Positions 1-64,000 of a stretch of DNA of 64,000 bases are shown here, piece by piece (within the stretch, counting starts at the first letter, position 1; the number at the start of each line of letters is the position of its first letter). The stretch spans positions 1-64,000 of the forward strand of contig JAGWVU010000024.1 of NCBI GenBank assembly GCA_018970725.1, in the 5' to 3' direction. The notes under the pieces were generated by a model. The model was not told the origin of the DNA. It did no database searches and worked only from the letters and a program-made list of their open reading frames with translations. A program made the position numbers and the translations under genes. Origin of the DNA: Verrucomicrobiota bacterium. GTDB lineage: Bacteria > Verrucomicrobiota > Verrucomicrobiia > Verrucomicrobiales > DEV007.

Positions 1-2
1 AG

Positions 3-236
3 GGCAAGCCGGACACCTCCGGCCCCGGGGAGCGAAGGAAACGCCCCGGATTTTCCTGTTCCGGAAAAGACAGGCTTCCAAGTAGAGTCATTTTCGGGTC
101 CATCGGGTTGGCGCCTACCTATCTGGAGGAACTCCATACCTTCACCGCGCCCCGGCGGGACCGCTCTGTGGCCATGGAGGAAAACTACCGGCCCGGCATC
201 CTGCGGACCAAGCCCTTCGTCCACGCCGGTCATTGA
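3..236 (+). CDS. Possible 3' end of a gene entering from the left edge
   Basis: A frame is open from the left edge to a TGA at 234-236 with no start inside the window. The last 40 or so residues look protein-like and end in TKPFVHAGH, while the first half is rich in Arg and Pro and less convincing. I do not recognise the family. In DNA this GC-rich a 77-codon open frame can arise by chance, so this may be nothing. From 237 to 300 no other feature is visible, and the next gene on the opposite strand ends at 301. Confidence 0.3.
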   Translation, partial: GKPDTSGPGERRKRPGFSCSGKDRLPSRVIFGSIGLAPTYLEELHTFTAPRRDRSVAMEENYRPGILRTKPFVHAGH

Positions 237-300
237 ATTCCGGGCGCAGAACGGGAGACTCTTTTCCTTCCGGATCGAGTGAAGCGCGCGGAGACCCGCA

Positions 301-1677
301 TCAGATCAACTCGGCGATCGGACGACCGCCGTCGAGAATCGGGACCGGTCGACCGCTATGATCGGGAAAGAACAGTCCGGGATCGATCCCGACCACGTGA
401 TAGATGGTGGCGAGGACGTCCGCGGGGGTGAGGGGACGCTCCACCGGGTGTTCGCCCTTGGCGTTGGTGGCTCCGACCACCTGTCCCATCCGCAGACCGC
501 CGCCGGCCATCAATACGCTCATGGCCTGCCCCCAGTGATCTCGGCCCGGGACCGGATCATTGGGGAGCCCGTTGTTGATCTTGGGGGTGCGCCCGAACTC
601 GCCCATGACCACGACGAGGACATCATCGAGGAGGTTCCGGTCCTTGAGATCCTGCATCAGTCCATCGACGGCGCGATCGAGGGCGGGCAGCATCGTCTCG
701 AGGGATTTTTTGAGGCTCGAGTGATTGTCCCAGTGGGGCATATCGACGGTGACAAAGCGGACCCCGGCCTCGACCAACCGCCGCGCCATCAGGGTGTAAT
801 GCCCCCACGGACCGCGCCCGTAGCGATCCCGGGTCTTGGCATCCTCGAGGTCCATGTCGAACGCGCGGCGGGCGTTGGAACCGAGCAGGAGTTGCAGGGC
901 CGCGGCGTGGTGTTGGTCCATGGTGGCCATGGCACCGCTCCGGTCGATCCGCCGGTCGAGACCATCGAGTTGTTGCAGAAGGGAAGATCGTTCGCTCATC
1001 CGGTTGCCCTGCCCGGTGACGGCATCGAGAAACGGGGGTTTCTGGATCTCCGACTTCATGCCTGCCCCGAGGTATTTCTGCTGGAGGTTGACCTGGAAGG
1101 GATCGTGGGCGCCGCCGAGATAAGCCGCGCCTTGGTAGCCGGGATAGAGGAAAATGCTTTCGGCGGCGGGCAGACCGACATAATTCGGCAGGTCGGGAAC
1201 TTTGGCCGGGGCGAGCTTCGAAACGAAAGATCCGACCGACGGATACTTCTGGGCCCTGTCGACCGAGGTGCTGCCCAACCGGCCGGTGAGCATCCAGTGC
1301 GCCGCGGCGAAGTGGTCGCCGGTGGTATGGGCCACGGAGCGGATCACGCACATGGCGTCCGCGTGTTTCGCGTGGAGCGGCAGCATCTCGGAGAAACGAA
1401 TCCCCGGGACGTTGGTGCGCCGGTCTCCCCAAGGTCCGCGGTATTCGCTCGGCGCGTCCGGTTTCGGATCATAGGTCTCGAAGTGGCTGGGCCCGCCATC
1501 GAGCCAGATCAGGATGACCGACTTGCCGGTGTCCGCGAGCTTTCCCTCGGCCTTGAGCCGCATCCAGTCACCGGCCGAAAGTCCAAAGGCGCTGAGAGCG
1601 CCGGCTTTCAAGGCGCTGCGGCGCGTCATTCCCTGGCAATTGGCGAAGGCTCCCCCTCCGCGAGTGATCTTGATCAT
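301..1677 (-). CDS. DUF1501 family secreted protein
   Basis: This is a 458-residue DUF1501 protein of the alkaline-phosphatase-like fold, a family abundant in Planctomycetes and Verrucomicrobia and usually paired with DUF1549/DUF1553 proteins; its substrate is not established. Near the N-terminus TRRSALKAG followed by a small-residue hydrophobic stretch resembles a Tat leader. Family motifs visible are WLDGGPSHFETYDPKP near residue 55, MGEFGRTPKIN and GRDHWGQAMSVLMAGGG in the C-terminal third. I chose the ATG at 1677 because it puts the twin-Arg region about 18 residues in; the frame is open up to 1773 but that extension is Gly/Pro-rich and leader-like properties would be lost. No DUF1553 partner is next to it. 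A second member begins at 63615. Confidence 0.88.
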   Translation of the reverse strand: MIKITRGGGAFANCQGMTRRSALKAGALSAFGLSAGDWMRLKAEGKLADTGKSVILIWLDGGPSHFETYDPKPDAPSEYRGPWGDRRTNVPGIRFSEMLPLHAKHADAMCVIRSVAHTTGDHFAAAHWMLTGRLGSTSVDRAQKYPSVGSFVSKLAPAKVPDLPNYVGLPAAESIFLYPGYQGAAYLGGAHDPFQVNLQQKYLGAGMKSEIQKPPFLDAVTGQGNRMSERSSLLQQLDGLDRRIDRSGAMATMDQHHAAALQLLLGSNARRAFDMDLEDAKTRDRYGRGPWGHYTLMARRLVEAGVRFVTVDMPHWDNHSSLKKSLETMLPALDRAVDGLMQDLKDRNLLDDVLVVVMGEFGRTPKINNGLPNDPVPGRDHWGQAMSVLMAGGGLRMGQVVGATNAKGEHPVERPLTPADVLATIYHVVGIDPGLFFPDHSGRPVPILDGGRPIAELI

Positions 1678-1769
1678 GGGGATTCCGGGGGGAAGGGGTT
1701 GCACCTCCCCGCCTGAATTGCCTACCACGCCACCGGGTGGCGGCGCAACCGGAAATGCCCGGCCCCGCC

Positions 1770-2006
1770 TCACATCCCCATCCGGCTGAGATAATGCAAA
1801 ATCTTGTCCGCCGTCTCCGTGAATTGGGGGTGGCTGGCTTCAAACCGGCGCACGGACTCACCGATCTCCCTTGCGACCTCGCTCAGCCCGTTGCTCCGGT
1901 CGGTCTCGGCGGCGTCGAGCAGCTCGAGAAACTCCGCGCGCTCGGTGTCATCGAGTTTCGGATGCGAGAGAATGCGATCACGGAGTTCTTGCCAAGGCTT
2001 GCTCAT
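1770..2006 (-). CDS. Small helical protein, DUF4404-like
   Basis: This 78-residue protein has no signal peptide or membrane segment. It is charged and predicted helical (SHPKLDDTERAEFLELLDAA, then a second helix ending FTETADKIL), a pattern that matches my memory of the DUF4404 family, whose role is unknown. It lies 92 bp upstream of the DUF1501 gene on the same strand and divergent from the universal stress gene. A longer reading of the same frame to 2543 exists but crosses the stress-protein gene, so the ATG at 2006 is preferred. Confidence 0.6.
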   Translation of the reverse strand: MSKPWQELRDRILSHPKLDDTERAEFLELLDAAETDRSNGLSEVAREIGESVRRFEASHPQFTETADKILHYLSRMGM

Positions 2007-2138
2007 CAAGGCAACAATCCGCACGGAGTGCCTCGCTTGGCAAGCACGGAACAAGCGATGCGGCATTCCACGCAACCAAGGGCGAGACACGGCGGCCAAA
2101 TCGCGGCAACTTTGTCCCAAACAGAATCCACCAAACAG

Positions 2139-2591
2139 ATGATCAAGAAAATCGTGGCGGCCATCGACCTGATGGCGGGTTCGGAAGCAGTTCTGGAAAC
2201 CGCGGGAGATCTGGCGCAGAAATTCGATGCCGACCTCGCCGTGGTCCATGTCTACGAGGCCACCGATGTGATGGCCACCTTCTCGCCCTACCTCTATCCC
2301 GGCGATGTTACCTTCGAGAAATATCTGGAAGAGGAAAAACGCCAACTGCGGGAAAAGGTGGATCGCCTCAAGGAACAAAAAGGCCTGCGGGTCAACGGTT
2401 GCATGAAGGCGGACCGCGCCATCCCAGGGATCCTCGGCTTCGCGGAAAGCGAGCAAGCCGACCTTCTCGTGGTCGGCACCCATCGGCCCGGCCGCTTGGA
2501 AAGAGCGCTGCTGGGAAGCGTATCGGAGGCGGTGGTGCGCCAATCAAAAGTGCCCGTCCTCGTGATCCCGCCCCACGACAAGCAGATCTGA
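2139..2591 (+). CDS. Universal stress protein, UspA family
   Basis: This 150-residue single-domain protein starts with the typical strand MIKKIVAAIDLMAGSE and ends with the ATP-binding signature, Gly-Thr-His followed by GxxxxxxxGSVSEAVV and a final PVLVIP strand. The G-2x-G-9x-G(S/T) pattern implies that it binds ATP, as the MJ0577 subgroup does, rather than being of the non-binding UspA type. It is a cytoplasmic stress or energy-state protein. The frame is open upstream to 1737, but that stretch overlaps the divergent 78-residue gene and does not look like Usp sequence, so ATG 2139 is used. It converges with the photolyase gene, 38 bp away. Confidence 0.9.
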   Translation: MIKKIVAAIDLMAGSEAVLETAGDLAQKFDADLAVVHVYEATDVMATFSPYLYPGDVTFEKYLEEEKRQLREKVDRLKEQKGLRVNGCMKADRAIPGILGFAESEQADLLVVGTHRPGRLERALLGSVSEAVVRQSKVPVLVIPPHDKQI

Positions 2592-2629
2592 CCTCCTGCT
2601 TCACGAAACAACGCCAGGGTCGCCCCTCT

Positions 2630-4054
2630 CTACCCGACGCGCCCTTTGTGGGCCGCAAAAATCCCGAGAATCCGGTCCCTCTCCTCCGCGTGGCGAACCA
2701 TCGGCAGCGGATACCCCGGCGCGATCCGCATCCCCGGGGAGGGCTCCGTCGCCAGGACCGGTCCCGGAACCTTCTGCAACTCCGGCACCCACCTCTTGAT
2801 GTAGGTCCCGTCCGGATCATAGCGCTTCGTCTGCGTCCATGGATTTTGGATCCGGAAATACGGAGCCGCGTCCGCCCCAGTCCCCGCGGACCACTGCCAC
2901 CCGCCGTTGTTGCTCCCGATCTCCCCATCCACCAGGTGCCGCATGAACCATGATTCCCCATGCCGCCAATCGACCTGCAGATCCTTGGTCAGGAACATCG
3001 CCACGATCATCCGCACCCGGTTGTGCATGAATCCCGTGGCCAGCAGCTCCCGCATCCCCGCATCGACGATCGGAAAGCCGGTTTCGCCGCGGGCCCATCG
3101 ATCAAACCGCTCGTCAGCCTCCCCCCAAGGCAAGCCGCGCCACTGGGGATTGAACTCAAGGTCGAGCACTTCCGGCCACTCCGCGAGAACCGAGGCATAA
3201 AACTCACGCCATCCCAATTCCCCGATGAACTTGTCGAAACTGTCCCGCACCCCCTTCGTTTCCGCTCCCTCCCGCGCCGCCAGGGAACGGGCATGGACCT
3301 CGCGGATGGAAAGCAAGCCAAACCGCAGATCCTGACCCAAACGGGAGGTGGTCTGCCCATGGGGCGTGTCCCGGCTCTCCGAATAGGCACGGAGCGGGCC
3401 CTCGATCGCCCGGCGAAGACGTTCCCGGGCCGCCCGCTCCCCGGGCTCGGGCAGATCGGCTCCTGAAGAGAACTGTCCCCAGGTGGCCAGACCGGGAAGT
3501 TCAAGCGAGCCCACTTCGGCGGGAGTGGCCAGATTGGCGGCCACGGGCCCCGGCAGAACTTTGGGCAAGGCCCGCCACACCCGACCGAACGGGGTGTAAA
3601 CCCGGAAGGGCCCGCCACCACCGGTCCGCACCTCCGAGGACTCGTGAAGGAAATGATCCTTGAACCCATGCGCCGCCACCCCCAAGTCCTCGCAGACCCG
3701 CCGGAGGCGATCCTCCATCCCCTTTCCGAACGGGTCCGGGTCCCGGTTGAAATAGAGGGCGGTGGCTCCCGTCTCCCGGATCAGGCGCCCCAACTCATCA
3801 TCCGCCCTGCCCTGACGCACGATGAGGCGCCCTCCCACCGTCCGCAAGTTGCCATCCAGAGACCGCAAACAGCCGCACAAGAACTCCTGGCGGATCGGGC
3901 CCGTCCATCGGTGTTGCCCCTGCCAATCACTTGCCACATAGGCCGGGATCACCTCCGCCCCCGAAGCACAGGCGGCATTCAACGCCGTGTTATCCGTGAT
4001 GCGGAGATCCCGCCGGAACCAGTGGATGACGGGGGGACCCGCGGACTTGGCCAT
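2630..4054 (-). CDS. phrB: Deoxyribodipyrimidine photolyase
   Basis: This 474-residue flavoprotein repairs cyclobutane pyrimidine dimers using blue light. The N-terminal antenna-binding Rossmann domain begins VIHWFRRDLRITDNTAL at about residue 10. The C-terminal FAD-binding domain carries the class I signature, including GWREFYASVL, the stretch VDAGMRELLATGFMHNRVRM, SNNGGWQWSAGTGADAAPYF and FRIQNPWTQTKRYDPDGTYI. Length fits the family (about 470). ATG 4054 is chosen because the next upstream ATG (4105) adds only an atypical 17-residue extension. It is monocistronic: 38 bp separates it from the convergent stress gene and 143 bp from lpxI. Confidence 0.95.
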   Translation of the reverse strand: MAKSAGPPVIHWFRRDLRITDNTALNAACASGAEVIPAYVASDWQGQHRWTGPIRQEFLCGCLRSLDGNLRTVGGRLIVRQGRADDELGRLIRETGATALYFNRDPDPFGKGMEDRLRRVCEDLGVAAHGFKDHFLHESSEVRTGGGGPFRVYTPFGRVWRALPKVLPGPVAANLATPAEVGSLELPGLATWGQFSSGADLPEPGERAARERLRRAIEGPLRAYSESRDTPHGQTTSRLGQDLRFGLLSIREVHARSLAAREGAETKGVRDSFDKFIGELGWREFYASVLAEWPEVLDLEFNPQWRGLPWGEADERFDRWARGETGFPIVDAGMRELLATGFMHNRVRMIVAMFLTKDLQVDWRHGESWFMRHLVDGEIGSNNGGWQWSAGTGADAAPYFRIQNPWTQTKRYDPDGTYIKRWVPELQKVPGPVLATEPSPGMRIAPGYPLPMVRHAEERDRILGIFAAHKGRVG

Positions 4055-4197
4055 GCCCAGACCTACGAACCGGGCGCGCGGGGCGGATTCGCCGATTCCT
4101 CGCAAACCCTCCGCGGTTCGGCGAAAAGACCGGGCACCACCCGATCATCGCCGCTTGCGGTGCGCGTCTCCAACCTTAGGGTGATCTCAGTTCCATC

Positions 4198-5019
4198 ATG
4201 ACCGAAGTCCACGAATCCCTCGGGATGATTGCCGGCAACGGCGTCTATCCCGCCACGTTCGCCCGCGCCGCCCGTTCCGCAGGCGTCCAACGCCTCGTCG
4301 CCGCGGCTTTCACCGACGAAACCGATCCCGTCCTCGAGGGCCTCGTCGATGAAGTCGCCTGGTTCCGCGTCGGTCAGTTGGACAAAATGATCAAGTTCTT
4401 CACCGCCCGGGGCGTGACCAAGGCGGTCATGACCGGCCAGATCGCCCCCTCCAATCTTTTCAACCTCCGGCCCGATTTCCGCACCATCGCCCTTTTGGCC
4501 CGGCTCAAAACAAAGAACGCCGAATCGATTTTCGGTGGCATCGGCGAGGAACTTGCCAAGGATGGCATCGATCTCATCCCGGCCACGTCCTACCTCGATG
4601 AATGCATCCCCGGGCCCGGACCGGTCTGCGGTCCCAAACTGAAGGACCCGGAACTCGCCACTGCGGCGTGGGGCTTCGGCATCGCCAAGGAAGTCAGCCG
4701 GCTCGACATCGGCCAGACCATCGTGGTCAAGGATGGCACCGTCCTCGCCGTGGAGGCCTTCGAAGGAACCAACGAAGCCATCAAGCGCGGCGGCGCGCTC
4801 GGCAAGGGCAAGGCCATGATCATCAAGGTTTCCAAACCCAATCAGGACCTGCGGTTCGACGTCCCCTGCGTCGGCTCAGCCACCATCGAAACCGCCCGTG
4901 ACGCCGGGGTTTCTTCCCTCGTGATCGAAGCCAACCGCACCCTGATCCTCCAAAAAGAGGACGTCATCCGCCTCTGCGACCGTCATCAAATTTCCTTGCA
5001 CGCCCATGCCGGATCCTGA
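4198..5019 (+). CDS. lpxI: UDP-2,3-diacylglucosamine pyrophosphatase LpxI
   Basis: This 273-residue protein is LpxI (formerly DUF1009), which hydrolyses UDP-2,3-diacylglucosamine to lipid X in lipid A synthesis and replaces LpxH in many alphaproteobacteria and PVC bacteria. Typical features are the N-terminal LGMIAGNGVYPATFARAAR, the central VTKAVMTGQIAPSNLF, and the C-terminal part with GQTIVVKDGTVLAVEAFEGT and the stretch ending DVPCVGSATIETARDAG. It is the first gene of an operon: its last 14 bases overlap the next gene. The enzyme acts at the inner face of the cytoplasmic membrane. Confidence 0.93.
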   Translation: MTEVHESLGMIAGNGVYPATFARAARSAGVQRLVAAAFTDETDPVLEGLVDEVAWFRVGQLDKMIKFFTARGVTKAVMTGQIAPSNLFNLRPDFRTIALLARLKTKNAESIFGGIGEELAKDGIDLIPATSYLDECIPGPGPVCGPKLKDPELATAAWGFGIAKEVSRLDIGQTIVVKDGTVLAVEAFEGTNEAIKRGGALGKGKAMIIKVSKPNQDLRFDVPCVGSATIETARDAGVSSLVIEANRTLILQKEDVIRLCDRHQISLHAHAGS

Positions 5020-5953
5020 CCCTTCCACCAAAGTCCGCGCCGGAGTCGTGGGCGTCGGCGCCATTGGCCAAAACCATGCCCGCGTCTACGCCGGTCTGGC
5101 CAATGCACGCCTCACCGCCATCTACGACACCGATCCCGAACGCGCCGCCGCCTTCGCTGCCCGGTATGGCGCCACCCCCACCGGGGACCTCGAGGAATTC
5201 GCCTCGCTGGTCGACGCCGCCTCGGTCTCGACTCCCACCTCGACGCACCGGGCCATCGCCGAACTTCTCCTCGACCGGGGCATTCATTGCCTCGTGGAAA
5301 AGCCCATCGCGGCTTCCACCGAAGACGCCACCGCACTGGTGGCCAAGGCCCGTGAAAAGGACAGGCTCCTCCAGGTCGGTCACATCGAGCGCTTCAACCC
5401 CATCCTCCGGGATCTCGAAGCGCGCCTCACCCACCCACGCTTCATCGAAGTTCATCGCCTCTCCCCTTTCCCGGAACGCAGCACTGATGTCGGCGTGGTC
5501 CTCGACGTCATGATTCATGACTTGGAAATCGTTCTTCATCTCGTCAAATCCCCGATCCTCCACGTGGACGCGGTCGGAGTCGCCGTCCTGACAGGTCGGG
5601 AGGATATCGCCAACGCCCGCATCCGGTTTGAGAACGGTTGCGTAGCCAACATCACCGCCAGCCGGGTCAGTCCGGAGAAGCTCCGCAAAATCCGCGTTTT
5701 CCAGAACGATACCTACCTCTCCCTCGACTATCAGGCCCAAGCGGGAAAACTCTACCGCCGGGAAGGGATGCAGATCCTTCCCGAGGACGTGCTCGTGGAG
5801 AAGGATGAACCCCTGAAGTTGGAACTGGAATCGTTCCTCCACTGCGTCGCCACCGGGCAACGCCCCCGGGTCTCCGGAGCGGAAGCGGCGGCCGCGCTGC
5901 ATCTGGCCATCGACATCACCCGCCAGATCGGCGAATCCCCGTCTTCCCCATGA
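5006..5953 (+). CDS. Gfo/Idh/MocA family dehydrogenase inside the lipid A operon
   Basis: This 315-residue NAD(P)-dependent oxidoreductase has an N-terminal Rossmann fold (GVVGVGAIGQNHARVYAGL near residue 13), the family motif EKPIA near residue 98, and the substrate-domain sequence VGHIERFNP followed by HRLSPFPER and DVMIHDLEI. It overlaps lpxI by 14 bases and lpxB by 4 bases, so the three are almost certainly co-translated. Its position suggests a UDP-sugar substrate. GnnA, which oxidises UDP-GlcNAc at C3 on the way to 3-amino lipid A, belongs to this family and is linked to lpx genes in other bacteria. The aminotransferase partner GnnB is not in the window, so the function stays inferred. 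Confidence 0.85.
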   Translation: MPDPDPSTKVRAGVVGVGAIGQNHARVYAGLANARLTAIYDTDPERAAAFAARYGATPTGDLEEFASLVDAASVSTPTSTHRAIAELLLDRGIHCLVEKPIAASTEDATALVAKAREKDRLLQVGHIERFNPILRDLEARLTHPRFIEVHRLSPFPERSTDVGVVLDVMIHDLEIVLHLVKSPILHVDAVGVAVLTGREDIANARIRFENGCVANITASRVSPEKLRKIRVFQNDTYLSLDYQAQAGKLYRREGMQILPEDVLVEKDEPLKLELESFLHCVATGQRPRVSGAEAAAALHLAIDITRQIGESPSSP

Positions 5954-7152
5954 CCAGTTGCTTCGTCATCGCCGGGGAGGTCAGCGGCGACACCCATGGT
6001 GCGGAACTTCTCGGTGCCCTGCGGACCCTGCGGGCGCCCGGCGACCTCGAGATCCGCGGACTCGGCGGGCCAAGGATGCGGCTTCAGGCTCCCGGGGTGA
6101 CCGATTGGCTGGAGGACTCCGCCGTCCTCGGACTCTGGGAAGTGCTCCGGAAATACGGTTATTTCCAAGCCCAGATGACCCGGACCCTCGCGGTCATCGC
6201 GGAATCCTCACCGGATGTCGTGATCCTGATCGATTATCCCGGATTCAACCTTCGCCTCGCCAAGGCCCTGCGCCAACGGGGCTACCAGGGGCGCATCGCC
6301 TACTACATTTCGCCCCAGGTTTGGGCTTGGAAACGTGGCCGGATCAAGGAAATGGCGCGCACCCTCGACCTCATGATGTGCATCTTTCCCTTCGAGAAAG
6401 ACCTCTACGAGGCTTCCGGCCTCCGCACAGAATTCGTGGGCCATCCGCTTGTCGATGAATTGGCGGCGGAACGTATCGATGCCGAACGGGATCCGCAACT
6501 GGTCGGCCTGCTGCCGGGGAGCCGGCGCCGGGAAATCGAGGCCCTGTTCCCCGTCATGGTGGAGGCCGCCACCCTCCTTCGCGCCCGTCTTCCCCATCTT
6601 CGCTTTGTCACCGCCGCGGTGAATGAGAAACTGGCCGGACGTCTCGGCGAACTGGCCCGCAACGGGGGCGCCCCGGAGATTGCGGTCAGCTCGGGCGACG
6701 TGCATCGCCTCATGCAAACCTGCGGCTGCGCCGTGATCGCTTCCGGAACCGCCACGCTGGAAGCCGCGTTTTTCGGACTGCCGCATTGCCTGACCTACAA
6801 GGTCTCCTGGCTCACCGCTGCCGTGGCCCGCGTGGTCATGCAGGTGAAGTATCTGGGCATCGTCAACAACCTGGCCGGACGCGAGGTCGTGGAGGAACTC
6901 CTTCAGGAACGAGCGACCGGCCCCGCCCTCGCCGCCGCCCTCGAAGCCCTTCTCACCTCCCCTGTGAAGCGTACCCAATTGGCGCTGGAACTGCGGGAGG
7001 TCGCTTCTTCCCTCGGCTCCGGCGGGGCCCACGACAACGCCGCCCGGGCCATCGCGCGTCTCTTGGATTCCCCGCAGCGCTCCCGCCCTGACCTTCCGGA
7101 CGCTCCCCGGGAAATGGAAAAGGGAGCCCGCCGCGGTGCCACCTCCCCATGA
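5950..7152 (+). CDS. lpxB: Lipid-A-disaccharide synthase LpxB
   Basis: This 400-residue GT19 glycosyltransferase condenses lipid X with UDP-2,3-diacylglucosamine to form the lipid A disaccharide at the inner membrane. Signature segments are the N-terminal CFVIAGEVSGDTHGAELLGA, VVILIDYPGFNLRLAKALRQ, YYISPQVWAWKRGRIKEM, FVGHPLVDEL, LLPGSRRREIEALFPVM, and the C-terminal ASGTATLEAAFFGLPHCLTYK. It starts inside the end of the dehydrogenase gene (ATGA overlap). The last 30 residues are charged and probably disordered. It closes the operon. Confidence 0.96.
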   Translation: MTSCFVIAGEVSGDTHGAELLGALRTLRAPGDLEIRGLGGPRMRLQAPGVTDWLEDSAVLGLWEVLRKYGYFQAQMTRTLAVIAESSPDVVILIDYPGFNLRLAKALRQRGYQGRIAYYISPQVWAWKRGRIKEMARTLDLMMCIFPFEKDLYEASGLRTEFVGHPLVDELAAERIDAERDPQLVGLLPGSRRREIEALFPVMVEAATLLRARLPHLRFVTAAVNEKLAGRLGELARNGGAPEIAVSSGDVHRLMQTCGCAVIASGTATLEAAFFGLPHCLTYKVSWLTAAVARVVMQVKYLGIVNNLAGREVVEELLQERATGPALAAALEALLTSPVKRTQLALELREVASSLGSGGAHDNAARAIARLLDSPQRSRPDLPDAPREMEKGARRGATSP

Positions 7153-7221
7153 ACACCAACAACAAGGCTCCCTTCCCAAATTCTCGTGGCATCCGGCGTT
7201 CCACCGGTGCCGCTGGGCAAG

Positions 7222-7258
7222 ACTAGGCTATGTCTAGTGATTGGTGACGAAATCGTCA
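7222..7258. promoter_or_regulatory. Two short inverted repeats upstream of the sulfatase operon
   Basis: ACTAG at 7222-7226 is repeated inverted as CTAGT at 7234-7238, and TGACGA at 7245-7250 is mirrored by TCGTCA at 7253-7258 with a 2-base centre. They lie 108-144 bp upstream of the first gene of the sulfatase operon. The second repeat has the size of an operator for a dimeric regulator, but no binding protein is identified and no promoter was recognised with confidence. Confidence 0.25.
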
Positions 7259-7365
7259 ACATGAAAAGTGCGTCCAAAACCGATGCCGCCCAAAATTTCG
7301 CTTTTCCGTGCCAAACCTTCCATTTTTTGCAACCTCTGCCCCAACCAACCGTTCCATCCGTGCCC

Positions 7366-8142
7366 ATGGCTTCTGATCCTTCCAGACCTCCCCGGTGCCC
7401 GGGCCATCGCCGCCTCGCCCCCGGTCTCGTCCACCTGATGCTCCTGCTTGCCTCCCCGCCCGCTTGGACGGGTTCCCCGCCCGCGCCCCCTGAAGGCAGG
7501 GCGGTCTCCCAAGGCAAACCGGATCCCCGGCCCAAGGGCGACCACCGCGCCGGAGAACTCACCCCGGAGGAACGCAAGCACCTCGATCAGGTCCTCGCCC
7601 AGGCTTGGAAGGATCCGGCGGTGATGTCCGCCCGGGATCAGGTTCACGCCGCCACCGATGCCTATCGGATGGCCTTGCGCGATGCCGTGGAACGGGTCGA
7701 TCCCTCCGCCGTTCCGCTCATGGGCAAACTGCATGACAAGAGCCGCCTTGAGGCGGTGCGCCGCAAGCTTCCCATGGACGGACCCGCGGGAATGCCCCCC
7801 CCGTTGCCGAAGGATCCGGAAGCCACCATCCAGGTTTTGGCCAATCAGGAAGCCAATGCCCGCCATTTGGAAGGTGCCGACCGGGACCGGTTTTTCGAAC
7901 TGGCCCGCCAAATCCAAACCGATGGCACCTTGAAAGAGCCGATCCGCCAAACCTACGAGACTTGGACCCGCGGCGGGCGGGACGCCGCCAAAGCGAGGAA
8001 GGATTTGCGCGAGAAACTTCTGACTGAGATGCGTCAGCGCGATCCATGGGCCGCCTCCCTTCTCAGTAGCGAACCGCCACCGCGCAAGGCGCCGGACAAA
8101 CCTCCGGAGAACGCCCCCCCGCTGAAAAAACCCACCCCATGA
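7366..8142 (+). CDS. Secreted hypothetical protein, first gene of the sulfatase operon
   Basis: I do not recognise this 258-residue protein. Starting at ATG 7366 it has a basic N-terminus and a hydrophobic stretch (LVHLMLLLASPPAW) that could be a signal peptide, then a Pro-rich linker, a helical charged domain (ELTPEERKHLDQVLAQAWKD and DATIQVLANQEANARHLEG-like heptads) and a Pro/Lys-rich tail. The helical body resembles periplasmic metal- or stress-sensing helical proteins only in general character. The frame is open upstream to 7186, but that would bury the hydrophobic segment. Its stop overlaps the start of the following sulfatase (ATGA), so it is probably made together with it. Confidence 0.65.
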   Translation: MASDPSRPPRCPGHRRLAPGLVHLMLLLASPPAWTGSPPAPPEGRAVSQGKPDPRPKGDHRAGELTPEERKHLDQVLAQAWKDPAVMSARDQVHAATDAYRMALRDAVERVDPSAVPLMGKLHDKSRLEAVRRKLPMDGPAGMPPPLPKDPEATIQVLANQEANARHLEGADRDRFFELARQIQTDGTLKEPIRQTYETWTRGGRDAAKARKDLREKLLTEMRQRDPWAASLLSSEPPPRKAPDKPPENAPPLKKPTP

Positions 8143-9560
8143 AATCCCTCGCTTCCCTGCTGCTCGGCGTTTTGCTCGCGGTGGGTCCCGGCTCCGCACG
8201 GGCCGCGCAACCCAACGTGCTCATGATTCCCGTCGATGACCTGAATCACTGGGTGGGTTATCTCGGTCGCAACCCCCGCACGCGCACGCCAAACCTGGAC
8301 CGACTCGCCGCGCAGGGCGTGTCATTCACCCGTGCCTATTGCGCCGCTCCCTCCTGCAATCCCTCGCGCATCGCGCTTCTGTCCGGTCTGCGACCGAACA
8401 CCACCGGCTGCTACCAGAACGCCCAGGACTGGCGGCCCTTCATCGGCGAGGACAAGGTGCTGAACAAGGTCCTCATGGATGCCGGCTACAACGCGTTCGG
8501 CACCGGGAAAATTTATCACGGCAGTTATGGCGACACGGCACAGTGGACCGAATTCAAGCAGGAGGACCACTCCGTCAGGATGAAACGCCACCCCTCCGCG
8601 AAGGACGACGGCGTGGGCGGGATCAAGTTCTGCCCGCTGGAGAATTCCGATGAAGACATGGTGGACTTCAGGTCCGTCAGCTACGGCATCGAGGTATTGA
8701 ACCGCAAGCACGACAAGCCGTTCTTCCTCGCGGTGGGACTCCACAAGCCACACATGCCGTTCAGCGTGCCGAAGAAGTGGTTCGATCTCTTCCCGCTCGA
8801 AAGCATCGAACTGCCGCCACACCGCGCCGGTGACCTCGAGGATGTGCCCGCCGCCGGCAAACAGATGGCCAAGGCTTCCGGCGATCACGCCGCGATCCTC
8901 GCTTCGGACCGCTGGAAGGAAGCGGTTCAGGCTTATCTCGCAACGATTGCCTTCTGTGATGCCCAGGTGGGACGCCTGCTCGATGCGCTCGAGACATCCC
9001 CCTGCAAGGACAACACCATCGTCTGCCTGTGGAGCGACCACGGATGGAGCCTTGGCGAGAAGGAACACTGGAGAAAATTCGCGCTCTGGGAGGAACCGAC
9101 CCGCACTGTGTTCATCTGGAAGGTTCCCGGCCTGACTCCCGCGGGGGTCGCTTCGCCGCGCCCGGTGGATTTCATGAGCATCTATCCGACCCTGTGCGCA
9201 CTTACCGGTGTGAAAAGGCCCGCTCACGTGGAGGGCCTCGACATCTCTCCACTGCTCAAGAACCCCATGGCACCATGGGAAACTCCCGCGCTCACCACAT
9301 GGCTGAACGGGAACCACGCCCTGCGGAGCGAGGCTTGGCGTTACATCCGTTACGCGGATGGCACCGAGGAACTCTACAACCACGAGACCGACCCTTACGA
9401 ATGGACCAATGCGGCCGGCGACCCGAAGTTCGCCGGAATCAAGGCCGGGCTCGCGCAGTATCTGCCCAAGGACAACGCGGCGGACCTCCCCAGCGTGAGG
9501 GGCGGCGGCGAAGAAGGCGGGGCGGGCAAGGGAAAAGGGAAACGGAAGCAAAAACCATGA
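8139..9560 (+). CDS. Sulfatase, iduronate-2-sulfatase-like
   Basis: This 473-residue secreted type I sulfatase has a clear signal peptide ([22 protein letters not shown]) and mature N-terminus [16 protein letters not shown], where Asp33-Asp34 are metal ligands. The formylglycine motif is C73-N-P-S-R77, so maturation needs a formylglycine-generating enzyme, which is not in this window. Other family parts are [22 protein letters not shown] and [15 protein letters not shown]. The arrangement around the catalytic motif and KPHMPF resembles iduronate-2-sulfatase, a family common in Verrucomicrobia and Planctomycetes degrading sulfated polysaccharides; the substrate is unknown. A Gly/Lys-rich tail ends the protein. 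It overlaps both neighbours by 4 bases. Confidence 0.92.
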
Positions 9561-10957
9561 ATCCCCACCGCCACGGTTGGAAGCGATTCACCGCCCTTGC
9601 CCTGAGCCTGGGCTTGGCAAGTGCGTTTTCGGCCGTCACCCGGCCCAACTTCATTTTCATCCTCAGCGACGACCTCGCTCAGGGGGACGTGGGAGCCTAC
9701 GGGCAGAAGTTGATCCAAACACCGAATCTCGACCGCATGGCGCGTGAGGGTACGCGCTACACCCAAGGGTATTGCGGCACCACCGTTTGCGCGCCGAGCC
9801 GCACGTCGTTGTTGACCGGTTTGCACATGGGTCATTCGCCGATTCGTGCCAACCGCGAGATCCAGCCGGAAGGCCAGAAGCCACTCCCCGCCGGCACTTT
9901 CACCGTGGCGAAACTGCTCAAAACCGAGGGCTACGCGACCGCCGCCATTGGCAAATGGGGCATGGGCATGTTCGACTCAACCGGCAGTCCGCTCAAAGCC
10001 GGCTTCGATCATTTCTTCGGCTACAACTGCCAGCGCCACGCTCACAGTTACTTCCCCACCTATCTTTACCACGACGACCGCCGCATTGAACTGGCTGGCA
10101 ACGATGGCAACAAAGGGGTGGAGGGCAAGGGCCCCATCTATGCGCAGGACCTCATCGCCGCCAGGACGCTCGAATGGGTGCGTGCCCACAAGGACGCCCC
10201 CTTCTTCCTCTATTACGCCATCACGCTGCCCCACGCCACGTTCCAGATCGATGATCAGGGCCTTTACCGGAACAAGCCGTGGACCGCGCAGCAGAAGAAT
10301 TATGCCGCCATGGTCACGCGCCTTGATCACGACGTCGGCCGACTGCTCGACCTGCTGCGCGAACTTGGGCTGGACAAAAATACGCTCGTCATGTTCTCCG
10401 GCGACAACGGTTCGTCCTTCGATCCCAAGTCCGAGATCGGCCGGCTCTTCGACCAGACGATGGGGGGCCGGCTGCGCGGCTTCAAACGCTCGATGTATGA
10501 AGGCGGGCTCCGTCAGGCCGCGCTCTCATGGTGGCCTGGAACCGTGCCCGCGGGCCGGGTGAGCGAGGGGCCGTGGGCCTTTTGGGATTATCTACCAACC
10601 GTCGCCGAGCTGAGCGGCGCCAAACTTCCCGCCCACGTGAAGACCGACGGTCATTCGCTGGCCCCCTTCCTCAAGGGCGGCCCCGCGCCGGTGCGGGATT
10701 CCTTCTATTGGGAACTTCATGAAGGCGGCGGCTCGATTCAGGCCGCCCGTTGGGACGACTGGAAAGCCGTGCGCAACGGCCCATCCCAACCCATTGAGCT
10801 CTACGACCTCAAGACCGATCCGGGCGAAACGATGGATCTCGCTGCCACGAAGCCCGGGCTCGTCGCCAAGGCGGAATCGATTCTGAAATCCTCGCGCGTC
10901 GATGATTCCGACTGGCCGCTCACGGACAGGAAACCGGCGGTGAAGAAGAAACAGTGA
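9557..10957 (+). CDS. Sulfatase, arylsulfatase A-like
   Basis: This 466-residue secreted type I sulfatase starts at ATG 9557 inside the stop of the preceding sulfatase. A signal peptide (about residues 1-28) precedes [16 protein letters not shown], with the metal-binding Asp-Asp. The formylglycine motif is C78-A-P-S-R82 in [14 protein letters not shown]. Further motifs are [28 protein letters not shown], and the C-terminal [16 protein letters not shown], which is typical of the arylsulfatase A group. The two sulfatases belong to different subfamilies, so the pair may remove different sulfate groups from one glycan. It is the last gene of the operon and ends in a Lys-rich tail. Confidence 0.93.
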
Positions 10958-11005
10958 TCAAGAAAGCCCCCCGTGAATTGGGATGATGGTCCGCTTCCGA
11001 CGTCC

Positions 11006-11069
11006 TCGTAAGTTGGACCTGTGGTCCGGCCGCATCCTTCCAAGGCCGGATCACAGGTTCAGCTTACGG
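11006..11069. repeat. Long near-perfect inverted repeat (24-nt arms, 12-nt loop)
   Basis: Bases 11008-11031 pair with 11044-11067 over 24 positions; on one strand every position is Watson-Crick or G-U (three wobbles), and two more pairs at each outer end extend it to 26. The loop is 12 nt (11032-11043). It lies in the 159-bp gap between the second sulfatase and the ABM gene. No U-run follows on either strand, so it is not a classic intrinsic terminator. It could be an mRNA-stabilising or processing hairpin, a REP-like repeat, or a remnant of a small mobile element. No second copy was noticed in this window. Confidence 0.75.
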
Positions 11070-11116
11070 CAAAAAGAGCCTTGCCAAACGCCGGTTCCGC
11101 CCTCAGAGGATGTCCC

Positions 11117-11413
11117 ATGATGCCTGTCACTGTTGTCGCCGTCCTCCGCTGCCAACCCGGATCGGAGGCGGTGGTCCGCCCGGAACTGCTCCGCCTTCTG
11201 GCACCGACCCGCGCTGAGAAGGGCTGCCTCAACTACGACTTGTTCGAGGACCCGAAGGATCCGGGACTTTTCATTTTCCATGAGAATTGGGAGTGCGACG
11301 GGGACTTGGACCAACACCTTCAATCCACCCATATCCAAGCCTGCCTCGGCGTGATCCAGCCGCTGCTGGCCTCTGCCGAGGTCCACCGGCTTCGACAAAT
11401 CGACGCCCGTTAA
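11117..11413 (+). CDS. Antibiotic biosynthesis monooxygenase (ABM) domain protein, putative quinol monooxygenase
   Basis: This 98-residue protein is a single ABM domain (dimeric ferredoxin-like fold). Family features are VTVVAVLRCQPGSEAVVRPE, a central helix ending in APTRAEKGCLNYDLFED, then FIFHENWECDGDLDQHLQST with the conserved Trp and His. Members include YgiN-type quinol monooxygenases and enzymes acting without cofactors. ATG 11117 is chosen over 11120 and over upstream codons because AGAGGA sits 7 bases before it. It is monocistronic and preceded by the long inverted repeat. A second ABM-type protein lies at 18041. Confidence 0.85.
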   Translation: MMPVTVVAVLRCQPGSEAVVRPELLRLLAPTRAEKGCLNYDLFEDPKDPGLFIFHENWECDGDLDQHLQSTHIQACLGVIQPLLASAEVHRLRQIDAR

Positions 11414-11509
11414 GCCCGGAAACGGAATTGGATCCCCGCCCCTGGCTGGAGACCGGATGAATCAATCGCTCGGGCCCCCCGTCGAATCAGGCAGCAACCC
11501 CTCTCGGCC

Positions 11510-11710
11510 ATGAATGAAAATCAGATCGCGGCACTGAATGAACTGGTGGGACAATGCCGACGCCTTGAACTGGAATTCGACTTGGAGATTTCCGAAGTCC
11601 TCGCCGTGACGCAGGCTCTCCCGCTCTTGCTCATGATGGGGGCCGAAGGATTCGTCCAGACGCTCAACCAGTTGGACGATCCGGGATCAGAGGGCGGCGA
11701 AGAGGCCTGA
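11510..11710 (+). CDS. Small acidic hypothetical protein
   Basis: This 66-residue acidic protein has one predicted helix rich in Leu (CRRLELEFDLEISEVLAVTQ) and a following hydrophobic patch LPLLLMMG, too short and interrupted to call a membrane segment with confidence. No family is recognised. It stands alone, 96 bp after the ABM gene, and could be a chance frame, although its composition is protein-like and no better reading exists on the other strand. Confidence 0.45.
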   Translation: MNENQIAALNELVGQCRRLELEFDLEISEVLAVTQALPLLLMMGAEGFVQTLNQLDDPGSEGGEEA

Positions 11711-11744
11711 CACTCAGTCCTCTTGGGATTTTCCTGGTGCATCG

Positions 11745-11807
11745 CCCGCCGCAAAAGGCGGGACCTGCTGAATACGGGTCGGTGGCGCGGCCAGGGTTGC
11801 GCCACCG
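11745..11807. terminator. Two GC-rich hairpins between converging genes
   Basis: CCCGCC at 11745-11750 pairs with GGCGGG at 11757-11762 across GCAAAA. CGGTGGCGC at 11780-11788 pairs with GCGCCACCG at 11799-11807 across a 10-base loop. They sit in the 158-bp gap between the 66-residue gene and the end of the lipoprotein gene, where transcription from both sides would meet. Neither has a good T-run after it, so a terminator role is a guess from position. Confidence 0.4.
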
Positions 11808-11868
11808 GCCGAAGCAGCAAGGCTTCAGGAAATTGAAAAATAAATTGAAACGGGCTGCCAAGCCCCGG

Positions 11869-12435
11869 TCACGGGACGCGGAATTGCACCGTGCTCCCGC
11901 CTGCCGGGACTTCGACCGGAGTGCCGGACGCGATTCCGACCACATCCACCTCACCGAGTTGGGCATGACCGGGAACCGTGACGAATCCCGGTTTGCCCGG
12001 AACCGCCAGAGCATATGGAAGATGCCCGTAGGACTCGGACTTAACCGATTCCCGCCGGGGCATCTCCAGCCTCTCCTCCTGACGGGGAGCGGAAGAAGCG
12101 TTGGCCACCCGGTCCGCGACATCGAAGACAGGAGGAGCGGACGGAGCCGCCATCTGACTGGGCAGTTCCTCACGAAAGACGTTGAAGATAGGGGCCAGAC
12201 CGGTCTCGAGCGTGCCCTGCGCAAAGTAGCCGGAAGTCGGGATGAAAGGGGTGCCATCCGGCATCGCGGGTCCGGACCCGAGCGCTTCGACATAGGCCGA
12301 GGGGAACTGCCAAAGCGACAGGTCCGCACCGGCACGTTGGGAACGGCGCCAATGTCCGTTCCAGCGGGATTGATGATCAACACAACTGGTGGCGGTCATG
12401 GCGGCCAGAGCCAGCAATACAAAAGAAGTCTTCAT
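11869..12435 (-). CDS. Hypothetical lipoprotein
   Basis: This 188-residue protein has a lipoprotein signal peptide: MKTSFVLLALAAMTATSC with the lipobox Cys at residue 18. The mature part is Pro/Ser/Ala-rich with no recognised domain. It probably sits in the periplasm anchored to a membrane. It lies 108 bp downstream of tatD on the same strand and may be transcribed separately, since inverted repeats occur in the leader (12442-12496). No function is inferred. Confidence 0.75.
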   Translation of the reverse strand: MKTSFVLLALAAMTATSCVDHQSRWNGHWRRSQRAGADLSLWQFPSAYVEALGSGPAMPDGTPFIPTSGYFAQGTLETGLAPIFNVFREELPSQMAAPSAPPVFDVADRVANASSAPRQEERLEMPRRESVKSESYGHLPYALAVPGKPGFVTVPGHAQLGEVDVVGIASGTPVEVPAGGSTVQFRVP

Positions 12436-12441
12436 GCGGTG

Positions 12442-12496
12442 GCGTCAGAATCAGGACAAACAACAGAGGCGGCAGTGGTCGGGTGCCCTCTGACGC
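12442..12496 (-). promoter_or_regulatory. Competing stems in the leader of the lipoprotein gene
   Basis: GCGTCAGA at 12442-12449 is perfectly complementary to TCTGACGC at 12489-12496. A second stem, CAGAGG at 12464-12469 with CCTCTG at 12487-12492, uses part of the same right arm, so only one can form at a time. The left arm is 6 bases from the start codon of the lipoprotein gene. This arrangement could affect translation start, but nothing identifies a ligand or regulator. Confidence 0.25.
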
Positions 12497-12543
12497 GGGG
12501 ATCATCTCACATGATGCTTCCAGCTCATGCAAACCAATTTTTT

Positions 12544-13341
12544 TCAACTTTCACCATTGAATTGAAAAAACTTCTCCGCCGTGTCGGAGGTGGCCCGGGC
12601 GAGTTCCTCCAGACTGATGCCGCGGCGTCCCGCCAGAAAGGCCGCGGTGTGGCGGACGTTGGCCGGTTCGTTGCGCGAACCCCGGAGCGGAACAGGCGCA
12701 AGGTAAGGTGAATCCGTCTCGAGCATGAGGCGATCCAACGGCAACGCCGCCGCGCAATCCGCGAGGGCACCGGCGTTCTTGTAGGTGATCACCCCGGTGA
12801 ACGAAAGGTGAAATCCCAAGGAGATCAGTTCTTCCGCTTCCTCACGGGTCCCGGTGAAACAGTGGAACACGGCTCGCAGCTGCCCGGCGACGCCCCTCAT
12901 GATGGCGAGGACATCGGCGGACGATTCCCGTTGATGAATCACGACCGGCAGTCTCCGCTCCAAGGCGAGGGAGAGTTGGGTCTCGAAAAAGCGCCGTTGC
13001 AAGGCCCGCCATTCGTCCGGTTCACTGCCATCCTGAGGCGGGTGGAAATAGTCCAAGCCCATTTCCCCGAGCGCCACCACCTTGGGAGCCATCGAGAGCC
13101 CGCGGATCCGATCGAGCCAATCTTCACCGGCTTCATGCACCGAGCAGGGATGCACGCCGACCGCCGCATAGACCCCGGGATGCCGCTCCGCCAGCTCCAC
13201 GTTGCAGAGGCTGTCGAGCGGTTCCGTGCCGATCGAAACGATTCTGGTGACCCCGGCGGCGCGGGCGCGGAAGAGGAGGGACTCCGTCTCCCCGGTCAAC
13301 TGCCTGGAAGCCAAATGGGCATGGGTATCCGTCAGCTCCAT
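12544..13341 (-). CDS. tatD: TatD family metal-dependent hydrolase / deoxyribonuclease
   Basis: This 265-residue protein is a TatD-type TIM-barrel hydrolase with 3'-5' exonuclease activity in studied members. Metal ligands are visible in the N-terminal DTHAHL, the central Glu in VVALGEMGLDYF, His in LPVVIHQRESS, His in LRAVFHCFTG, and Asp in LMLETDSPYLAPVP. The family end NVRHTAAFLAGRRGISLEELARATSDTAEKFF is split here only for quotation: it begins near residue 225. I chose ATG 13341 (MELTDTHAHL); an in-frame ATG at 13359 would overlap fabH by 7 bases. It is the last gene of the yceD-rpmF-plsX-fabH operon. Confidence 0.92.
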   Translation of the reverse strand: MELTDTHAHLASRQLTGETESLLFRARAAGVTRIVSIGTEPLDSLCNVELAERHPGVYAAVGVHPCSVHEAGEDWLDRIRGLSMAPKVVALGEMGLDYFHPPQDGSEPDEWRALQRRFFETQLSLALERRLPVVIHQRESSADVLAIMRGVAGQLRAVFHCFTGTREEAEELISLGFHLSFTGVITYKNAGALADCAAALPLDRLMLETDSPYLAPVPLRGSRNEPANVRHTAAFLAGRRGISLEELARATSDTAEKFFQFNGES

Positions 13342-13352
13342 CCCACCCCGGG

Positions 13353-14366
13353 CTACCATTCCACCACCGAAGCGGCCCACGTCAACCCGGCACCGAAAGC
13401 GACCAGCAGGACGATGTCCCCACGCTTGATCGCCCCCGTCCGGTTCGCCTCGTCGAGCGCGATCGCGATCGCTGCGGCGGAAGTGTTCCCGTATTTCGTG
13501 AGATTGATGAAGGTCTTTTCCATCGGAATGTGGAGCCGTTCGACGATGGCCTCGATAATCCGGATGTTGGCCTGATGAGGAATCACCATGGAAACATCGG
13601 CGGCGGTGCGCCCGGCTGCCGCCAGAGCTTCCTCGCAAGCATTTTTCATGGCGTTGACCGCGTATTTGTAGACGTCCCGGCCGACCATGGAAATGGTATT
13701 GAGACGCTGGTCGACGTTCATGGGGGTGATCGGACATTTGGATCCACCTCCCGGTACGACGAGAATATCCGTCTGATCGCCATCGCTCCCCATGACCGTG
13801 GAAAGGACCCTGCGGGCCCGGTCAGCCTCGTCCTGGTTGGAAATCAATACGGCCGCCCCCGCCCCGTCGCCAAAGAGGACGCAGGTGTTGCGATCCTCCC
13901 AGTTCGTCATACTGCTCAGTTTTTCGGCGCCAATGATCAATACCTTCTCACAGTGTCCGGCGTTGATGAAGTTCCGGGAAATCTGCAGTGCGAAAAGGAA
14001 ACCGGAACAGGCGGCCGAGACATCGAAAGCGGTGGCCCGCTTGGCACCCAACCGACTTTGGACATAGCAGGCCGTGGCCGGGAAGAAGGTGTCCGGGGAA
14101 ACGGTGGCCACCATGATGATATCGAGTTCCTCCGGCTTCACTCGAGCATTCTCAAGGGCCGCCTCCGCCGCCCGAACCGCCATGTCACTCGTGGTCTCGC
14201 CCGGGGCCGCGATCCGCCGCTCCTTGATCCCCGTCCGGGTGGTGATCCATTCGTCCGAAGTGTCCACGAGGGACTCCAATTCGGCGTTGGTGAGAACCCG
14301 GGAAGGGGTGTAACTTCCAGTGCCCGCAATGGCCACGCTGCATTTTCCGTTCTCGATCATGAACAA
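13353..14366 (-). CDS. fabH: Beta-ketoacyl-ACP synthase III FabH
   Basis: This 337-residue enzyme starts type II fatty acid synthesis by condensing acetyl-CoA (or another acyl-CoA) with malonyl-ACP. The catalytic triad is visible: Cys120 in DVSAACSGF, His264 in IPHQANIR and Asn294 in KYGNTSAA. The GDGAGAAVL loop and the C-terminal LLVAFGAGLTWAA are also present. It follows plsX with a 6-base gap and precedes tatD, the common plsX-fabH order. The start could also be the ATG two codons further in (14360). Confidence 0.97.
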   Translation of the reverse strand: MFMIENGKCSVAIAGTGSYTPSRVLTNAELESLVDTSDEWITTRTGIKERRIAAPGETTSDMAVRAAEAALENARVKPEELDIIMVATVSPDTFFPATACYVQSRLGAKRATAFDVSAACSGFLFALQISRNFINAGHCEKVLIIGAEKLSSMTNWEDRNTCVLFGDGAGAAVLISNQDEADRARRVLSTVMGSDGDQTDILVVPGGGSKCPITPMNVDQRLNTISMVGRDVYKYAVNAMKNACEEALAAAGRTAADVSMVIPHQANIRIIEAIVERLHIPMEKTFINLTKYGNTSAAAIAIALDEANRTGAIKRGDIVLLVAFGAGLTWAASVVEW

Positions 14367-14372
14367 AACCGG

Positions 14373-15374
14373 TCATCGCAAGGCCGCGATGGCCTCCTCG
14401 ATTTGCGGATTCACTTCATGCTGAACTGACTCAACCGCAACACGAATCGCATTCATGATGGCGATCTCGTTGCTTGACCCGTGTCCGATGATGGAAACTC
14501 CCCGCACCCCGAGCAAGGGACTGCCGCCGACTTGATCGTAACTGGTGCGCCGTTTCACCGAATCAAAAGCCGGTTTGGCCACCAGACCGCCGATTGCGGT
14601 GATCGGGTTCGCCTTGATTTCGGTCTTGAGATACTTGCTTACCATCTTGGCCGTCGCCTCACAGGACTTCAGAACAACGTTCCCCGTAAACCCGTCACAG
14701 ACAGTGACATGCAGCGGGGTGGCAAAGAGATCGTGCCCCTCGACGTTGCCGATGAAATGGATTCCCCTCGCTTCCTTGAGCAGGGCAAAGACCTCACGGG
14801 TGAAGTCCGTGCCCTTCTCATCCTCTTCGCCGACCGACATCAGACCGACCAGCGGATCCTTGATTTTCTGGACGCGACGGGCGTAAACCGTGCCCATCAC
14901 GGCATAGTGAAGGAGATGAAGGGGTTTGGCGTGCACGTTCGCCCCGGCGTCGAGAATGTTGTTGGGTCCGTGCTCATTGGGCAGGGGCGAGGCAATCCCG
15001 GGCATCTCGACGCCTTCGAGACAGCGCAGCTTGACCCGGGAGGAAGCCACCATGGCGGCGGTATTCCCCGCGCTGACCATCGCTTGGGCATCCCCTGCCT
15101 TGACCATGTCCGCCATCACGTTGATGGAGGATTTTTTCTTCTGCTTGACCGACTTCAGCCCGGACTCGCCCATGTCGACCACCTCGGGCGCATGGACGAT
15201 CTCGAGCCGGGCATCGGCGAACAGTTGGGCATCGACCTCCCGCTTCACGGTCTCCTCATCCCCCACGAGATAGAGCCGGGTAATGGAGGGGAACCGCTCC
15301 AGGGCGAGCCTCGCCCCGGTGACCGTGACCGCAGGGGCATGATCGCCGCCCATGGCGTCGAGCGCAATTTTCAC
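14373..15374 (-). CDS. plsX: Phosphate acyltransferase PlsX
   Basis: This 333-residue enzyme converts acyl-ACP to acyl-phosphate, the substrate of PlsY in phospholipid synthesis. Typical sequence is MKIALDAMGGDHAPAVTVTG at the N-terminus, MVSAGNTAAMVASS in the middle, GVEMPGIASPLPN and DAGANV, then VCDGFTGNVVLKS and the C-terminal YDQVGGSPLLGVRGVSIIGH. It lies 43 bp after rpmF and 6 bp before fabH in a conserved cluster that couples membrane lipid synthesis to ribosomal protein L32. Confidence 0.97.
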   Translation of the reverse strand: MKIALDAMGGDHAPAVTVTGARLALERFPSITRLYLVGDEETVKREVDAQLFADARLEIVHAPEVVDMGESGLKSVKQKKKSSINVMADMVKAGDAQAMVSAGNTAAMVASSRVKLRCLEGVEMPGIASPLPNEHGPNNILDAGANVHAKPLHLLHYAVMGTVYARRVQKIKDPLVGLMSVGEEDEKGTDFTREVFALLKEARGIHFIGNVEGHDLFATPLHVTVCDGFTGNVVLKSCEATAKMVSKYLKTEIKANPITAIGGLVAKPAFDSVKRRTSYDQVGGSPLLGVRGVSIIGHGSSNEIAIMNAIRVAVESVQHEVNPQIEEAIAALR

Positions 15375-15417
15375 CGCTTGGTTTGGTTGGGTGGAAGGAT
15401 CCCGCGCCCGGAAAGGG

Positions 15418-15603
15418 TCAAGCGTCCATCTCCGCCTTGGTCACCTTGCGGGAATCGTAAAATCCGCAACTGGGACAGGCGATGTGACCGGGCTTGGCCG
15501 CGCCGCACTCGGGGCAGCTTTGGAACTTGGGCGCACGCCAACGGCTCGCCGCACGGCGCATGCGCTTTTTCATCTTGGAGCTACGACGCTTTGGAACTGC
15601 CAT
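15418..15603 (-). CDS. rpmF: 50S ribosomal protein L32
   Basis: This 61-residue protein is L32 of the large ribosomal subunit. It starts [18 protein letters not shown] and holds the zinc-binding type pair CPECG and CPSCGFY, so it is the C+ form. It lies between yceD and plsX, as in many bacteria. Confidence 0.97.
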
Positions 15604-15645
15604 GACGGGTGATTCAGGTTGAGGATGGGTTGCGGGGTGACGGCT

Positions 15646-16131
15646 TCAACCGTCAGGCGATGTGGGCTCGAATCCTTCCAGATCCGCCCAGGGGCGGCGG
15701 CCTTGGGAACCGCCCCCCGCTTTTTCATCCGCCGATTCCGCCGGCGCCTCGAACAAACCTTGGGCCGGACAAATCCTCGGAGGATCGGCCTCCTCACAAT
15801 GAGGGTGATCCGGAAGGGCGAGGAGAATATCCTCCCGGATGCATTCCGTCAAGTCGATGGTTTCCCTTCCGGCGATCTCTTCCGCGTAAAGGGTCTCGGG
15901 CAGGTGCACATGAAACCGGAACGGGTCGAGGCATCGCACACAGGTCATCCCGAAATCCACATCCAGGCAGCCCCGCACCACCACGGTCTCCCCGACGATT
16001 TCCGCTTGCAGCTCATAGCGGACCGGGCTGGAAGGTTGGGGATGAACCGGTTCCAGTTGGAAGATGTCTTCCAACAGTTCCCCATGCAGGGATACGCCCT
16101 CTTCCGGGATCTCTCGAAGGTTGATTCTCAT
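15646..16131 (-). CDS. yceD: YceD family protein (DUF177)
   Basis: This 161-residue protein belongs to DUF177/YceD, whose genes almost always sit before rpmF and which are linked to 23S rRNA metabolism. Visible features are CLDVDFGMTCVRCLDPFRF near residues 55-73 with the paired Cys residues, and an acidic stretch ETIDLTECIREDILLALP. The start ATG 16131 gives MRINLREIPEEG, the expected N-terminus. It is the first gene of the operon and is divergent from aat with only 36 bp between the start codons, which must hold both upstream signals. No stop codon interrupts the frame further upstream, but it would run through aat. Confidence 0.88.
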   Translation of the reverse strand: MRINLREIPEEGVSLHGELLEDIFQLEPVHPQPSSPVRYELQAEIVGETVVVRGCLDVDFGMTCVRCLDPFRFHVHLPETLYAEEIAGRETIDLTECIREDILLALPDHPHCEEADPPRICPAQGLFEAPAESADEKAGGGSQGRRPWADLEGFEPTSPDG

Positions 16132-16167
16132 CGCGCTCTGTGGGACGATATACGGGACGAAGTTCTC

Positions 16168-16779
16168 ATGGAGCCAAAACTTCCAGGCTGCCGGTCCGAA
16201 TTCAACGAGATCGATCCGGAATTCCTTCTCAAGGCATACCAGTTGGGCGTTTTCCCCATGGCGATGGACGATGGCGAGATCGCCTGGTTTTCTCCGGATC
16301 CGCGCGGCATCATCCCTCTTGAGACGTTCCACATCCCCCACGGATTGAAGCGCGTTCTCCGGAAAAATCCATTCGAAATCCGGATCAACCAAGCCTTTCT
16401 CGAAACCATGTCGGGCTGTGCCGCGCGGCCGTCCACGTGGATCGACGAGGCGATCGTCAAGAGTTACCACCGGCTCTTTGAACTCGGATTCGCCCACTCC
16501 GTGGAAACGTGGCAGGACGGAGAACTGGTGGGTGGCCTCTACGGAGTCGCCCTCGGCGGGGCGTTTTTTGGCGAGTCGATGTTCAGCCGCACGGCGGACG
16601 CCTCCAAGGTCGCTCTGGTCCATCTCGTGGAACGGATGCGCTCCAGGGGCTTCACCCTCCTCGATACCCAATGGAGCACCCCGCACCTGAAACAGTTCGG
16701 CTGCACGGACATCCCGAGATCCCGCTACATGCGGCTGTTGGAACAGGCCCTCGCGGTGTATCCGACTTTCGTCGACTGA
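16168..16779 (+). CDS. aat: Leucyl/phenylalanyl-tRNA--protein transferase
   Basis: This 203-residue enzyme adds Leu or Phe from aminoacyl-tRNA to proteins with N-terminal Lys or Arg, marking them for ClpAP. Family motifs are YQLGVFPMAMDDGEIAWFSP, then PDPRGIIPL, TWIDEAIVKSYHRLFELGFA, and GGLYGVALGGAFFGESMFSR, and the end LLDTQWSTPHLKQFGC. It is somewhat short compared with about 230 residues in E. coli, mostly at the N-terminus. The ATG at 16168 is used; the frame extends far upstream but antisense to yceD. It ends 4 bases from the converging carboxypeptidase gene. Confidence 0.94.
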   Translation: MEPKLPGCRSEFNEIDPEFLLKAYQLGVFPMAMDDGEIAWFSPDPRGIIPLETFHIPHGLKRVLRKNPFEIRINQAFLETMSGCAARPSTWIDEAIVKSYHRLFELGFAHSVETWQDGELVGGLYGVALGGAFFGESMFSRTADASKVALVHLVERMRSRGFTLLDTQWSTPHLKQFGCTDIPRSRYMRLLEQALAVYPTFVD

Positions 16780-16783
16780 ACCC

Positions 16784-17944
16784 TCAATCGTTCGCCAGGG
16801 CCCACTCGAGAAGAGCTTCCGAGTCTTTGGTGCACCAGTTCCCCGTGCTCCCGAGGATCACACAGATCCGCTCCCGCCCATCACGTTCGGCGCTGCTGAT
16901 GAGGCAGGAACCGGCGGCGTTGGTGAATCCCGTCTTCATCCCGTTGCAAGCCGCAAACTCCCGGAGAACCCGGTTCGTGTTGACCGCCTCCCGCACCGGT
17001 CCGTGATTCAATTTCAACGAGAAGGTCTTCAGGCAAACGCACTCCCGGATGACAGGATTGCCATAGCACGCCCAAGCCAGCAAGGCCATGTCCCGCGCGG
17101 AGGAATGCTGGCCCGGCGCGGTCAAACCGTGCGGATTGACAAAGTGGGAATTCGTCATCCCCAACTCCCTGGCCTTGGCATTCATCTTCTCCGCGAAGGC
17201 CGCTTCCGAACCCGCGTTGTCCCGTGCCAAAGCCTTGGCCACGTCATTCCCGGAGCGCACCAGAAGCCATTTGAGCAAATCCGACCGACGGTAGTTCTCC
17301 CCGGGACGAAACCCCAGAACGGAGGGCTCCACCTCCGTGTCCGAGGCCGCGACCGTGACCATCCGGTCCAATTCCCCCGCCTCCACCACCAACAAGGCCG
17401 TCATCAGCTTCTGGGTGCTCGCCACCGAGGCCGGGGCCCGCGAATTCTTCTCGTGCAGAATCCGCCCGTTCTTCGCATCGATCACCATCGCATGTTTGCC
17501 TACCACCGCCGGTGCCTCTCCTCCCGTCCATGGCTTCACCGGCGGCATGGTCTCACGACTCCGCAACGAAGACTCCCGTGCGCTCACCGCCGCCTCACGC
17601 GCCCGAACCGCCTCCTCGCGGCTCTCCAAGGCCCGCTCCTGCTCCCGCAACAATTGCTCCCGTTCCGCCAAAGCCGTCACCCGCCCCGCCAAGGCATCCG
17701 CGGTCAGGTTCAGGGATTTTTCCCATTCCCTCAGCCGGATCTTCTCCGCCGCCAACGGATCCTTGGGATCGACCGGCTCCTCTTTCACCGGCGCCACCGG
17801 CAGGCCCGGCCGCACGAGCATCGGAACTCCGCCCGGACCAAGGTCCGCCGCCGCCCCGGGTTCCACCGCCGACAACGGAACGGCTCCCAACAGCCAGAAC
17901 GGCAACAAACAAATCGATTGGCAGGCAATTGCTCTCATGGACAT
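16784..17944 (-). CDS. D-alanyl-D-alanine carboxypeptidase with a coiled-coil insert
   Basis: This 386-residue periplasmic serine peptidase (S11, DacA/DacF-like) trims D-Ala from peptidoglycan stem peptides. A signal peptide covers about residues 1-26. Residues 60-132 form a charged heptad region (EREQLLREQERALESREE and repeats) that should be a coiled coil and is not usual in this family. All three active-site motifs are intact: S176-T-Q-K179, S231-G-N233 and K337-T-G339. The C-terminal beta domain seen in DacA is absent. The start may be 17944 or 17938. It lies in a cell-wall gene block with the L,D-transpeptidase and PBP. Confidence 0.92.
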   Translation of the reverse strand: MSMRAIACQSICLLPFWLLGAVPLSAVEPGAAADLGPGGVPMLVRPGLPVAPVKEEPVDPKDPLAAEKIRLREWEKSLNLTADALAGRVTALAEREQLLREQERALESREEAVRAREAAVSARESSLRSRETMPPVKPWTGGEAPAVVGKHAMVIDAKNGRILHEKNSRAPASVASTQKLMTALLVVEAGELDRMVTVAASDTEVEPSVLGFRPGENYRRSDLLKWLLVRSGNDVAKALARDNAGSEAAFAEKMNAKARELGMTNSHFVNPHGLTAPGQHSSARDMALLAWACYGNPVIRECVCLKTFSLKLNHGPVREAVNTNRVLREFAACNGMKTGFTNAAGSCLISSAERDGRERICVILGSTGNWCTKDSEALLEWALAND

Positions 17945-18040
17945 CCCAACCTTTGAAGAATAGACACGGCCCCTCTCCCCGGCAACTTTTTCACCCGGCC
18001 CGCGATTGTCAATCGCGGGAACCGTGCCATCGGTGCCCTT

Positions 18041-18322
18041 GTGCTCGCTGTCGTCGTCCTCATTGAATGCCATTCCGGTCAAGGTGATCAACTCATCCCG
18101 GCACTGGAACACAACGCCAGCCATTCCCGGCTGGAGCCCACCTGCCACCGCTGGGAGTGGTCGCGCCATATCGATAATCCGGACAAATTCGCCATCTGCG
18201 AGCTCTACGAGGATGCCGCCGCCTTTGCCGCACACAAGGAGACCGCCCACTTCGCGGCTTGGAAAACGGCCTCCGACGGCCTGATCGCGAGGAAGGAATC
18301 CGGACAGTATCTCCTGCCCTGA
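18041..18322 (+). CDS. ABM-type small monooxygenase-like protein
   Basis: This 93-residue protein fits the ABM/YgiN fold: an N-terminal strand LAVVVLIECHSGQGDQL, the conserved helix-strand SRLEPTCHRWEWSRHIDNPD, then ICELYEDAAAFAAHKETAHF with the typical His-x3-x-His spacing. The first codon is GTG (18041); no in-frame ATG lies before the domain, and an upstream ATT at 18005 would extend it. It is divergent from the carboxypeptidase (96 bp) and ends 19 bp from the converging L,D-transpeptidase gene. Confidence 0.75.
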   Translation: MLAVVVLIECHSGQGDQLIPALEHNASHSRLEPTCHRWEWSRHIDNPDKFAICELYEDAAAFAAHKETAHFAAWKTASDGLIARKESGQYLLP

Positions 18323-18341
18323 GCGCCGTGGGAAGAGGCCT

Positions 18342-19091
18342 TTACCGGACCCGATAGGCTCCCGGACCGACCTCGACTTGCGGGGGACGCCGATTCAATT
18401 CAAACGCGAGGTAAACCGCCCGCAATTCCGTCCAGAACGGATACCAGGGCGAGCCCGACCCGGCGTCCATTCGTTCGTCCGTCATCCGGAAGGGAAACGA
18501 GTGGACCGGGACCGCCATCTGCCCCCGTTCCAACGCTGCCGAAACGAGGGAGTAGATTTGTTCGATGGAATCGTCCGTCATCGCGAAGCAGCCGATGGAA
18601 ACTCGCGCACCGTGTACCATGATGAAGCTGCCGGTCCGATCCCGGGCGATGTCATAAGCGTTGGGATACCCGACATTGAAGGAGAGGTGAAAGCGGCTCC
18701 GGGGATTCAAGGCCCCCGGTTTGACCTCGTAACATCCTTCCGGCGCCTGGCCATCGCCCTCGGCAAGTTTCGGTCCCAGCCCCCCGGAAAGCGCCGCCAC
18801 CCGGTAGTTGCGGAGCCGCACGAAGGGCTGCCCCGGCTCCGGCTCCATCCAAAGCTCCAGTTCCCCGCTCTCCTTGAAAATCCGGAGGAAGACCGGGTCC
18901 CCCCACCCGACTCCCAATCGGCTCATTTCCGGTTCCAACAACGGCCGGACGCGGGCCAGCGCTTGGCCCGCGCGATCCGGAGCGTCCCCCGGCACGGGAC
19001 TGTCCCCGCCGGCATACGGCCCCTCGTCCCGGGCATTCCCCCCGCTCATGGTGCCTAGAAGACAGACAAGGAAGAACACGAGTCCACGCAT
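18342..19091 (-). CDS. L,D-transpeptidase (YkuD-like / murein LD-peptidase)
   Basis: This 249-residue secreted protein has a signal peptide (MRGLVFFLVCLLGTMSGGNA) and a YkuD-type catalytic centre: His160-Gly followed by S165-I-G-C168 in MVHGARVSIGCFAM, where Cys168 is the nucleophile. Upstream are LFLRIFKESGELELWM-like strand residues and YEVKPGALNPRSRFHLSFN. Enzymes of this group make 3-3 cross-links, attach lipoproteins or trim stem peptides; the closest in layout is the YafK type. It starts 15 bases after the stop of the PBP gene, so the two are probably one transcript, which matters because the PBP has a damaged transpeptidase site. Confidence 0.88.
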   Translation of the reverse strand: MRGLVFFLVCLLGTMSGGNARDEGPYAGGDSPVPGDAPDRAGQALARVRPLLEPEMSRLGVGWGDPVFLRIFKESGELELWMEPEPGQPFVRLRNYRVAALSGGLGPKLAEGDGQAPEGCYEVKPGALNPRSRFHLSFNVGYPNAYDIARDRTGSFIMVHGARVSIGCFAMTDDSIEQIYSLVSAALERGQMAVPVHSFPFRMTDERMDAGSGSPWYPFWTELRAVYLAFELNRRPPQVEVGPGAYRVR

Positions 19092-19106
19092 CGAACCCCT
19101 CTTGAC

Positions 19107-21800
19107 TCAGTCGAAAACGATGCGCGCCGCGGAAGGAACCGGGACCGCAACCGGTTTGGGGACGCTTTCCAGAATCGGAGGAAGTCCGTCCTCCGTCAGC
19201 GGAAGCGGAGCGGGGAGCGGTTCAGGCGGCGGTCCGGCCAGGGAGGAATCGGCGGCGGGCCGGTCCGATGCCCCGTTGACGGGAGCCGGGGTCCCACCGA
19301 TAGGGACGGCACGGATGGGCACCGCCACCGGTGCGACCGGAGTCCCGGATGGGTCGGTCCCCGGGGCTCCGGGAACTTCCGGCGCCGCACCAATGACCCG
19401 CGCCTTGAGAATGGTGGCCTTGCGCGGCGGAGGCTGCAACGAGGCATACGGATCGTAATTGATCACGGTGCGTCCCTGCAGGACCACCGGTTTCACCGCC
19501 CGCCCGTAGTCCCCGAGGCGGCGCGGACGGTTGTCGGGCAGGATGCTGGTCAACAATTGATCCGTGGAGGGAATCAGCCGGGTGCGGTCGATCTCGCCGT
19601 CCGGTCCATGAACGATGCATTCCTCCTTCACGAAAAGCCCCGGGGAAAGATACTCCTCGAACGTATCGTCGATCCGGCGCTTCTCCCCTTCCACTTCCTC
19701 GAAATGAAAACAGCGCTCCGTGGCAGGCTGTCCGGAAACCCGGCAGAGGGTGACCTTTTGGGCCCCGATGGGCGGTTGCAGGGCCGAGGCGGGGAAGATC
19801 GTGTTGGCCTTGTTCATCACCTCCACCCAGGCCGGTAAAACGGTCCGGTTGCTGAAGGCTCCCGGATAGATCGTCCGGGCCTTGTCGAACCCGGCCCAAA
19901 CCGCGCAAGTCAACTGATCCGTGTAGCCGATGAACCACTCGTCCCGGAACCCGTAGGCGGTTCCCGTCTTGCCCGCGACCGGATAATCCCCGAGGCCGTG
20001 GGTTTCATAAGCGATCTTGCCGGTCCCCTCGCGCATCACATCTTGCAGGGCCCCGTGGATCTGGTAGGCGGTGTAGGGATCACAAACCTCCACATCCGAG
20101 TTCCGGAGTTCATGCTGGAACTTCTTTTTCCCACCCTCATCATAAATCGCGGCGATGATGTAAGATTCCTTGGGGCGTCTCCCCTGATTCGGAAACGTGG
20201 TGTAGGCCAGCGCCATCTCACTGATGCCCGCCTCGCTGTTCCCTAGCAGGGTGGAGTTGTATTTTTGGATGTCCCCTTCGAAGGAGATCCCGGCCCGCTT
20301 GGCAAAATCGACCACCTTCGAAAGCCCCACCTCCTCCCCGAAACGGACCGTCGCCGCGTTTTTCCCATAGGCCAGCGCCCGCCGCGCCGTGATCAACCCT
20401 TCCTGCTCGTTCGCCGGACTTTCCACGCCCCATTCCCCGAGGATTCCCGTGGTGGCGCCAATCATGACCTTCCGCTCATCCATCGGACTGTCCTCCACCC
20501 GCGATCCAGGATACTGGTGGGCCGGGCGTTGCGCGTAACCCGATGCAAAGACGAATGGAGTGAACGCGGTCCCCGGCTTGCGACGCGCTTGCACGGCCCG
20601 GTCGAAGGCACTGTGGGCATAGTCACGGCCCCCGATGAGCACACGAACCGCGCCCGTCTTGTTGTCGAGCGCGATCACCGCGCCCTGCAAATAATCCGGA
20701 GACGGCGGTTTCCGCTCCTGCTGCTGATCCTCTTCCTCGCTGACGTTCTGCTGGTCCCACTTCTCGAGAATCCGTTCATACTGCGCGTAGGTCTGGCCCT
20801 CGAAGGTCGGGTTGTCCTCGATTCTGGCCAACTGCTTGACCAAACTCTGGTAGGCGGTCTCCTGCAGCACGGAATCGATCGTCGTGTAAATCCGGAACCC
20901 GCCCTCATAGGCGTCCTTCGGACCGACCAACTCCACCGTCTTCAACCGGATCCGCTCGAAGGCATATTCGAAAGCCCGTTTGCGATCCCGGCCCCGCTCC
21001 CGCGTCTTCACCGGCAGCCCCACGTAGTGCTTGGCCTCGTCCGCCTTGATCATCCCCTCCTCCACCATCCGGCCGATCACGTGATTCCGGGCTTTCTCCG
21101 CCGCCTTGGGGTTCTTGAAAGGGGAGAGATTCTCGGGGCTGCGGATCAGCCCGGCCAAAATCGCCGCCTCGTCCACCTCAATCTCGCTCACCTCCTTGCC
21201 GAAGTATCCCTTGGAAGCCGCGTTGACCCCGTAGTAACCACTGCCGAAATAAATCCGGTTCAGATACATCTCCATGATCTCGGACTTCGAGAACTCCTTC
21301 TCGATCCGCATCGCCAGAAACGCTTCCACCAGCTTGCGCTTGTAGGATTTCTCGAAAATCCCGAACGAGTTCCTCGCCAGCTGCTGGGTGATCGTGCTCG
21401 CCCCTTGCGTGTTCGAACGGTCCTTCAAGTTCCGCAAGGTAGCCCGCAAAATCCCCATCCGATCCACGCCGTCATGATCGTAAAACCGCGAATCCTCCGT
21501 GGCCACCACCGCGTCCGTCATATGCCGCGGAATCCGTTCCAAAGGCACCGGGTCACGGTTCAACACAAAAATCCGCCCGATCTCCTGCCGGTTCCGGTCG
21601 TAAATGATGCTCGCCTTTTCCAGCTTGCTGATCGCGTCCAAATCAAAGTCCTGCGCCTTCAAATAAAACGGCTGCACGTGGACATACACCGCCACGCATC
21701 CCGCCACCACCGTGCCCACGACCAGGAACACGAGGAACTGAAACCATTTCCGAAAGAAGATCGGCGGCTTGTAGCGATAGGCTGATTCGTACCTCGGCAT
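19107..21800 (-). CDS. Class A penicillin-binding protein with degenerate transpeptidase motifs
   Basis: This 897-residue bitopic membrane protein has one TM helix (about residues 17-37 after ATG 21800) and a GT51 glycosyltransferase domain that looks complete: Glu102 in VATEDSRFYDHDGVDRMG, GASTITQQLARN, and RIYFGSGYYGVNAASKGYFG. The transpeptidase domain (about 370-680) keeps K611-T-G-T614 but where the family has Ser-x-x-Lys it reads T411-A-F-T414 (KPGTAFTPF), and the Ser-x-Asn motif is G479-K-N481. The nucleophile, its base and the second Ser are all changed. The C-terminal 100 residues are Pro/Ala/Val-rich. It is upstream of and likely co-transcribed with the L,D-transpeptidase. It probably polymerises glycan without D,D-cross-linking. 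Confidence 0.9.
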   Translation of the reverse strand: MPRYESAYRYKPPIFFRKWFQFLVFLVVGTVVAGCVAVYVHVQPFYLKAQDFDLDAISKLEKASIIYDRNRQEIGRIFVLNRDPVPLERIPRHMTDAVVATEDSRFYDHDGVDRMGILRATLRNLKDRSNTQGASTITQQLARNSFGIFEKSYKRKLVEAFLAMRIEKEFSKSEIMEMYLNRIYFGSGYYGVNAASKGYFGKEVSEIEVDEAAILAGLIRSPENLSPFKNPKAAEKARNHVIGRMVEEGMIKADEAKHYVGLPVKTRERGRDRKRAFEYAFERIRLKTVELVGPKDAYEGGFRIYTTIDSVLQETAYQSLVKQLARIEDNPTFEGQTYAQYERILEKWDQQNVSEEEDQQQERKPPSPDYLQGAVIALDNKTGAVRVLIGGRDYAHSAFDRAVQARRKPGTAFTPFVFASGYAQRPAHQYPGSRVEDSPMDERKVMIGATTGILGEWGVESPANEQEGLITARRALAYGKNAATVRFGEEVGLSKVVDFAKRAGISFEGDIQKYNSTLLGNSEAGISEMALAYTTFPNQGRRPKESYIIAAIYDEGGKKKFQHELRNSDVEVCDPYTAYQIHGALQDVMREGTGKIAYETHGLGDYPVAGKTGTAYGFRDEWFIGYTDQLTCAVWAGFDKARTIYPGAFSNRTVLPAWVEVMNKANTIFPASALQPPIGAQKVTLCRVSGQPATERCFHFEEVEGEKRRIDDTFEEYLSPGLFVKEECIVHGPDGEIDRTRLIPSTDQLLTSILPDNRPRRLGDYGRAVKPVVLQGRTVINYDPYASLQPPPRKATILKARVIGAAPEVPGAPGTDPSGTPVAPVAVPIRAVPIGGTPAPVNGASDRPAADSSLAGPPPEPLPAPLPLTEDGLPPILESVPKPVAVPVPSAARIVFD

Positions 21801-21922
21801 GGATCGTCGGAAGGACTCCAGATTGCGCCTCCGGCGCTTAGGTACGATTATGGACCGCTTTCCGCCTCCCGGCAAGTCGCCTGCAGGAAAGTGTCAGGTC
21901 CAATCGCCCGTTCCTCAAACCC

Positions 21923-23041
21923 ATGGGTCTCCAACAAGATCTCCTCGCCATCGTCTCCCGGCATCCGACGGGCATTTCCTTCGCCGAATTCATGCACGCC
22001 GCACTTTATGATCCCGGCTCGGGCTATTACTCAAGCCCCGGACCGATCGGGCGCGAGGGAGATTTTTTCACCAGCGTCTCCGTCGGCCCCTGTTTCGCCT
22101 TCCTCCTCGCACGCCAGATCCAACAGATCCTGGAATCCCTTTGCCCCCACCCGGAATTCCCGCCGCAGGTGGTCGAGCAAGGAGCCCACGACGCCCGGCT
22201 CTCCCTCGACCTGATCGCCGCGGCCGGGCCCCCCTGCCCCTGGCGACACCGCATCGTGGAACCGAATGCCCGGTTCCGCGAGGTCCAGTCCCAACGGACG
22301 GACGGCTCCATCACGATTTTCCCTTCCCTGGCGGAGGCGGCCCCGATCCGGGGAGTTTTTCTCTGCAACGAGCTGCTCGACGCCTTCCCGGTCCGTAAAC
22401 TCCGCTTCGGCGGCGGTCGGTGGAGGGAAATCCGCGTGGTGGGCCGGGATGGACGACTGAGCGAGGAGGCATTCGACCTGCCATTCCACCCCGCGGAAGT
22501 TTGGCCATGGCTCCCCCGGGCTGCCCCACCGGGGTTCACCACGGAGGTTTGCGAGGGGATCGATCCCTGGCTCGACGAACTCACCGCGGCGATGGAGCGC
22601 GGCGTGGCTCTGATCATCGATTACGGTGGCACCGGCTCCGAGGCTTTCCTGCCGGAACGGGCCGCGGGAAGCGTGCGGGGCTACCATCGGCACCAGCGCG
22701 TTGCCGATCCTTTGGAGAATCCGGGCTCGGTGGATCTCACGGCGGACGTGAATTTCACGCAGGTCTGGCTCGCGGCCCGGGCGCGCGGCTGGCAACTCGC
22801 GGGCTTTGCCGACCAAGCCCAGTTCCTCACGGGCATCGCTGCCGCCTTGCCCGCCCCCGAAACGCTGCCCGGACCGCTGCGCCGCCAGTTCCAAACCTTG
22901 ATCCATCCGGGATTTATGGGCCGACGCTTCCGCGTTCTCGCCCTGACCCGGGGCACCCCGGCACCTCTAGTCCTCGATGGGTTCCGCTTCTCCGGGATCA
23001 ACGCGGAACCGTTGGAACGTCCCGCAAACTGGCCCCTGTGA
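21923..23041 (+). CDS. SAM-dependent methyltransferase, MidA/NDUFAF7 family
   Basis: This 372-residue protein matches COG1565 (DUF185), whose eukaryotic member NDUFAF7 methylates an arginine of complex I subunit NDUFS2. Family features are the start ISFAEFMHAALYDPGSGYYS, then GREGDFFTSVSVGPCFAFLL, FLCNELLDAFPVRKLRF, and the SAM-region end ALIIDYGGTGSEAFLPERA. The bacterial substrate is not known. It is divergent from the PBP gene (122 bp) and its last 44 bases overlap the converging membrane-protein gene. Confidence 0.9.
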   Translation: MGLQQDLLAIVSRHPTGISFAEFMHAALYDPGSGYYSSPGPIGREGDFFTSVSVGPCFAFLLARQIQQILESLCPHPEFPPQVVEQGAHDARLSLDLIAAAGPPCPWRHRIVEPNARFREVQSQRTDGSITIFPSLAEAAPIRGVFLCNELLDAFPVRKLRFGGGRWREIRVVGRDGRLSEEAFDLPFHPAEVWPWLPRAAPPGFTTEVCEGIDPWLDELTAAMERGVALIIDYGGTGSEAFLPERAAGSVRGYHRHQRVADPLENPGSVDLTADVNFTQVWLAARARGWQLAGFADQAQFLTGIAAALPAPETLPGPLRRQFQTLIHPGFMGRRFRVLALTRGTPAPLVLDGFRFSGINAEPLERPANWPL

Positions 23042-23750
23042 CCGGCGTTAGGGGCTGGACCTCCAACTCGACGGCGGGTCTTTCATCCCCGCTGACGCGG
23101 GCCCACCATGCGGTGGTCCCCTCCCGGATCACGGGATGCTGGGACGCGGAAAACAGGAGCACGGCCAGCAGCCCGTAGGTCAGAACGTTGGGCCACCAAT
23201 GCTTCGTCGTCCAAAGCTTCAAAGCGGTGCCGCTGGACTCTTTTACCTTGAGCCGGAAAAGATCGATCGAGGCCAGTTCATCGAGCACGAGGTGCGAGAG
23301 AAAACCGATCACCACCGCCCCGGCCTTGAAGGCACGCGGCAAGATGTCCTCACCGGAACAGATCAGGAGCGCGATGATCCCGACGTTGAGCGCCGCCGGG
23401 ATGCTGTGCCACATGCCCCGATGCACCGTCACCCGCTTGAACCACTCCCCGAGACCGAAGCGGATGAGGACATACATCCCGGCCAGAGCCAAAACAACCG
23501 ACTCACGATCGAGCCCCGCCGCCTGCAACGATCCGAGCATCAGCACGGGAACCACTGCCGCCACCAAGTGCACCGTTTCCCGGACCGGAACGCCGGTGTC
23601 CCCGTCCAGATCAGGCAACATCCCGCCAATCGTGCACAACCCGGCCCCCACCGCACAGGTGGTCAGGGGCAACCCGGCGCTGTAACCGGCCAGAGCCGCC
23701 CCGGCTCCGAGCGTGGCACTGGCACTGATATGAGTGGTGAATCCAGGCAT
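22998..23750 (-). CDS. Membrane-bound metal-dependent hydrolase, YdjM/DUF457-like
   Basis: This 250-residue membrane protein has about five hydrophobic segments. His residues typical of the family occur at MPGFTTHISAS, HRGMWHSIPAALN (about residue 115) and GFLSHLVLDELAS (about residue 155), plus an acidic MLPDLDGDTG loop. YdjM in E. coli is LexA-regulated and of uncertain function. It converges with and overlaps the methyltransferase gene by 44 bp, and is divergent from queC. Confidence 0.82.
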   Translation of the reverse strand: MPGFTTHISASATLGAGAALAGYSAGLPLTTCAVGAGLCTIGGMLPDLDGDTGVPVRETVHLVAAVVPVLMLGSLQAAGLDRESVVLALAGMYVLIRFGLGEWFKRVTVHRGMWHSIPAALNVGIIALLICSGEDILPRAFKAGAVVIGFLSHLVLDELASIDLFRLKVKESSGTALKLWTTKHWWPNVLTYGLLAVLLFSASQHPVIREGTTAWWARVSGDERPAVELEVQPLTPVTGASLRDVPTVPR

Positions 23751-23835
23751 CTTCGATTGAGGATAATGTTAGGTTGCAAATGAGATTAACACGTCCCAAT
23801 GATTTGTCTCCACAAAATTTCTGGGGAAAGATGCG

Positions 23836-24519
23836 ATGATGAATGTGATTTGCCTCGTCAGCGGCGGCTTGGACTCCGTGGTAGCCTTCCACGATGCCCT
23901 GCAATCCCACAAGGTGCTCGGAGCCCTGAGCTTCCACTACGGCTCTAAACACAATTACCGCGAGATCCCCCACGCCCGCTGGCATGCCGCGCGCGCCTCG
24001 GTCCCTCATGAGGTCATCGACCTCGACTTCATCGGCCGACTCTTCTCCTCCCATCTCCTCCACTCCGGAGGTGCCATCCCCGAGGGACACTATGAAGAGG
24101 CGACCATGAAATCGACCGTGGTCCCTTTCCGCAACGGCATCTTCCTTGCCATCGCCGCGGGTTACGCGGAGAGCGTCGGAGCCGCAGGCGTTGTCATCGC
24201 GGCGCACGCGGGAGATCACGCGATTTATCCGGACTGCCGGGAGTCGTTCATGAGCCCCATGGCCCTCGCCATGGAACTAGGCACGTATGCCGGGGTCAGG
24301 CTCCTCCGCCCGTTCATCGACCGCCGCAAGGAGGACATCGTCGTCAGGGGGGGCGAACTGAAGGTCGACTTCACCCGCACCTGGTCCTGCTACCAGGGCG
24401 CGGAAATCCATTGCGGCCGCTGCGGCACCTGCGTGGAACGCCGCGAGGCTTTTCAAATCGCCGGCATCGCCGACCCCACCGAATACGCGGACTCCGGGCC
24501 GCTGCCCCCGAAGCCCTGA
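23836..24519 (+). CDS. queC: 7-cyano-7-deazaguanine synthase QueC
   Basis: This 227-residue ATP-dependent enzyme converts 7-carboxy-7-deazaguanine to preQ0 in queuosine synthesis. It shows the PP-loop SGGLDS (residues 9-14), HYGSKHNYREI, STVVPFRNGIFLAIAAGYAE, and the zinc site WSCYQGAEIHCGRCGTCVER, with four Cys. The start at ATG 23836 has GGGGA 8 bases upstream. The other queuosine genes are not in the window, and no preQ1 riboswitch is visible in the 85-bp leader. Confidence 0.96.
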   Translation: MMNVICLVSGGLDSVVAFHDALQSHKVLGALSFHYGSKHNYREIPHARWHAARASVPHEVIDLDFIGRLFSSHLLHSGGAIPEGHYEEATMKSTVVPFRNGIFLAIAAGYAESVGAAGVVIAAHAGDHAIYPDCRESFMSPMALAMELGTYAGVRLLRPFIDRRKEDIVVRGGELKVDFTRTWSCYQGAEIHCGRCGTCVERREAFQIAGIADPTEYADSGPLPPKP

Positions 24520-24588
24520 CGAAGGGCAAATTCCCTTTTCCAGTCCCGGGATCCTCCCCTAAATTGTCCCCAACAAACCCACCACCTC

Positions 24589-25464
24589 ATGACTCCGAAA
24601 CTTGTTTCTCCCGGCCCGTTTTCCTTGGGCGAAGGCTGCGTCTGGGACCACCGCCTGCAGCGCCTCTACTGGATCGATATCAACAACCGGAAACTCGCCT
24701 GGCTCGATCCGGACGGCACCACCACGGTCCGTGACGTCCCCGGAACGCCCGGCACCGTGGTCCTGACCACAGATCCGGATGTGGTCGCCCTCGCCCTCGA
24801 CACCGGAATCTACACCTACCACATCGGCGGAGGCGTCGCCCAACGCATCGCCCGATACCCGGAATCGGACGCCACCCGGTTCAACGACGGGAAATGCGAT
24901 TCCTCCGGCCGTTTCTGGGTCGGGACCATGAGCCGCGAGGGCACCCACGGAGCCGGCACCCTGTATTGCCTCACGCCGGGCCGGAGCCTCGAGACGCGCG
25001 TACCGGGCGTCACCATCTCAAACGGCCTCTGCTGGAGCGCCGACGACCAAACCTTCTACTACATCGACAGCCCCACCCGGGAGGTCCACGCATTCGACTT
25101 CGATTCCAGTTCCGGTGCCCTCAGCGGGCGCCGCGTGGTCGTTCCCATCCCCCCGGACCGCGGCTTCCCGGACGGCATGGCGATCGACAACCAGGACCGT
25201 CTCTGGGTCGCCCATTGGCTCGGCTCCTGCGTCGCCTGCTACGATCCCGTCACCGGGGAAACCTTGGCCAAGATCGAAATCCCCACCCCGCGCGTCACCA
25301 GTTGCTGCTTCGGCGGACCGAATTTCCAGACGCTCTACATCACCACCGCGATCGGTTCCCCCGACGGGGATTGGACCGATCTCAACGAGTTCCCGGAAAC
25401 CGGAGCCGTCTTCGCCGTGGACTTGCCGGTTCCCGGGCCGCAGACCAATTTCCTCCCGCTTTGA
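24589..25464 (+). CDS. SMP-30/gluconolactonase family protein (first copy)
   Basis: This 291-residue beta-propeller protein resembles SMP-30 sugar lactonases. The metal-binding Glu is in LGEGCVWDHRLQRLYWID, the Asn/Asp ligands in TRFNDGKCDSSGRFWVGTM and SNGLCWSADDQTFYYIDS, and the Asp in FPDGMAIDNQDRLWVAHW. Such enzymes open sugar lactones such as gluconolactone in the cytoplasm. No sugar dehydrogenase sits beside it, and it is about 70 bp downstream of queC. A paralogue of similar length lies at 61880. Confidence 0.9.
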   Translation: MTPKLVSPGPFSLGEGCVWDHRLQRLYWIDINNRKLAWLDPDGTTTVRDVPGTPGTVVLTTDPDVVALALDTGIYTYHIGGGVAQRIARYPESDATRFNDGKCDSSGRFWVGTMSREGTHGAGTLYCLTPGRSLETRVPGVTISNGLCWSADDQTFYYIDSPTREVHAFDFDSSSGALSGRRVVVPIPPDRGFPDGMAIDNQDRLWVAHWLGSCVACYDPVTGETLAKIEIPTPRVTSCCFGGPNFQTLYITTAIGSPDGDWTDLNEFPETGAVFAVDLPVPGPQTNFLPL

Positions 25465-25473
25465 CGCGGAAGG

Positions 25474-26250
25474 TCACTCGGCCAAGCGGACCTTCATCTC
25501 GCCGCCCGCCAGTTCCACCTTCTCGATTCCGGCGAAGAAACTCTTGAAGAACGGGGATTGGGCCTCGAGCTCATCCAGAAGGTTGTCGCCCTTCAGGATT
25601 CCCAGGCTTTTGAGCCACTCGGCCGGGAGCGGGATTCCGATGATGCTGACATCGCGTATCGCCAGCTCCATCGCCCCGCCCTCCGCTTTTCTCAGGTTGA
25701 CATCGATGCTGAGCCGCAGGGTTTTGCCTCCCGCGAACGGCGCATCCTCCGGCACCGGCACGATGGTGGTGACATCAAAGTATCCGGGCTTGAGGTCGAT
25801 CTTGACGTATTGCCCGAACTCGGTGTTGTGATTCAGGATGCCGTTCAACTCCCGCTGCGTCAGCACCAGGGTGCGCTCGTCCGCCGGGTCCTCCACGGGA
25901 GGGACCGGGACCACCGGTGGGAGAATGGTGACCCGCCCCGCCTCGACCTGAACGTCTTTGCGCAACGATCCGTCGGCAGCCTGCCCCCCATGGTCCTCGA
26001 TCGTCTTCAACTTCTCCTGCAAAACCTGGAGTTCACCGGCCTTGAGTTCCGTCGGCTCGATGCGCGCATGGAAGTAATGGTTGTAGGTGAAGATGGCGGC
26101 GATCGCCAACCCCGTGAAGATGCCGGTTGCGACCAACCACGGCGTCAGGGGATGGCTCTTGGGAGGACCCGAAACCGCGGCGGGTGAGGCCGGTTCAGGA
26201 GAAATGGAGGCGGGAGGCAGGGATGGCTGGGCCGCTGGTGGTGTCGTCAT
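25474..26250 (-). CDS. Hypothetical single-pass membrane protein
   Basis: This 258-residue protein has a Pro/Ala-rich N-terminus of about 35 residues, one membrane helix (WLVATGIFTGLAIAAIFTY, about 38-58), and a C-terminal extracytoplasmic domain with TLVLTQRELNGILNHNTEFG and LSIDVNLRKAEGG. The latter part has the beta-rich look of lipid-binding or DUF2140-like domains, but I cannot name the family. It ends 9 bp from the converging SMP-30 gene. Confidence 0.72.
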   Translation of the reverse strand: MTTPPAAQPSLPPASISPEPASPAAVSGPPKSHPLTPWLVATGIFTGLAIAAIFTYNHYFHARIEPTELKAGELQVLQEKLKTIEDHGGQAADGSLRKDVQVEAGRVTILPPVVPVPPVEDPADERTLVLTQRELNGILNHNTEFGQYVKIDLKPGYFDVTTIVPVPEDAPFAGGKTLRLSIDVNLRKAEGGAMELAIRDVSIIGIPLPAEWLKSLGILKGDNLLDELEAQSPFFKSFFAGIEKVELAGGEMKVRLAE

Positions 26251-26338
26251 AGGATCAGATCCAAATGTTTTCTGCCGATTATGACGTCGAAAGTGCTGAA
26301 TCCGACACTACAATTCCCGGCAAAGATTCCACCGCCCC

Positions 26339-27835
26339 ATGCTGAAGGTCATCCCGCTCCTGTTGCTCCCGATCGCCTTGGGCGCGCCCCCTGCTTCCGC
26401 CGCATCGCTCCCCCCGGATCCCCGGCGCGAGTTCCGCGGAGTCTGGATCACCACGATCCACAATCTGGACTGGCCCAGCCGGGAAGATCTGCCCGCGGAA
26501 ACCCAGCGGCAGGAACTGCTGTCCATGCTCGACCGTTGTGCCGAACTCGGGCTCAACGCGGTGTTGCTTCAGGTCCGTTCGGAGTGCGATGCCCTCTACC
26601 CCTCGAAGTTGGAACCGTGGAGTCCCTGGCTTACCGGCATCATGGGGCAATCCCCCGGATATGATCCCTTGGCATTCGCCATCCAGGCGGCTCACCAGCG
26701 GGGCCTCGAGCTGCACGCTTGGTTCAATCCCTTCCGCGCCGTGAATTCGGACCACGGCCGGCTCTGCAAATCCCATGTCTCCCTGACCCATCCAGAATTC
26801 ACCGTCCGCTACGGTTCCAAAGTGTGGCTGGATCCGGCCATCCCCACCGTCCGCACCAGAGCCCTCGATTCCATCCGGGAGGTCGTCCGGGATTATGACA
26901 TCGACGCCGTCCATCTCGACGATTATTTCTATCCTTACCCCATCAAGGTGGACGGCTCCTACCAGGACTTCAACGACACCAAATCATGGACGGCTTACAC
27001 CCGGTCCGGCGGCTCCCTGTCACGGGCGGACTGGCGCCGCAGCCATATCAATGATTTTGTCAGTCAGGTGCATCGCCTCGTGCACAAGGAAAAGCCCTCC
27101 TGCTCTTTCGGGATCAGCCCCTTCGGCATCTACCGCCCCGGGCAACCAGCCCAGGTGAAGACCGGTCTCGATTGTTACGACCAACTCTATGCTGATACCC
27201 GCCTGTGGTTGCGCGAGGGTTGGCTCGACTACATCGCCCCACAACTCTACTGGGAAACTTCCAGCAAACAATACGGCTTCGCCGGGCTTTACCAGTGGTG
27301 GAACCAGGAGAATGTCCGCCAGCGCCATGTCTGGCCGGGCATTGCCATCTACCGGATCCGGACCGAGGGCCGCAGCGCCTATGATTCCCTCAAACAAGTC
27401 AATCTGACCCGAAGCGGTGCTTCCCGGAGCGGGGGAACCGGCCATGTGCTCTTCAGTCTGGAAACCCTGATGGCCAACCAGTCCAAGGTGACCACGCTCC
27501 TCCGCACCAAAGCCTATGCCGATGTCGCCCTGCCACCGGCCAGCCCCTGGCTCGGGGACGATACGCAAAAGCTTCCCCGCCCCGGCCCGCTCACCGCCAG
27601 AACGGACAAGGACGCGGTGGTGATCACATGGGACGCCCCCCGCCTCCAGGCTTCCAGAGTGCGCTGGTGGCTGCCCCAAACACGCTCCGGTCAGACCTGG
27701 AAGACTCTGCGCCCCCTCCCCGCCCAAGCCTCCAGCCTGCAAATCATCGGTAAGCCGGATCAAATCGCCCTCCGCGCCGTGGGCCGCACCGGTTCCCTCG
27801 GTGAAGTCGATTCCCTCGATCTGACACCGCCGTAA
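26339..27835 (+). CDS. Glycoside hydrolase-like 10 (GHL10/DUF187) secreted protein
   Basis: This 498-residue protein has a signal peptide (MLKVIPLLLLPIALGAPPASA) and a GHL10 TIM-barrel: REFRGVWITTIHNLDWPS near residue 30, LNAVLLQVRSECDALYPSKL, LHAWFNPFRAVN, then DIDAVHLDDYFYPYPI and LDYIAPQLYWE. This YngK-type family is found next to peptidoglycan and polysaccharide genes, but activities are poorly defined. A C-terminal beta domain (about 400-498) follows. It is monocistronic. Confidence 0.9.
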   Translation: MLKVIPLLLLPIALGAPPASAASLPPDPRREFRGVWITTIHNLDWPSREDLPAETQRQELLSMLDRCAELGLNAVLLQVRSECDALYPSKLEPWSPWLTGIMGQSPGYDPLAFAIQAAHQRGLELHAWFNPFRAVNSDHGRLCKSHVSLTHPEFTVRYGSKVWLDPAIPTVRTRALDSIREVVRDYDIDAVHLDDYFYPYPIKVDGSYQDFNDTKSWTAYTRSGGSLSRADWRRSHINDFVSQVHRLVHKEKPSCSFGISPFGIYRPGQPAQVKTGLDCYDQLYADTRLWLREGWLDYIAPQLYWETSSKQYGFAGLYQWWNQENVRQRHVWPGIAIYRIRTEGRSAYDSLKQVNLTRSGASRSGGTGHVLFSLETLMANQSKVTTLLRTKAYADVALPPASPWLGDDTQKLPRPGPLTARTDKDAVVITWDAPRLQASRVRWWLPQTRSGQTWKTLRPLPAQASSLQIIGKPDQIALRAVGRTGSLGEVDSLDLTPP

Positions 27836-27919
27836 GAAAAAACCATCACCCCGCCTCACCCTCCCGCAGGCGGGCGCACTCCAGAATTTTGAGCCACTCC
27901 GGGTGCGTCCTTAATGGAG

Positions 27920-28672
27920 TTAAGGATCGATTCCGAGTTCTCGCAAGCGGGCGGCGAGGGCGTCGGCTCTGGCAGTCTCGCCCCTGGCCCGCTCCGCTTC
28001 AGCGTCAGCCCTCCGGGCTTCGGTCTTGGCGCGCTCTGCTCCCGTGGGAATGATCGCGCCACCCTCAAGCGCCCAGCGCAGCCAGCGATCGGTCTGTCCT
28101 TCGTAAGCGCCGTCCCAAAGTTGCAGCCAGAGGCCCGCCACGGTGGAATACGACCCGGCCCGGGGACGCTTCTCGTAAGCACCGGCCACGAGGACATAGG
28201 CCTGCAACGGATCGGAGGAAAGGCAAGCAAAGGGATCGAACACCAAGTAGTGATCCACGTGCAGCTTTGCGTAGCGGGCCAATTTGCGCTCCAGTTCACC
28301 GCCTTCGGCATTCGAGACGATTTCGATGACCACTTCCGGCGGTTTGCCGTGGTCCCAGAAAAAGTAACACTTGCTGCCGAACTCCTTTGCTTGTTCCGAC
28401 GTTGTGTCCAGGGAGAGGAACACATCCGGCACCACGGCTTTGGCATTGAGCGCCTCGTAAAGTCCGACATTCGCCGCCACCCAAAACGGTCGCCCCGGGT
28501 CCCACGACGCATAGAGCGGCTCGGTGAGAAGTCGCATCTGCTTCTCGCTGAACAGGTTGTCCACGGGTTCCTCGGTTTCGGTGATCAAGTGCGAAGTGTC
28601 TGGCACCGGGGGGCGGTAGCTCTCCCATGAGGACTCAGCCGGTCCGTCGATTGCACTGTTCTCCGGCTCCAT
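27920..28672 (-). CDS. Uma2 family endonuclease-like protein (DUF820)
   Basis: This 250-residue protein has a PD-(D/E)xK-type fold as in the Uma2/DUF820 family: VVPDVFLSLD supplies the Asp and PPEVVIEIVSNAEGGE the Glu-x-Ile core. Members expand in cyanobacteria and PVC genomes and their role is unclear. Residues 210-245 form an Ala/Glu/Arg heptad repeat (AERAKTEARRADAEAERARG), a coiled-coil tail usual for the family. It stands alone; the 299 bp after its start (28673-28971) hold no gene or signal I recognise. Confidence 0.87.
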   Translation of the reverse strand: MEPENSAIDGPAESSWESYRPPVPDTSHLITETEEPVDNLFSEKQMRLLTEPLYASWDPGRPFWVAANVGLYEALNAKAVVPDVFLSLDTTSEQAKEFGSKCYFFWDHGKPPEVVIEIVSNAEGGELERKLARYAKLHVDHYLVFDPFACLSSDPLQAYVLVAGAYEKRPRAGSYSTVAGLWLQLWDGAYEGQTDRWLRWALEGGAIIPTGAERAKTEARRADAEAERARGETARADALAARLRELGIDP

Positions 28673-28971
28673 GGCTCTTCGTTAAAGGTTACGGCAATCT
28701 TCGGAAATGCAAAGCGGGAAGTTGCCGGGCATGTCCTCGGGTGGGGGAGCGGTGGCGGGCTTTCACCCGGCAGCGCGGGCAAATCGTCCGCGAACGCCGG
28801 AATCATCATTCATGAGCCGCCCCTCTTTTTCCCATTCCCGGTGCCAACAATCTTCAAACCGCAGCAAAGGCCTCGCCTGACCTGTGACGCGACCGCGGAA
28901 GACAACTTTCCATCAGCTGCCCTTCACAGCCCCGCAAGCACCTGCGCCCCGTTTCGAACCGTAACTCCTCC

Positions 28972-30063
28972 GTGCGGTTGATTTCCCTCTTCTGTTTCGT
29001 TCTATCCCTCGCCATGGTGGTCCCGTCCCCGGCGCAATGGCGCAAGTCCGCTCCCGGTTGGACCTACGTTTTTCCCCGGGACGAGTTCATGCATCCGGAC
29101 TTCAAAACGGAGTGGTGGTATTTCACGGGAAACCTCCGGGAACAAACTTCAGGGCGGCGCTTCGGTTATCAGCTCACCTTTTTCCGGCAGGGTATCCGAC
29201 CGCCCGGAGAACGGTCCCCAGCCCAATCCTCCTTCGTCACGGATCACTTTTGGTTTGCCCACTTCGCCATCAGCGACCTCCACGACCAAGCCTTCCGGTC
29301 CTGCGAGACGATCTCCCGCGGCGTCTTCGGGGAAGCAGGCAGTGGCGACGGCACCCGGATCGTGTGGATTGGGGATTGGGAATTGCGGCAACCCGAGCCG
29401 GGAGCGTATGCGCTGAGAGCTTCCAACGATGGAATGGAGCTCGCCCTTGAACTCCAGTCCGCCAAGCCGCCCGTCTTCCACGGAAAAGACGGGATCAGCG
29501 CCAAGAGCCCGGACGCCGGAAACGCTTCCCATTACTTTAGTCATACCCGACTTTCCACCCGGGGCACCCTGCGCCTCGGAGCCCGGACCTTCCAGGTCGA
29601 GGGGGCAAGTTGGTTCGACCGGGAATGGAGCACCAGCGTCCTCGGCAAGGGCGTCAGTGGATGGGATTGGTTTTCGATCCACTTGGAAGAGGACGTCGAA
29701 CTGATGCTCTTCCAATTGCGCCACCCGGACGGCTCCAGCGCCTTCACTTCCGCCACGCTGGTGGAGGCGGATGGCCGCACCCGGTCCTTGGGAAATGGCG
29801 AGATCCGGTTCAAGCCCGGCCGAACGTGGAAAAGCCCCGCTTCCGGCGCGGAATATCCGATTGCCTGGCGGGCAGAAATCCCATCCCTCGACATCTCCCT
29901 CGAGGTCTCGGCAGCGCTTCCGGATCAGGAGTTGCGGCTTTCCACGGTTTCCTACTGGGAAGGGGCCACTCAGGTTCAGGGAACCCGGCAAGGCAAACCG
30001 CTGCGCGGCACCGGCTACCTTGAGATGACCGGCTACAGCTCCACCCTAGCCGCCCTGCGCTGA
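28972..30063 (+). CDS. CrtC/AttH-like lipocalin-fold secreted protein
   Basis: This 363-residue protein belongs to the lipocalin-like CrtC (hydroxyneurosporene synthase)/AttH group. A signal peptide (about 1-21) is followed by the hallmark FKTEWWYFTGNLREQ, then RFGYQLTFFRQG, FWFAHFAISD and the C-terminal half motif ASWFDREWSTSVLGKGVSGW and WDWFSIHLEEDVELMLFQ. The family includes carotenoid hydratases, but many members sit in secretion contexts. The start codon is GTG 28972; no carotenoid genes are nearby. It overlaps the converging peptidase gene by 31 bp. Confidence 0.88.
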   Translation: MRLISLFCFVLSLAMVVPSPAQWRKSAPGWTYVFPRDEFMHPDFKTEWWYFTGNLREQTSGRRFGYQLTFFRQGIRPPGERSPAQSSFVTDHFWFAHFAISDLHDQAFRSCETISRGVFGEAGSGDGTRIVWIGDWELRQPEPGAYALRASNDGMELALELQSAKPPVFHGKDGISAKSPDAGNASHYFSHTRLSTRGTLRLGARTFQVEGASWFDREWSTSVLGKGVSGWDWFSIHLEEDVELMLFQLRHPDGSSAFTSATLVEADGRTRSLGNGEIRFKPGRTWKSPASGAEYPIAWRAEIPSLDISLEVSAALPDQELRLSTVSYWEGATQVQGTRQGKPLRGTGYLEMTGYSSTLAALR

Positions 30064-31154
30064 CGGCGGCTCGGAGGCTTCAGGCCCGCCAAAGACCAGA
30101 TGACCTCAATGCATCCAAACACGGAAGTCAGGCGGGCGCTCTCCCGCGGCGTGTGGTAACCGGTGGTCGGAATCTGCAGGGTCGCCCCTTGGATTTTTCC
30201 GCCGGAAGCCACACTGAGCCGACCCAGTTCCGTGCTCCCGATGGAACGCGGTCCCAGTCCTTGCGCCTCCCTCTCCCGGTTGTTCCGCTCCATCCACTCG
30301 TCTTTGAAGAGGTAGGAGAACTTGAGACGCCCGCAGATCGCCTCCAGCTCGGAGACCAGATCCGGAGCGAACAGAGCGTGGGCATCCCGCCTCCGCAGCA
30401 CCAGATCCTGCGCGTCCGCCTGGACGCGATCGGGAAACGGGCTGGTATCCAGGACCAGCAATCGATCGGTCGAGAGGTCGTAACGCTGGAACCATTCCAG
30501 AAGAAAGCGCCAGCTCCGTCCCGCTTCTTCTTGGGAGGTGAAAAAGGCCGTGCCCTGAAACCCCTGCCGGAAGAGATGGATCAAGACCGCCACGGAGAGC
30601 ACGTTGTCCAACTGGGCCGAGATCCGGTCCCCGGAGTGCAGCATCCGGTCAAGGTAAGCCACCGGCGTGCCCGGCAAAAGATGACCCAGCCCCTCCGTTT
30701 CAAAAATGATGTTCCCGCGTCGCTCGCAGAGATACGAGGTCCGGATCGTCCCGGTCCCGAGATAGACCCCCGACCAAGGCTCGTAGGCATGCAAGGGGTC
30801 CCCCCCGAAACGTCCCGCCATCGTCTGGTAGGTCTGCTCGGAGATTGAGCTGCCGGTGAGATCCCCCCGGTTCCGCGCCACGTAAGCCGCGTATTGAAAC
30901 TCGTTTGGACCGGTGCAGACCAACCCGTGCCGATCGACGTGGGCGGACACCCGGAGCGATGCCGGATCATTCCCTTCCGCGACCAACAACCCCTCGAACA
31001 TCGAGACCCGCACCCCCAGCTCATCCAGTTCCCGCTTGATGACCTGATAAAAAGAATGCTCCGCCCCCACCACCGCGGGTTGCCGGATCAACTGCTTGAG
31101 GAGATCGAGGAAATCATGCCGGTCCACCCGACCGCGGGGCGGCAATGCGGGCAC
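30033..31154 (-). CDS. M42/M28-like zinc aminopeptidase
   Basis: This 373-residue protein looks like a dinuclear-zinc peptidase of the MH clan. Likely ligands and catalytic residues are His in VSAHVDRHGLV, Asp in SAQLDNVLSVAV, the Glu pair in FFTSQEEAGRSW, Asp in LLVLDTSPFPD, and the late His in GYHTPRESARL. Insertions make it longer than simple M42 members. The first ATG in frame (31208) would overlap fabF by 41 bases; I prefer GTG 31154, 13 bp after the fabF stop, since VPALPPRGRVDRHDFLDLLK starts the domain. The gene is probably in the fabF transcript. Confidence 0.75.
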   Translation of the reverse strand: MPALPPRGRVDRHDFLDLLKQLIRQPAVVGAEHSFYQVIKRELDELGVRVSMFEGLLVAEGNDPASLRVSAHVDRHGLVCTGPNEFQYAAYVARNRGDLTGSSISEQTYQTMAGRFGGDPLHAYEPWSGVYLGTGTIRTSYLCERRGNIIFETEGLGHLLPGTPVAYLDRMLHSGDRISAQLDNVLSVAVLIHLFRQGFQGTAFFTSQEEAGRSWRFLLEWFQRYDLSTDRLLVLDTSPFPDRVQADAQDLVLRRRDAHALFAPDLVSELEAICGRLKFSYLFKDEWMERNNREREAQGLGPRSIGSTELGRLSVASGGKIQGATLQIPTTGYHTPRESARLTSVFGCIEVIWSLAGLKPPSRRQRRAARVEL

Positions 31155-31167
31155 CGCGTCGCCGGAT

Positions 31168-32409
31168 TCAGAGCGCACGGAGCACGAGTGATGCGTTGTT
31201 GCCACCAAACCCGAACGAATTGCTCAAGGCCACCTTGATCCGGGATTCACGGGCGGTGTGGGGAATGTAATCGAGATCACACTCGGGATCCGGGGTGTCG
31301 AGATTGATCGTCGGCGGCAGAATGCCCTCACGGAGCGCCATCACGGTGGCGGCCAGTTCCACCCCGCCGGCCGCGCCCAGAAGGTGACCGGTCATCGACT
31401 TGGTGGAACTCACCTGCAGCCCGTCCTTGGCATAAGCCCCGAAACTTCGCTTGATCGCGCGGGTTTCCACGATGTCACCCGGCGGCGTTGACGTCCCGTG
31501 CGCGTTGATGTAACCCACCTCCTCCGGATTCACCGCCGCGTGCCGCATCGCCAGATCCATGCACTCGCTCGCTCCCCGCCCTTCGGGATGCGGCAGGGTG
31601 GGATGAAACGCATCCGCCGTGGCCCCGTAACCCGCCAGTTCACAGAGGATCTCCGCTCCACGCCGACGGGCGAACTCGTACTCCTCCAACACAACCACCC
31701 CGGCCCCCTCACCCATCACGAACCCATCGCGATCCTTGTCATAAGGGCGCGAAGCCCGTTCCGGCTCCTCGTTGCGCAGGCTCAAGGCCCGCATTTTCGC
31801 GAACCCTGACATCGCCAGCAACGTCATCGGGGACTCCGAGCCCCCCGCCACCATGACGTCGGCATCGCCAAATTTGATCGTCCGCCACGCCTCGCCGATG
31901 TTGTGGCTGCCGGTGGCGCAGGCGGAAACGATGCAAAAATTCGGACCGGTCACCCCGAGATCCATCGCCACGAGCCCGCCGGCCGCATTCCCGATCATCA
32001 TGGGAATCCCGAACGCGGACACCTTGTTGTAGCCCTCCTGCAACGCCACCAGATGATTCGTCTCGATCGCTTGCAAACCGCCGATGCCGCTCCCCATGTA
32101 GACCCCGATGCGCCGCGGATCATGGGCGGCGCAGTCGATCCCCGCCTGGGCCACCGCCATCTTGGACGCCGCCATGGCAAACTGGATGAACCGGTCCGCC
32201 CGCTTGGCGTCGCGGTGGTTGTTGAACCACTTCTCACCCTCGAAATCCAGAACCTCGGCCCCGATCCGACAGCGAATCGGCGACGGGTCAAACGTGGTGA
32301 TTTGCCGGACACCGCTTCGGCCGGCTTTGAGATTCTGCCAAAGGGTGGCGACGTCATGGCCCATCGACGTGACCACGCCGAGGCCGGTCACGACTACTCT
32401 GCGTTCCAT
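31168..32409 (-). CDS. fabF: Beta-ketoacyl-ACP synthase II FabF
   Basis: This 413-residue elongating ketosynthase has its catalytic Cys164 in CIVSACATGSHN, and the two catalytic His in INAHGTSTPPGD (about 304) and SMTGHLLGAAGG (about 341), with the C-terminal NSFGFGGNNASLVL. It extends acyl-ACP chains, including the cis-vaccenate step in other bacteria. acpP and fabG are not nearby; fabH lies 18 kb away. The 171 bp upstream (32410-32580) separate it from the GNAT gene on the same strand. Confidence 0.96.
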   Translation of the reverse strand: MERRVVVTGLGVVTSMGHDVATLWQNLKAGRSGVRQITTFDPSPIRCRIGAEVLDFEGEKWFNNHRDAKRADRFIQFAMAASKMAVAQAGIDCAAHDPRRIGVYMGSGIGGLQAIETNHLVALQEGYNKVSAFGIPMMIGNAAGGLVAMDLGVTGPNFCIVSACATGSHNIGEAWRTIKFGDADVMVAGGSESPMTLLAMSGFAKMRALSLRNEEPERASRPYDKDRDGFVMGEGAGVVVLEEYEFARRRGAEILCELAGYGATADAFHPTLPHPEGRGASECMDLAMRHAAVNPEEVGYINAHGTSTPPGDIVETRAIKRSFGAYAKDGLQVSSTKSMTGHLLGAAGGVELAATVMALREGILPPTINLDTPDPECDLDYIPHTARESRIKVALSNSFGFGGNNASLVLRAL

Positions 32410-32580
32410 GAGTTGCGAGGTTGACCCGCGCGCAACGCGACGGGAGGAAGAGATGACATAAGGCCGGATTGCTCCGGTTCAAGCTGGAAAGCAAAGGCAA
32501 TTGGCCCCCGGGCTCCGGGAAACCGTGGAAACCCGCGGTCTTTGAAGGGCGGGATCCTCGTGGCGTTCCGGCGCCTCCCT

Positions 32581-33171
32581 TCAGAGAGGGCGCCTCCAGA
32601 CGGACATGGCCTTGGGGCTTTCCGACGCCTCGTCCAGGTCACGCCAGGTGAATTCCACGGTGAAGCCTTCCACCCTGGCATAGCCCCGCCGCTGCCAGAA
32701 CGCATCGAGCGTCTCGTATCCCGGCGGTCGCCTCGGATGATCCTCCGGACGGATCACCGCGCAGAAACAAGTCCAATCAAATCCGCCAAGGGAACGGGCA
32801 TGCGCCTCACGTTCATCGAAAAAAAGCGCCCCGGTCCCCCTCCCCCGATACTCCGGCAGGAGAACGGACTCGCCGAAATAAAAAAGCCGCGCCACGTCCT
32901 CGCCGCGCCGCACGAAAGCCCCGCGAAGATAATCCGGTTCGGCGGCCATCGGCAGACCGGTCGAGGCACCGACCAGGCGTGTGCCGTCGAAGGCGCCGAC
33001 GATCAGGCTGCCTTCCGTCTCCGCGTAGTTCCGCAGATACTTGTGCTCATACTCCATGGTCCCCTCATAAAGATAGGGAAACTCACGGAACACCGTGATG
33101 CGCAGCCGCGCCAGATCCTCGAACCACCCGGCCACCCGGCCTCCCGTGAGCCGTTCCAGCCGCAAACTCAT
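32581..33171 (-). CDS. GNAT family N-acetyltransferase
   Basis: This 196-residue protein has the GNAT acetyl-CoA-binding motif A in ESVLLPEYRGRGTGALFFDE (about residues 100-118). The N-terminus LTGGRVAGWFEDLARLRITV and FREFPYLYEG is typical of a group often annotated only as GNAT. The substrate is unknown. Its start overlaps the stop of the NTF2-like gene by 4 bases, so they are co-translated. Confidence 0.88.
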   Translation of the reverse strand: MSLRLERLTGGRVAGWFEDLARLRITVFREFPYLYEGTMEYEHKYLRNYAETEGSLIVGAFDGTRLVGASTGLPMAAEPDYLRGAFVRRGEDVARLFYFGESVLLPEYRGRGTGALFFDEREAHARSLGGFDWTCFCAVIRPEDHPRRPPGYETLDAFWQRRGYARVEGFTVEFTWRDLDEASESPKAMSVWRRPL

Positions 33172-33575
33172 GCCCCGACCTCCACCTGCCGGACCCAGTC
33201 TTTCACGTTGTAAACCGTCGCCACCCGGTTGATCCGGCCGTCGGCCACGCCGAGAAAGGCCCCGGCCGGGAGCCGGTACCCCTGTCCCCGGGCTTCGGGA
33301 AAGGCGCCGTCGGTCCGCAAATACTTGCCGACCACCACGAATTCGGCGGCACAGCGCCGACCTTCCGGGTCCGCCATGACCACGAGATCCTCGAGCCTCT
33401 CCTCATAACACCGTTCCATGTGCGCGAGAAACGCTCCGAACGCTTCACGCCCCACTTCCGTCCCGCCCTGATTGATTTCGTGCACCACGTCCTCGGAGAG
33501 CAAGGCCAGCATGGCTTTCCAGTCGGCACGGTTGAAGGCATCATAATAGGCCAGAATCAGCGGTCGGGGATCCAT
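33168..33575 (-). CDS. Nuclear transport factor 2-like (SnoaL) protein
   Basis: This 135-residue protein is a SnoaL/NTF2-like domain: ILAYYDAFNRADWKAMLALL at the N-terminus, followed by SEDVVHEINQGGTEVGREAF and a C-terminal AGAFLGVADGRINRVATVYN. Such cone-shaped folds act as isomerases, hydrolases or binding domains, so a function cannot be given. ATG 33575 starts the fold; the frame runs back to 33644 with an unlikely Arg/Pro-rich leader. It lies between DUF5069 and GNAT genes in one minus-strand operon. Confidence 0.85.
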   Translation of the reverse strand: MDPRPLILAYYDAFNRADWKAMLALLSEDVVHEINQGGTEVGREAFGAFLAHMERCYEERLEDLVVMADPEGRRCAAEFVVVGKYLRTDGAFPEARGQGYRLPAGAFLGVADGRINRVATVYNVKDWVRQVEVGA

Positions 33576-33621
33576 ACGGTGCCACAGTAACGGCATCGGC
33601 CGTCCCGGCAAGGGCTCCCGT

Positions 33622-34050
33622 TCATCCGCGCCCTTCCTCCGCATCCATCAAATCGAAAAAGGTCAGGATGTCCTCCCGCTCCGCCAGCCCGGCCTCCGCT
33701 TTTTGTTGCACCAGCGCTCCGGACGCCCCGTCCCGCCATCCACGCTTGAACATGAATCCGTTCCAAATCTCGATCTGCTCCGCATCCGGCCGCCGACCGT
33801 TTTGGAAGCACCATTCGAGAACCTCGTCGTCCGTTCCGCCGGCCAGAACCCGGGCCTCCAAGGCGGCGAACTCCACCCCCAGAAAACGGCATACCCGGTC
33901 GTCGAACGAACGTCCCCCGGGCACCAGCCCGAGATGATAGCCCGGAGGCAAAGACCCCTCGCGGGCCTGCAACCGGATTTTATCCAGGATCCGGCCGAAA
34001 ACAAAGATGCCACCGACTTGATCACGGGGAGAACGAAGGGGAAACGCCAT
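33622..34050 (-). CDS. DUF5069 family protein
   Basis: This 142-residue protein matches DUF5069, a family frequent in Verrucomicrobia and related bacteria. Recognisable parts are LRSPRDQVGGIFVFGRILDK, CRFLGVEFAALEARVLAGGT and DDEVLEWCFQNG. The role is unknown. It is the first of three genes (DUF5069, NTF2-like, GNAT); 46 bp separate it from the next. No signal peptide is seen. Confidence 0.82.
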   Translation of the reverse strand: MAFPLRSPRDQVGGIFVFGRILDKIRLQAREGSLPPGYHLGLVPGGRSFDDRVCRFLGVEFAALEARVLAGGTDDEVLEWCFQNGRRPDAEQIEIWNGFMFKRGWRDGASGALVQQKAEAGLAEREDILTFFDLMDAEEGRG

Positions 34051-34106
34051 CCGGCCCCCTAATAGCGGAGGCGGGCCCGGTCAAGCCTCGCTGAACCGCT
34101 CATTCC

Positions 34107-34127
34107 ACGATTGATTTTCCCAATCGT
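34107..34127. promoter_or_regulatory. Inverted repeat upstream of the Tat Gfo/Idh gene
   Basis: ACGATTG at 34107-34113 is repeated inverted as CAATCGT at 34121-34127 with a 7-base centre. It ends 18 bp before the start codon at 34146, a position suited to an operator or a small hairpin in the leader. No regulator gene is adjacent. Confidence 0.3.
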
Positions 34128-34145
34128 CCCCGGCAAACTCTGACC

Positions 34146-35456
34146 ATGGACGTGCCCCACCAAATCCCCAGCCGCCGGCAATTCCTCCGCTCCGCCTCCG
34201 CGACACTTGCCGCCGCGCCCGCCCTGGCCCGCGCGGTTTCCCCGGATGACCCGGTCGAAATCGCCTTCATCGGCCCCGGGGGCATGGGCCTCAACCACAT
34301 CAAGGCCCTCTGCGAAGCGGGGCAAGTCCGGTTCCGCTGGATCATCGACCCCGATGCCGATCGCGCCGCCCTTGCCGCCAAAACGGTCGAGACCGCCACC
34401 GGACAAAAGCCGGCGGTCGCCGCAGATCTGCGCCGGGCGCTCGAGGATTCCGCCGTTTCCGCCTGCTTCATCGCCACGCCTGATCATTGGCACGCTCCCG
34501 CCACCCTCCTCGCCGCCTCCGCCGGGAAGCATGTCTATGTGGAAAAACCCTGTTCCCACAACCTGCGCGAAGGGCGGCTCATGATCGAGGCCGCGGCCCG
34601 GCACGGAGTCCGCATCCAAGTGGGAACGCAGAGCCGAAGCGCTCCCCACGTGCGGAAGGTGATCGAACGGATCGCCGCCGGCGCCATCGGAGACGTGCTT
34701 GTGGCCAAGGCTTGGAACAGCCAGCTGCGCCGGGACCAGGGCCGACATCCCGACTCCCAGCCACCCGCGAACCTCAACTATGATCTCTGGCTCGGGCCCG
34801 TCCCCGAGGTGCCGTTTAAAAAGACCTATCATCCCGGCAGCTGGCGCTGGTTCCGCCACTTCGGTTCCGGCGATATCGGGAACGATGGGGTCCACGACAT
34901 CGACATCGCCAGATGGGGCCTCGCGGTCCCGTCCCATCCCTCGCGCATCACCGCGATGGGCCAGAAACTGCACTTCGAGGATGACCAGGAGTGGCCGGAC
35001 ACCGTTCATACCTGCTTTGAATACGACGTCGCAGGCGGCCACAAACGCCACCTCGTCTATGAGCAGCGCATCTGGAGCCCCTACTTTCAGGAAGGTCAGG
35101 AAAACGGTTCCGCCTGGTATGGCACCCAGGGAATGATCATCGGCGGAAAATCCAAGGGCTGGCAGATCTTCGGCCCCAAAAACCGCCTCATCGAGACCAT
35201 CCCGGCGGAAGGAAACGCCCTCGCCATCCACCATGGGAATTTCTTCGCCGCCCTGCGCGACCCGGCCCTCCCGCTCCACGCCGGAATCGTGGAGCATCAT
35301 CCCTCGACCGCACTCTGCCACCTCGCAAACATCGCCCTGCGCACCGGCCGGAACCTGACGTTCGACCCGGCACGCGAACGCTTCGCGCACGACGAAGAAG
35401 CCGACGGGATGCTGAGCCGGGACTACCGTTCCCACTGGGCAGCCCCGGTCGCGTAG
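34146..35456 (+). CDS. Tat-exported Gfo/Idh/MocA oxidoreductase
   Basis: This 436-residue protein has a Tat leader (SRRQFLRSASATLAAAPALA) followed by a Rossmann domain, IAFIGPGGMGLNHIKALCEA, and the family VYVEKPCSHNLREG with the Lys of EKP. The C-terminal substrate domain includes DLWLGPVPEVPFKKTYHPGS, WRWFRHFGSGDIGNDGVHDI and the conserved DIARWGL. This periplasmic subgroup is heavily expanded in Planctomycetes and Verrucomicrobia and usually acts on sugars or glycan parts; the substrate here is unknown. Confidence 0.92.
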   Translation: MDVPHQIPSRRQFLRSASATLAAAPALARAVSPDDPVEIAFIGPGGMGLNHIKALCEAGQVRFRWIIDPDADRAALAAKTVETATGQKPAVAADLRRALEDSAVSACFIATPDHWHAPATLLAASAGKHVYVEKPCSHNLREGRLMIEAAARHGVRIQVGTQSRSAPHVRKVIERIAAGAIGDVLVAKAWNSQLRRDQGRHPDSQPPANLNYDLWLGPVPEVPFKKTYHPGSWRWFRHFGSGDIGNDGVHDIDIARWGLAVPSHPSRITAMGQKLHFEDDQEWPDTVHTCFEYDVAGGHKRHLVYEQRIWSPYFQEGQENGSAWYGTQGMIIGGKSKGWQIFGPKNRLIETIPAEGNALAIHHGNFFAALRDPALPLHAGIVEHHPSTALCHLANIALRTGRNLTFDPARERFAHDEEADGMLSRDYRSHWAAPVA

Positions 35457-35501
35457 ACCCATCCGGACCGTTGATCCTTCCTGCGCTCTTGCCCGAGGAA
35501 C

Positions 35502-36953
35502 TCAGGGTTGGGAGCCAGGGGTTCCCGGGTTGGTGGGATCGGGAGGATTCTGCGGCGGATTGGTGTCCCCGGCAGCGGTCGGCGGTGGCGGCTGGGGCGG
35601 GTTCGCGGGGGGAACGGAACCCGGGGGTTGACTGCCCCGGCGCTTATAGTCGGGAGCCTCCTCGTCCTGGGTCCAGAACGAACTGCTCTTCATCTTGGAC
35701 CGGTGCGTGGATTCGTAATGCAGGGATTTGCTGGTCCGCCCGCTGAGGCCCCCGTATCGTTCCAGTTCATCCATCATGCGCTCCAGAGAACGGACGCCCT
35801 GCTGCACGCTTTCGTCCGTGCCGAGAGCCTTGAGACGATCCACCGTTTCCCTCAGAAGTTTCAGTGCATTCCCGACCTGCCCCTTGTCAATCTCGGAGCG
35901 GGCTTCTTGCAGCGCTTTCCCGGTCTGCTGATTGGCCACGCCGGGAATCACATCGACGTTCAACTTCACGTCCCCGGGATTCTGGGTCGCCTGGATCCGG
36001 ATGGTCTGTTGATGCGAGAACGACTTCACTTCACCGCCCGAAAGATCATCCCACAAAATTTCCAGAACGGCCAGTTCCTCACCTTCCAAACTCGCGGCGG
36101 GACCGCCGTCGGGAAGCAGCGGAAGCGCCATCACGCCCAACTCGAAAATCACGGTGGCGGCTTCCTCACTCACCAGGTCCCCGACGGCAATTTCCGCACG
36201 ACCGTCCGGAAGCGACACGCTGGGATACGAAGCCAGAAGTTTCCACCCCTCGCAAAACATGCCCTTCTGAAAGCGAAGCCGCACATTCTGCGCGGCAATC
36301 TTCTGCAAACCCTCCAACTCGGCGGCGAAGATCGCCGGAAGTTTGTCAGCCGAATTCGCATCGTAAAACTCTCCGCCGGAGCAAGTCGCCAACCGCTCCA
36401 TCAAGATCTCGTCGTAATTGTCGCCAAACCCCAAGGAACTGGTGCGGACCCGGCCTCTCTCCAAACCATCCGCGACGATCCGCGCCACCTCATCCGGCTG
36501 CACGATCCCCACGTTGAGATGGCCGTCGCTCAGCAGCAAAACCCGCCGCATGGTATCCGCACTGGTCTTGGCCAGTTCATCCCGACCCAGCATCCAGCCC
36601 GCCGTCAGATTGGTTGATCCGCTATCGCTGATGGCTTGGATGGACTGGATCGTCTCCGCTTTATTCGCGATCCGCTGCATCGGCACCACGGTGCGGGCGG
36701 CGTTGTCAAACACGACCATTCCGAAGTGATCCTCGCTCCGCAGGTTGCGCACGACGCCCTCGGCGGCGGCCTTCGCCTTGCGAAGCGGCTCGCCCGCCAT
36801 CGATCCGCTCCGGTCCAGAACGATACAAAACGCCATGGGGCGCCGCACCACATCCGTGCTTACCCGGCACGCCTCAAAGCGCACCGCAAGGTGAACCGGA
36901 CGGCTCTTGTTGGCGAGGATGGTTGCGTAGTCGAGATCACAGTCGATTTTCAT
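35502..36953 (-). CDS. von Willebrand factor A domain protein
   Basis: This 483-residue protein has a VWA domain (about residues 35-215) with a complete MIDAS start, FCIVLDRSGSMAGEPL, and later residues TNLTAGWMLG and LLLSDGHLNVG. A beta-rich middle region and a helical segment (LQEARSEIDKGQVGNALKLL) follow, then a Pro-rich tail from about 435. No signal peptide is seen, so it is probably cytoplasmic and acts through metal-dependent protein binding. ATG 36953 is preferred to 37052. Its leader holds GGGGAG (36955-36960 inverted with 36970-36975), a small hairpin touching the start region. Confidence 0.85.
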   Translation of the reverse strand: MKIDCDLDYATILANKSRPVHLAVRFEACRVSTDVVRRPMAFCIVLDRSGSMAGEPLRKAKAAAEGVVRNLRSEDHFGMVVFDNAARTVVPMQRIANKAETIQSIQAISDSGSTNLTAGWMLGRDELAKTSADTMRRVLLLSDGHLNVGIVQPDEVARIVADGLERGRVRTSSLGFGDNYDEILMERLATCSGGEFYDANSADKLPAIFAAELEGLQKIAAQNVRLRFQKGMFCEGWKLLASYPSVSLPDGRAEIAVGDLVSEEAATVIFELGVMALPLLPDGGPAASLEGEELAVLEILWDDLSGGEVKSFSHQQTIRIQATQNPGDVKLNVDVIPGVANQQTGKALQEARSEIDKGQVGNALKLLRETVDRLKALGTDESVQQGVRSLERMMDELERYGGLSGRTSKSLHYESTHRSKMKSSSFWTQDEEAPDYKRRGSQPPGSVPPANPPQPPPPTAAGDTNPPQNPPDPTNPGTPGSQP

Positions 36954-37036
36954 AGGGGAGGTTGGGTTTCTCCCCTTCATCTCATCAGCCCGCCCACCGC
37001 TTGTGGTCGAGGAATCCGGGGAGAGAGGATAATGCC

Positions 37037-38335
37037 ATGGGTTACCTGCCAAGTCAAGAATCGGTTATGAAAACCGGGCGCCATCGGCTCCTCACCGGCC
37101 CTTCGCGCAAACCCCCGATTGACCTCCGGCCCCTCCCCCACGATGGTTCCGCCGTGCCGTCCAAGCCCAAAAAATCCCCCGCGCCCGGCCCCGTTCCCCG
37201 CCGCTTCGAAACGGAGGCCATCCACGCCGGTCACGGTTACGCGTCCGAAACCGGAGCCGTGACCCCGCCGATCTACGCCACCTCCACGTTCGCCTACGGA
37301 AATCCCGGGGGGTTCGACTACACCCGCTCCGGGAACCCGAACTTCCGGAATCTCGACGCCGCGCTCGCCAAACTCGAGAAAGCCGCGTTCTGCACCAGTT
37401 TTGCCAGCGGCGTGTCCGCCATCACGGCCGTGGTTTCCACCCTCCGGTCCGGCGACGTGGTCCATGCCGAAGAAAACATCTACGGTTGCACCTACCGCCT
37501 CTTCGCCCAGGTGTTCGCCAAGTTCGGCGTCGGCATCGAATATTATGACTTCACCCAACCGGAGAATTTCGCCCGCATCGCCCGCGAGAAACCGGCCTTG
37601 GTCTGGATCGAGTCCCCGACCAATCCCCTGCTCAAGGTAATTGACATCGCCGCCGTCGCCAGAGTGACGCGTTCCAGCGGGGTGCCCCTGCTGGTGGACA
37701 ACACCTTCGCCTCGAGCTACCTCCAGAGCCCTCTCGAACTCGGTGCGGATCTCTCCTTGCTCAGCACGACGAAATACACCAATGGACATTCCGATGCCCT
37801 CGGGGGAGCCGTCTGCACCAACTCCACGGATTGGCAGGGAAAGATGATTTTCGCGCAAAAGGCGCTCGGCCTGCAGCCCTCTCCTTTCGACGCCTGGCTC
37901 ACCCTGCGCGGAGCCAAGACCGAAGCCATCCGGATGGAACGACACTGCGCCAACGCGCTGGCTTTTGCCCGGCACTTGGAGCGCAAGCCCGGCGTCCGGT
38001 TCGTCCGCCACCCCTTTCTTCCGAGCCATCCGCAGCACGCCGTCGCCTCGCTCCAAATGCGCGGCGGCTCCGGCATGGTCACGGCGGACCTCGGTTTCGA
38101 TTTGGACCGCACCCAGCGCTTTCTCTCCCTATTGCAATTTTTCCCGAAAGCGGAGAGCCTCGGCGGCGTCGAGTCCCTTTGCTGTCATCCGGCGACCATG
38201 ACCCACGCCTCGGTCCCGCTCGAAACCCGGTTGCGCGTCGGCATCACCGATGGTTTGGTCCGTTTCTCGGTGGGCATTGAACATATCGACGATTTGATCG
38301 CGGACCTCGATCAGGCTTGGAACCGGAGCTGCTGA
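37037..38335 (+). CDS. Cys/Met metabolism PLP enzyme, cystathionine gamma-synthase/lyase type
   Basis: This 432-residue PLP enzyme matches the MetB/MetC/MetZ fold. Visible are TEAIHAGHGYASETGAVTPP, IYATSTFAYGNPGG, DYTRSGNPNFRNLDAALAKL, FASGVSAITAVVSTLRSGD, LLVDNTFASSYLQSPLELGA and the PLP Lys246 in STTKYTNGHSD. It may make cystathionine, homocysteine or cleave cystathionine; motifs do not settle which. ATG 37037 is chosen because GAGAGAGGA lies 7 bases before it; this gives a 55-residue basic, Pro-rich N-terminal extension that the family lacks, so an internal start (GTG 37155) is possible. The next gene follows after 10 bp. Confidence 0.9.
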   Translation: MGYLPSQESVMKTGRHRLLTGPSRKPPIDLRPLPHDGSAVPSKPKKSPAPGPVPRRFETEAIHAGHGYASETGAVTPPIYATSTFAYGNPGGFDYTRSGNPNFRNLDAALAKLEKAAFCTSFASGVSAITAVVSTLRSGDVVHAEENIYGCTYRLFAQVFAKFGVGIEYYDFTQPENFARIAREKPALVWIESPTNPLLKVIDIAAVARVTRSSGVPLLVDNTFASSYLQSPLELGADLSLLSTTKYTNGHSDALGGAVCTNSTDWQGKMIFAQKALGLQPSPFDAWLTLRGAKTEAIRMERHCANALAFARHLERKPGVRFVRHPFLPSHPQHAVASLQMRGGSGMVTADLGFDLDRTQRFLSLLQFFPKAESLGGVESLCCHPATMTHASVPLETRLRVGITDGLVRFSVGIEHIDDLIADLDQAWNRSC

Positions 38336-38345
38336 ATTCTGCCGG

Positions 38346-39806
38346 ATGCGCGACCTGGCGACAGATCCTTGCTGGCAAGCCGGCGACCTCGGGCGCCCCC
38401 TGCCGGACGACCCTCACGCGGTTTCCGTGGCGCTGCCGCTTTGGGAACACGTGGTGGGGTATGAGGAGAACGACCCGGCGGTGACCAGTCGTTTCCAGTG
38501 CGGTTACCCGCGTTTTTTCCTTCACCCCACGGTGCGGCGCCTCCATGAGACCGCCTCTTCCGAACTGGCGCGGGAGGGAGAGACGGCCTTGGCATTTCCC
38601 TCGGAAGCCGCCGCGCGCCGCTGTCTCCAAGCAGCCGGTCAAGGCCGCCTCGAGCCCTGGTGGGGGGACCTCACCGCGTGCATCGTCCCCGCCCCCCTGC
38701 TGGAACGGGCCCGGATGCACTGGCGGCTTGGCGGCGACGTCGTGAGCAGCCGCCGGGCGGGGGTCATACTCAACGGGACCTCCGCGGACGAAGCCGCCGG
38801 AGACCAAGCCCGTCTCACCGTGACCCGCCGCCTCGCCGCACTCTCCGGGGAGCGCCCGGAGGACGTGCATCTTTTTCCATCCGGCATGGCGGCGTTCTCC
38901 GCAGCACACCGCATCGTGACCCGCCTCCGCCCCGGAGCCCAAACCATCCAGTGGGAATTTCCCTACGTCGATGCCCTCAAGGTGCAACAGCAGGGAGGCG
39001 GCGGCGTCGCCTTCGTGGCCAATCCGGAGAACCTGGAGGAGGTCCGCGCCGCCATCCGGAACGGGCGCCTGGCCGCGGTGTTCTGCGAGATCGCGAGCAA
39101 CCCGCAACTCCGCACCGCCGATCTGGCCGGGCTTTCAGCCCTGCTCCGGCCCGAAGGCATCCCGCTGGTGGTCGATGACACCGTTTCCTCCGTCCACAAT
39201 GTGGATGTCTTCCCCTACGCCGATCTCGTGATGACCAGCTTGACCAAGTGGTTCTCCGGCGGGGGCGATGTGATGGCCGGCTCCCTCATCGTCTCCGGGC
39301 ATTCCCCGCTCCGCGACGCCCTGCACCATGAAGCCGTCCTGGAGCCGGCCGATTCGCTCTGGTGCGAGGACGCGGTGGTTTTGGAGCGCAACAGCCGGGA
39401 CTTTCCGCAACGGATGGCGAGAATCAACGGGACCACGGACGTGATCCGGGATTTTCTGCGCTCCCATCCGGCGATCGCGACGGTCTGGCATCCCCGCGAC
39501 GAGACCCCGGAGCTATACGAGGCCCTGCGGCGCCCCGGCGGCGGACATGGCGGGCTGCTCAGCTTCCTGCCGCGCGATCCCTCCCGGACCGCCGCGCGAC
39601 TTTACGATGCCTGGCAAGTGAACAAGGGCCCGAGCTTGGGAACCAATTTCACCCTGGCTTGCCCCTATCTCCTTCTGGCTCATTATCCGGAGCTTGCCTG
39701 GTGCGAGAGCCTGGGGATGGACCGGCATCTCCTGCGACTCAGCGTGGGGCTGGAAGACGCGTCCGAGCTGATCCGGCGGCTCGAGGAAGCCTTGCGGCGG
39801 CTCTGA
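38346..39806 (+). CDS. PLP-dependent cystathionine gamma-synthase, fungal (Str2-like) type
   Basis: This 486-residue PLP enzyme has the Lys301 Schiff-base region MTSLTKWFSGGGDVMAGSL and the C-terminal NFTLACPYLLLAHYPEL. The N-terminal section, HAVSVALPLWEHVVGYEEND and QCGYPRFFLHPTVRRL, resembles what I remember of fungal cystathionine gamma-synthase Str2 rather than bacterial MetB. The role would be O-acylhomoserine plus Cys to cystathionine. It is 10 bp after another Cys/Met enzyme, so the two may work in series. No SAM riboswitch or MET-box was seen upstream. Confidence 0.85.
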   Translation: MRDLATDPCWQAGDLGRPLPDDPHAVSVALPLWEHVVGYEENDPAVTSRFQCGYPRFFLHPTVRRLHETASSELAREGETALAFPSEAAARRCLQAAGQGRLEPWWGDLTACIVPAPLLERARMHWRLGGDVVSSRRAGVILNGTSADEAAGDQARLTVTRRLAALSGERPEDVHLFPSGMAAFSAAHRIVTRLRPGAQTIQWEFPYVDALKVQQQGGGGVAFVANPENLEEVRAAIRNGRLAAVFCEIASNPQLRTADLAGLSALLRPEGIPLVVDDTVSSVHNVDVFPYADLVMTSLTKWFSGGGDVMAGSLIVSGHSPLRDALHHEAVLEPADSLWCEDAVVLERNSRDFPQRMARINGTTDVIRDFLRSHPAIATVWHPRDETPELYEALRRPGGGHGGLLSFLPRDPSRTAARLYDAWQVNKGPSLGTNFTLACPYLLLAHYPELAWCESLGMDRHLLRLSVGLEDASELIRRLEEALRRL

Positions 39807-39820
39807 TCCACGGCATGGCC

Positions 39821-39857
39821 GTTGCCCGTGACGGCAACCTCCTTGCATCTTGCAAGG
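39821..39857 (+). promoter_or_regulatory. Two tandem hairpins in the leader before the glycosyltransferase
   Basis: GTTGCC at 39821-39826 pairs with GGCAAC at 39833-39838 across CGTGAC, and CCTTGCA at 39841-39847 pairs with TGCAAGG at 39851-39857 across TCT. They are 2 bases apart and lie in the 165-bp gap between two co-directional genes. There is no T-run, so they are more likely a leader or processing structure than a terminator. Confidence 0.4.
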
Positions 39858-39971
39858 TCGCCCTTGCTCGTTTCCATCCGCCCCGGGCGATCTGCAAGCG
39901 CCCCGCCGCTTCTTCAACGGGCCTTGCCCCGTGTCCGCACTCTGGCATGTCCACTGCAAGAGCAATCGCTC

Positions 39972-41111
39972 GTGAGCCAACCGATCAAGCCCCCGGGACC
40001 GAACGTCCCCACCCTCAAACCCGATTCCATCCTCCTGACCACCGACACCACCGGAGGCATTTGGAACTTCTGCCTGGAACTGACGCGGGATCTCCAGCCG
40101 CATGGTATCGGAGTCGAACTCGCCACCCTGGGTCGCCCCCTGACACCGGCTCAAAAAAATTCCGCGAGGGCCATGGAAAATCTCACCTTGCACGAAAGTT
40201 CTTTCCGTCTGGAATGGATGAAAGACCCTTGGGAAGATGTGGATCAGGCAGGCCGGTGGTTGCTGGATCTCGAGCAGAAGTTCCAACCCGGGTTGATCCA
40301 CCTCAACAGCCCCGCCTTCGGCTCCCTTCCGTGGCAAGCCCCCGTCCTGCTCACCGCCCATTCCTGCCTCCACTCCTGGCACCTCGCCGTGCATGGAGGC
40401 CCGCCCCGTTTCCCGGGTTGGGAAACCTATCGGACACGGGTCGGGGAAGGTCTGCTCCGCGCCGACCTGGTCACCGCTCCCACCCGCTCCCTGCTGGAGA
40501 CCTTGCAAAACCTCTACGGTCCCTTCAACGCGGCCCACCCGGTCCCACCGTGCCGCTCGGTCAGGGAGTTCCATGCTGAACACCGGGAACCCTTCATCCT
40601 CGCGGCCGGTCGCCTCTGGGACGAGGGGAAGAACTTCCGCGTCCTCGAGAGCGCGGCGCCCGGCTTCGGGTGGCCCATCTTTGTGGCGGGTGAGGAACGT
40701 CATCCCGACGGAGGATCGGTGCACCTGGACGGCGTCCATCATCTTGGATACCTGCCCGAAGAAGAACTCGCCCGGTGGATGGGGAGGGCCTCGATCTTCG
40801 TGCACCCGGCCCTCTACGAACCTTTCGGTCTGGCCCCGTTGGAAGCGGCGCTGGCCGGATGTTGCCTCGTGCTGGGGGATCTCCCCACCCTGCGCGAAGT
40901 CTGGGACGGAGCCGCTCTCTTCGTCCCTCCCGGTGATGCGGACTCGCTGGGGAAGGGAGTGCGTCACCTCATCACCCATTACCGGCACCGCCAGAGGTTG
41001 CGTGATCTGGCCCATGAACGGGCCCTACACTTCACGCCAGGACGGACCACCGACGGCTACCTCGCACTCTACGGGACTCTGCTCCGCAAAGTCGCCCTGC
41101 AAGCCGCCTGA
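39972..41111 (+). CDS. GT4 family glycosyltransferase
   Basis: This 379-residue protein begins with SILLTTDTTGGIWNFCLELT and has the GT-B C-terminal half of family GT4: FILAAGRLWDEGKNFRVLES, LGYLPEEELARWMGRASIFV, and HPALYEPFGLAPLEAALAGC, in which Glu in EPFGLAPLE contacts the nucleotide sugar. The donor and acceptor are unknown. GTG 39972 is used because no ATG lies at the start of the domain; the frame remains open to 39822 through the hairpin leader. It shares a strand with the PLP enzymes but is 165 bp away. Confidence 0.85.
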   Translation: MSQPIKPPGPNVPTLKPDSILLTTDTTGGIWNFCLELTRDLQPHGIGVELATLGRPLTPAQKNSARAMENLTLHESSFRLEWMKDPWEDVDQAGRWLLDLEQKFQPGLIHLNSPAFGSLPWQAPVLLTAHSCLHSWHLAVHGGPPRFPGWETYRTRVGEGLLRADLVTAPTRSLLETLQNLYGPFNAAHPVPPCRSVREFHAEHREPFILAAGRLWDEGKNFRVLESAAPGFGWPIFVAGEERHPDGGSVHLDGVHHLGYLPEEELARWMGRASIFVHPALYEPFGLAPLEAALAGCCLVLGDLPTLREVWDGAALFVPPGDADSLGKGVRHLITHYRHRQRLRDLAHERALHFTPGRTTDGYLALYGTLLRKVALQAA

Positions 41112-41225
41112 GGTTCCATCCAAGACCAGGCCCCGGAGAACAGTCAAGCGGGATGATTGTCGATGGGGCTTCGACGCACACCGGCGGTCCGGAGGCCCGG
41201 GGGCAGATTGGGGAACGATGCGGGT

Positions 41226-44200
41226 TCAAGCCATCACCTCGCGCAGATCGTCCAACGTCAGCCCCTGCATGAGGGGCGCGGCATCGTCCAATGCAGCCTC
41301 GATGACGTCTCTTTTTTTGCGCTGCAGGGCGACGATTTTCTCCTCCACCGTGCCGGCGGCGATGAGTTTGTAGGAGCTGACCGGTCGCAGCTGCCCGATC
41401 CGGTGGGCCCGGTCCGTGGCCTGGGCTTCCACCGCCGGATTCCACCAGGGATCATAGTGGATCACGGTGTCCGCGGCGGTGAGAGTCAAACCGTAGCCTC
41501 CCGCCTTTAAACTGATGAGGAAGAGCCCCGGTCCCCGGGGGCCTTGGAAGCGCTCCACCTGAGCCGCGCGATCCGTTGACGCTCCGTCCAAATAGGCATA
41601 CGGCGTGCCCCGTTCATCCAGCGATTCCCGGAGGAGTTTCAACATCCCGGTGAACTGGCTGAAGACCAGCACCCTGTGACCGCCGCTCTCGCACTCCTCC
41701 AAAAGCTCGTTGAACAACTCCAGCTTCGCCGAACCGACCTTGGCGCCGTCGTCCACCCCGAGCAAACGGGGATCACAGCATACCTGCCGCAAGCGCAGCA
41801 AAGCGGTCAACATCGTCATCCGGGCCTGGCCCTCGCTGTTTTTGGACAAGGCGTCGTCGATCTGCCGCCGGGACTCGCGCAATATGGCCTCGTAGAGTTT
41901 GGCCTGACCGGGCGTCAGTTCACAGGTCCGCACCTGTTCGATCTTGGGTGGCAGCTCCCGGGCCACGCTCTCCTTCAACCGGCGCAACATCACCGGTCGG
42001 ATCCGTTGTCGCAACCGCTCCAGCACCGGCCGGGGAGCGGCCCCGCCGCCCAATGGCAGTTCATACCGATCCCTGAATTCCTCCCGGCGCCCGAGGTAGC
42101 CGGGAATGAGAAACTCGAAGATGGACCAAAGCTCGCGCACGCTGTTCTCCACCGGCGTCCCGCTGAGCGCAAGACGCGCCCGCGCCCGCAGTTGGCGCGC
42201 CGCCCGGGCGCTTTGCGTGTCTGGGTTCTTGATCGCCCCGGCCTCATCCAGAATCACCGCGAGGAATTCCCTTCCGGCCAACGCTTCCACGTCCCGGACC
42301 AAGAGGGCGTAACTCGTCACCAGAAGGTCCGCTGCCCCGATCTCCGTCTCTTCCTCCCAACGGCGGCTCCCGTGGAGCACATGGCAGCGGCGCTCCGGCA
42401 AAAAACGTTCCGCCTCCCGCTTCCAATTGTGCAGCAACGAGGTGGGACAGACGACCAGAATTTGTCCGGCCCCTTCTTCCTGCCAGAGCCACTCCGCTCC
42501 CGCCAAGGCTTGCAAGGTCTTGCCCAGCCCCATCTCGTCCGCCAGCAATCCCGCTCCGGCCGGGCCCCGCCACACCCCGGCCAACCAACTCACCCCATCC
42601 CGTTGATAATCCCGCAGCACCGCCCCGAGAGCCCCCAGTCCCGACAGATCCACCGGTTTCCCCAGGCCCGGATCCTCCCGGAACGCGGTGCGCAGAAATC
42701 CCGCCTGGGACGCGCGCGCCCGGAACAGCCCGTCCTCCTGGGTCGGTTGGGCATCGAAGAGGACTTCGTCCGCCTCGGCGCAAGCCTCCAGATCCACGAA
42801 GGCGGTGCGTCCGTTGGCCAATTGGATCTTGCTCTGCCCCTTGGCGAGAAGTTTGCGGATCTCCTGCCGACTGATCTCCACCCCGCCGTCCCCGGAGTAA
42901 CGCAAGGCAAACCCAAACCAGTTCGCGTCCGCGCCCCGCTCCTCCAAACGGGGCCGGATGATCTCCACCTGGCGGCTGACGTGTTGGAAACGCTCTCCCA
43001 ACTCCACCTTCCAATGCTGCCGCAACCCGGGGTAACCCCGCGCGTAAAAGCGCCCCACCTCTTTCTCCCCGCGCAGATGAAACTGCCCGGACGCGTCGGG
43101 TCCGGTGAACCCGAATTCCTCCAACCGGGCCGCGCCCATCCGTTCCGCCAGGGCGTTGCGGGTCACGAACCCGCCGTTCGCATCCCGGTAGGGAAAAGAT
43201 CCCGCCGGGGGCGCCTCCCCCAACCGGAACGTCACCGCTTCCCCGTAAGCCACGGTCACGATCCCGCTCAGGGCGTTGAACGAGCCCTCGAAGCGGGCTG
43301 AAAAGGCCGGCGTGCCAGGCCGCATGACAATTCCCTGCCCGGGTTCCCATAAAAACTCGACACTCTCCTGCCAGGCCGCCAACCCCGCCAACAACAAACC
43401 GGGCGCAAGCGTCACCGTCCGCCCGTCCAGAAGATCGTCATAGGCCGACCCGACTCCGGCCGGTGCCGGGCGCGCCGGTTCGAGAAGGGCGCGCTGCGGA
43501 AAGTAGACCCAGCGGCGCTGGCCCGCCCGCAACCACTGCCACCGTTGGTCATCCCGCACCAAGGGAGTGAGCCGGAAATCTCCGTCCGCGAGGTTTTCCA
43601 AACGCACCCGCACCCGCGCCGCCGGCATTGCTGCGACCGTCAGGGACTCTTCCCCCATCCAACCCGCCCCGGTCTCCCGGAGGACCTCGAAAAGATCGAG
43701 CGCCTGCTCCGGGTTCACCACGCACATGGACGGCAACTTGCCGATCCCGGCCCGGTCAAGCCATTTCCAAACCGCCTCCCCGCCGCGCGGAGCCGGTTCC
43801 AGCCGAACGGGAATGCGTCCCTTTTCCCAAAGAACGGCAAACCTGGCATCGAACCGCACGCAGACCCCGCCGCGCGTCTCCACCGGCGCGGTCTGGACCG
43901 GATTCGCTTCCGGCGGGGGTCGATGGAGGGCCGGTTCGTTCCGGGAGGAGGGCGCGGGCTCTCCTCCGCCCAGAATGTGTGCCAAGGCCACGGCCGTCGA
44001 ATGCGCACAAACCTGACCGTAGCGCCGGGAAAGGTGGCAGGGGCAGAGATTGCGCAAGTCGGTGCGGCCTTCGATCTCAAAACCGGCGGCCTGCGGTTTG
44101 CCCTGGGCACTGACCACTCCCTTCAGGCGACGCCCCTCCACCCGCACTTCAGTCACGCCTCCACCCTGATGGATCGCCCGGGCCTCTTTCAAAACCTTCC

Positions 44201-44273
44201 AACCGGCGGCATCGGAAAGCCATTTTTCCGTGAGGACAAAAGGAAGATCGGGGGCGGGCGGCGAGGAACTCAT
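41226..44273 (-). CDS. SWIM-domain SNF2 helicase-like ATPase
   Basis: This 1015-residue protein has an N-terminal SWIM zinc finger (about residue 80: LCPCHLSRRYGQVCAHSTAV with Cys-x-Cys and Cys-x-His), a long variable middle, and an SNF2 motor from about 560. The motor shows LLADEMGLGKTLQALAGAEW, VVCPTSLLHNWKREAERF, LSGTPVENSVRELWSIFEFL and, in the second half, DRAHRIGQLRPVSSYKLIA. The Walker B reads DEAG where SNF2 proteins normally have DEAH or DEAQ. It is a DNA translocase of the bacterial RapA/HepA-like class with unknown targets. ATG 44273 is used. It is divergent from parA (138 bp). Confidence 0.92.
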   Translation of the reverse strand: MSSSPPAPDLPFVLTEKWLSDAAGWKVLKEARAIHQGGGVTEVRVEGRRLKGVVSAQGKPQAAGFEIEGRTDLRNLCPCHLSRRYGQVCAHSTAVALAHILGGGEPAPSSRNEPALHRPPPEANPVQTAPVETRGGVCVRFDARFAVLWEKGRIPVRLEPAPRGGEAVWKWLDRAGIGKLPSMCVVNPEQALDLFEVLRETGAGWMGEESLTVAAMPAARVRVRLENLADGDFRLTPLVRDDQRWQWLRAGQRRWVYFPQRALLEPARPAPAGVGSAYDDLLDGRTVTLAPGLLLAGLAAWQESVEFLWEPGQGIVMRPGTPAFSARFEGSFNALSGIVTVAYGEAVTFRLGEAPPAGSFPYRDANGGFVTRNALAERMGAARLEEFGFTGPDASGQFHLRGEKEVGRFYARGYPGLRQHWKVELGERFQHVSRQVEIIRPRLEERGADANWFGFALRYSGDGGVEISRQEIRKLLAKGQSKIQLANGRTAFVDLEACAEADEVLFDAQPTQEDGLFRARASQAGFLRTAFREDPGLGKPVDLSGLGALGAVLRDYQRDGVSWLAGVWRGPAGAGLLADEMGLGKTLQALAGAEWLWQEEGAGQILVVCPTSLLHNWKREAERFLPERRCHVLHGSRRWEEETEIGAADLLVTSYALLVRDVEALAGREFLAVILDEAGAIKNPDTQSARAARQLRARARLALSGTPVENSVRELWSIFEFLIPGYLGRREEFRDRYELPLGGGAAPRPVLERLRQRIRPVMLRRLKESVARELPPKIEQVRTCELTPGQAKLYEAILRESRRQIDDALSKNSEGQARMTMLTALLRLRQVCCDPRLLGVDDGAKVGSAKLELFNELLEECESGGHRVLVFSQFTGMLKLLRESLDERGTPYAYLDGASTDRAAQVERFQGPRGPGLFLISLKAGGYGLTLTAADTVIHYDPWWNPAVEAQATDRAHRIGQLRPVSSYKLIAAGTVEEKIVALQRKKRDVIEAALDDAAPLMQGLTLDDLREVMA

Positions 44274-44374
44274 GAGGGGACGGAAACCCACTCTCACGGG
44301 CTGTCGCCCCCTTGCCAACCGCCAAAAACGAAAACCCGATTGCCAAAGGCTTCCGATTGTGACACCGTTAGGAG

Positions 44375-44402
44375 TTGTTGCCTATCAATCCGTTTTTATA
44401 AT
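44375..44402 (+). promoter_or_regulatory. Candidate sigma-70 promoter of the ParA gene
   Basis: TTGTTG at 44375-44380 and TATAAT at 44397-44402 are separated by 16 bp. The ATG of the ParA gene is only 9 bp after the -10 box, which would put the transcript start within about 3 bases of the start codon. This would make the mRNA leaderless or nearly so. No Shine-Dalgarno sequence is present before the ATG, in keeping with that. Confidence 0.5.
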
Positions 44403-44411
44403 CGGTTCGCC

Positions 44412-45194
44412 ATGAAAATCGTTGCTCTATCCAACCACAAGGGAGGTGTCGGGAAAACCACGACCGCGGTCAATCTCGGGGCCTACCTCGCCCGGGCCGG
44501 GCAGAAGGTGTTGGTGCTGGACCTTGATCCCCAGGCAAACGCCACCGAGACCCTCGGACTGAACCCGGAGGAGCACACCAGCATTTACGAGACCATGCTC
44601 GGGCAGGGCGATATCAGCCGGCTCCCGGTGGCCACCAACCTGGAGAATCTCCATCTCATCCCGGCCAACGCCGATCTCTCCGGAATCGAGGTCGATCTCG
44701 GGGCGGACGAGCACCGCCTCGCCAGGCTGCACGCCCCGCTCCAGAATTACAAGGCCATCGCTCCTTACGATTATCTCCTGATCGATTGCCCGCCTTCCCT
44801 CGGCGTCCTCATGACCTGCGCCCTGGCGGCGGCGGATGAGATCGTGATCCCGGTGCAGTGCGAATACCTCAGCCTCATCGGTTTGACGAAAATGGTCGAC
44901 CTGCTGAACGAGATCCGCGCCACCGGAGTCAATCCCGGCGTGGTCATCGAAGGCATCGTCCTCACGATGGCCGACGGCCGCACCAATCTGACGGAGGAAG
45001 TGATCAACGAAGTGCGCCAGCAGATGAACAGCATCGCTTACGACACCGTGATCCCGCGCAATGTGAAGCTCGGGGAAGCACCCAGCCACGGCAAAACCAT
45101 CTTGGAATATGCGCCGGATTCCAAGGGGGCGGAGGCTTATGAAACCCTCTGCAACGAGTTCCTCCAGCGCCACGGCGCCGTTCTCAGCGCCTGA
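44412..45194 (+). CDS. ParA family ATPase
   Basis: This 260-residue ParA/Soj-type P-loop ATPase begins MKIVALSNHKGGVGKTTTAV with the deviant Walker A at residues 10-17, and has VLVLDLDPQANATETLGL, the Walker B YDYLLIDCPPSLGVLMTCAL, and the C-terminal VIPRNVKLGEAPSHGKTI. This last segment is typical of chromosomal ParA. Normally such genes have a parB partner; none follows, and the next gene is on the other strand. It may segregate the chromosome with a ParB elsewhere or position another cargo. The start is chosen for the domain; the frame is open to 43545. Confidence 0.94.
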   Translation: MKIVALSNHKGGVGKTTTAVNLGAYLARAGQKVLVLDLDPQANATETLGLNPEEHTSIYETMLGQGDISRLPVATNLENLHLIPANADLSGIEVDLGADEHRLARLHAPLQNYKAIAPYDYLLIDCPPSLGVLMTCALAAADEIVIPVQCEYLSLIGLTKMVDLLNEIRATGVNPGVVIEGIVLTMADGRTNLTEEVINEVRQQMNSIAYDTVIPRNVKLGEAPSHGKTILEYAPDSKGAEAYETLCNEFLQRHGAVLSA

Positions 45195-45224
45195 CCACCC
45201 GGCCCCGCCAGAGGAGGCAGGCCC

Positions 45225-45536
45225 TCACTCGTTGTCGCTCTTCGTGTCGTTCGCGTAGCGGGCCGCCCCTTCGAAAACCCTCGGGACCTTTTCCGTGACG
45301 AAGGTGTCGGTGGCGTTCACCGCTCCGACTGCCGTCAGGCCCAGCTCCTCGGCGGATCCGATGAAGATGGAGCCGATCCACTCGCCAAACCCCCCCACCA
45401 CCTTGCCAATGGCCCGGCCGATCGGAGCGAGCGGATTCGGGCGGGGAGAGACCGGAACCACCACTTCTTCCCCGGCAGACAACGAGGCAGCCTGAAAGAC
45501 CAGCGTCAAGACAACGAGAGCGCGCGCAAGTTTCAT
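45225..45536 (-). CDS. Small secreted hypothetical protein
   Basis: This 103-residue protein has a signal peptide (MKLARALVVLTLVFQAASLSAG) and a mature part with a hydrophobic Gly-rich stretch (IGKVVGGFGEWIGSIFIG) and an acidic C-terminus. No family is recognised. An alternative GTG at 45545 adds three residues. It lies 35 bp downstream of treZ on the same strand. Confidence 0.65.
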   Translation of the reverse strand: MKLARALVVLTLVFQAASLSAGEEVVVPVSPRPNPLAPIGRAIGKVVGGFGEWIGSIFIGSAEELGLTAVGAVNATDTFVTEKVPRVFEGAARYANDTKSDNE

Positions 45537-45571
45537 GTTCCGCACACTCTGGAACAGGAAGCCCCCTCAAG

Positions 45572-47329
45572 TCAATCGGCCAGCCGGGAAATCACCAAGG
45601 CCGAGCATTCCGGCAGTTCTTCCGGGATGATCTGATCCCCCAGTTTCCCTCCGAACCGATTCCAACCGGAATAAAGAACCACGCTTTCGCGGGCCGGAGA
45701 ACGGATCGGCGTCCGCCCGAGGTTGATCACCACCTCCGCCGCCCCTGCGCCAAGCCCCATCCGGAACCAACCGTCTTCCGGTCGGCCCTCCACCACGAGG
45801 CCGCCGGGGTCGAGCACTCCAGCGGCGCGCCATGCCTTGCGGAGCGCGATCAGGGCCCGATACCAGTTCCACATGCCTTGGTCCCCGTCTTCCAAGGCGC
45901 AGAGCTTGGAGCGGAGGAACGTCTCCTCCTCCACCGGGGAAACGAAGGTCCCCCAATCGTGCTGATGGTAATCCCGTTTGCGCCCTTCCACCACCGCCTC
46001 GCGCAGATGATCATCACCGAAATCGACGAAGAAGCAGAACGGGCTCGATGCCGCGAATTCCTCGCCCATGAAACACATCGGCACCGCCGGATGCAACATC
46101 ACGATGGCCGCGCCCACCCGCTGCAAGGCAGGTGAAGCCACCTGATGCAAACGACGCCCCGCCGGATGATTCCCCACCTGGTCATGGGTCTGCAACCCCT
46201 GCATCATGCGGCGCAAATCACAGCGCTCCGGGTTGTCGTTCCGGACGATCCCGATCCCGGTCCGTTCCCGCTCGAAGACAAACCCGGAGTCCAGCACCCG
46301 GCCCAGATCCTCCAGCCCACGGTAAACGCGGGCATCGATCCGGTGCTGCCCCAAGACCGCGGAGAAGAGGGCATGGGGGATCTCATCGTTCCACAGCAGA
46401 TCATAGGCCCCCTCCCCCAAGGCGGGATCGACGAGCACCGGATCATGGACATTCGCCTCAGCGATGAGGTGGACCGGGTAGGCTCGTCCGGCCGCCCACC
46501 GGTGCACCGCCCGGGCAATTTCCACGGTGATGTGCGGCTCACTCTCATCCTGCATGAGCCGGACGGCATCGAGCCGGAGCCCGTCGAAATGATATTCTTC
46601 AAGCCAGTAAACCGCATTCTCCACCGTGAACCGCCGGACCGCCCCGTTCGACGGCCCGTCGAAATTCAACGCGGGCCCCCAAGGCGTCTGGTGACGCCGG
46701 GAAAAGTAGGGACCGAAGTCCCAAAGATAGTTCCCCTCGGGCCCGAAGTGGTTGTAGACCACGTCCAGAATCACCGCCAGACCGCGCGCATGGCAATCGT
46801 CAACGAACCCGCGGAGGTCATCCGGGTTCCCGTAATGATGGTTCGGAGCGAAAAGGTTCACCCCGTCGTAACCCCAATTCCAGCGACCGGGTGCCTGCGC
46901 CAGCGGCATCAGCTCCACCGCCGTGGCCCCGAGGTCAAGAAGGTGATCGAGACGCCGCGTCGCCCCCCGGTAGGTTCCTTCCGGGGAAAACGTGCCCACA
47001 TGGAGTTCATAAATTACCAGATCTTCCCTGGCGATGCCCCGCCATCCCCGGTCCCGCCACCGATAGCCCGTCGGATCCACCACCCGGGAGGGACCATGCA
47101 CGCCTTGGGGCTGAAATCGGGACCGCGGATCGGGACGCCGCGTCTCCCCATCCAACACGAACCAGTAATCTTCCCCCGGACGCGCCCCGCCCACCAACGC
47201 CCCCCACCACCCTTCATCGCCACGTTCCAGGGGAAACTCCCGCCCGCCGATTCGCACCGCCACCCGCTCCCGGTCCGGGGCCCAGACTTCGAAGCGGGTT
47301 CCATCTGGTGTGCTGGCGGGCAAAGACAT
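45572..47329 (-). CDS. treZ: Malto-oligosyltrehalose trehalohydrolase TreZ
   Basis: This 585-residue GH13 enzyme releases trehalose from maltooligosyl trehalose, completing the TreY/TreZ route from glycogen. The N-terminal domain (1-100) contains FEVWAPDRERVAVRIGG, and the barrel shows VIYELHVGTFSPEGTYRGAT, DVVYNHFGPEGNYL, FDGLRLDAVR with nucleophile Asp254, LIAEANVHDP with Glu291, and THDQVGNHPAGRR, where Asp is the third acidic residue. The partner treY is not in the window. The protein may serve stress protection or glycogen turnover. Confidence 0.95.
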   Translation of the reverse strand: MSLPASTPDGTRFEVWAPDRERVAVRIGGREFPLERGDEGWWGALVGGARPGEDYWFVLDGETRRPDPRSRFQPQGVHGPSRVVDPTGYRWRDRGWRGIAREDLVIYELHVGTFSPEGTYRGATRRLDHLLDLGATAVELMPLAQAPGRWNWGYDGVNLFAPNHHYGNPDDLRGFVDDCHARGLAVILDVVYNHFGPEGNYLWDFGPYFSRRHQTPWGPALNFDGPSNGAVRRFTVENAVYWLEEYHFDGLRLDAVRLMQDESEPHITVEIARAVHRWAAGRAYPVHLIAEANVHDPVLVDPALGEGAYDLLWNDEIPHALFSAVLGQHRIDARVYRGLEDLGRVLDSGFVFERERTGIGIVRNDNPERCDLRRMMQGLQTHDQVGNHPAGRRLHQVASPALQRVGAAIVMLHPAVPMCFMGEEFAASSPFCFFVDFGDDHLREAVVEGRKRDYHQHDWGTFVSPVEEETFLRSKLCALEDGDQGMWNWYRALIALRKAWRAAGVLDPGGLVVEGRPEDGWFRMGLGAGAAEVVINLGRTPIRSPARESVVLYSGWNRFGGKLGDQIIPEELPECSALVISRLAD

Positions 47330-47388
47330 GGCGATGGCGAACGATTCCTTGCATTCCGCCTTCGCGCAACTATCCCAAAACCACCGTC

Positions 47389-47847
47389 ATGATCCTCGAC
47401 ACCCTCGCTCATTCGGCCCGCTACGAAACGTTGCATCCCCGCTTTGCCATGGCTTTCGCCTTTCTGCGCGACCTGACCGGCCACGAGACCGAAGGACGCC
47501 ACGATATCGCAGGGGACGACGTCTTCGCCCTGGTGCAACGGACCACCACCAAACCGCCCGCTGAAGCGGAATTCGAAGCCCACCGCCGTTACATCGATAT
47601 CCAGTGCGTGTTGCAGGGAAGCGAAACCATTCTCTGGGTTCCGCTCGCCACCCTGTCCCATCCAACCCGCTCCCATGACGAATCCAAGGACGTCGCCAAA
47701 TGGAAGCTGGTCCAGCCTCACACCCTGCTGCGCATGGAACCCGGCAGTTTCGCGATTTTCTACCCGGAAGACGCCCACTCCCCCTGTGTGGCCACCGAAT
47801 CTCCGGAAACGGTGACGAAGGTGGTGATCAAAGTGCGCGCCGCATGA
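47389..47847 (+). CDS. YhcH/YjgK/YiaL family protein
   Basis: This 152-residue cupin-like protein (DUF386) belongs to a family linked to sialic acid and other sugar catabolism; YhcH binds zinc in some members. Family motifs are the end of GRHDIAGDDVFALVQRTTT, EFEAHRRYIDIQCVLQGSE with the metal-binding His and Asp region, and FAIFYPEDAHSPCVA near the C-terminus. It is divergent from treZ (59 bp) and converges with the 72-residue gene. No sialic acid genes are nearby. Confidence 0.9.
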   Translation: MILDTLAHSARYETLHPRFAMAFAFLRDLTGHETEGRHDIAGDDVFALVQRTTTKPPAEAEFEAHRRYIDIQCVLQGSETILWVPLATLSHPTRSHDESKDVAKWKLVQPHTLLRMEPGSFAIFYPEDAHSPCVATESPETVTKVVIKVRAA

Positions 47848-47865
47848 GCCGCCCGCAAGGCGGGA

Positions 47866-48084
47866 TCAAGCTGCTGAGATCTGCCGGGACCGCGTCGCGA
47901 TCCAACTTTCCCGGTGATTCGTCATCCAATCCATCAGGGCCAGATCGAAATCCACGTCATAACCTGCGACTTGGCTCAACCTCCGCCTGATCTTCAGGAT
48001 CTCGTCCCGCTCCGCCAGGAACTCCCGATAAGAAAAGGGGAGCTGGGACGGATCCGCGATTTGGGACTCGAATGGATTTTTCAC
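47866..48084 (-). CDS. Small conserved-looking hypothetical protein
   Basis: This 72-residue protein is mostly helical and charged (SYREFLAERDEILKIRRRLS) with the C-terminal segment VDFDLALMDWMTNHRESW, a pattern I associate with short conserved unknown proteins. No family is named. It has a good sigma-70-like promoter about 50 bp upstream. It converges with the YhcH gene, 18 bp apart. Confidence 0.65.
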   Translation of the reverse strand: MKNPFESQIADPSQLPFSYREFLAERDEILKIRRRLSQVAGYDVDFDLALMDWMTNHRESWIATRSRQISAA

Positions 48085-48131
48085 AAGAGAACGGCACCAA
48101 AAATTAGAAGCAAATACGGGAATTGACCTGA

Positions 48132-48159
48132 GTTATTCACAGGTTATCCCTATTGTCAA
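48132..48159 (-). promoter_or_regulatory. Sigma-70-like promoter for the 72-residue gene
   Basis: Read on the minus strand, a perfect TTGACA box (48154-48159) is followed after 16 bp by AATAAC (48132-48137, 4 of 6 matches). The start codon lies 47 bp downstream. The region is notably AT-rich for this genome. An imperfect palindrome, ACCTG to CAGGT at 48126-48144, overlaps the -10 box and could bind a repressor. Confidence 0.5.
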
Positions 48160-48203
48160 TACCCCCTATCTTTCGATTGGCGCCGTCCCGCGGACGCAAA
48201 TGC

Positions 48204-49910
48204 TCAAGAATTCGCGTAGTCCCTCATCGCTTGGAAGATAATCGCGATCGAGACCGCACCGGCGTCCGGGTGGCCGATGGACCGCTCCCCGAGGGTCTTG
48301 GCCCGGCCCATGGTGGCGATCAGATTGCGGCTCGCTTCCATTCCGGCCGTGGCGGCATCGGAGACCTCCTTCAGAGCTTCCGTGAGGGGCAGGGCGACCA
48401 CCTCCAGAGCGCGCCGGGCCGCGGGGTCCAAGGCATCGAGCATGGTCTTGTCCCCCGGCTTGGCCCCGCCCCGCTGTTGGATCGACTCCACGGCCGCCTG
48501 GAGCGACTGGGCCAGACCGGACGCATCGAGGACCGGACGCCCCTTCAATTCCCGCCCGGCCGCCCGGAACAGAGTCCCGAAGACCACGCCCGAAGCGCCG
48601 CCCATGGAAGACATCATGGCCCGCCCCATCTCGGTGAAAGGTTCATCGACCGTGGTGAACGTGCGGCCGCCGAGCGCCTCAAGAACCGCCTCCATCCCAC
48701 GTTGCATGCCCAGACCGTGGTCGCCATCGCCGAGGGCCCGGTCGGCATCCGTAAGCACCGGCTCCGCGGCAATGATCCGCGCGGCCACCTGACGCAACAT
48801 CTCGTGGACCTGGCCCACGCCGAGTCCGGGACCCGAGGGAACGGCGGCCACAGCCGGAGCGGCCTCGCTTCCCACCGCCGTGCCCAGGGTTTCCATCTTG
48901 CTGTAGCACACCGACTCACAGGGCAGATTCCAATAACCCTTCAATTCCGCGTCGAGCCGGGTCACGCTGAACGAGATCCCGGACATTTCCTGACAGGTCA
49001 CCAAGGGCCCGACGATCGTGTCGTAGACCTTGATGCCGCGGGCTCCGAGGACCTGCCTGGCTTTGCGCAGCGCGATCAGGCACTCCATCATCGTGGTCGC
49101 CCCCAGGCTGTTGACGAAAAAGACGATCTCGTCTCCGGCGCGCAACTCCTCGACCTCGCCGTCGTCGGCGAAGTCTTTGAAGAGAAGTTCCAACATTTTC
49201 CCGGTGAGATCATCCGCCGTGGTCATCGGGATTTCCGCGACCCCCGGTTCACCGTGGATTCCCATCCCCAGACCGATCTTGTCCGGATCGATATCAAACG
49301 TCGGTTTCCCGGTGGCCGGGATCGAGCCTGGAGACATGGAGACGCCCACGGAACGGGTTTGGAGAACCGCCTTGCGCGCGATCCGCTCCAGTTCCGCGAG
49401 ACTTTTAACGGACTGGGAGGCCGCCCCGGCGATCTTCACGATCGGCACCAACCCGGCCACGCCCCGCCGCTTGCCCTTCGCGGTGGGCGCGGCCGAACAG
49501 ACATCGTCCCAAATCAGCACGGTGCGGACATCGATCCCCTCGTCCCGCGCGTCTTCGCTGCCGATATCGAAGTTCATCACGTCCCCGGCGTAGTTTCCGT
49601 AAAGGTAAAGGACCCCGTTCCCCCGGTTCACGGCGCGCGTCGCTTCGAGCACGATGTCGGGAGTCGGTGCCGCGAAGATATCGCCGCAAGCGGCCCCGTC
49701 TGCGAGATTGCGCCCGACCAAGCCGTGGTAAATCGGCTCGTGACCGCTTCCGCCGCCGACGAGGAGAGCGACTTTGCCTTGGGGAATGGAAGTCCTGACG
49801 ATGGACCGCCTGCCCACCTTGACACATTCGCCGTCGTAGGCGTCAACCAGGCCGTCGAGCAATTCGTCGGCCACTTTCAGGGGATCATTTACCAGTTTTT
49901 TGTTCAACAT
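48204..49910 (-). CDS. ATP-dependent dihydroxyacetone (triose/tetrulose) kinase, DhaK-DhaL fusion
   Basis: This 568-residue kinase joins a DhaK domain (1 to about 330), with the substrate-binding His219 in MGIHGEPGV and the GGGSGHEP loop at residues 52-59, to a DhaL domain (about 360-565) with ALGDGDHGLGM for ADP/Mg binding. This is the ATP-dependent form, not the PTS type. It may phosphorylate dihydroxyacetone, or a longer ketose such as erythrulose. The aldolase/dehydrogenase gene lies 66 bp upstream on the same strand, suggesting they form one catabolic route. Confidence 0.95.
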   Translation of the reverse strand: MLNKKLVNDPLKVADELLDGLVDAYDGECVKVGRRSIVRTSIPQGKVALLVGGGSGHEPIYHGLVGRNLADGAACGDIFAAPTPDIVLEATRAVNRGNGVLYLYGNYAGDVMNFDIGSEDARDEGIDVRTVLIWDDVCSAAPTAKGKRRGVAGLVPIVKIAGAASQSVKSLAELERIARKAVLQTRSVGVSMSPGSIPATGKPTFDIDPDKIGLGMGIHGEPGVAEIPMTTADDLTGKMLELLFKDFADDGEVEELRAGDEIVFFVNSLGATTMMECLIALRKARQVLGARGIKVYDTIVGPLVTCQEMSGISFSVTRLDAELKGYWNLPCESVCYSKMETLGTAVGSEAAPAVAAVPSGPGLGVGQVHEMLRQVAARIIAAEPVLTDADRALGDGDHGLGMQRGMEAVLEALGGRTFTTVDEPFTEMGRAMMSSMGGASGVVFGTLFRAAGRELKGRPVLDASGLAQSLQAAVESIQQRGGAKPGDKTMLDALDPAARRALEVVALPLTEALKEVSDAATAGMEASRNLIATMGRAKTLGERSIGHPDAGAVSIAIIFQAMRDYANS

Positions 49911-49976
49911 GACGATGAGGTGGGTAAGGGAATTGAAGAGAGTGTCGGCTTGGCCATCAAGTTCTTTCGGTCCCGC

Positions 49977-51944
49977 TCAGATGACGCGGTCGTTGCCGCC
50001 ATCCACCGGGATCTGCGCCCCGGTCGTTTTGCCGAACAGCGGGCTGGCCATCGCGGCCACCATGGCTCCCACGTCCCGGGACTTGATCTCCGTGCGCAAC
50101 AGGTTGCGGGCCTTGTATTCTTCCACGGTCATGCCGTAGCGCTCCGCTGAACGGGCCAGATTCTCCGGAGTCCAAAGTTTGGTATCGAACACCGCGTCCG
50201 GGTGAATGATGTTGCAACGCACACCGGCCGGGGCCAGTTCCAAAGCGGCCACCCGGCACAATTGGGTCAGAGCGGCCTTGGCGCAGGAATAACTGGCGGC
50301 CCCCGCGCCGGGAGCCTGGACATTGCGGGAGCCCACGAGCACGATGGCCGGATCGATCCCGTGCTTGAGGTAGGGAATGGTGTATTTGAGAAGTTTCTGA
50401 TGACTGGTCAGGTTCACGGCCATCGATTTGTCCCAGTTCGACTGCTCCAGCTGGTCCAGATACTGACCGGCCGTGAAAATGCCGGCGTTGCTCACCAGGA
50501 TGTCGATCCCTCCGAAGCGCCGCACCGCGCCCTCCACGGCGGCGATCACCGCCTCGTCCTGGGTCAGGTTGACCACCAATCCCTCGCCGCCGAGGCTGGC
50601 CATGCCTTCCACGATTTCCGGGCTGAGATCCATGCCGATGACCTTGGCTCCCTGGGAGGCGAGCGCCTCCGCGCAGGCGAACCCGATTCCGGCCGCCGAC
50701 CCGGTCACCAAGGCCACCTTGCCCTGGTGCACCTTCGCCGCCCCGCCCTGCCGCAACTTCGCCTGTTCCAGATCCCAATATTCCACCTCGAAGATGTCCC
50801 GCTCGGAAAGTGCCCGCCAGCCTCCGGTCGTCTCCGCCCTCTGCACCGTTTCCCAAGTGGCCTTCGCGATGTCCGCAACGGCATCCGCCTCGGTCACGCT
50901 CCGACCGAACGAGACCACCCCCTGCCCGGGCCAAATGACCACCCGCGGAGCCGTGTCGAGCATGGTCTGCCCCTTGGCGTGCCGCTGGAAATAGGCCGCG
51001 TATTCCGCCGCATAAGCCTGCAAGGAAGCCGTCCGGTCCGCTCCCAACACCGCCGGAATCCGCTTCGTCCGGATGCTGTGGTCCGGAGTCGCCGGTCCAC
51101 GCGCCGCTAGGTCCGCGATGTGGGGCAACGATGCGTAACCCGCCGCCGCCTCGCTCGAATCGAGCCGGGCGATCATCGCCGCCCCGCGCAGGCGGGAAAC
51201 CTGCCCCCGCAATTCGGCCAACCCCAAAAGATCCGCCGTTGCCGCTCCGGCCCCCGCCAGGGTCGCCCCCCAGCCCCCCAAGGCCGCCTCCGCCCGGGAG
51301 ACCAATTCGATCATGTTCTCATAGCTGGCGCGGGCGTCGTCCGCAAAGGTGAAGATCCCGTGATTCATCAGGACGATGCCGCGGATTCCTTCCGCCGTCA
51401 GATCCCGCCCGCGGATCAGCTCCCACACCGTCCGTGCCAGGATGAATCCCGGCATCACGTAAGGAACAATGAGCACCTCCCCGCCAAATACCGCGCGGAC
51501 CCGTTCCCCACCCTGCGCATGGTTGGTCAACGCGATGATCGCATTGGCATGCGTGTGATCCACGAAACGGAAGGGAATGATGGCGTGCAGGATGGCCTCG
51601 ATGGACGGATTGGGAGCCTCCGGATCCAACATCGCCGCCCGCTGCTGCCGCACCATGTCCGCATCGGAAAGGTGGGGAATCTCCGCCATCCGCAGCAACG
51701 GCTTCATGCGCACCGGCGCGAAACCCGCGTTCTCGATCGTCGCCAGATCCCAACCGCTTCCCTTGACGTGGAGCACATCGACCGTCTCCCCGAAAAAATC
51801 CGTTTCCCGAGTCTTGACGGACGTGTTGCCGCCCCCGTGCAAAACCAGTTCCGGATCCGCCCCCAAGAGACGGGACGTGTAGACCCGTTTTCCCAAATCA
51901 CCGGCAAAAGCGGCGGCTTCCGAATCGGACCAGATTGAACGCAT
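49977..51944 (-). CDS. Bifunctional class II aldolase / short-chain dehydrogenase
   Basis: This 655-residue fusion has an N-terminal class II aldolase domain (about 1-390), with His ligands in DHTHANAIIAL and MNHGIFTFADD, and the GGNTSVKTRE segment near residue 36. A C-terminal SDR domain (about 410-655) has TGSAAGIGFACAEALASQG for NAD(P) binding and YSCAKAALTQL with the YxxxK pair. This layout matches the RhaEW-type protein that cleaves rhamnulose 1-phosphate and oxidises lactaldehyde, but other phosphoketoses are possible. No rhamnose isomerase or kinase is seen nearby; the DhaKL gene follows. Confidence 0.92.
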   Translation of the reverse strand: MRSIWSDSEAAAFAGDLGKRVYTSRLLGADPELVLHGGGNTSVKTRETDFFGETVDVLHVKGSGWDLATIENAGFAPVRMKPLLRMAEIPHLSDADMVRQQRAAMLDPEAPNPSIEAILHAIIPFRFVDHTHANAIIALTNHAQGGERVRAVFGGEVLIVPYVMPGFILARTVWELIRGRDLTAEGIRGIVLMNHGIFTFADDARASYENMIELVSRAEAALGGWGATLAGAGAATADLLGLAELRGQVSRLRGAAMIARLDSSEAAAGYASLPHIADLAARGPATPDHSIRTKRIPAVLGADRTASLQAYAAEYAAYFQRHAKGQTMLDTAPRVVIWPGQGVVSFGRSVTEADAVADIAKATWETVQRAETTGGWRALSERDIFEVEYWDLEQAKLRQGGAAKVHQGKVALVTGSAAGIGFACAEALASQGAKVIGMDLSPEIVEGMASLGGEGLVVNLTQDEAVIAAVEGAVRRFGGIDILVSNAGIFTAGQYLDQLEQSNWDKSMAVNLTSHQKLLKYTIPYLKHGIDPAIVLVGSRNVQAPGAGAASYSCAKAALTQLCRVAALELAPAGVRCNIIHPDAVFDTKLWTPENLARSAERYGMTVEEYKARNLLRTEIKSRDVGAMVAAMASPLFGKTTGAQIPVDGGNDRVI

Positions 51945-52132
51945 GCCGGATCATGGAGGCAATCGGGAAGGATGCCAGCGGAAAACCACTTGGATCCGCT
52001 CCGTTTTTCAATGGGTGCAATGCATCGGGCCGTGGAAGGTTTCGTGGCGCCGGAACCAGAAGCGGTTGGATCAGGGCGGACACGGCCAAAGCAACGAGAA
52101 CGGAGGAAACATCCCCGTCACACGGCCGGAAG

Positions 52133-52516
52133 TCATTTTCGCTCGAGGATTTCCACTTCGTAGCCGTCCGGATCCGTCACGAACGCCATCTTGGATTTGG
52201 CTCCGGAGGGAAACGCCTCCCGCCAATCACCGGGCCAAACCTCGAGCCCCGCCTGTTCCAGGCCGTCGCAGTAGCTCATGATGTCGGGAACTCCGAGCGC
52301 CGTGTGCATCAGATCCTCGGGAAAAACCACTTTGAAGCCGGGCGAGTAACACAACTCCAGAAAATGGTCGTTCCCCTCCAAGTCCAGAAAGGCCAATTGA
52401 TTCCCCGCTGGAGACTTGTCCGTGCGCCGGTCCAAGCGGTAGCCCAGTTTCTCGTAGAACAGGATGCTGCGGTCCAAGTCCGCCACCCGGATGCGTGTGT
52501 GGAGAAATTTGATCAT
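52133..52516 (-). CDS. Glyoxalase I-like VOC protein
   Basis: This 127-residue protein is a VOC fold close to lactoylglutathione lyase GloA. Metal ligand positions are visible: His6 in MIKFLHTRIRVADLDRSI, Glu in FLELCYSPG, His in LMHTALGV and Glu in GYEVEILERK. It could detoxify methylglyoxal, with glutathione or another thiol. It lies 12 bp after hflC and ends the thiC-to-hflC run of genes. The following 188 bp (51945-52132) to the aldolase gene hold no other clear feature. Confidence 0.88.
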   Translation of the reverse strand: MIKFLHTRIRVADLDRSILFYEKLGYRLDRRTDKSPAGNQLAFLDLEGNDHFLELCYSPGFKVVFPEDLMHTALGVPDIMSYCDGLEQAGLEVWPGDWREAFPSGAKSKMAFVTDPDGYEVEILERK

Positions 52517-52528
52517 GACGTCGCCTGA

Positions 52529-53566
52529 CTATTTGTCCCTCAGAAACAAGGGAAGCTCCCCGTTCGGATCGAGGGCCGGGGTCCCCGCTTTCTTGCGGCT
52601 GGCCGGCTCCATCGACTTGAGGAATTGAAACACGTCGCTGTCGGTGGAGAGCACCAGCGTCGTATCCTGACCGTTGAGCGACCGGTAAACTTCCATCGTC
52701 TGGAGGAACTCGTAGAACTCCGCCGCATCCGGCGCGGAACTGTAAGCCTCCGCGTAGATCCGGGCCGCATCCGCATCCGCCTTCCCCTTGATCGTCTCCA
52801 CCTCCTTGTAAGCGGTGGACTCGATGTCCTTGAGTTCCCGATCTTTCTCCCCGAGGATCCGGTCCGCCTCGCCATCCCCTTCGGACCGGAATCTTTCCGC
52901 GATCCGGGCCCGCTCACTCACCATGCGGCTGTAAATCGTGGTCTCGACCTCCGGTTGATAGTTCACCCTTTTCAACTGCACGTCCAGCAACTCGATTCCC
53001 CAAGGCTTCGCCTTCAACTTTTCCACCGCCCGCGTCCGGATCTCCTCTTCGATCTTCGCCCGCCCGTAGCGGATCGCCCGGAGCTGGCTGGTCTCCCCGA
53101 GATTGCTGGACAGCACGTCCGTGATCTGAGCCTTGCGGTCCACCTCGGACCGGATGATCTCCGCGGCCTCGTGACTCCCCACTGTTTTGGGGATCTCGCT
53201 CCCCAGCACGTCATCGAGACGGGAGAGGGCGCTGCGGATGTCCCGCACGTTTTCCACGAAGGCCAGGGGATCGGAAATCCGCCAGCGTCCATAGGCGTCC
53301 ACGATGATGTTCGTCTTGTCCTTGGTCGGCATTTCCCGGGATGGCCCATCCCACTCGAGAACCCTCTTCTCCAGCCGCATCACCTGATGCACCACCGGGA
53401 GCTTGAAATGCAACCCGGCGCTGACCACCGGTTCACCGACCGGCAGCCCGCCTTGCGTGACAATGACTTGCTCGGTCATGTCCACGGTGTAAACGCCGTC
53501 GAACGCGACCAAAACCAGCAGCAGAAGCGCCGCGAGAAATCCCAAAGTGACGGGCCATTTGTTCAT
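52529..53566 (-). CDS. hflC: SPFH membrane protein HflC
   Basis: This 345-residue protein is an HflC-type prohibitin-like membrane protein. One N-terminal TM helix (VTLGFLAALLLLVLVAF) precedes the SPFH domain: FKLPVVHQVMRLEKRVLEWD, KTNIIVDAYGRWRISDPLAF, and GIELLDVQLKRVNYQPEVE, then a Glu/Arg coiled coil. HflKC forms a large cage around FtsH and modulates its proteolysis. It follows hflK by 3 bp. Confidence 0.93.
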   Translation of the reverse strand: MNKWPVTLGFLAALLLLVLVAFDGVYTVDMTEQVIVTQGGLPVGEPVVSAGLHFKLPVVHQVMRLEKRVLEWDGPSREMPTKDKTNIIVDAYGRWRISDPLAFVENVRDIRSALSRLDDVLGSEIPKTVGSHEAAEIIRSEVDRKAQITDVLSSNLGETSQLRAIRYGRAKIEEEIRTRAVEKLKAKPWGIELLDVQLKRVNYQPEVETTIYSRMVSERARIAERFRSEGDGEADRILGEKDRELKDIESTAYKEVETIKGKADADAARIYAEAYSSAPDAAEFYEFLQTMEVYRSLNGQDTTLVLSTDSDVFQFLKSMEPASRKKAGTPALDPNGELPLFLRDK

Positions 53567-53569
53567 GTC

Positions 53570-54550
53570 TTATTTTCCTCCGCTCGTTTCTCCTCCCAGC
53601 TGCAGCAGGGGCAGGGCCTGCGTTCCGCTTTCGTCAATGATCACTTTCCTCCCCATCCCGGGAAGAACCTCCCGCAACGTCTCCAGATAAATCCGGCGTT
53701 TCGTGATTTCCGGAGACCGCTTGTATTCGGTAAGCAAGGCCTTGAATTTGGCCACGTCCCCCTCCGCTTCGTTGACCCGCTTGGATTGATATCCCAACGC
53801 CTCGCTCACCATCTTCTGGGCCGTCCCCTTCATCCGGGGCACCGCCGTTTCGTAGTCCCTCTGGGCCACGTTGATCTTCTGCTGACGTTCCTGCTGCGCC
53901 TTGTTCACGTCGTTGAACGACGGTTGCACTTCCGCCGGCGGGTCCACGAAACGGAGCTGCACCAGATCAATCGCGATCCCCATGTCATAGGACTCCGCGA
54001 TTTCCCGGAGTTGACCGACCGCTTCCCGCTCAATCTCGTCTTTTCCCACGGTGATCACTTCGTCCACCGTCCGGTCGCCGATCACCGAACGCATGACCGC
54101 TTCGGACGCGTCCCGCAACGTCTGCTCGGGTTCGTGCACCTTGAAGAGATAAGAGAGCGCATCCCGGATGCTGTATTGCACCACCCACTGGACCAAAACG
54201 GCGTTCAGGTCCCCGGTCACCATGTTTTGTTCAAACTTCTGTTCCTCCCAACTGGATGTCTGGTATCGGTTGGTGCCGCCTTCCGTCCCGAACCCGAACT
54301 CCATTTTCATCTGCCGCCGCACCGGCACGACCGTGGCCTCCTCAATCCCGAGCGGCAGCTTGAAGTTGAATCCCCGATCCGCCTCCCGGATATATTTCCC
54401 AAACCGGGTCACGATCGCGACCGAGTCGACCGGAACGGTGTAGATGGAGCTCGCGACGCCCCAGACGACGAGGAGGGCCAGAATGCCGAAGGAGAGCTTC
54501 CCGACGGAGAGTTCAATCTGCGGAGCGGCGGAGTTTCGCGGGTTGGCCAT
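53570..54550 (-). CDS. hflK: SPFH membrane protein HflK
   Basis: This 326-residue protein is an HflK-type SPFH protein. A single TM helix (FGILALLVVWGVASSIYTV, about 18-37) is followed by VDSVAIVTRFGKYIREADRG, LNAVLVQWVVQYSIRDALSY, and GIAIDLVQLRFVDPPAEVQP, then helical repeats. It lacks the Gly-rich N-terminal leader of E. coli HflK and is shorter (419 there). It pairs with hflC directly downstream and lies 21 bp after a lipoprotein gene. Confidence 0.93.
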   Translation of the reverse strand: MANPRNSAAPQIELSVGKLSFGILALLVVWGVASSIYTVPVDSVAIVTRFGKYIREADRGFNFKLPLGIEEATVVPVRRQMKMEFGFGTEGGTNRYQTSSWEEQKFEQNMVTGDLNAVLVQWVVQYSIRDALSYLFKVHEPEQTLRDASEAVMRSVIGDRTVDEVITVGKDEIEREAVGQLREIAESYDMGIAIDLVQLRFVDPPAEVQPSFNDVNKAQQERQQKINVAQRDYETAVPRMKGTAQKMVSEALGYQSKRVNEAEGDVAKFKALLTEYKRSPEITKRRIYLETLREVLPGMGRKVIIDESGTQALPLLQLGGETSGGK

Positions 54551-54571
54551 GGCTTCAGGGGGTTGGAGAAT

Positions 54572-55039
54572 TCACTCGGATGGGTTGGCTCCGGTTGACG
54601 GACGATGCATCTCAAAAGTTCCCAGATTGCTGCGGGCGGAGCGGAACCCGGCTTTGAGATGATCCGGGGAGATCACCCCTTCGTGAGAATAGGTTCCCCA
54701 GGGAAACATCTTCTTGCTCCCTTCCACCCGGTAACTTCCATCCGGACGGGGTTGCAGGCCGCCCTCGACCCGGAACGAGGCCTTCATCCAACCCGCCCAG
54801 GTCGCCCAATACCGGAAGCTCAAGGTATCGGCGTCTTTCCGCTCCACCAAACAGCGCAACTTCCCGGTGTGCCCGTTCGCCGCGCTGGTCCATTCCCCGG
54901 TCCAAGCCCCGGTGACCTCGCCGGCAGCAGGCGCCCCGGCGGAAAGGCTCTGCTTCCATGCCCGGTCAAAACCAGGCGTGGCGCAGGAAACAAGCGCCAA
55001 AACCCAGCCCAACAGCATGAAACGAATGATTTTTTTCAT
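54572..55039 (-). CDS. Small lipoprotein, unknown function
   Basis: This 155-residue protein has a lipoprotein signal (MKKIIRFMLLGWVLALVSC, Cys at residue 19). The mature domain contains VTGAWTGEWTSAANGHTGKL, RYWATWAGWMKASFRVEGG and a final GVISPDHLKAGFRSARSNLG, a beta-barrel-like pattern in small periplasmic proteins. No function is recognised. It sits between thiC (18 bp) and hflK (21 bp), so it is likely part of their transcript. Confidence 0.78.
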   Translation of the reverse strand: MKKIIRFMLLGWVLALVSCATPGFDRAWKQSLSAGAPAAGEVTGAWTGEWTSAANGHTGKLRCLVERKDADTLSFRYWATWAGWMKASFRVEGGLQPRPDGSYRVEGSKKMFPWGTYSHEGVISPDHLKAGFRSARSNLGTFEMHRPSTGANPSE

Positions 55040-55057
55040 CGATCGGAACGTTTCGGT

Positions 55058-57040
<1,983 letters not shown>

Positions 57041-57071
57041 TCAACCGTTCATTCAACCGCTGCACACAACC

Positions 57072-57172
57072 GATCTCCCTGCGGCGGCATTACCCGCTTC
57101 AGGTTCAAAGGGTCCCCGGATCTCTCCGGGATCTCAGCCGACCGGTGAATATCCGGCTCCGCACCCCCGTCG
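57072..57172 (-). promoter_or_regulatory. TPP riboswitch upstream of thiC
   Basis: On the minus strand the thi-box is easily read: GGGGGTGC near 57161-57168, GGCTGAGA at about 57133-57140 and ACCCTTTGAACCTGA near 57100-57115, followed by GGGTAATGCCG and GCAGGGA ending near 57074. These are the conserved helices and loops of the TPP aptamer. It ends about 100 bp before the thiC start. Expected action is repression of thiC by thiamine pyrophosphate. The 309-bp gap holds also the beginning of the divergent lptF gene's leader. Confidence 0.95.
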
Positions 57173-57282
57173 CTAGGGTAAGTCTACGCCGCCCCCCGGC
57201 GAAGTCAATGCCGGGCCGTCGCCTCGACTCATAGAGTGTTTGCCAGGTAGTCCCCGCCGGTGCAGAATCCGCCTCATCCTCC

Positions 57283-58416
57283 ATGCTGAAGATTTTCGAC
57301 CGTTACCTCGGCAAACAGCTCGTCTCCTCCACGTTTTTCGCCGTGTTCGTCCTCAGCATGGTCCTCGTGCTGGGCAACGTGTTCCAAAAGCTCATCTCGA
57401 AGCTCGACAAACACCCCGAACTCGGCTGGGGCTTCGTCCTCGAGTTCATGGTCAACGTGCTCCCGTTCTCCCTCATCTTCACCATCCCCTGGGGCATGCT
57501 GACCTCCATCCTGCTCATTTACGGACGCCTTTCCGCCGACAACGAACTGACCGCCCTCCGCATGGCCGGGATGAGCATGGGCCGCATTTGCGCCCCGGTT
57601 TTCACCGTCGGGCTCATCGCCACCGCCGCGTCTTTCTGGCTCAACACCGACCTCGCCCCCAAATCCCAGTCGAGAATCGCCCAAGCCTTCTTTCGCATCG
57701 CCACCCAAAATCCCGGGGCCATGTTCGTCAATGACGAGGTCATCAACACCCTCCCCGGTTATCTGCTCTACACCGAGGAACGGCAACTGCTGGACGATGG
57801 CTCCGGACGTTACCGGCTCAAGAATCTCCAGATGGTCAAGCTCAGCGGAAGGGCCATGCCCGACATTTTCATCCGCGCCGCCGAGGGCGTCATCGGATTC
57901 GATCCGGGAAATCTCGATGATCTCATCATGGAACTCGAGGACGCCCACATCGAAAAGGCGGAGAGCGACGAAAAGTCCGAGTTCCAACTCCATCATTACG
58001 TGAAGCCGGGCCATGCCACTTTGCAGATTTCCCTCGCCGAGCTCCGGGACCGGCACCGGAAATCGAAGCCCAGCTTCATGACCCTCTCCGAATTGCGCCA
58101 GAAAACGGCCGGGGAACTCGATCCCGTCCTCAAATCCTCTTACCGGACGGAGATGCACAAGCGCCTTTCCCTCTCTCTCGCCTGTATTACGTTTTGCCTC
58201 GTCGGCGTGCCGCTCGGCGTCACCGCCCAGCGCCGTGAAACCTCGATCGGGTTCGCCCTGAGCATGATCATCGCCATCTGTTATTTCGTATTCATCATCG
58301 TCGCGGACTCCTTCTCCAACACCCCCGCCGCTTATCCGCACCTTCTCATGTGGCTGCCGAACGTGGTTTTCATGAGCCTCGGCGCGGTGATGTTCGCCCG
58401 CCTGAGCCGCAAGTGA
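57283..58416 (+). CDS. LptF/LptG family permease
   Basis: This 377-residue membrane protein is a YjgP/YjgQ-family permease of the lipopolysaccharide transport ATP-binding complex LptBFG. TM segments lie at both ends (about 15-35, 57-77, 98-118, then 290-310, 320-340 and 350-370), enclosing a periplasmic beta-jellyroll. Characteristic parts are IFDRYLGKQLVSSTFFAVFV and ENELTALRMAGMS-like NELTALRMAGMSMGRIC. The second permease and lptB are not adjacent. Its stop overlaps the nuclease gene's GTG start. Confidence 0.92.
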   Translation: MLKIFDRYLGKQLVSSTFFAVFVLSMVLVLGNVFQKLISKLDKHPELGWGFVLEFMVNVLPFSLIFTIPWGMLTSILLIYGRLSADNELTALRMAGMSMGRICAPVFTVGLIATAASFWLNTDLAPKSQSRIAQAFFRIATQNPGAMFVNDEVINTLPGYLLYTEERQLLDDGSGRYRLKNLQMVKLSGRAMPDIFIRAAEGVIGFDPGNLDDLIMELEDAHIEKAESDEKSEFQLHHYVKPGHATLQISLAELRDRHRKSKPSFMTLSELRQKTAGELDPVLKSSYRTEMHKRLSLSLACITFCLVGVPLGVTAQRRETSIGFALSMIIAICYFVFIIVADSFSNTPAAYPHLLMWLPNVVFMSLGAVMFARLSRK

Positions 58417-59360
58417 ACTCCACCTTCCCACGAAGACTCGCCAAACGACTGCTTGCAAACCCATCTGTTTCCAAGAACAGTGAGCGGGTGCCCCCTTCTG
58501 CTCTTCTGCTTTTCCTCGCTCTGGCCGCTCTGGTCGCGCGGGCCGCAGAACCCGCGGCGTTGATCGAAATCGCCCCCTGCAGGTTCCAGGATGAGCCTTG
58601 GGCTGATGGCGACAGCTTCCCTGTGCTCAAACCGGACGGGAGCCCCATCACGATCCGGCTCTACGGGGTCGATTGCGTCGAAACCCATGTGGCCGGGGAT
58701 GAATCCAACGCCCGCCGGTTGCGTGACCAACGCCGCTTTTTCGGCGTCGAGGACATCGAAGCCGCCCAGCAATTCGGGTTTGCGGCCAAGGAAAAAACCC
58801 GGGAATTGCTGGCGCGGCCGTTCCAGGTCCACACCGCTTTTGCCGACGGCCGGGGAGACCCCCAGTATCAACGGGTCTACGCCTTCGTGACGCTCTGGGA
58901 TGGGAGCGATCTGGCCGAGACTTTGGTCCGCATGGGTTTGGCGCGCGCCTTCGGCGTCTGCCGCGAACGACCGGACGGCATGACCGGGGAAGAGTGGCAG
59001 AAAAGCCTCGAGGACCTCGAACTGCTTGCCAGCAAGCGGGGCGAGGGGATCTGGTCCATCACCAATTGGGACAAGCTGACCGAGGAACGCCGTGATTTGC
59101 GCGCCGAGGAAGCGGAGCTCGAGCGCGTTCAAGGAACCTCCAAGCTGGGCGAGGGCAGCACCCTCGAGCTGAACTCGGCCGCCCGTGACGAATTGATGCA
59201 ATTGCCGGGAGTCGGCGAGACCACCGCTCTGGCCATCATTGAAAATCGCCCCTACAGCTCCGTCGATGACCTGCTCCGGGTGCCCCACATCGGCCCGGGA
59301 AAGCTGGAAAAAATCCGCCCTTTTCTCCGGATTCATCCCTCCCCCAACACAGTCCCTTGA
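58413..59360 (+). CDS. Secreted thermonuclease-like protein with C-terminal ComEA-type HhH domain
   Basis: This protein (315 residues from GTG 58413) has a hydrophobic signal-like stretch (LLLFLALAALVARAAEP), then an SNase-type OB fold with ITIRLYGVDCVETHVAGDES, LLARPFQVHTAFADGRGDP and ETLVRMGLARAFGVCRERP. After about residue 245 it has a helix-hairpin-helix repeat: STLELNSAARDELMQLPGVG and VDDLLRVPHIGPGKLEKIRP, like ComEA. Such a mix could cut and bind DNA outside the cytoplasm. GTG 58413 overlaps the lptF stop (GTGA); GTG 58488 is an alternative that gives a standard signal peptide. Confidence 0.87.
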   Translation: MNSTFPRRLAKRLLANPSVSKNSERVPPSALLLFLALAALVARAAEPAALIEIAPCRFQDEPWADGDSFPVLKPDGSPITIRLYGVDCVETHVAGDESNARRLRDQRRFFGVEDIEAAQQFGFAAKEKTRELLARPFQVHTAFADGRGDPQYQRVYAFVTLWDGSDLAETLVRMGLARAFGVCRERPDGMTGEEWQKSLEDLELLASKRGEGIWSITNWDKLTEERRDLRAEEAELERVQGTSKLGEGSTLELNSAARDELMQLPGVGETTALAIIENRPYSSVDDLLRVPHIGPGKLEKIRPFLRIHPSPNTVP

Positions 59361-59425
59361 CATCCTCGACAAAAGGGGCGACCTACTCCGCCCGTTTTCG
59401 AACCCTGCGAACCATTCCTGCCGCC

Positions 59426-59917
59426 ATGGCCCACACCGAAGTCATCCTCCGCGAAAAAGTCGTCAACCTTGGTTCCGAGGGCGATGTCGTCCGGGTCCGC
59501 CGCGGTTACGCCCGCAATTTCCTCGTTCCCCACGGCAAGGCTTTCGAAGCCACCAAGGGCAACCTCCGCAATCTCGAGTCCCTCAAGAAAAAACGCGCCG
59601 CCCGCGAAGCCGCCGAACTCGAGGAAGCCGAGAAGATCGCCAGCAAGATCCGCCGCGTGAAACTCGAACTCGAATTGCAAACCGGTGCCACCGGCAAGGC
59701 TTTCGGGTCCATCTCCCTCAACGACGTGGTCAAGGCCCTCGAAGAGAAGATCAACGAGAAGATCGACCGCCATCTCATCCACATGGAGAAGCCGATCAAG
59801 TCGACCGGCCAATTCGACATCCCCGTCAAGCTCCATCCCGAAGTCACCGTCGATATCAAGATGATCGTCAGGACCGCCGGTGGCGTCGAAGTCCCCGCCG
59901 AGGATCAGGAAGGCTGA
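59426..59917 (+). CDS. rplI: 50S ribosomal protein L9
   Basis: This 163-residue protein is L9. The N-terminal domain shows TEVILREKVVNLGSEGDVVR and VRRGYARNFLVPHGKAFEAT, and a long helix (LESLKKKRAAREAAELEEAE) links it to the C-terminal domain ending VDIKMIVRTAGG. The start is ATG 59426; the frame is open back to 59357. It is not in the usual rpsF-rpsR cluster, and lies 9 bp before avtA, which is therefore likely co-transcribed. Confidence 0.95.
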   Translation: MAHTEVILREKVVNLGSEGDVVRVRRGYARNFLVPHGKAFEATKGNLRNLESLKKKRAAREAAELEEAEKIASKIRRVKLELELQTGATGKAFGSISLNDVVKALEEKINEKIDRHLIHMEKPIKSTGQFDIPVKLHPEVTVDIKMIVRTAGGVEVPAEDQEG

Positions 59918-59926
59918 TCCGGCCCC

Positions 59927-61249
59927 ATGTTCCCCCGCAGCCGGCTCGCATCCCGGATCGCCCACCGCTCCGGCATCCTCGAGCTGATGGAGGACCTCGG
60001 CTCCGCCCTGGCTTCCGGGAGTTCCGATGTTGTGATGATGGGCGGCGGCAATCCCGCCCGGATTCCCGATGTCGAAGCCATCTGGGCACGGATTCTCACC
60101 GGGTTGACCGAAGATCCGGTAGCCCTCGGCCCCCTGCTCGGGAATTATGATCCTCCGGCCGGCAACCCGGGATTCCGCGCGGATTTGGCCCAATTCCTCA
60201 ACCGGTCCTGCGGTTGGGAGATCGGGCCCGAAAACATTGCCGTGACCCCGGGCGGACAAACCGCGTTCTTTTACCTCCTCAATCTCTTCGGAGGGCGCGG
60301 CGCCGGAGAAGATCAGCCGACCCGCAAGATCCTCCTTCCCCTTGCTCCCGAATACATCGGCTATGCCGACCAAGGTCTCGAGCCCGACTTCTTCGTCGCC
60401 TGCCCGGGCAAAATCAAAAAGACCCGGCCCCACCGCTTCAAATATCACATCGATTTCGACCAACTCCGGATCACGCCGGAGATCGGCGCGATCTGCCTCT
60501 CTCGCCCCACAAACCCGAGCGGCAATGTGGTGACCCGGGGGGAATTGGAACGTCTCGCCTCTCTCGCATCGGCCCACGGCATCCCCCTCTTGCTGGACAA
60601 TGCCTATGGTCTGCCCTTCCCCGGAGTGGTTTACACCAACGCAGAGCCTTTCTGGCATCCCAATGTGATCCAGACTCTCAGCCTCTCCAAACTCGGACTC
60701 CCGGGCACTCGAACCGGTTTTGTCGTCGGTCCGCCGGACGTCATCCGCGAGATTGCCGCCCTGAACGCCGTCGTGGGATTGGCCAACAACAATCTGGGAC
60801 AGTTCATCGCGAGATCCTTGCTCCAGTCCGGTGAACTGGAGACCCTCTGCCGCAATTTCATCCGTCCCTTCTATCAACACCGCTGCCTGGAGGCCCTGGC
60901 ACTCATCGACCGGGAACTGGACGGCCTGCCGTATCGTGTCCATGAACCGGAAGGAGCCTTTTTCCTCTGGCTCTGGCTTGAAGACTGCCCCCTGACGAGC
61001 CGGGAACTGTACCTCGGCCTGAAAGAACGCGGGGTGATTGTCGTTCCGGGGAACTACTTTTTTTACGGAATGCCCGGGGAATCCCCCCACCAGCGGCAAT
61101 GTCTCCGCCTGTCCTACACCCAACCGCCGGAGGTTTTGGCCAAGGGAATCGGCATTCTCGGAGCCTGGCTCCGGACTCTCCATGCCGCCCGCCCCCGCCG
61201 GAAGCGTCAGCGAAGCGCAGGATCGGGCGAAAGCGATTCCGCGGACTGA
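59927..61249 (+). CDS. avtA: Valine--pyruvate aminotransferase AvtA
   Basis: This 440-residue class I aminotransferase interconverts valine and pyruvate with 2-ketoisovalerate and alanine. It shows DVVMMGGGNPARIPDVEAIW, the NYDPPAGNPGFRADLAQFLN segment, ENIAVTPGGQTAFFYLLNLF, CLSRPTNPSGNVVTRGELER, LLLDNAYGLPFPGV and PLP Lys255 in LSLSKLGLPGTRTGFV. It starts 9 bp after rplI. Its last 43 bases overlap the converging STN-like gene; the C-terminal 25 residues are charged and probably not part of the fold. Confidence 0.94.
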   Translation: MFPRSRLASRIAHRSGILELMEDLGSALASGSSDVVMMGGGNPARIPDVEAIWARILTGLTEDPVALGPLLGNYDPPAGNPGFRADLAQFLNRSCGWEIGPENIAVTPGGQTAFFYLLNLFGGRGAGEDQPTRKILLPLAPEYIGYADQGLEPDFFVACPGKIKKTRPHRFKYHIDFDQLRITPEIGAICLSRPTNPSGNVVTRGELERLASLASAHGIPLLLDNAYGLPFPGVVYTNAEPFWHPNVIQTLSLSKLGLPGTRTGFVVGPPDVIREIAALNAVVGLANNNLGQFIARSLLQSGELETLCRNFIRPFYQHRCLEALALIDRELDGLPYRVHEPEGAFFLWLWLEDCPLTSRELYLGLKERGVIVVPGNYFFYGMPGESPHQRQCLRLSYTQPPEVLAKGIGILGAWLRTLHAARPRRKRQRSAGSGESDSAD

Positions 61250-61728
61250 TTGGACGACAAGGTGCCAAGCGGAGCCGGCGGCGCATAAGTGCCGGGGGAC
61301 GCCTGACGACCACGGACGATGACCTGGCTCGGCTGCCCGCTCACCATTTCCACGGTCATGTCCACCTGGAAAAAGTCCGAGATCTCCTTGAGAATCTCAC
61401 GTCGGCTGATCGAGGACGATACCAGATTCAGCACCGGAGCATTGGGCGGAAGGTTCTCCAGCTTGTATCGAATCTCGGAGATCGGCTGCTGATCAAACAC
61501 CATGCTCAGGGGCATGTTTTCGTAACGAATTTTGAAGCGCTCGTCCATCCACTGCTCCAGCGGAGGGTAATTCGTCACAAGGAACCCGATCGCGCCTGAA
61601 CCCGCCGCGGCCCCAGGCGGTTGGACATCACCCGAAGCGGCGGAAGATCCGTCCGAACCGGTGCTCTCACAACCGACGCTGACGAGCGCACCAATGGCCA
61701 ACAAGGCTGCCAACGGAGTGAATTTCAT
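61207..61728 (-). CDS. Lipoprotein with STN/secretin N-domain-like region
   Basis: This 173-residue protein has a lipobox (LAAL... then VSVGCEST, Cys at residue 20), a Ser/Gly/Ala linker, and a domain with FKIRYENMPLSMVFDQQPIS and SRREILKEISDFFQVDMTVE ending in VIVRG. The pattern resembles the STN or N0 domain of secretins and TonB-linked proteins. No secretin channel gene is near it, so the partner is unclear. It overlaps avtA by 43 bp in the convergent direction. Confidence 0.7.
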   Translation of the reverse strand: MKFTPLAALLAIGALVSVGCESTGSDGSSAASGDVQPPGAAAGSGAIGFLVTNYPPLEQWMDERFKIRYENMPLSMVFDQQPISEIRYKLENLPPNAPVLNLVSSSISRREILKEISDFFQVDMTVEMVSGQPSQVIVRGRQASPGTYAPPAPLGTLSSNQSAESLSPDPALR

Positions 61729-61879
61729 GATCGAGGACCACCCTCACAACTCCCCCCCGAAAAGTCAATCGCGAACTCCCGACAATTTATAATGACAAAC
61801 CTTCCACCGCCCCGTCCGCCCTCGCAATATTGCAGGACCGGCGGTTGCGCTTCCCGTCCTCTCCGCGAGGATGCCCCCC

Positions 61880-62746
61880 ATGAATCTCTCTCCCCTCCCC
61901 GTCGGCTCCCGGGTCTCGTCCTGGGGCGAAGGCCCCCTCTGGTGGCAGGACCATCTCTACTACGTGGACATCGAGTCCCACGAGGTCGTCCGTTTCGATC
62001 CCCTCTCCGGCGCGGAGACGGTTTGGCAGGCCGGGGAACGCGTCGGCTGTGTCGTGCCCCGCTCCGGGGGAGGCCTCGTGATCGCGGGAGACCATGGCTT
62101 TTCCTTCCTCGATCCCCTCTCCGGAGCCAAATCGCCCATCGCCGATCCCGAACCCGACAAGAAACCGGACAACCGCTTCAACGACGGCAAATGCGACCCC
62201 GCCGGGCGCTTCTGGGCCGGCACCATCAGCACCGTCAGGAAGACCGGCGACGCCCGGCTCTATCGACTCGATCCCGATCTCCGCGTCTCAGAATGCTTCG
62301 GCCCGGTGACCAACTCCAACGGGATCTGCTGGAACGCCGCCGCGGACACCCTGTATTACATCGACACTCCGACCCGCAAGGTCCTCGCCTTCGATTACGA
62401 CCTCGCCACCGGCTCGATCACCTCGCCGCGCGCCGTCGTGGATACCGCCGCGCTGGGACTCGAGGGTTCCCCGGACGGGATGACGATCGACTGGCTCGGG
62501 CATCTCTGGGTCGCCATGTGCCACGGCGGATGCGTCGTCTGTTTGGATCCGGCCAACGGCAAGATGCTGGAGAGCATCCGCTATCCCTGCGTGGAAACCA
62601 CCGCTCCGGCTTTCGGCGGTCCGGACTTGCGCACGCTCTATGTCACCACCGGCATCAAGAAGGGTCTCGAAGAACCGTTGGCGGGAAGACTCTTCGCCGT
62701 GGAACTTCCCGTGCGCGGCATGCCCGCCCACGCCTTCGCGGGCTGA
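61880..62746 (+). CDS. SMP-30/gluconolactonase family protein (second copy)
   Basis: This 288-residue propeller protein (or 291 from the ATG at 61871) has metal-binding features: Glu in SSWGEGPLWWQDHLYYVDIE, NRFNDGKCDPAGRFWAGTIS, TNSNGICWNAAADTLYYID and EGSPDGMTIDWLGHLWVAMC. The start ATG 61880 is chosen because GAGG lies 9 bases before it; the earlier ATG directly follows that GAGG. It resembles the 24589 copy in the same motifs and could open another sugar lactone. It converges with the AraC gene (19 bp between the stop codons). Confidence 0.9.
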   Translation: MNLSPLPVGSRVSSWGEGPLWWQDHLYYVDIESHEVVRFDPLSGAETVWQAGERVGCVVPRSGGGLVIAGDHGFSFLDPLSGAKSPIADPEPDKKPDNRFNDGKCDPAGRFWAGTISTVRKTGDARLYRLDPDLRVSECFGPVTNSNGICWNAAADTLYYIDTPTRKVLAFDYDLATGSITSPRAVVDTAALGLEGSPDGMTIDWLGHLWVAMCHGGCVVCLDPANGKMLESIRYPCVETTAPAFGGPDLRTLYVTTGIKKGLEEPLAGRLFAVELPVRGMPAHAFAG

Positions 62747-62765
62747 GCGCGCCCGGCGTTTCCCG

Positions 62766-63521
62766 TCATTCCCGCTGATAGCGGTGCCGATAGGCCAACG
62801 GAGTCATCCCCGTCACCGCGCGGAAACGCTTCGTGAGGTGACTCTGGTCACAAAAACCGGTCGCGGCCGCGATCTCCCCCACCGATTGCCGGGTGGTGGC
62901 CAACAGGCGCTGGGCCTCCTGAACCCGCAGGGACAGCACATATTCCATCGGGGAGAGCCGGAGCAAACGCCGGAATCGCCGGTTGAATTGGGACACCGAA
63001 AGCCCCGCGAGGCCGGCCAGAGCTTCCGCGCTGATTTCATCGAAAAGATGGGTTTCGATGTGGTTGATCACCCGCTGCAACTCGCCGAAGTAAGCCCGCT
63101 GATCCTCCGGGGTGGCGATCGGCCGCATGAATCCGGCGAGCCCGAGCAGCTCTCCCTGCGGGTCGAAAAGCGGTGTCTTGCTGCAAATGAACCAGCGCGG
63201 CGTGCCGCGGATATGGGGCACCAGCCAAACCTCGTTCCAAACCGGCTCCCGGGTGGCAAACACCACCCGGTCATTCGCGGCATACGCTTCCGCCAGCACG
63301 GGGGGGAAATATTCGCCCGCAGTGCGGCCGATGAGATCCTCCTCGCGGGTCAGATCGTAAGTCACCAAGTGGAGGGCGTTGCACAAAACATAACGGCATT
63401 GCAGATCCTTCACGAACACGCAGGCCTGGGGTGAGGAAGCCATGAGGCGAAGGGGCGAAAGAAGCGTTGGATTGCGGCGGAAAAAAAACTCCTGAAACTG
63501 ACGTGCTTCTTGGGGGCTCAT
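62766..63521 (-). CDS. AraC family transcriptional regulator with a PAS domain
   Basis: This 251-residue regulator has an N-terminal PAS-like domain (about 25-130: ACVFVKDLQCRYVLCNALHL, then LIGRTAGEYFPPVLAEAYAA and WFICSKTPLFDPQGELLGLA) and a C-terminal AraC DNA-binding domain (about 150-248) with two helix-turn-helix units: SAEALAGLAGLSVSQFNRRF and SVGEIAAATGFCDQSHLTKR. The PAS part could sense a ligand or redox signal. It is divergent from a DUF1501 gene (93 bp), and a palindrome lies just upstream of its start. Confidence 0.92.
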   Translation of the reverse strand: MSPQEARQFQEFFFRRNPTLLSPLRLMASSPQACVFVKDLQCRYVLCNALHLVTYDLTREEDLIGRTAGEYFPPVLAEAYAANDRVVFATREPVWNEVWLVPHIRGTPRWFICSKTPLFDPQGELLGLAGFMRPIATPEDQRAYFGELQRVINHIETHLFDEISAEALAGLAGLSVSQFNRRFRRLLRLSPMEYVLSLRVQEAQRLLATTRQSVGEIAAATGFCDQSHLTKRFRAVTGMTPLAYRHRYQRE

Positions 63522-63534
63522 GCGCGGAATCTAC

Positions 63535-63549
63535 CAAAAGCAGCTTTTG
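63535..63549. promoter_or_regulatory. 15-bp palindrome between the AraC gene and a DUF1501 gene
   Basis: CAAAAGC at 63535-63541 and GCTTTTG at 63543-63549 are exact inverted copies around one central A. It sits 13 bp upstream of the AraC-type start codon and 65 bp upstream of the DUF1501 start. Its place suits an operator used by the regulator itself or by another dimeric protein. Confidence 0.5.
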
Positions 63550-63614
63550 TGATACAAGACGATCGTCAATCCGGTGACTAGAATGACCGGCGAAACAAAA
63601 CCCACCGAACCGCT

Positions 63615-64000
63615 ATGTTTGATTTTCTCGCGGAAAGCAAGGCGCCCCTGTGCGGTCGCGAATTCTCCCGACGCTCCTTTCTCCAGATCGGCGCCCTGGG
63701 ACCGATCGGCCTGTCACTCCCGCAGTTCCTCGCGGCGAAGGAGCACGGTCAGGTGAAGGGGGATGATTCCAAATCCTGCATCCTCATCTTCAACCTCGGC
63801 GGCCCGAGCCATCTCGATCTGTGGGACATGAAGCCCGAGGCCCCGGCCGAGATCCGCGGGCCTTTCCAGCCCATTCCCAGCAAGGTTCCGGGTTTCCAGC
63901 TCTCGGAGATCCTTCCGCTGCATGCCAGGATCACGGACAAATTCTCCCTGATCCGCTCCTGCCACCATGACGGGGCGGCGGTGCACGACGCCGGATGGCA
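63615..64000 (+). CDS. DUF1501 family secreted protein, cut by the window edge
   Basis: The first 128 residues or so of a second DUF1501 protein run off the right edge. It starts MFDFLAESKAPLCGREFSRR with a twin-Arg SFLQIGALGPIG leader, followed by SCILIFNLGGPSHLDLWDMK and FQLSEILPLHARITDKFSLI, then CHHDGAAVH. The leader and DUF1501 features are clear. ATG 63615 is the first suitable start. The divergent AraC-type regulator and palindrome upstream could control it. DUF1549/DUF1553 partners, if any, would lie outside the window. Confidence 0.9.
   Translation, partial: MFDFLAESKAPLCGREFSRRSFLQIGALGPIGLSLPQFLAAKEHGQVKGDDSKSCILIFNLGGPSHLDLWDMKPEAPAEIRGPFQPIPSKVPGFQLSEILPLHARITDKFSLIRSCHHDGAAVHDAGW

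Follow-up and report, generated by a model that had tools for sequence, protein, structure and literature searches.

A verrucomicrobial lineage of class A penicillin-binding proteins joining an intact glycosyltransferase to a predicted pseudo-transpeptidase domain

Introduction

Class A penicillin-binding proteins (PBPs) are the standard example of a bifunctional wall synthase and are targets of beta-lactams. In proteins such as PBP1A (TIGR02074), a GT51 glycosyltransferase (GT) domain (PF00912) is combined with a transpeptidase (TP) domain (PF00905), whereas the monofunctional GT51 enzymes MtgA and SgtB (TIGR02070) only polymerise glycan, and the pairs of a SEDS protein and a class B PBP (RodA-PBP2 and FtsW-FtsI) place polymerase and cross-linker on separate proteins. 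In C. difficile, PBP1 with a dead TP domain can still sustain septum synthesis, but PBP1 with a dead GT domain cannot (PMC12154710), indicating that a class A PBP can perform its GT function when its own TP chemistry is lost. In a partial collection of publications outside subscription journals, we found no account of dead or degenerate TP domains of the kind described below, either in class A PBPs generally or in verrucomicrobial PBPs.

Here, we analyse a 64,000-nucleotide stretch of a Verrucomicrobiota genome (contig JAGWVU010000024.1, hereafter the window) in which one gene specifies a class A PBP-like protein whose GT51 domain is intact and whose TP-like domain is predicted to be catalytically inactive, and we examine its distribution, evolution and possible role in the class to which it belongs.

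Gene and domain organization

The gene occupies 19107..21800 on the minus strand, as do all features of the protein given below, and encodes 897 aa from the ATG at 21800. Its open reading frame extends to a TTG at 21875 (922 aa), and residue numbers here follow this longer frame, 25 being subtracted to count from the ATG. The ATG, already taken as the start in an earlier examination of the letters by a model (the sequence-only reading), is the likelier of the two, because similarity to the nearest relative, G001, begins at that point. A hydrophobic stretch at residues ~42-67 (21675..21752), helical in the structural model, forms the N-terminal transmembrane helix, and it is followed by the GT51 domain (21066..21578), whose PF00912 score of 210.9 bits (215.1 in the genome search) lies far over the cut-off. 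The EDxxFxxH, GxSTxTQQ and ExYLN motifs of GT51 enzymes are all present, in agreement with the initial observation that the GT motifs remain: EDSRF with the catalytic Glu E127 (21483..21497), STITQQL (21378..21398) and EIMEMYLN (21258..21281). Among the 115 sequences compared below, E127, D128, S160, Q165 and N206 are invariant, and E202 is found in 106.

C-terminal to it is a TP-like domain (19905..20684) with a PF00905 score of 64.4 bits (67.4 in the genome search), the weakest of the five PF00905 matches in the genome. Within it, TAFT (residues 436-439, 20559..20570) stands at the place of Ser-x-x-Lys, with both nucleophile and general base gone; the alignment places GKN (residues 504-506, 20358..20366) at that of Ser-x-Asn; and KTGT (residues 636-639, 19959..19970) is retained. 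A loop between the first two motifs (residues 466-485, 20421..20480) ends in GILGEWGVE, and the protein closes with a tail that is Pro/Ala-rich near its end (19110..19778) and poorly conserved (71% identity to G001). An AlphaFold model, built from the window protein together with related-locus sequences, has a class A PBP fold with a pLDDT of 72; as the loop region falls under 50, too weak to position the loop, its expected placement at the rim of the cleft is taken from the alignment.

The degenerate active site

The sequence-only reading had identified TAFT, GKN and KTGT at exactly these positions, and each proves to be precise. The register of the first motif is correct, because RRKPGTAFTPF of the window protein aligns with RRQPGSSFKPF of canonical, structurally solved PBP1a sequences. 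A true Ser-x-x-Lys elsewhere in the domain, the possibility by which the first reading proposed to be judged, is absent: residues 380-700 contain no S-x-x-K and no [SY]-x-N, which excludes both a misalignment and a hidden motif within this range. Sequencing error can likewise be discarded, since a second assembly, G001, carries identical TAFT, GKN and KTGT motifs at 85% protein identity. The loss of the first Ser, its Lys and the second Ser supports the original prediction that the window protein lacks D,D-transpeptidase activity. The retained KTGT and the near-universal Thr could still reflect residual, altered chemistry.

Distribution and motif states in relatives

A protein search covered 115 relatives as well as evenly drawn samples of 189 genomes from the class and 288 from the phylum. 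Orthologues occur throughout the order of the window and reach several further orders of its class, with 62 of the 189 class genomes being carriers by our own reading of that sample. At the threshold applied, the 288 phylum genomes yielded no orthologue outside the class. In a quick tree of 130 rows, these proteins form one clade of 91 rows (SH-aLRT 99), the sister group of which consists of the canonical class A PBPs that these bacteria also encode. As a separate observation, many genomes of the class, in families f10, f12, f17, f31 and elsewhere, encode only about two PF00905 proteins and lack a strong match to the window protein, which suggests that class A PBPs are repeatedly absent.

Motif states were counted in the 115 sequences that bear the loop, which come from 112 genomes and include the window protein. 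The nucleophile position is occupied by Thr in 110 and by Ser in five, and the Lys position is still K in 24 and lost in 91, with T, L, F, M, A, I, V, Q or G in its place. In the second motif, the Ser is lost in 41/115 and the Asn in 35/115, whereas KTG (or KSG) is retained in 103 and lost in 12. All 28 canonical sister rows, by contrast, have S, K, S, N and KTGT. The sequence-only reading had asked whether the TAFT/GKN change is conserved, and the answer supports it: the Thr runs through nearly all of a clade spread over several orders, within which the Lys and the second Ser were lost repeatedly. Given the 24 relatives that keep the Lys, the window protein appears to represent an advanced state of a stepwise decay. 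Three additional, deeper paralogues of the clade (L111, L113 and L118, in G060, G065 and G063) have also lost the Lys of KTG (RNGS, RNGM, TTGT).

The clade apparently extends to Akkermansia. In genus g19, represented by many closed genomes of 2-3.5 Mb, most sampled members carry TAIL or TAVL, SKI and KTGT. We take g19 to be Akkermansia because a g19 M60 peptidase is nearly identical to PDB entry 7SCI, presumably an A. muciniphila protein. A metagenome-assembled genome deposited as Akkermansia muciniphila (L052, CAMCXS010000003.1) matches G001, a member of the genus to which the window belongs, instead of g19, so its name looks wrong; L052 and G001 appear, indeed, to be one and the same contig. 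In three Akkermansiaceae-type genomes (G202, G282 and G236), a second dead class A PBP lies in tandem with a canonical class A PBP (L194:3297-5051, L195 and L204); it has GAAFEP or GSAFEP in place of SxxK, ATGS in place of KTG, and the SxN region is missing.

Order of loss

A 76-row tree requires a minimum of 3 changes at the Ser/Thr position, 8 at the Lys and 10 at the Ser of SxN. These numbers fit a history in which Ser would have changed to Thr first and once, at or very near the base of the clade, with the Lys and the SxN Ser probably lost repeatedly later.

Four genomes of genus g4 (G005, G021, G028 and G034; loci L093, L185, L186 and L187) combine a full S-x-x-K, S-x-N and KTG set with the loop of the clade. 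Their nested position in the quick tree implies a reversal, and their membership in the window's own family favours this reading, so that a return to an active transpeptidase is possible; a basal placement of g4 is, however, not rejected (AU p 0.253). For the same reason, we do not use the g4 Ser as proof of late loss, since it may represent either reversal or retention. Judging by the complete motif set of g4, the fold can apparently still accommodate catalysis.

Selection on the domain and a clade-specific loop

Strong purifying selection acts on the TP domain. Across close pairs, its dN/dS is about 0.015-0.15, similar to that of the GT domain, and between the window protein and G001 the values are 0.032 for TP, 0.018 for GT and 0.158 for the C-terminal tail, ratios that are rough because dS is near saturation. 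Relative conservation is also similar between the two sister lineages, with TP/GT entropies of 1.77/1.48 in the pseudo-TP clade and 1.57/1.34 in the active clade. The conserved Thr is encoded by all four ACN codons, indicating selection for the amino acid itself. The loop, with the pattern G...GxLGEWGxE, is near-invariant at positions 466, 473, 477, 479, 481, 483 and 485, all of which are absent from the canonical paralogues. The gain of a near-invariant loop of its own makes the domain look repurposed rather than merely broken. Neutral decay of a redundant TP activity into a non-functional domain, which the parallel losses of Lys and of the SxN Ser might suggest, is largely refuted by this selection, by the loop and by the Thr held clade-wide, and we give it almost no credence.

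Gene neighbourhood

Upstream of the PBP gene lies a divergent gene for a PF02636 SAM-dependent methyltransferase (21923..23041, plus strand), which most members of the order, and some members of other orders, likewise have upstream of their orthologue; it is missing beside the orthologue in g19 and in most f3 genomes. This conserved adjacency supports orthology and serves as its anchor. Directly downstream lies a gene for a YafK/DpaA-like YkuD protein that keeps SIGC (18342..19091, minus strand), followed by one for an S11 D-Ala-D-Ala carboxy/endopeptidase-like protein that keeps its SxxK as STQK (16784..18250, minus strand), the position of which is not conserved. In the flanks of relatives, examined to ~5 kb, neither the YafK-like nor the S11 gene lies beside the orthologue, apart from one S11 match at L148. 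Both (window 16784-19091) are absent at this position in the nearest relative, G001. An operon of PBP, YafK-like and S11 genes acting as a functional unit was considered and dropped, as the neighbours are unconserved among relatives, and the YafK-like gene in particular is probably outside the system.

Other wall enzymes of the same genome

Profile searches of the window genome (4.9 Mb, 96.5% complete) identified five PF00905, three GT51 and thirteen YkuD proteins and one SEDS match. Besides the window protein, there are two class A PBPs with intact motifs, one on contig C41 (GSLFKPF, SRN, KTGT) and a PbpC-like one on contig C37 (GSALKPF, SLN, KTGT), and two class B PBPs (PGSTFK and PASTFK, both with SxN and KTGT). 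Among the five PF00905 proteins, the window protein is the only one to have lost its TP motifs, and the four intact PBPs lead us to predict that the cell retains D,D cross-linking. A second class A match is present in 60 of the 62 sampled carrier genomes.

Proposed function and alternatives

The reading that we favour, with a probability of about 0.72, is that the window protein is a membrane-anchored GT51 polymerase whose TP domain is a pseudoenzyme serving as a non-catalytic scaffold or allosteric module, with cross-linking carried out in trans; we infer its catalytic inactivity, GT activity, scaffold role and partners. According to this proposal, an ancient class A PBP duplication within the class would have yielded one canonical bifunctional copy and one copy with Thr in place of the nucleophilic Ser. 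In many lineages, the Lys that serves as general base and the Ser of SxN would then have drifted off, and the fold, KTG(T) and the new loop at the expected rim of the dead cleft would have come under strong selection. In the cell, the GT51 domain would turn lipid II into nascent glycan strands, the pseudo-TP module would hold or activate the GT domain and dock a partner, and the stem peptides would be cross-linked in trans by the canonical paralogue, by class B PBPs and possibly by L,D-transpeptidases. The wall of Verrucomicrobium spinosum is reported to be canonical, with tetra-tetra dimers (PMC12283558), in keeping with D,D cross-links made by other enzymes.

More tentatively, the GEWGxE loop might offer a surface on which a partner specific to the lineage docks or is gated. 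This partner could be the canonical paralogue, an outer-membrane activator, a class B PBP or an L,D-transpeptidase, and the result would be a GT51-based split polymerase and cross-linker derived from a duplicated bifunctional PBP of which one member became a pseudoenzyme.

Another view is that the pseudo-TP domain acts as a non-catalytic stem-peptide receptor, in which KTGT would bind D-Ala-D-Ala or a processed peptide and its occupancy would signal cross-linking demand to the GT domain. Consistent with this, K636 and T639 are retained in 85 of the 91 clade rows and G638 in 87, while positions Lys439 and Ser504 vary; however, KTG shapes the beta3 strand and may persist for the fold alone, and it is the motif lost in the 12 sequences mentioned above. 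We regard a receptor of this kind as unlikely.

To a similarly low degree, the protein might be the polymerase partner of L,D-transpeptidases, its strands being mainly 3-3 cross-linked by YkuD enzymes so that its own D,D activity would be superfluous. Carriers have a median of 9 YkuD proteins, against 2 in the remaining genomes, and family medians (14 families with, 43 without) differ at p = 7e-8 by a Mann-Whitney test, although these families share ancestry and are not independent, and carriers are also richer in PF00905 proteins. Being confounded by ancestry, the association was rejected as proof of coupling. The 13 YkuD proteins of the window genome and the YafK-like gene directly downstream point in the same direction as the medians, but that neighbour is unconserved and the YafK/DpaA family is named as an amidase; the tetra-tetra dimers reported for the V. 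spinosum wall (PMC12283558) also stand against mainly 3-3 cross-linking.

Far less plausible is a threonine-nucleophile transpeptidase that would still be active in the T-x-x-K members, such as those of G210 and G067. The prevalence of Thr and the 16 of 115 sequences that combine T-x-x-K with intact S-x-N and KTG are in its favour, but the Lys is absent in 91 sequences, and in 71 of the 115, the window protein among them, both the Lys and S-x-N are gone, with no base left. Thr nucleophiles are not established for the PBP transpeptidase fold.

Significance and comparison with known systems

Monophyly, the shared loop and the clade-wide Thr together argue for a new subfamily, the verrucomicrobial pseudo-TP class A PBP. 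For one of the two class A lineages of a major class of bacteria, we predict blindness to penicillin and GT activity alone, a state maintained through long periods of evolution with the dead domain under selection. These proteins offer a natural test of what a TP domain does for a GT51 polymerase beyond cross-linking, as well as a traceable stepwise loss of an active site, from Ser to Thr and then of Lys and SxN, with one possible reversal. In addition, for these bacteria, Akkermansia apparently among them, PF00905 counts overstate how many D,D-transpeptidases and how many penicillin targets there are.

With bifunctional class A PBPs, the window protein shares domain order, fold, GT motifs and KTGT, but it is without SxxK and SxN, has a loop of its own and scores 487.9 bits against TIGR02074, below the cut-off of 508.75. 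Its predicted activity, glycan polymerisation only, is that of MtgA and SgtB, whereas its full-length TP-like domain under selection and its TIGR02070 score of 139.2 bits (cut-off 182.65) set it apart from them. The likeness to SEDS and class B PBP pairs is one of working principle only, since its polymerase is a GT51 enzyme and its partner is putative. The tandem PBP of L194, L195 and L204 is also a GT51 protein with a dead TP domain, but it lies in the canonical branch of the tree and represents an independent loss. Finally, the engineered C. difficile PBP1 S487A retains GT function without TP chemistry (PMC12154710), as is predicted for the window protein; that change is a laboratory mutation abolishing growth, whereas the state of the window protein is natural, ancient and selected.
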